From Patescibacteria group bacterium (GTDB lineage Bacteria > Patescibacteriota > Minisyncoccia > UBA9983): 16,273 bases of DNA. The notes below the pieces were generated by a model, which did not search any database, was not told the origin of the DNA, and saw only the letters and a program-made list of their open reading frames with translations. This document shows positions 1-16,273 of this stretch, in pieces. The translations under genes were made by a program, and so were the position numbers. The DNA lies in assembly GCA_018827845.1 (NCBI GenBank), contig JAHJXC010000049.1, positions 1 to 16,273 of the forward strand. Direction: 5' to 3'. Positions within the stretch are counted from its first letter, which is position 1. Every line of letters starts with the position of its first letter.

Positions 1-2
1 AG

Positions 3-101
3 AGCATGAGAATGGAGAAAATCGTGGAAGAAATAATGGCTCATCCGGAAAACAAAAAAGAATTGCTTGTGCGACAAGAAAAAGAGTGGTCTAATAAATA
101 A
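3..101 (+). CDS. C-terminal fragment of an unknown protein (5' end outside window)
   Basis: An open frame entering from the left edge ends at the TAA at 99-101. The visible 32 residues are hydrophilic and charged, including EKIVEEIMAHPENKKELLV, and look like a helical protein tail. One of the other two frames stops at once and the other gives a Ser/Arg/Asn-rich tail less like a protein, so this frame is preferred. The stop lies only 6 nt before the tRNA gene, so the two may be co-transcribed. I cannot name the family. Two in-frame ATG codons (6 and 12) exist, but most of the gene is probably upstream. Confidence 0.45.
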   Translation, partial: SMRMEKIVEEIMAHPENKKELLVRQEKEWSNK

Positions 102-107
102 GGGAAC

Positions 108-179
108 GGCCTCTTCGTCTAGTGGTTAGGACGCCGCCCTCTCACGGCGGCAACACGGGTTCGACTCCCGTAGAGGTCA
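108..179 (+). tRNA. tRNA-Glu, anticodon CTC
   Basis: A full cloverleaf can be drawn. The acceptor stem pairs 108-114 with 172-178 (one G-U pair). The D arm spans 117-132 with a GTC/GAC stem. The anticodon stem is 134-138/146-150, with a 7-nt loop placing CTC at 141-143. The T arm is 155-171 with a TTCGACT loop, and the discriminator is A179. The 3' CCA is not encoded, so a CCA-adding enzyme is needed. The next bases form an ATG at 180, but that is not the likely start of the following gene. Confidence 0.95.
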
Positions 180-200
180 ATGGTGATTTTTCAAAGATAC

Positions 201-205
201 AAGGA
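201..205 (+). promoter_or_regulatory. Shine-Dalgarno that sets the Nudix gene start
   Basis: AAGGA sits 7 nt before the ATG at 213. The upstream in-frame ATG at 180 directly abuts the tRNA 3' end and has no ribosome-binding site, so 213 is chosen. Confidence 0.6.
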
Positions 206-212
206 TAAATTT

Positions 213-761
213 ATGACGGATAGCCGAAAACTCAATATTGTTAATGAGAATGGAAATATAATCGGCGAAGAAACCCGTGAGAATATACACAAGCAAGGGT
301 TACTTCACCGAGAAATCCACGTTTGGTTTTATACCCCAAAAGGCGGGATTATCTTCCAGCATAGAGAGAAAAATAAAGACACTTACCCCGATTTGTTAGA
401 CGCAACTGTTGGTGGTCATGTTGAGATTGGAGCTGATTATGAAAACGCCGCGCTTCAAGAGTTGAAAGAGGAAACGGGAATTAGCGCGGTGAAAAATAAT
501 CTCACATTTATTCAAATGGTAAAAAGTAAAACCTACGATAAAGTGACTGAAACGACCAACAATGTTATCAGGGCTATCTATGCTTATCTTTATGATGGTG
601 AAGTTGAAGATTTGAGAGTAGAAAAAGGTAAAGCGATTGGATTTGAAGCATGGTCACTTGAAAAGATTTTCAAAATTTCTGCCAAGGATCGAAAACGATT
701 TATTCCTGTTATACTTGAAGATGAGATGCTTGATATTTTTAGGAAGATTCAGAAATTGTAA
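213..761 (+). CDS. Nudix hydrolase, isopentenyl-diphosphate-isomerase-like subgroup
   Basis: This is a cytosolic Mg2+-dependent enzyme that would hydrolyse a nucleoside-diphosphate-linked or similar pyrophosphate; the substrate cannot be told from sequence. The 182-residue protein has the Nudix box at about residues 68-90: GHVEIGADYENAAL followed by QELKEETGI. The metal-binding glutamates of the RExxEE core are kept (E83, E86, E87). The usual R is Q82, and the first conserved E of the box is A74. The preceding HREIHVWFYTPKGGIIFQHR stretch resembles the IDI/YfcD-like branch of the superfamily, where the family name does not imply isomerase activity. The gene follows tRNA-Glu by 33 nt, starts at the ATG with an SD at 201-205, and may be co-transcribed with the tRNA. 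The fold is secure; the function is open. Confidence 0.85.
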   Translation: MTDSRKLNIVNENGNIIGEETRENIHKQGLLHREIHVWFYTPKGGIIFQHREKNKDTYPDLLDATVGGHVEIGADYENAALQELKEETGISAVKNNLTFIQMVKSKTYDKVTETTNNVIRAIYAYLYDGEVEDLRVEKGKAIGFEAWSLEKIFKISAKDRKRFIPVILEDEMLDIFRKIQKL

Positions 762-813
762 TTGGGGGCGAAAAAATTTTTGGTCTCCTAGCGAGGGCAT
801 GACGGGAATCTCA

Positions 814-834
814 AACCGACTTACGATGTCGGTT
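814..834 (+). other. Perfect hairpin resembling a tRNA anticodon arm
   Basis: AACCGAC (814-820) pairs with GTCGGTT (828-834) around a 7-nt loop, TTACGAT. With the inner five pairs taken as an anticodon stem, the loop has T at position 33 and A at 37 on either strand. It would read ACG (Arg) on + or CGT (Thr) on -. On the minus strand an ACCA lies about 35 nt beyond the stem, near the normal distance. I cannot fold a D arm, T arm or acceptor stem, so this is not called a tRNA. It fills the 762-867 gap between two genes and lacks a U-run, so it is not a typical terminator. Confidence 0.4.
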
Positions 835-852
835 AAATATAGATGCATGATT

Positions 853-861
853 TGCTAAACT
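853..861 (+). promoter_or_regulatory. Extended -10 promoter box, near-leaderless start
   Basis: TGCTAAACT fits TGnTAnnnT. It ends 6 nt before the ATG at 868, which has no Shine-Dalgarno. No clear -35 is seen. Transcription would begin at or next to the start codon. Confidence 0.4.
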
Positions 862-867
862 AAACCT

Positions 868-1170
868 ATGACTTTGGAAAATGTGATTTATTTGATAATT
901 GGCTTAGTGATAGGATTTTATATTTGGCAAAAGTTTAAGCCGCAGAATTTGTTTTCCGAGCAATCTAAACAAAAAGCGGAAAATAAAGAAAAAATCTTGC
1001 TTGCCCTGAGGAATTCGAAGGGAAGAAAAATTCAGAATAACGATGTTGAAAAACTGCTCGGAGTGTCAGACGCGACTGCAACAAGATATTTGGATGAACT
1101 GGAAAAGGAAGGAAAACTAACACAGCATGGCAAAATCGGACAAGGCGTATTTTATACTCTCAAAAAATAA
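868..1170 (+). CDS. Membrane-anchored winged-helix DNA-binding protein
   Basis: This 100-residue protein has one N-terminal membrane segment (about residues 5-21, VIYLIIGLVIGFYIW), a short charged linker and a C-terminal winged helix (about 38-100). The helix-turn-helix is seen as NDVEKLLGVSDATATRYLDEL, followed by the wing EGKLTQHGKIGQGVFYTL. This resembles MarR/DeoR-type wHTH folds and would place a small DNA-binding domain on the inner face of the membrane. No sensor domain or ligand motif is visible. The start is the first ATG, preceded by an extended -10-like box rather than a ribosome-binding site. Two hairpins follow the stop, so it appears to be a single-gene transcript. Targets are unknown. 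Confidence 0.75.
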   Translation: MTLENVIYLIIGLVIGFYIWQKFKPQNLFSEQSKQKAENKEKILLALRNSKGRKIQNNDVEKLLGVSDATATRYLDELEKEGKLTQHGKIGQGVFYTLKK

Positions 1171-1175
1171 CGAAC

Positions 1176-1227
1176 GGCTCAGCGCATTGAGCCATTTACT
1201 GTGCAACATTGAATGTTGCACAGTTTT
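1176..1227 (+). terminator. Tandem hairpins with rho-independent terminator
   Basis: The first hairpin is GGCTCA/TGAGCC (1176-1181/1188-1193) with a 6-nt loop. The second is a perfect 12-bp stem (1198-1209/1213-1224) with a 3-nt TGA loop, ending in TTTT (1224-1227). It separates the winged-helix gene from the cation pump gene. Confidence 0.8.
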
Positions 1228-1244
1228 CTATTAATGTTTTGATT

Positions 1245-1253
1245 TGGTATAAT
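1245..1253 (+). promoter_or_regulatory. Extended -10 promoter of the cation pump operon
   Basis: TGGTATAAT is an exact extended -10 (TGnTATAAT). It ends 10 nt before the ATG at 1264, so the mRNA leader would be only a few nt, and no Shine-Dalgarno fits in it. Confidence 0.65.
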
Positions 1254-1263
1254 AAAATCAACT

Positions 1264-3939
1264 ATGAAAACCAAGCAAATTCCGTGGCATGCTTTGGGCC
1301 TGAACGAAACAAAAGAACGGCTTTTGGCTGATTTTAACAGGGGATTGGATGAAAAAGAAGTTCTAAAACGGCAGAAGCATTACGGCAAAAACGCTTTTGA
1401 AAGCAAAAAGCAGTTTTATTATCTGACTTTATTATGGAAGCAGATAAAAAATCCGCTTGTTTTTATATTGATTATTGCCGCTCTTATCACATTTTTTCTC
1501 AAGGAATATACCAACACTATTGTAATTTTTATTGCTGTTTTTATTAATACTGCAATCGGCATGATCCAGGAGGGCAAGGCCTCGCAGGCCTTTGACAAGC
1601 TTAAGTCCTCACAAAAAAAATTTGCCACTGTCCTGCGCGAAGGCAGGCAAAAAGTTATTGAAGCGATTGAACTGGTGCCGGGCGACATCATTATTCTTCA
1701 AATGGGAGACAGGATTCCTGCTGACAGCCGGCTCATAGAAGGCAAAGGGCTTGAAGCAAATGAATCCATTTTAACAGGAGAATGGCTGAGCATTAAAAAA
1801 GACCCGAAAGCAAAAATCAAAGAAGAAGCGCACATTAGCGATAAAAACAACATGGTTTGGATGGGCAGTTTGATTACCGAAGGATGGGGCAAGGCAGTGG
1901 CGGTCAATACTGGCTCTAAGACAGAAATGGGGGAAATTGCCGAAGTGCTGAAAGAAGGGGATGATGTAATTACTCCTCTTCAAAAAGGCATCAAACATTT
2001 GGCCCGATTCCTGGGGCTTGCCATTGTCCTAATCCTTTCTTTTATTTTTGTGATAGGAATTATCCGGGGAGAACCGCTTATTGACATGCTTTTAATTTCT
2101 GTGGCTCTGGCTGTTTCAGCCATTCCAGAAGGATTGCCAGCCGCAGTTACTGTAGTTTTGGCAATAGGCATGGAAAGAATTCTTTCTAAGGGAGGGTTGG
2201 TGAAGAATCTTAATGCGGCTGAAACTCTGGGCTCGTCAACTCTTATTTTGACGGACAAAACAGGCACTTTAACAAAAGCGGAAATGAATGTTTCAAGAAT
2301 AATGACTTATTTTTCTGAAAACAAAGAATTTGAAAACAGGGAGCACAAAGACAGATTGGAGGTCTTACAAATGGCTTTGCTTGCTTCAAATTCTTTTATA
2401 GAAAATCCTGAAGATGAACTGAAAGAATGGAAAATCAGAGGAGGCCCTATGGATAAGGCGATTTTAATGGCATCAATTGAGGGAGGACTAAGGCCAGTAG
2501 AAATATTCAAAAAAAGTCCGCGCGTTGACTTTATTCCTTTTGATTCTGAAAGAAGATTTTCTGCCTCTTTGTATAAAAATCCCGGAGATGATTGGCGCAT
2601 TTATATGATGGGTGCGCCAGAGCTCATTTTGGGTCTCTGCGACAAGATATATGCCGGGGGAAAAGAATTAAAAATAGGAGAAAAAGAATTCAATCTACTG
2701 AAACGTGTCTATGAAAAAGAAACAAGTAGTGGCGCAAGAATTTTGGGAATTGCCTATAAAAATATAAAAGAAAAATCTTTTCCGCATGACGGAGAAGAGC
2801 AAAAAAAGATTTTTGAAAAAATGGTTTTTGGAGGATTTATCGGGTTCCACGATCCCTTAAGAGAAGATGTTCCAGAATCAATCAAAATGGCCCAGGAAGC
2901 TTTTGTCAGGCCTGTAATGGCAACAGGAGATTACGCTATTACTGCGCAAAAAATAGCGCAGGAGATTGGCTTGATGACAAAAGGCGGCTTGCTTTTAGAA
3001 GGAGAAAAAATAGAAAAAATGAGCGACCAAGAGCTTGAAAATATAGTGGAAAAAGTTGATGTTTTTGCCCGTGTTTTGCCGCATCAAAAAATGAGGATTA
3101 TAAAAGCCTGGCAGTCAAAAGGCGAAGTAGTGGCAATGACAGGAGACGGCGTAAATGACGCGCCAGCTCTTAAGCACGCTGACATAGGCTTGGCATTAGG
3201 ATCGGGCACAGACGTGGCAAAAGAAGCATCGGATATAGTGCTTTTGAATAACAGTTTTAGCATCATTGTTTATGCTATTGAGGAAGGAAGAAGAATTTTG
3301 GATAATTTAAGAAAAATAATCGCTTATCTTTTATCTACTTCTTTTAGTGAAATAGTTTTAATTGGAGTAGCTGTTATTTTAGGATTTCCATTGCCAGTTT
3401 TGCCCGCACAGATTCTTTGGATAAATATTATACAAGAGGGTTTTATGAATTTTGCCTTTGCTTTTGAGCCAAAAGAAAAAGATTTAATGAAAAGAAACCC
3501 AAAGACCAAGTCTCCTAAAAAAATTCTGACTCCAAAATTAAAAAAGATGATTTTTATTGTTACGCTTATTACAAGCGTGCTTCTTACGGCCTTGTACTTT
3601 TTCTTTATTAATTATTTTAGTTATTCCATTGAAAAGATACGAACCATTATGTTTGCGGCTATTTCCGTCAGCAGTATTTTCTTCGCTTTTTCCTTTAAAA
3701 ATCTGAAAAAACCAATTTGGAAAATAAAGATATTTTCTAATCGGTATTTAATTTTTGCTTTTATGACAAGTTTATTGCTTCTTTTAACCTCTTTATTTGT
3801 GCCCATATTGCAAAAACTTCTTTCTTTAGTAACATTATCGTTTTCAGAAATTTTAATACTTTTAGCTTTTGGCTTGCTTAATTTTGCAGTTATTGAAACA
3901 GTTAAATATTTCCTTTTTGAAAAAGAGATAAAATTATGA
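1264..3939 (+). CDS. P2-type cation-transporting ATPase (Ca2+-pump-like)
   Basis: This 891-residue membrane pump would move a cation, probably Ca2+, using ATP. All P-type landmarks are visible: a cation-ATPase N domain (about 5-60), actuator loop TGE at 171-173, M4 motif IPEGLP (287-292, E289), phosphorylation site DKTGTLT (D331), nucleotide-domain MGAPE, and hinge TGDGVNDAP (D628, D632). Ten membrane segments are plausible. The PEGL motif and overall layout match SERCA-like P2 ATPases. Compared with SERCA, E771 is kept as E696 in M5, N796 as N721, but T799-D800 becomes Q724-E725, and N768 aligns with a Ser. The usual TGES serine is W174. Ion choice is therefore inferred, not certain. Its stop overlaps the antiporter start by 4 nt. 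Confidence 0.9.
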   Translation: MKTKQIPWHALGLNETKERLLADFNRGLDEKEVLKRQKHYGKNAFESKKQFYYLTLLWKQIKNPLVFILIIAALITFFLKEYTNTIVIFIAVFINTAIGMIQEGKASQAFDKLKSSQKKFATVLREGRQKVIEAIELVPGDIIILQMGDRIPADSRLIEGKGLEANESILTGEWLSIKKDPKAKIKEEAHISDKNNMVWMGSLITEGWGKAVAVNTGSKTEMGEIAEVLKEGDDVITPLQKGIKHLARFLGLAIVLILSFIFVIGIIRGEPLIDMLLISVALAVSAIPEGLPAAVTVVLAIGMERILSKGGLVKNLNAAETLGSSTLILTDKTGTLTKAEMNVSRIMTYFSENKEFENREHKDRLEVLQMALLASNSFIENPEDELKEWKIRGGPMDKAILMASIEGGLRPVEIFKKSPRVDFIPFDSERRFSASLYKNPGDDWRIYMMGAPELILGLCDKIYAGGKELKIGEKEFNLLKRVYEKETSSGARILGIAYKNIKEKSFPHDGEEQKKIFEKMVFGGFIGFHDPLREDVPESIKMAQEAFVRPVMATGDYAITAQKIAQEIGLMTKGGLLLEGEKIEKMSDQELENIVEKVDVFARVLPHQKMRIIKAWQSKGEVVAMTGDGVNDAPALKHADIGLALGSGTDVAKEASDIVLLNNSFSIIVYAIEEGRRILDNLRKIIAYLLSTSFSEIVLIGVAVILGFPLPVLPAQILWINIIQEGFMNFAFAFEPKEKDLMKRNPKTKSPKKILTPKLKKMIFIVTLITSVLLTALYFFFINYFSYSIEKIRTIMFAAISVSSIFFAFSFKNLKKPIWKIKIFSNRYLIFAFMTSLLLLLTSLFVPILQKLLSLVTLSFSEILILLAFGLLNFAVIETVKYFLFEKEIKL

Positions 3940-4892
3940 TTCTGAACATAATAATATTTATTATATCTTTTTTATTCTTGGTTAAGGCAGGGACGACGCT
4001 TGTAAAGTCTTTGACGCGCCTGGCACGTTTTTTCCAAATCTCCGAATATATTCTTGCTTTCATTCTGATGAGTTTTGCCACTACTATTCCCGAGCTTTTT
4101 GTTGGAATTTCTTCAGCCATAGAAAACATACCAAAACTTTCCCTAGGCAATATTATCGGCGCTAATTTTATAAACATTACGCTGGTCATAGGATTGGTGG
4201 CCTTTTTGAGCAAGGGGATTAAAATCGAGAGTAAGATTTCCCAGAAAAATTTTTGGCTCATTTTCTTTATTGCCTTATTTCCGATATTTCTGGCGACTGA
4301 TGGCGTGATTTCGCGCGGCGACGGCCTTCTGTTAATTCTTGCTTTTGTGCTTTATATAATAAGTTTGATTAGAGAAAAAGAATATTTTACAAAAACAATC
4401 CAGGAAATTGAATTTAACAATCACACGATTTACGGGGTTTTTAAAATGCTGGGAAATTTTTTATTGGGGATTATCATTCTTATTGCCAGTTCAGCAGTCC
4501 TTGTCTGGTCAGGCAAACAGCTAATTTCAGAAATTGGCATAAATGCCTTAACCTTTGGAATAATTTTTGTTGCCCTAGGAACAACATTGCCTGAACTTGC
4601 CTTTGGTATCAGGGCTTCCATGCTCAAGCATTCTTCAATGAGTATAGGCAATGCAATAGGGGCCATAGCTTTTAATTCGGCTTTTATAATTGGTCTGGTT
4701 AGTATGATAAGGCCGATTCATATCAATAACAGTCTGAGTTTTTTTATTGCCGCTGCCTTTCTCATTACCGCCCTGCTTTTATTAAATGTTTTTGTTTATA
4801 CTCGTTCCAGCATCTCCCGCCGCGAAAGCGTCATTCTAATAGGCCTGTATTTTTTATTTCTATTTGTACAATACCTAATTTACACAACTTGA
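3936..4892 (+). CDS. Sodium/calcium-type cation antiporter (CaCA family, YrbG-like)
   Basis: This 318-residue integral membrane protein has the internal duplication of the CaCA exchangers. The alpha-1 repeat carries ATTIPEL (E53) and GNIIGANFIN (71-80). The alpha-2 repeat carries GTTLPEL (215-221, E220) and GNAIGAIAFN (238-247). The two glutamates are the known ion-binding residues of the family. It would export Ca2+ (or another cation) in exchange for Na+ or H+. The ATG lies inside the stop region of the pump gene (ATGA overlap), so translation is coupled, and the pair reads as an active pump plus a gradient-driven exchanger for the same ion. The TGA stop at 4890-4892 lies inside the first palindrome of the neighbouring transposon-like unit, so the extreme C-terminus may have been set by that sequence. 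Confidence 0.9.
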   Translation: MILNIIIFIISFLFLVKAGTTLVKSLTRLARFFQISEYILAFILMSFATTIPELFVGISSAIENIPKLSLGNIIGANFINITLVIGLVAFLSKGIKIESKISQKNFWLIFFIALFPIFLATDGVISRGDGLLLILAFVLYIISLIREKEYFTKTIQEIEFNNHTIYGVFKMLGNFLLGIIILIASSAVLVWSGKQLISEIGINALTFGIIFVALGTTLPELAFGIRASMLKHSSMSIGNAIGAIAFNSAFIIGLVSMIRPIHINNSLSFFIAAAFLITALLLLNVFVYTRSSISRRESVILIGLYFLFLFVQYLIYTT

Positions 4893-4912
4893 CCTAAACA
4901 AGGTTTAGGACA
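4890..4912 (+). repeat. Left REP-like palindrome of the RAYT unit
   Basis: CCTAAAC (4893-4899), loop AAG, GTTTAGG (4903-4909), then ACA, preceded by TTGA. Positions 4893-4912 are the exact reverse complement of 5571-5590 on the far side of the transposase gene, a 20-bp perfect inverted pair. The TGA of its TTGA flank is the stop codon of the antiporter gene. It lies 12 nt before the transposase ATG. Confidence 0.85.
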
Positions 4913-4924
4913 TAAAATATAAAT

Positions 4925-5563
4925 ATGACCGTAAGACCACATAATTTTGTAAAAGGTGAATTTTATCATATATATGCACATGGCATAGAAAATCTTAAAA
5001 TTTTTCAAGAAAAAAAGGATTACGAGCGTTTTTTAACCCTAATGTTTGCGGCAAATGGTGAAAAATCTATTCCACGCATGGATCGTGTTATTGACCTAAA
5101 CCTTGTTTGGGACATAACAAATCGCAAAGCAGACGTAGGAGAACCATTAGTGGATATAGTTTGTTTTTGTCTGATGCCAACGCATTTTCATTTATTATTA
5201 GGAGAACGTGGGGAAGCGAATATCTCAAAATATTTGCATAGAATTTTAGTAAGCCATTCAAAATATTTTAATTTAAAATACGAGAGAAGGGGGCATCTTT
5301 TTGAAAATAAATTTAATTCAAAACATATAGGCGATAATGAATATTTATTGGCTCTTTCGTGCTATATTCACAAAAACAGCAAGGATATTTCGTCTTGGAA
5401 AGATAAAGAAGACCAATATCCATGGTCAAGTTATCAAGATTTTGTTTCGGAAAATAGATGGCAACATCTTTTAAATAAAAATATTGTTGAAGGACAATTT
5501 AATAGTGTTCAAGAATATAAAAAATTCGTTGATGAGCATTATAATGACGAAATTGTACTTTGA
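4925..5563 (+). CDS. REP-associated tyrosine transposase (RAYT, Y1/HUH family)
   Basis: This 212-residue HUH single-strand nuclease of the IS200/RAYT type cuts and joins single-stranded DNA through a tyrosine. The HUH motif is MPTHFHLLL (H87, H89). The segment YLLALSCYIHKN aligns with the motif holding the catalytic Tyr of E. coli TnpA-REP (Y115, in DYIxxNP), making Y147 the likely nucleophile; the usual NP is NS here. FENKF and YPWSSY further match the family. Inverted palindromes lie on both sides, as expected for RAYT genes and their REP substrates. Residues 55-64 are encoded by a third copy of the palindrome inside the gene. No tnpB partner is present. The gene appears intact. No Shine-Dalgarno is obvious, and the TGA stop lies in the right-hand repeat. 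Confidence 0.9.
   Translation: MTVRPHNFVKGEFYHIYAHGIENLKIFQEKKDYERFLTLMFAANGEKSIPRMDRVIDLNLVWDITNRKADVGEPLVDIVCFCLMPTHFHLLLGERGEANISKYLHRILVSHSKYFNLKYERRGHLFENKFNSKHIGDNEYLLALSCYIHKNSKDISSWKDKEDQYPWSSYQDFVSENRWQHLLNKNIVEGQFNSVQEYKKFVDEHYNDEIVL
5091..5114 (+). repeat. Third REP-like palindrome, inside the transposase coding sequence
   Basis: CCTAAAC (5095-5101), loop CTT, GTTTGGG (5105-5111), ACA. It matches the right-hand unit 5574-5593 at 19 of 20 positions (one A to G at 5109, which still allows a G-U pair in RNA). It carries the same TTGA 5' flank as the left unit. It is translated in frame as IDLNLVWDI. Confidence 0.85.
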
Positions 5564-5593
5564 CCTAAACTGTCCTAAACCTTGTTTAGGACA
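5560..5593 (+). repeat. Right REP-like unit: half copy plus full inverted palindrome
   Basis: A half unit, TTGACCTAAAC (5560-5570 region), is followed by a 10-bp perfect stem TGTCCTAAAC (5571-5580), loop CTT, and GTTTAGGACA (5584-5593). The half unit is in the orientation of the left copy and supplies the transposase stop (TGA, 5561-5563). The full unit is inverted relative to the left copy. This resembles the paired, inverted layout of REP/BIME elements. Confidence 0.85.
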
Positions 5594-5631
5594 AAATAAA
5601 AAGCCGAAGGGGATTGAATCCCGATCGGCTT
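5594..5631 (-). terminator. Terminator of the minus-strand small membrane protein gene
   Basis: AAGCCGA (5601-5607) pairs with TCGGCTT (5625-5631). Inside, a tandem G/A mismatch is followed by GGGA/TCCC (5610-5613/5619-5622) with a 5-nt loop. Read on the minus strand the stem is followed by TTTTTATTTT. It lies 21 nt beyond the stop of the gene at 5653. There is no T-run on the plus strand. Confidence 0.7.
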
Positions 5632-5652
5632 AATAAGGTACGAATTCTAATT

Positions 5653-5898
5653 CTATTTTATGGTCCTTAAGGCCAGGAATCTTTCTCGTAGACTGAAAAT
5701 ATCGAAGAGAAATATTGCAACCACAATCATAACGTGGATTATACCAAGTTCGAATACAACATAATAATTTGCTATTCCGTTAAAGTACATGAATAAAAAT
5801 GCTATTACATAAGCAGATGTGAACGGAAATGTAAATACTGACAATAACCATAATAGACCTAAGACTAATAAACCCAAATTCATTAAAATAACATCCAT
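5653..5898 (-). CDS. Small hydrophobic membrane protein, unknown function
   Basis: This 81-residue protein is almost entirely hydrophobic, with about three membrane segments (roughly residues 5-23, 27-45 and 50-68) and a short positive tail (LRERFLALRTIK), which suggests a cytoplasmic C-terminus. A clear AAGGAG (5907-5912, minus strand) lies 8 nt before the ATG, and a good terminator follows, so it is very probably real. It diverges from gltX, with only 45 bp between the two starts. No family is recognised. Confidence 0.7.
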   Translation of the reverse strand: MDVILMNLGLLVLGLLWLLSVFTFPFTSAYVIAFLFMYFNGIANYYVVFELGIIHVMIVVAIFLFDIFSLRERFLALRTIK

Positions 5899-5927
5899 TG
5901 CTTTTTCTCCTTTCTTCCAGAAAAATA

Positions 5928-5936
5928 TGTTAAAAT
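5928..5936 (+). promoter_or_regulatory. Extended -10 box before gltX
   Basis: TGTTAAAAT fits TGnTAnnnT and ends 7 nt before the gltX ATG, implying a leaderless or near-leaderless transcript. No Shine-Dalgarno is well placed before that ATG. Confidence 0.5.
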
Positions 5937-5943
5937 AAGGTTA

Positions 5944-7299
5944 ATGAGCAAACTTCAATCTGAAAAGAAGGATAGCATAAATAGAAATAATAGTCAATCC
6001 CGAAAAACTGCGTCTCGGGATGCAGTCATAACTAGGTTTGCGCCGAGTCCGACGGGCGTGCTCCACATTGGGGGAGCGAGAACCGCGCTTTTTAACTATT
6101 TGTTTGCCAAGCAGAATAATGGAAAATTTATCTTGCGCATTGAGGATACTGACACAGAAAGATCCAAAAAAGAATATGAAGAGGATATAATAAATAATTT
6201 GAAATGGCTTGATTTGGAATGGGACGAGTTTTACAAACAAAGCACTAGAAAAGAAATTTATCAAAAATATTTGCAAAAACTTCTAGACGAAGATAAAGCC
6301 TATTTTGAAGATATGGTGATTCGTTTTAGAAATCCAAATCAGATAGTCGCCTTTAATGATCTAATCAGGGGAGAAATAAAATTTGAGACCACTGAATTAG
6401 AAGATTTTGTAATTGCCAAAAATTTGCAAACTCCTTTGTTTCATTTTGCCGGGGCGGTGGATGACTTTGAAATGAAAGTCAGCCATGTCATAAGAGGCGA
6501 AGACCATATTTCTAACACTCCTAGGCAAATCCTCATCCAGGAAGCAATCAACGCTCCCAGGCCATTGTACGCCCATATTCCGCTTATTTTAGGCCCTGAC
6601 CGCTCCAAGCTTTCCAAGCGCCATGGCGCAGCTTCTTTAGATGAATACAGAGAACTTGGATATTTGCCGGAAGCATTAATAAACTTTTTGGCTTTTTTAG
6701 GATGGAATCCAGGCACTGACCAGGAGATTTTTTCAATGCAAGAGCTTGTGGAACAATTTAACCTTTCTAAGGTGCAAAAGTCAGGCGCTATTTTTAATAT
6801 TGAGAAATTAAGCTGGATAAACAGCCAGTATATTAAAAAAATGGATATTGATGAATTGATTGGAAAATGCGAACCATACATTAAAATCTCAAATCTCAAA
6901 TCTCAAATCTCAAAAATTAAGAAGATTATAAAACTCAAACAGGAAAGAATGGATACGCTTGCAGAAGCGGGGGAGGGTATTGAATATTTTTTTGAACAGC
7001 CGGAATATAAAAAGGAAACGCTGTTATGGAAGCAGGAAAAAAGTTTAGAAAAAACAAAACAGCATCTGGAAAAAGTTTTAGAAATTTTAAAGAAAATAGA
7101 AGAAAATGATTTTACGTCGCACAATATCAAAGAAAAGGTCTGGTCTTATGCAGAAGAACAGGGCAGAGGCAATGTGCTTTGGCCTCTGAGAATGGCGCTT
7201 TCGGGCTTAGAAAAATCGCCAGAACCATTTATAATATCAGAGATATTAGGCAAGAAAGAAACTTTGAATAGAATACAAAATGCAATTAAGAAAATTTAG
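5944..7299 (+). CDS. gltX: Glutamyl-tRNA synthetase lacking the zinc-binding segment
   Basis: This 451-residue class I synthetase charges tRNA-Glu with glutamate (and, in bacteria using GatCAB, also tRNA-Gln). The Rossmann core starts at RFAPSPTGVLHIGG (R31; HIGG at 41-44). IEDTDTERSKKEYEEDI, HVIRGEDHISNTP and the KLSKR signature (222-226) follow, then a helical anticodon-binding half. The ATG at 5944 is the only usable start and gives an unusual extension of about 27 residues before the core. Between KAYF (118-121) and MVIRFRNP (124-131) the segment of about 45-50 residues that normally carries the Cys-x-Cys zinc site is absent. Codons around 314-323 are written by a 4x7-nt repeat. The last 20 nt overlap the next gene. 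Confidence 0.95.
   Translation: MSKLQSEKKDSINRNNSQSRKTASRDAVITRFAPSPTGVLHIGGARTALFNYLFAKQNNGKFILRIEDTDTERSKKEYEEDIINNLKWLDLEWDEFYKQSTRKEIYQKYLQKLLDEDKAYFEDMVIRFRNPNQIVAFNDLIRGEIKFETTELEDFVIAKNLQTPLFHFAGAVDDFEMKVSHVIRGEDHISNTPRQILIQEAINAPRPLYAHIPLILGPDRSKLSKRHGAASLDEYRELGYLPEALINFLAFLGWNPGTDQEIFSMQELVEQFNLSKVQKSGAIFNIEKLSWINSQYIKKMDIDELIGKCEPYIKISNLKSQISKIKKIIKLKQERMDTLAEAGEGIEYFFEQPEYKKETLLWKQEKSLEKTKQHLEKVLEILKKIEENDFTSHNIKEKVWSYAEEQGRGNVLWPLRMALSGLEKSPEPFIISEILGKKETLNRIQNAIKKI
5997..6026 (+). other. Two mutually exclusive hairpins in the first codons of gltX
   Basis: ATCCCGA (5997-6003) can pair with TCGGGAT (6015-6021). Alternatively ACTGC (6007-6011) can pair with GCAGT (6022-6026). The two stems interlock with no linker between their 3' strands, so they should not form together. 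They fall in the non-conserved N-terminal extension. Confidence 0.45.
6884..6911 (+). repeat. Perfect 4 x AAATCTC array inside gltX
   Basis: Four perfect tandem copies of the 7-mer AAATCTC (28 nt). Because 7 is not a multiple of 3, loss or gain of one unit would shift the frame of gltX. It encodes part of ISNLKSQIS. Confidence 0.95.
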
Positions 7300-8569
7300 A
7301 ATAATATTTTTTGTGGCATTGCTAATTATTAGTTACTGGTTACCGGTTACTAGTTTTTCTGCTTCCCGCGTTGATGAATTAAAGCAGCTTATAGAAGAAA
7401 GAAACAGCCAGATGGACCAGATCCAGAAAGAAATTGATGAATACACGACCCAGCTTGACCAGGCGGCTGAAGAAAAAAATACCCTTAATAATGAAATTAA
7501 AAGACTTGAAATAAACCTCAAAAAATTTAACTCTGATATTTATTACACAAATAAAGAAGTTGAAGCCACTGCTTATAATATTGAGAGGCTGGAATTGGAA
7601 ATAAATGATAAAACAGAATCAATTAGCGATAGAAAAACAGTTCTTTCAGAAACAATGCGAAACATTAATGAGCTGGAATCACAATCGCTTGTTGAAATAA
7701 CGCTGTCTCATGACAAATTCTCTGATTTTTTCGGTGATTTGGAAAGGATGGAGAGTTTTCAGAAAGAAATAAATGTTAATCTTGAAGAATTAAAAAATCT
7801 TAAAGAAATTCTTGAAAATGAGAAGGACGAAAGGGAAGCAGAAAAAAATAATCTTGAGCAATTAAAATCACGGCTTGTTGATCAAAAAACCCTTGCAGAA
7901 TCAAATAAATCAACAAAAAACACGCTTTTGCAAGAAACCAAAAACAAAGAAGCAAATTATAAAAAACTTTTGGCTGACAGATTAGCCAAACAAAAGGCAT
8001 TGGAAGAAGAAATAAGGGATATTGAAGACCAGATACGCATAGAAATAGACCCAAAATCTTTGCCGCCTGTTGGGAGCGGGGTTTTAAAATGGCCCCTAGA
8101 TCAGATAAAAATAACCCAGTATTTTGGAAATACGCCGTTTGCAACTGCCAATCCCCAGGTTTATAACGGGATGGGTCATAATGGTGTTGATTTCAGGGCA
8201 AGTGTTGGCACTCCTACCAAAAGCTCAAAAGAAGGTATTGTAATTGAGACAGGAGATACAGATAAGCAATGCCGTGGTGTTTCTTACGGCAGATGGGTTC
8301 TTATTGAACATCCCAATAATTTAAGCACTTTATATGCCCATCTTTCCTTAATAAAAGTTTTAAAAGGCCAGCAGGTAAATACCGGTCAAATTATCGGCTA
8401 TAGCGGTGATACTGGCTATACTACAGGACCTCATCTCCATTTTGGTGTTTTTGCAAGCCAAGGTGTAAAAGTTGACCAAATTAAAAGCAAAATCTGCGGA
8501 ACAATGCTTGTTTTGCCAGTGGCTTCGCGCAGCAGTTATTTAAATCCACTTTCGTATTTAGGAAACTAA
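7280..8569 (+). CDS. Secreted/anchored coiled-coil M23 metallopeptidase (EnvC/LytM-like)
   Basis: This 429-residue cell-wall endopeptidase is probably Zn-dependent and cuts peptide cross-links of peptidoglycan outside the membrane. An N-terminal hydrophobic segment (about 7-27) serves as signal peptide or anchor. It is followed by a long charged coiled coil (about 30-255) and a LytM/M23 domain (about 275-395). The zinc and catalytic motifs are complete: HNGVD (H300, D304), YAH (H354) and HLH (385-387), so it should be active rather than a pseudo-enzyme activator. The layout resembles EnvC-type division hydrolase factors. The start overlaps the gltX end by 20 nt in another frame, indicating one transcript. 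The signal peptide is partly encoded by a 4x7-nt repeat (7329-7356). Confidence 0.9.
   Translation: MQLRKFRIIFFVALLIISYWLPVTSFSASRVDELKQLIEERNSQMDQIQKEIDEYTTQLDQAAEEKNTLNNEIKRLEINLKKFNSDIYYTNKEVEATAYNIERLELEINDKTESISDRKTVLSETMRNINELESQSLVEITLSHDKFSDFFGDLERMESFQKEINVNLEELKNLKEILENEKDEREAEKNNLEQLKSRLVDQKTLAESNKSTKNTLLQETKNKEANYKKLLADRLAKQKALEEEIRDIEDQIRIEIDPKSLPPVGSGVLKWPLDQIKITQYFGNTPFATANPQVYNGMGHNGVDFRASVGTPTKSSKEGIVIETGDTDKQCRGVSYGRWVLIEHPNNLSTLYAHLSLIKVLKGQQVNTGQIIGYSGDTGYTTGPHLHFGVFASQGVKVDQIKSKICGTMLVLPVASRSSYLNPLSYLGN
7329..7356 (+). repeat. Degenerate 4 x 7-nt array in the M23 signal peptide
   Basis: Units TTAGTTA, CTGGTTA, CCGGTTA and CTAGTTT fit YYRGTTW. It is 28 nt long and encodes ISYWLPVTS in the signal segment. 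Confidence 0.8.
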
Positions 8570-8578
8570 TGGTATAAT
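8570..8578 (+). promoter_or_regulatory. Extended -10 promoter, leaderless start
   Basis: TGGTATAAT is identical to the box before the cation pump gene. It overlaps the end of the M23 gene (TAA at 8567-8569) and ends 9 nt before the ATG at 8588. Confidence 0.65.
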
Positions 8579-8587
8579 CGTAATATT

Positions 8588-8794
8588 ATGGAAGAACAAG
8601 GCGGTTTTATAAAATTAATCATCCTTATAATCATAGTTATCTTTATTTTGAGTTATTTTGGCATAAATCTGCGTTCTATTGTGGATAGCGAAACTTTTCA
8701 GAATAACCTGAATTATGCATGGGAAGGCGTAAAATACGTCTGGCACACATATCTTGCAGATCCAGCCAAATATCTCTGGGATAAAATAACCTAA
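8588..8794 (+). CDS. Small single-span membrane protein, unknown function
   Basis: This 68-residue protein has one strong membrane segment (about 8-26, FIKLIILIIIVIFILSYFG) and an amphipathic, Trp/Tyr-rich tail (NYAWEGVKYVWHTYLADPAKYLW) that would lie on the membrane surface or outside. It has its own extended -10 box 9 nt before the ATG, and no Shine-Dalgarno. It follows the M23 peptidase by 18 nt, so a cell-envelope role is possible but unproven. No family is recognised with confidence. Confidence 0.7.
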   Translation: MEEQGGFIKLIILIIIVIFILSYFGINLRSIVDSETFQNNLNYAWEGVKYVWHTYLADPAKYLWDKIT

Positions 8795-8844
8795 CGTCGG
8801 AAAAGGTATATTGTGCGAAGTCCCATTTAAACTCCCCTTTAATT

Positions 8845-10023
8845 ATGCGCATATCTTATTCAGCATTAGATACATATAAAAGTTGCCCGCTGAAATATAA
8901 ATTTCAGGATATTGATAAAATTCGCGTCCCAAAAAATATTGAGATGATTTTTGGTTCTGCAATCCACTCCTCTTTGAAGTATATGTTTGAGCGCAGTCCA
9001 CTCTACCCCACCATAGATCAGGTGATAAACTTTTTTCGCAATGCCTGGGAGGATAAAACTTCCGCTTTCAGTATGGAGGAAGATGGAGAAAAAATTAAGG
9101 CATACTGCGACGAAGGCATCCTGTTGCTCAAAAAATTCTATAAAGAAAACCATCCGTGGAATTTCAATGTTGTGGATTTGGAATCCCGCTTTGAAACAGA
9201 AATAATAGATGAGAAAAGCAAAGAAAAACATGTTCTGGCTGGCATCATTGACAGGATTGATAAAGAGCGCGAAGGCAATATTTATGAAATTATTGATTAT
9301 AAGACGCAAAAGAGAATGCCTTCTAAAGATGCTCTTGATCAGGATTTGCAGATGTCTATCTATCACTTGGGTTTAATAAAACGCTGGCCCCATCTATCCC
9401 CTAAAAATATCAAGCTTAGTTTTTATTTTCTCAAGCACGGAGAAAAAATTTCCAGCACCCGCTCGGACGAACAGCTGGAGAAAACCAAAAAAACAATTAT
9501 AAAAACAATCAATGAGATAGAAGAAAGAAAAGCAAATAATTACGATTTTCCGCCCTTTCCTTCTCCTTTGTGTGATTGGTGCGGTTATCGGCCGATGTGC
9601 CCGATGTGGAAACATCTTTATGAAAGCAAGTATGCAAAACTTGATGATGATCAAATCAAAAAAGTTGCGGCTGAATACTTTGAATTAAAAAAGCAAAATG
9701 AAGCCAACAATGAACGCTTGGACGAACTAAAAACAATTATTTACGGTTTTATGGATGATAAAAAAATAGAAAGAGTTTTTGGAAGCGAGGGGTATTTAAC
9801 CAGAAAAATCCAGGAAAGATTCTCCTATGACCTTGAAAAAATTAAGGAAATTTTAGAGCCAATCGGCAAGTGGAAAGAAATTTTATCTGCTGACGAAAAG
9901 AAACTGGAAGAAATCCTTAATTCTTTGCCAGACGGCATTCAAGAAAAAATTCTCGCCCTGCGCAATATAAAGCGCTTCCCTACTCTCACGGCCTCCAAAA
10001 AGAAAATTAAAGAAGAAAAATAA
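8845..10023 (+). CDS. PD-(D/E)XK nuclease, Fe-S (Cas4/AddB/RecB-like) type
   Basis: This 392-residue DNA nuclease belongs to the RecB/Cas4 superfamily (PDDEXK_1). The N-terminus SYSALDTYKSCPLKYKF carries C14. GSAIH (H41), GIIDRID (D136), EIIDYKTQ (D151, K153) and QDLQMSIY form the complete active site. CDWCGYRPMC supplies C243, C246 and C252, which with C14 make the four-cysteine [4Fe-4S] staple of this subclass. A helical region of about 130 residues follows (about 258-392), longer than a bare Cas4. No cas genes, repeats or helicase genes lie near, so it is a stand-alone repair or recombination nuclease by inference. It likely has its own promoter in 8795-8844 (a TAAACT box at 8828-8833) and ends at a strong terminator pair. 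Confidence 0.9.
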   Translation: MRISYSALDTYKSCPLKYKFQDIDKIRVPKNIEMIFGSAIHSSLKYMFERSPLYPTIDQVINFFRNAWEDKTSAFSMEEDGEKIKAYCDEGILLLKKFYKENHPWNFNVVDLESRFETEIIDEKSKEKHVLAGIIDRIDKEREGNIYEIIDYKTQKRMPSKDALDQDLQMSIYHLGLIKRWPHLSPKNIKLSFYFLKHGEKISSTRSDEQLEKTKKTIIKTINEIEERKANNYDFPPFPSPLCDWCGYRPMCPMWKHLYESKYAKLDDDQIKKVAAEYFELKKQNEANNERLDELKTIIYGFMDDKKIERVFGSEGYLTRKIQERFSYDLEKIKEILEPIGKWKEILSADEKKLEEILNSLPDGIQEKILALRNIKRFPTLTASKKKIKEEK

Positions 10024-10055
10024 ATCCCGTTAGAAATTTTTATTTCTAACGGGAT
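10024..10055 (-). terminator. 14-bp perfect hairpin, minus-strand terminator
   Basis: Perfect 14-bp stem (10024-10037/10042-10055) with a TTTT loop. On the minus strand it is followed by a T-rich run (TTTATTTTT, inside the nuclease 3' end). On the plus strand only A's follow. It would act as a second stop for the pyrF-pyrE transcript. Confidence 0.65.
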
Positions 10056-10101
10056 AAAAAAATGGCGATGGTGTTTTTTAACAACACACACCGCCTTTTT
10101 T
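10056..10101 (+). terminator. Bidirectional terminator between convergent genes
   Basis: GGC plus GGTGT (10064-10066, 10070-10074) pair with ACACC plus GCC (10088-10095). The stem is flanked by seven A's on the left (10056-10062) and six T's on the right (10096-10101), so each strand has a stem followed by a U-run. It serves the nuclease gene (+) and pyrE (-). Confidence 0.7.
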
Positions 10102-10103
10102 CT

Positions 10104-10820
10104 TTAATTTTTTCCTGTCAGCTCTTTCCAGTTTGTTTTTGGCCTCAATCGTTTTGATCCTTGTTTACACAAAGGACATTCTTCTGGAGGCACTGCCCAG
10201 ATTTCTTTTTCAATCAGAGCAACAACAATCCTTTGGTCATAATAATCAACCGGCAGTTTTGGCGGCCGATGGACAAGGATACCGACGTACGGAAGAAAAT
10301 TGACTGGATTTGGATTTCCTTCTCTTATCGCTCTTTCCACTTCATTAAGGGTATGTGCAGTAGTTGTAAGTTCTTCAATTTGTAAAACCCAATCTCCTTC
10401 CGGGATTGCCATTCTTTTCCATATCATACGTTTGCCTTTTGGATCCGCCGGATCTTTTTCTACACACATATTGATCGGCGCATCAATAGCTCTGGCTACA
10501 TCGTGGGCAAAGGTAATTCCAGCCATAGGAGAACCTATCACCCAATCAACTTTAGTGTAATCAATAATTTTACGAATCTTTTTCCCCAACTGGTCTGCGA
10601 GTATATCAGAAAGATTAATGTATTTGAGAACGCGTAAGCAATCGAAAAATCCGTTACTGCACCAGCCAGAAGTAAGTTCCGCATGAGGATCCTTCGGATC
10701 ACCGCTGTGAATCCATGAAGCATCAAGGAGAGAAAACCAAGAAAGGATTTCGTCTATGAGTATAACTTTTTTCTTAAAGTCTTCCGGCTTAATTAGCATC
10801 AGTTCTTTTAGAGTTATCAT
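10104..10820 (-). CDS. pyrE: Orotate phosphoribosyltransferase-like protein
   Basis: This 238-residue cytosolic enzyme would join orotate and PRPP to give OMP. It is read with pyrF, which makes UMP from OMP. The type I phosphoribosyltransferase core is visible: HAELTSGWCSNGFFDC (46-61), VDWVIGSPMAGITFAHDVA (91-109) and the PRPP loop VLQIEELTTTAHT (145-157). The loop has E-E where E-D is common and TTTAHT instead of TTGGT. A distinct C-terminal tail carries CPLC (C215, C218) plus GSKRLRPKTNW. A strong AAGGAGGTG (10825-10833, minus) precedes the ATG. The assignment rests on the PRTase motif and on pyrF next door; another PRTase specificity cannot be excluded. Confidence 0.8.
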   Translation of the reverse strand: MITLKELMLIKPEDFKKKVILIDEILSWFSLLDASWIHSGDPKDPHAELTSGWCSNGFFDCLRVLKYINLSDILADQLGKKIRKIIDYTKVDWVIGSPMAGITFAHDVARAIDAPINMCVEKDPADPKGKRMIWKRMAIPEGDWVLQIEELTTTAHTLNEVERAIREGNPNPVNFLPYVGILVHRPPKLPVDYYDQRIVVALIEKEIWAVPPEECPLCKQGSKRLRPKTNWKELTGKN

Positions 10821-10849
10821 TCTTCACCTCCTTTTCAAAGAATTTCAGC

Positions 10850-10881
10850 GGCGGAAAGGAAATATTCATTCCCAATCCGCC
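10850..10881 (-). other. Hairpin in the pyrF-pyrE spacer
   Basis: GGCGGA/TCCGCC (10850-10855/10876-10881) with inner GGGAA/TTTCC pairing. There is no U-run. It lies 10 nt after the pyrF stop and 16 nt before the pyrE Shine-Dalgarno, so it is more likely an mRNA stability or processing element than a terminator. Confidence 0.5.
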
Positions 10882-10891
10882 ACTTAATGGT

Positions 10892-11659
10892 TTATGCAAG
10901 TCCTATAACTGCCTCATCATTATTGATCTGGCTCGTTGCAAGAATAGCAGCCTCTCTCATTTCTGCTGGAGTTTTCTTTTTATAAATAGCAGAGCCTACG
11001 ATCGCATGCCAGTTATCACCGGCAAATTTACCGCATTCAGTGATGATACCGCCCTGATCTACAAAACCTGGTGCATAAAGAACGTAGTTTCCGGAACCGA
11101 GCAAGTTGTCAAGGAGTTCTTTAATTTTCTGCACCCAATTAAGCTTAGTACCAGGAACAACAAAATGTCTCACTCCTAGCTCAACAGCAAGGCGGATGAT
11201 TCTCTCTGGTGCATCATCAGCAATATAGCCGCCCTCGCTGACAAGAAACTTGGGATGGGTCATAATTCCACCGGTAATAACTTTTAATCCCGCCTCAAAA
11301 CAAGACATCGTCCACTTCTCCTGGGTCGCCGGACCTGCAAAAGGAAACAAGATTGCTACATCAACACCAGATTCTGCGAGCATTTTTGCAAATCCTGTGC
11401 CGATATCCGGAATGTCATTGCCAGCTTTTTGATGATCGTAGATAATAGATGGATTTTTCTCTTTTCTTGCTCCGATTTTTCTGATATTTGAAACGACATT
11501 ATCAAGATGTTTTACCAGACTTGCTCCTATTTTGTAGGCGCTTATTCCCGGTACATCAATAGTCGCCTCAACTACGTCTATGAGGCTTGCGACATTGTTA
11601 ACATCCGCAGCAACAATTACACTTCTTCGTTCTGAAATTATAAGATCTTTCTTTTCCAT
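10892..11659 (-). CDS. pyrF: Orotidine 5'-phosphate decarboxylase
   Basis: This 255-residue TIM-barrel enzyme decarboxylates OMP to UMP, the last step of de novo UMP synthesis. SVIVAADV (13-20), YKIG (42-45), the catalytic DHQKAGNDI (75-83: D75, K78, D82), ITGGIM, VVPGTK and GSAIY mark the family. The DHQKxxND form of the active-site motif belongs to one of the less common OMPDC subgroups. A strong AGGAGGTAA precedes the ATG. It is the first gene of the unit with pyrE, 71 nt apart. A possible -10 (GATAAT, 11716-11721 minus) and a short inverted repeat (11700-11712) lie upstream. Confidence 0.92.
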   Translation of the reverse strand: MEKKDLIISERRSVIVAADVNNVASLIDVVEATIDVPGISAYKIGASLVKHLDNVVSNIRKIGARKEKNPSIIYDHQKAGNDIPDIGTGFAKMLAESGVDVAILFPFAGPATQEKWTMSCFEAGLKVITGGIMTHPKFLVSEGGYIADDAPERIIRLAVELGVRHFVVPGTKLNWVQKIKELLDNLLGSGNYVLYAPGFVDQGGIITECGKFAGDNWHAIVGSAIYKKKTPAEMREAAILATSQINNDEAVIGLA

Positions 11660-11699
11660 TACTTACCTCCTTTTTCCTCCTAAAATATAAAAATTTCAA

Positions 11700-11721
11700 A
11701 GGTCTATGACCTATCATTATC
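11700..11721 (-). promoter_or_regulatory. Possible pyrF promoter with inverted repeat
   Basis: GATAAT (minus strand, 11721-11716) is a plausible -10, with no convincing -35. Just downstream, near the expected start of transcription, AGGTC-TAT-GACCT (11700-11712) is a 5-bp inverted repeat that could be an operator or a weak hairpin. Confidence 0.3.
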
Positions 11722-11742
11722 CATAGCATTTTGAGATTAATT

Positions 11743-11781
11743 TTACAACCCTTCGACAAACTCAGGGCAAGCTTACAACCC
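11743..11781. repeat. Mini-element flanked by 9-bp direct repeats
   Basis: TTACAACCC occurs at 11743-11751 and again at 11773-11781. Between them lies TTCGACAAACTCAGGGC. With the preceding CCC this forms an imperfect palindrome (CCCT...AGGG, 11749-11767, with a tandem G/A mismatch in the stem). The direct repeats are exactly 30 nt apart. Confidence 0.6.
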
Positions 11782-12171
11782 CTTGCAGTTGGCAGCTGGG
11801 GTGTAGCCGGCTTTTTTGGCTTCCTCAACTGAGGAAAACCAGACTTTATTTTCTTCTTTGATGCGCTGTGCGCCTGAACACCAAGGATAATGGTATTTTG
11901 TGCCATTTTTTGAGCCTACCAGCAATCCGCTATTCAAGGTTGAGCCTTCTTCAGGTTCAATCTTTATGGCGGAAGCACTCATGTTCTCAATAGTGATTGG
12001 GGGCTTATTTTCCCTAATTTTAGACAATCTGCCTAAGCCAAAACTGATTAAGGCGACCATAACAATAATTATGGCTATGAATAAGTCTTTTTCATTGGAC
12101 TTGCCCCGTATAAGAAATTTTTTTAAATTTTCTATACAGGGCTTGATAAAATTTTTAATTTTTGCTAACAT
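11773..12171 (-). CDS. Membrane protein with C-terminal Ada-like/'sunset' Cys motif
   Basis: This 132-residue protein has a basic N-terminus, one membrane segment (about 30-47, LFIAIIIVMVALISFGLG), a linker and a small C-terminal domain: GSKNGTKYHYPWCSGAQRI ending in AGYTPAANCKGL (H94, C98, C129). This C-terminal pattern is shared by nuclease-linked and Ada-type metal-binding modules and is probably extracytoplasmic. Its ligand is unknown. The frame extends to a TTG at 12201, inside rpmA. The ATG at 12171 is preferred because it keeps the gene out of rpmA and begins with a typical charged segment. It is divergent from rpmA, with 9 bp between the two starts. A palindromic mini-element follows the stop. 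Confidence 0.75.
   Translation of the reverse strand: MLAKIKNFIKPCIENLKKFLIRGKSNEKDLFIAIIIVMVALISFGLGRLSKIRENKPPITIENMSASAIKIEPEEGSTLNSGLLVGSKNGTKYHYPWCSGAQRIKEENKVWFSSVEEAKKAGYTPAANCKGL
12163..12171 (+). promoter_or_regulatory. Extended -10 box before rpmA
   Basis: TGCTAACAT fits TGnTAnnnT, ending 9 nt before the rpmA ATG. It lies inside the start of the divergent gene, and no Shine-Dalgarno precedes the ATG. Confidence 0.45.
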
Positions 12172-12180
12172 ATTATTTAT

Positions 12181-12459
12181 ATGGCTCACAGAAAAGCTCA
12201 AGGTTCAGTAAAAAATTTAAGTGATGCAAGGCCTAAATATTTAGGTGTTAAACTTTATAGCGGCCAGCCGGCAAAATCTGGTTCTATTTTGGTGCGCCAG
12301 CGCGGAACCAAAATATTGGCTGGCCAAAACGTTAGGGTTGGCAATGATCATACACTTTATGCTATCCGTTCCGGCATTGTTAAATTTACAAAAAAAAATA
12401 AAACAGGATTTGACGGGCAAACCAAAAAGCGTAAAGTTGTCAACGTTTCGGCTTCTTAG
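12181..12459 (+). CDS. rpmA: 50S ribosomal protein bL27
   Basis: This 92-residue ribosomal protein begins MAHRKAQGSVKN, the conserved N-terminal tail that reaches the peptidyl-transferase centre. It continues with GVKLYSGQPAKSGSILVRQRGTK and GNDHTLYAIRSGIVKF, typical of bL27. It starts with the MAH tail directly, so no N-terminal processing extension of the Firmicutes kind is present. It usually follows rplU (bL21), which is absent here, so the gene stands alone. The mRNA appears leaderless. Its last 20 nt overlap the 3' end of pyrG on the other strand. Confidence 0.97.
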   Translation: MAHRKAQGSVKNLSDARPKYLGVKLYSGQPAKSGSILVRQRGTKILAGQNVRVGNDHTLYAIRSGIVKFTKKNKTGFDGQTKKRKVVNVSAS

Positions 12460-14077
12460 TAATCGCTGCTCTCATAAATTTTCTAAATAATGGATGCGGA
12501 CTTAAAGGCCGCGATTTAAATTCCGGGTGGAATTGCGTCCCTAAAAAGAAGGGGTGCTGTTCTTTTGGCAATTCAGCAACTTCCATTAATCTTTTGTCTG
12601 GTGACTGGCCGGAAAAAACCAATCCCTTCTTTTCTAGTTTCTCTATATAATCAGGATTAACTTCCCAGCGATGGCGATGCCGTTCGGAAATTAAATGTTC
12701 TCCGTAGGAGCGGAAGGCAATAGTATTTTTCTTTAAGGCAGCCGGACAAGCCCCTAAGCGCATAGTGGCGCCAAAATTTTTATCTTCAAGATTCTTTTTT
12801 TGCTCCGGCATAATATCAATAACCGGATATTTTGTTTTTCTATCTACTTCAGTTGTGTTGGCATTTTTCATTCCGCAGATATTTCTTGCAAATTCTATAA
12901 CCATCAGCTGCATGCCATAGCACAAACCCAAATAAGGAATTTTGTTAATGCGGCAGAACTGGATGGCCTTTATTTTTCCTTCCACTCCCCTGCTGCCAAA
13001 TCCGCCTGGTACAATAATAGCGTCATAATCTCTCAATTTTTTAATTGATTGCGGGCTTTGCTCAAATTGTTCGGAATTAATCCATTCTATAACGGGTTTT
13101 CTTTTGTGAAAAATGGCGGCATGCTTGACTGCTTCAATTACAGAAATATAAGAATCAGCCAAAACAAAATCTCCGGTGCCGAAATATTTGCCTACAATGC
13201 CTATTTTTACGGGCTTTTTTGCTGTTTTCACTGTTCTAACCATTCTCGCCCATTTCTTAAAATCTTTTTTGCGCGGTTTTAATTTCAGTTTTTCCAAGAT
13301 AATGCCGCTCAAATTGTCTTTTTCAAAATTCACTGGCACTTCATAAATGCCTTCCACATCCGGCGCGGAAATAATATCTTCGTCCCGAACATTGCAATTT
13401 ACAGCAATTTTTTCTTTGCGCTTTTTGTCTAAAGGATTACGCGATCTGGCTATAATAATATCAGGCTGGATTCCTGCGGAATTCAAAGTTCGGACCGCAT
13501 ATTGGGTTGGTTTTGTCTTCATCTCCCCTACTTTGCTGGGAATCGGCAGATAGCTGACTAGAACAAATAAAACATCGTTTGGCTTTTTTAATTTCAGTAT
13601 TCTGGCTGCTTCTAAAAATAAAATGTTTTGGTATTCTCCTACGGTACCGCCAACTTCAACAATAACAAAATCAGCCCTGGCTTTAGCCACTGCCCTGTTT
13701 ATCCTGTCAATAATTTCCAAGGGAATATGAGGAACAACCTCAACGCATTTTCCTCCATAACCGAGATTTCTTTCCCTGTTTATCACTGCCTGATAAATAC
13801 TGCCTGTTGTCATATAATTTATGGCTGGCAAATTTCTCTCTAAGAATCTTTCGTAATTTCCCATATCCTGATCGGTTTCTGTTCCTTCTTCCAAAACAAA
13901 AACCTCGCCATGCTCAATGGGATTCATGGTTCCGGCATCCACATTAACATAGGGATCAATTTTTATAGCTGTGACATTAAAGCCGCGGAACTGGAGAATT
14001 TTTCCGATAGATGCAGAGGCAACTCCCTTGCCTACTCCTGAAATAACTCCTCCAACTACAAAAATATATTTTGTCAT
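12440..14077 (-). CDS. pyrG: CTP synthase
   Basis: This 545-residue enzyme makes CTP from UTP, ATP and glutamine. The N-terminal synthetase domain (about 1-265) has the P-loop GGVISGVGKG (9-18), the KIDPYVNVDAGTMNPIEHGEV block and GGTVGEYQN. The C-terminal class I glutamine amidotransferase domain (about 290-540) has GLCYGMQ with nucleophile C386 and the FHPEF triad partners H517 and E519. Length and motifs are normal, so it should be active. It is the last gene of the unit S41-rplI-pyrG, 5 nt after rplI. The space that would hold a ribosome-binding site is taken by a 4x7-nt repeat. It converges on rpmA with overlapping 3' ends. Confidence 0.97.
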   Translation of the reverse strand: MTKYIFVVGGVISGVGKGVASASIGKILQFRGFNVTAIKIDPYVNVDAGTMNPIEHGEVFVLEEGTETDQDMGNYERFLERNLPAINYMTTGSIYQAVINRERNLGYGGKCVEVVPHIPLEIIDRINRAVAKARADFVIVEVGGTVGEYQNILFLEAARILKLKKPNDVLFVLVSYLPIPSKVGEMKTKPTQYAVRTLNSAGIQPDIIIARSRNPLDKKRKEKIAVNCNVRDEDIISAPDVEGIYEVPVNFEKDNLSGIILEKLKLKPRKKDFKKWARMVRTVKTAKKPVKIGIVGKYFGTGDFVLADSYISVIEAVKHAAIFHKRKPVIEWINSEQFEQSPQSIKKLRDYDAIIVPGGFGSRGVEGKIKAIQFCRINKIPYLGLCYGMQLMVIEFARNICGMKNANTTEVDRKTKYPVIDIMPEQKKNLEDKNFGATMRLGACPAALKKNTIAFRSYGEHLISERHRHRWEVNPDYIEKLEKKGLVFSGQSPDKRLMEVAELPKEQHPFFLGTQFHPEFKSRPLSPHPLFRKFMRAAITKKPKR

Positions 14078-14103
14078 ACTGATTACTGACTACTGACTAC
14101 TAA
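14076..14103 (-). repeat. 4 x 7-nt array at the rplI-pyrG junction
   Basis: On the minus strand the units are TTAGTAG, TCAGTAG, TCAGTAA and TCAGTAT (28 nt). The array contains the rplI stop codon (TAA) and the first two bases of the pyrG ATG, so it fills the whole junction. Confidence 0.9.
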
Positions 14104-14514
14104 TAAAAATTCTTTATCTTTAACTTTAATTTTATATTCTCCGATTTCTTTTATCGGTTTTTCAAGTTCTATTATATCAACCGGAATATCAATTTGCTTT
14201 TGCTCTTTCAGAATTTTGCTTATTTTTTCTTTATCAATGCCGGCAAATAAATGGCCTTTTTCGCTGGCTTTTTCAGTTACGGAAATTGTCAGGTTTTCCA
14301 ATGTCTCAATATTTTTTCCCAGAATATCTTTTTGGACTTCTTTTTCCTGCTCTTTTTGTTTCTTTTGTTTTTCAATAGATTGAATGCTTTGAGTGGTGGC
14401 AATTTGAGCCAGTTTTCTGGGAATCAAAAAATTCCGCGCATAACCATCGCTTACATTCTTTATATCATATTTCCTGCCCATATTAGGCACATCATGCAAT
14501 AAAATCACCTTCAT
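14083..14514 (-). CDS. rplI: 50S ribosomal protein bL9
   Basis: This 143-residue protein binds 23S rRNA through its N-terminal domain: MKVILLHDVPNMGRKYDIKN followed by VSDGYARNFLIPRKLA, a clear bL9 signature. A charged connecting helix (about 40-72) and a C-terminal domain (about 75-140) follow. bL9 is reported missing from some CPR lineages, so its presence is a useful taxonomic hint. The C-terminus VVSSQ is written by a 4x7-nt repeat, and so is the stretch directly before its own ATG. No Shine-Dalgarno is present, which suggests translation re-initiation after the S41 gene. Confidence 0.95.
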   Translation of the reverse strand: MKVILLHDVPNMGRKYDIKNVSDGYARNFLIPRKLAQIATTQSIQSIEKQKKQKEQEKEVQKDILGKNIETLENLTISVTEKASEKGHLFAGIDKEKISKILKEQKQIDIPVDIIELEKPIKEIGEYKIKVKDKEFLLVVSSQ

Positions 14515-14515
14515 A

Positions 14516-14543
14516 ATACTTAATACTGGCTACTGACTACTAA
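14516..14543 (-). repeat. 4 x 7-nt array at the S41-rplI junction
   Basis: On the minus strand the units are TTAGTAG, TCAGTAG, CCAGTAT and TAAGTAT (28 nt). The array holds the S41 stop (TAG, 14530-14532) and ends one base before the rplI ATG. Confidence 0.9.
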
Positions 14544-15732
14544 TTATCTCCATCGCTTTATCCATCTGCGGATCTCGGCCGGCTTCAAAATCTTCTTCTG
14601 TTAATTCCACCTCAACATCCGGCTCAAGGCCTTCGTCTGAAATTGACCGGCCGTTTGGAGTCAGCCATTTGGCAATGGTAATTTTTAATGAAGTATCCGG
14701 CGTGATTTGAACTAATTCCTGCACCGAGCCCTTGCCAAAAGTCTTCTCTCCCACAAGTTTTGCAATTCCATGCTCCTGCAAAGCGCCAGCCATAATTTCC
14801 GAGGCAGAAGCGCTTCCTTCATTGATTAAAATAACCATGGGCAAATTTTCAAAAATATCATAGCCCTTGCTTCTGTACAGCTCCTCATCGCCATTGGCAA
14901 ATTGCTCGCGGACAACCACTTTGCCGGTCGGCAAGAACCAGCTGCTGTTTTCAACCGCCAATTCCAAATATCCGCCCGGATTATTTCTTAAATCCAAGAT
15001 TAATTTATTTTTTCCGGAATTTATAAATTCGCGCAAGGCGTTCCTGAAGGCGCTGGCTGAATTGCCGGAAAAATTATAAAGTTTGATGACAAAAATTCCG
15101 CCTGATTTTGTTTCTGTGTCTAAGACCGGAATTTTGATTACATCTCTGGTAATAATTATTTCCATTGATTTGTCCTGGTCATCTCTTAAAATTGTCAATT
15201 TAACTTGCGTGCCTCTCTGACCCCTTATTAATTGGGCTGCCTGATCTGCTGTTATGTCTGCGGTTGTTGTATCATCTATTTTTAGAATTTTATCTCCTGC
15301 TTTAATGCCGGCTTTTTCAGCGGGCGTGCCTTTTAAAGGAGATACAACCATCAAAACACCCTTGCGCACGGCAATCTCCATGCCTACTCCTTCAAAATCA
15401 CCGCTGATATTTTCCTGGAACATTTTGGATTCCTGTGGCGGAAAGAAAACAGTATAGGGATCGCCCAAAGATTCCACCATGCCCTGAACTGCGCCCCAGA
15501 TTCTTTTCTGGTCATCCAAATTATCTTTTGAAACATATTTTGAATTAATCTCATTCCAGGCAACCCAAAAAGGCGAGAAATCAACATTGGCTGGCATGGG
15601 CGTTTCTTTATTAAAAAGCCCTGCTACTTTTTCCACAGCCGGACGCTGGAAATAACCAAAAAAAGCGCCTCCAGCAAAAACACCGGCAAGAAGCGCAATA
15701 GCCACAACAACATAGATAATTTTCTTTAACAT
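14530..15732 (-). CDS. C-terminal processing protease, S41 family with PDZ domain
   Basis: This 400-residue serine protease is anchored by an N-terminal membrane segment (about 4-27, IIYVVVAIALLAGVFAGGAFFGYF), with the rest outside the cytoplasm. It carries a PDZ domain (about 112-195, GVGMEI and GTPAEKAGIKAGDKIL) and the S41 catalytic core: GSASASEI with S309, and TFGKGSVQ with K334 and Q338. This Ser-Lys(-Gln) set is that of CtpB/Prc enzymes, which trim or degrade envelope proteins. The frame stays open to 15936, but a promoter at 15758-15786 lies inside that region, so the ATG at 15732 is chosen. A GTG at 15738, better spaced from GGAG, is the alternative. The C-terminus IISSQ comes from the junction repeat. 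Confidence 0.93.
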   Translation of the reverse strand: MLKKIIYVVVAIALLAGVFAGGAFFGYFQRPAVEKVAGLFNKETPMPANVDFSPFWVAWNEINSKYVSKDNLDDQKRIWGAVQGMVESLGDPYTVFFPPQESKMFQENISGDFEGVGMEIAVRKGVLMVVSPLKGTPAEKAGIKAGDKILKIDDTTTADITADQAAQLIRGQRGTQVKLTILRDDQDKSMEIIITRDVIKIPVLDTETKSGGIFVIKLYNFSGNSASAFRNALREFINSGKNKLILDLRNNPGGYLELAVENSSWFLPTGKVVVREQFANGDEELYRSKGYDIFENLPMVILINEGSASASEIMAGALQEHGIAKLVGEKTFGKGSVQELVQITPDTSLKITIAKWLTPNGRSISDEGLEPDVEVELTEEDFEAGRDPQMDKAMEIISSQ

Positions 15733-15757
15733 ATTCACAACATCTCCATTATCGCAA

Positions 15758-15786
15758 ATTATAATCCTTTCGTAAATAGTTGACAT
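15758..15786 (-). promoter_or_regulatory. Promoter of the S41-rplI-pyrG unit
   Basis: On the minus strand TATAAT (15763-15758) is preceded at 17 nt by ATGTCA (15786-15781), four of six matches to the -35 consensus. Transcription would start near 15751, giving a leader of about 20 nt before the ATG at 15732. Confidence 0.55.
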
Positions 15787-15812
15787 TTTAAATGAATATA
15801 GTAAGATATAAT
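15780..15812 (+). promoter_or_regulatory. Promoter of the terminal membrane protein gene
   Basis: A perfect -35, TTGACA (15780-15785), is followed by TAAGAT at 16 nt (15802-15807) and by a perfect TATAAT at 21 nt (15807-15812). One of the two is the -10. The -35 overlaps the -35 of the divergent S41 promoter. Confidence 0.5.
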
Positions 15813-15823
15813 CAGAAAAAATC

Positions 15824-15840
15824 AGGTGCCTTTGGCGCCT
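15824..15840 (+). other. Leader hairpin before the terminal gene
   Basis: AGGTGCC pairs with GGCGCCT (15824-15830/15834-15840, one G-U) around a TTT loop. It sits 8 nt before the Shine-Dalgarno AGGAGGTG (15849-15856) and has no U-run, so it is a leader structure rather than a terminator. Confidence 0.5.
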
Positions 15841-15859
15841 AAAATTACAGGAGGTGTTT

Positions 15860-16273
15860 ATGGAAAGGACTTTAAAAATATTTCTTTCCTGTGCCTTGGG
15901 TGCAGGAATAGGTGCATTAACAGCTTTGCAGCTCAACCAGTATTTCTGGTGGATTGGAATGCTTTTCGGAGGATTTATAGGATATCTATCTTATGAGATT
16001 AAACAAGTTCTTGCGGCCATACCGCTGGCTTGGCAAAAAGCAAGTAGATGGAGACCAGATAAGAAGATGTGGAAATTAAGAGCAAGGGCCATTGCTAGGA
16101 TTCTTTCTCTGTCAATAACAGCTGGGATTGGAGTTAGTTTGTTTTGCTGGTTTGTCTATCTTATTATCGTTTTAACCCCACTACCACCAACAACTTCTCT
16201 TGAGCAGGTTTTAAAAACGTCAGTTCGTGCCTTTTTGTTATGTTTTCCCATTTTCTTTTGTTTTTTTAGTTTC
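15860..16273 (+). CDS. Membrane protein of unknown function (3' end outside window)
   Basis: An open frame of 138 codons runs off the right edge without a stop. The ATG has an ideal Shine-Dalgarno, AGGAGGTG, 3 nt upstream, and its own promoter. The protein begins MERTLKIFLSCALGAGIGAL, with two closely spaced membrane segments (about 6-24 and 29-45), a basic cytoplasmic stretch (WQKASRWRPDKKMWKLRARA, about 65-84), a third segment (about 90-112) and the start of a fourth at the edge. No family is recognised. The hydrophobicity, start signals and positive-inside pattern support a real gene. Confidence 0.75.
   Translation, partial: MERTLKIFLSCALGAGIGALTALQLNQYFWWIGMLFGGFIGYLSYEIKQVLAAIPLAWQKASRWRPDKKMWKLRARAIARILSLSITAGIGVSLFCWFVYLIIVLTPLPPTTSLEQVLKTSVRAFLLCFPIFFCFFSF

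Follow-up and report, generated by a model that had tools for sequence, protein, structure and literature searches.

A RAYT-type Y1 transposase gene, encoded in the 16,273-nucleotide stretch of Patescibacteria DNA analysed here (the window), carries within its coding sequence a near-identical copy of the palindromes that flank it. In many related loci there is likewise an internal palindrome that equals, or differs little from, those in the gene's own flanks, and lineages that differ in their flanking palindromes differ in the internal one too. Its site in the protein is one of two, and the codons track the palindrome beyond what the encoded peptide requires. Comparison of these sequences suggests that it is probably an intragenic cognate REP-type hairpin, updated in step with the flanking REPs by overwriting. 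The observation touches on how REPs spread and on what keeps a RAYT and its REPs matched as the two evolve; a coding sequence repeatedly rewritten to the enzyme's current target would be a natural record of that co-evolution in a single locus. The features of the window discussed below are as follows.

4889..4913, + strand: left palindrome, TTGACCTAAACAAGGTTTAGGACAT, with loop AAG, inverted relative to the internal and right units
4925..5563, + strand: Y1 transposase (RAYT-type) gene, 212 aa
5091..5114, + strand: internal palindrome, TTGACCTAAACCTTGTTTGGGACA, in frame, encoding residues 56-64 (IDLNLVWDI); a short helix spans residues 59-65 in the structure model
5183..5191, + strand: HUH codons, H87-F88-H89, the two histidines being invariant across 75 aligned proteins
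5363..5365, + strand: Y147, the likely catalytic tyrosine (role assigned from the Y1 family), invariant in 75 aligned proteins
5560..5570, + strand: extra half unit, TTGACCTAAAC, read from the sequence, abutting the right palindrome on its 5' side
5571..5593, + strand: right palindrome, TGTCCTAAACCTTGTTTAGGACA, with a perfect 10-bp stem

The internal palindrome of the transposase gene

The internal palindrome lies some 70 bases upstream of the HUH codons. The initial annotation had placed it at 5091..5114, in frame within the transposase gene and translated as IDLNLVWDI, had counted 19 identities with the right unit over 20 positions, and had recognised the TTGA flank that it shares with the left unit; all of these particulars are correct. 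Aligned in a single register of 23 bases, the internal copy agrees with the right unit at 21 positions and with the reverse complement of the left unit at 20; the second-best place in the coding sequence reaches 14. Allowing up to three mismatches, CCTAAACCTTGTTTAGGAC occurs five times in the window, at three places, two of these on both strands, compared with a mean of 0.01 in 200 shuffles. When the peptide IDLNLVWDI was held fixed and its codons were redrawn from the window's codon usage, 24 of 200,000 synonymous recodings matched a flanking unit equally well. These three results bear out the earlier view that identity of this length by chance is very unlikely, and they support its reading of the segment as a copy, at the DNA level, of the gene's own palindrome. 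The sole difference between the internal and right units within the 17-base core, as read from the sequence, gives TGG where there would otherwise be an in-frame TAG, and puts a G.T pair in the stem. Folded as single-stranded DNA, the internal hairpin reaches -3.3 kcal/mol (z -1.9; equalled by 10 of 200 shuffles) and is the weakest of the three, the left and right hairpins reaching -5.3 and -8.2 kcal/mol, respectively. Its complementary strand hardly folds (-1.4 kcal/mol, with 72 of 200 shuffles as good). Twice in the window, the TTGA that opens a palindrome unit contains a stop codon: that of the upstream gene at 3936-4892 (TTGA at 4889-4892) and that of the transposase gene itself (5560-5563).

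The protein belongs to the Y1 HUH transposases of the IS200/IS605 superfamily, scoring above the cut-off of PF01797 and retaining the invariant residues H87, H89 and Y147 in the 75 aligned rows. It has the RAYT fold and, as expected of a RAYT/TnpA-REP, it is accompanied by flanking palindromes and further genomic copies. Against the NCBIfam REP_Tyr_transpos equivalog it scores 29.5 bits, below the cut-off of 80, so we describe it as RAYT-like and outside that model. By eye, the GT[AG]G tetranucleotide is absent from the feet of the window's hairpins, which read TTGA, TGTCC and GACA; the feet of the other copies in the same genome, also judged by eye, are mostly TTGT or TTGG, and TCAA or ACAA.

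Internal palindromes in related loci

We surveyed 118 loci, being 123 (L018 to L140) less five duplicates. Thirteen came from one search, and the rest were among the matches listed for 285 genomes drawn evenly from the class; that list supplied 30 loci and then 80 more, down to 8.9e-34, leaving out weaker rows and a partial match at a contig end (G003:C1:1-360). Each gene, less its last 45 bases, was scanned for its best match to the 200 bases on either side, with no palindrome assumed; the score thresholds (14 and 12) and the slot limits were chosen after the data had been seen. In 71 of the 118 loci the coding sequence reached a score of at least 14 against its own flanks; comparisons with foreign flanks reached it in 408 of 13,806 cases. 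All 71 best matches fell at two places. Slot A, with 64 of them, lies some 15 to 32 residues before HUH and is the place used in the window, and slot B, with the remaining 7, lies about 72 to 78 residues after HUH, behind the likely catalytic tyrosine. A scan for palindromes alone, made without the flanks, gave a best score of at least 10 in 45 loci: slot A holds 35 of these palindromes and slot B 7, the remaining 3 lying elsewhere. The palindrome sequences vary widely (CTATAGAGGCTTAGCCTCTATAG in L022 and TGTCAAACACTCGGTGTTTGACA in L055 are examples), and the 71 matched segments are 71 different strings, in part from their differing lengths. Across these 71 palindromes, 574 of 639 inner-stem pairs are Watson-Crick, compared with 27% at random centres, and the palindrome's centre is the middle base of a codon in 66.

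The coding sequence follows its own flanks more closely than those of its relatives. Compared with the flank of the nearest relative, the own flank matched better in 83 loci, worse in 22 and equally in 13; among the 71 hits, these counts were 66, 4 and 1. With the peptide held fixed, codons matched the own flanks at p ≤ 0.01 in 67 of the 71 loci and at p ≤ 0.001 in 49, where the foreign-flank control gave 13 and 1 of 118. The window's clade comprises 12 loci, whose internal units have a leucine codon at the centre (CTT, CTG or TTA), except in L023, where it is CCG (Pro). Allowing either orientation, this central codon agrees with the loop of the gene's own flanking unit in 8 of the 10 loci in which such a unit was detected; the agreement in L021 and L023 holds only in inverted orientation, L033 and L035 disagree, and the loop scan detected no flanking unit for L019 and L040.

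The internal palindrome is thus the product neither of chance nor of protein constraint alone: both chance and a pure protein motif are rejected on the own-flank matches together with the synonymous-codon tests. It is true that the peptide is, by eye and uncounted, widely conserved among the closer homologues, as would be expected if the enzyme needed DLNLVWDI, common descent preserved it and the likeness to a palindrome were accidental. However, in other clades both the peptide and the palindrome are unrelated to these, and the palindrome once more matches the gene's own flanks; the codons also match beyond the peptide, unless the synonymous-codon test was biased by unmodelled codon usage, which leaves this explanation scarcely credible. 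The initial annotation had named a case that would tell against a copy at the DNA level, namely homologues with the same peptide, unrelated codons and no palindromes; among the loci examined, that case was absent.

The internal copy is common, though far from universal. Left and right repeats match each other in 104 of the 115 loci with enough flank, against 9 of 590 foreign controls, in a comparison that scores repeats and is not a palindrome test. An internal match of at least 14 occurs in 63 of these 104 loci and also in 5 of the 11 without a left-right match. In the other 41 of the 104, no internal match reached 14; 13 of their best matches nevertheless fall in the slots, some of them of chance quality, and 8 are, by eye, degraded slot A copies in which 15 or more of 18 to 21 bases match. 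An internal palindrome is lacking in about a third of loci, including two paralogues in the same genome (L089 and L137). The trait is present in an Omnitrophota record (L025) and is therefore not limited to Patescibacteria. In three Clostridia loci (L028-L030) an internal match was not found, and the same test on the E. coli rayT gene gave no internal copy (best own-flank match 9).

Several loci depart from the common pattern. In L131 and L132 both slots hold one and the same palindrome, in the same frame, so that a near-identical peptide occurs twice (GSSASK and GSLASK). Slot A of L093, L094, L097 and L102 contains a large inverted palindrome, in frame and 34 to 59 bases long, although no flank match in these loci reaches 14; in L093, L097 and L102 it consists of two inverted units. 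In L033 the reading frame continues through the right palindrome (DPNQVWDI, then stop), the flanking unit thereby encoding a C-terminal tail, and in several further loci the best match lies close to the gene end.

Probable replacement in place and copies elsewhere in the genome

The initial annotation had offered, among other origins, insertion of a REP into the gene, with residues of about 50-75 as the candidate insert. Measured from the same start point to just past HUH, the proteins of the window's clade have 67 residues (68 in L038), and those of a palindrome-free sister clade have 68; the other lineages in that alignment, with and without palindromes, have 62 to 72. Residues 50-75 are therefore not extra relative to the sister clade, and we reject a simple insertion because that clade is equally long. 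The lengths point instead to overwriting, although the sister clade may simply have lost its palindrome. A protein tree was built with slot A masked and labelled 72 A, 7 B and 39 none, where eight of the A labels were assigned by eye and the four loci with large internal palindromes and no flank match were counted as none. All 12 members of the window's clade carry the palindrome (two by a lenient reading), and none of the six in the sister clade does, two of these being genes of the same genome. The whole tree requires at least 20 changes of the trait, and each of 500 shuffles required more (mean 32.9).

Palindromes of this type also occur in other genes. In five genomes of one family (L211, L215, L219, L229 and L240), ksgA/rsmA has such a palindrome at one codon site, with four core sequences. 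The protein is one residue longer there than in 24 of 28 palindrome-free rows, these rows having been judged from the DNA by eye. In ksgA of related genomes, the palindromes thus appear to replace codons, with one added, and such palindromes can in this way alter conserved genes. Ten genomes were scanned for palindrome-type sites; nine had them, 66 in all with the transposase loci counted, and one had none, compared with 2 sites for a reversed control pattern. Copy numbers are low.

Besides its left and right units, the window's own genome has six other places with no more than two mismatches, where the reversed control pattern has two. These dispersed copies are evenly divided between internal-like and flank-like. 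Two of them, C1:13131 and C31:10485, reproduce the internal core exactly, TGG variant included; those on C21 and at C31:9977 have the flank core, that on C67 is nearer the flank core, and C27:3510, with two mismatches, is probably a chance match. The copy on C21 lies in argS; its core is without mismatch and the surrounding region is variable, and we accepted it as a REP. The copy in tsaD, on C67, was set aside as of doubtful membership, since the peptide at that place is almost unchanged in relatives and their codons are similar.

Proposed mechanism, alternatives and known systems

We propose that the Y1 enzyme would recognise REP-type hairpins in single-stranded DNA, as is known for RAYTs, and that its cutting and strand transfer, or subsequent repair, may replace one REP, or a stretch of target of similar length, by another REP. 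Such overwriting would hold all three copies (left, internal and right) to a common sequence, in concerted evolution, and would bring REPs into coding sequence by replacement and not as added length. The slot before HUH would tolerate a REP because its sequence is free and its length fixed. Exchange of REPs by overwriting would account for the likeness of the three copies, for their joint change between lineages and for the fixed length. It leaves unexplained the nearly fixed codon phase and the frequent hosting of a copy by the gene itself, for which a role in self-limitation might account.

Under that role, selection would maintain the internal hairpin as a binding site for the enzyme, either in the single-stranded gene or in the mRNA, through which the enzyme would restrain its own expression or activity. 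The internal copy does track the flanks across diverged loci, its presence is clustered on the tree, and the four loci with a large inverted palindrome in slot A have one even though no flank match reaches the threshold. We nonetheless think self-regulation unlikely, given the third of loci that do without an internal copy, the same-genome paralogues L089 and L137 among them. A hairpin selected in mRNA should moreover favour G.T over A.C stem pairs on the coding strand; we counted 20 and 14, respectively, with no clear strand bias. RAYTs are known as enzymes of single-stranded DNA and are not known to bind RNA. Rather less probable still is that the REP in the coding sequence serves as a master from which the flanking and dispersed REPs are copied, keeping the REP family matched to the enzyme. 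The TGG variant at two of the six dispersed places would fit such a source, as would genome G134, in which the only copies found are the internal pair and one unit, with a mismatch, elsewhere. On the other hand, C21, C31:9977 and C67 side with the flank core, C27 is probably chance, and loci without an internal copy still have matching left and right repeats. Lastly, the peptide read from the palindrome could itself be the part of the enzyme that recognises it. Peptide and flanks change together, and the segment forms an ordered short helix in the structure model; however, the palindrome occupies either of two slots, an internal copy is missing from many enzymes whose left and right repeats match, and the sequence alignment to the E. 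coli enzyme begins only behind the segment, at profile position 67. We regard a self-encoded specificity of this kind as very improbable.

Returning to overwriting, a wider form of it can be put forward tentatively. RAYT genes of Patescibacteria, and of some neighbours, may carry a cognate REP in their coding sequence as a regular and continually updated part, and REPs in these bacteria may move by overwriting roughly equal lengths in one fixed codon phase, rewriting the enzyme's own gene, ksgA and argS to the current hairpin. The two slots, the nearly fixed codon phase and the same-length replacement yield specific predictions that can be tested.

REPs inside tnpA-REP genes are already known in kind. 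In the literature searched, Quentin et al. 2018 (PMC6006769) is the only report found of REPs inside the transposase gene itself, and none was found for Patescibacteria. For subclass 2.4 (RAYT group 4), that report describes REPs in frame within tnpA-REP genes, generally between HuH and Y, with a median HuH-Y distance of 88; it finds the subclass to be abundant in Cyanobacteria and Bacteroidetes, with scattered members in other phyla, and the intragenic REPs are judged to have perhaps little impact on activity. Our loci resemble this subclass in having in-frame REPs inside the transposase gene as well as flanking ones. The window's gene lies outside it, with its unit before HuH and 60 residues from H87 to Y147 where the subclass has an enlarged distance. 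As described in the same report (PMC6006769), the subclass 2.4 insertions vary in length and sequence, and some of their REPs have GT[AG]G feet at both ends; here, by contrast, the main site precedes HuH and the second follows Y, the codon phase hardly varies, and no GTAG foot is present on the window's units. Relative to the literature searched, the position, the nearly fixed codon phase, the measured co-variation and the probable replacement in place are new.

RAYTs are described as recognising and cutting REP hairpins in single-stranded DNA, and REPs of E. coli as GTAG-tagged (PMC8266576); the E. coli RAYT/TnpA-REP with REP (4ER8) is shorter than the window's protein and has no internal copy by the test used here. 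REPs within other genes, and the Rickettsia palindromic elements, are covered by Di Nocera et al. 2013 (PMC3733652), and the present palindromes are like these in lying in frame inside ORFs of unrelated genes. The elements described there are, however, inserts, over half of them dimers or groups encoding 20 to 30 residues, whereas here the net gain in ksgA is a single codon, and the transposase gene shows no gain over its sister clade. Inverted pairs of palindromes, dispersed in the genomes studied here, resemble REPINs, or inverted REP pairs (the term is from the title of PMC3116915), with the difference that here pairs also occur in frame in slot A of the transposase gene (L093, L097 and L102). 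Dispersed inverted pairs were found in G128 (C13), G146 (C21) and G198 (C17), and also in G229 and G274, whose unit is itself dispersed, partly as inverted pairs. In one and the same region of a membrane protein, presumably GtrA-like, a single palindrome occurs in one genome and an inverted pair in the other (L212 and L216).
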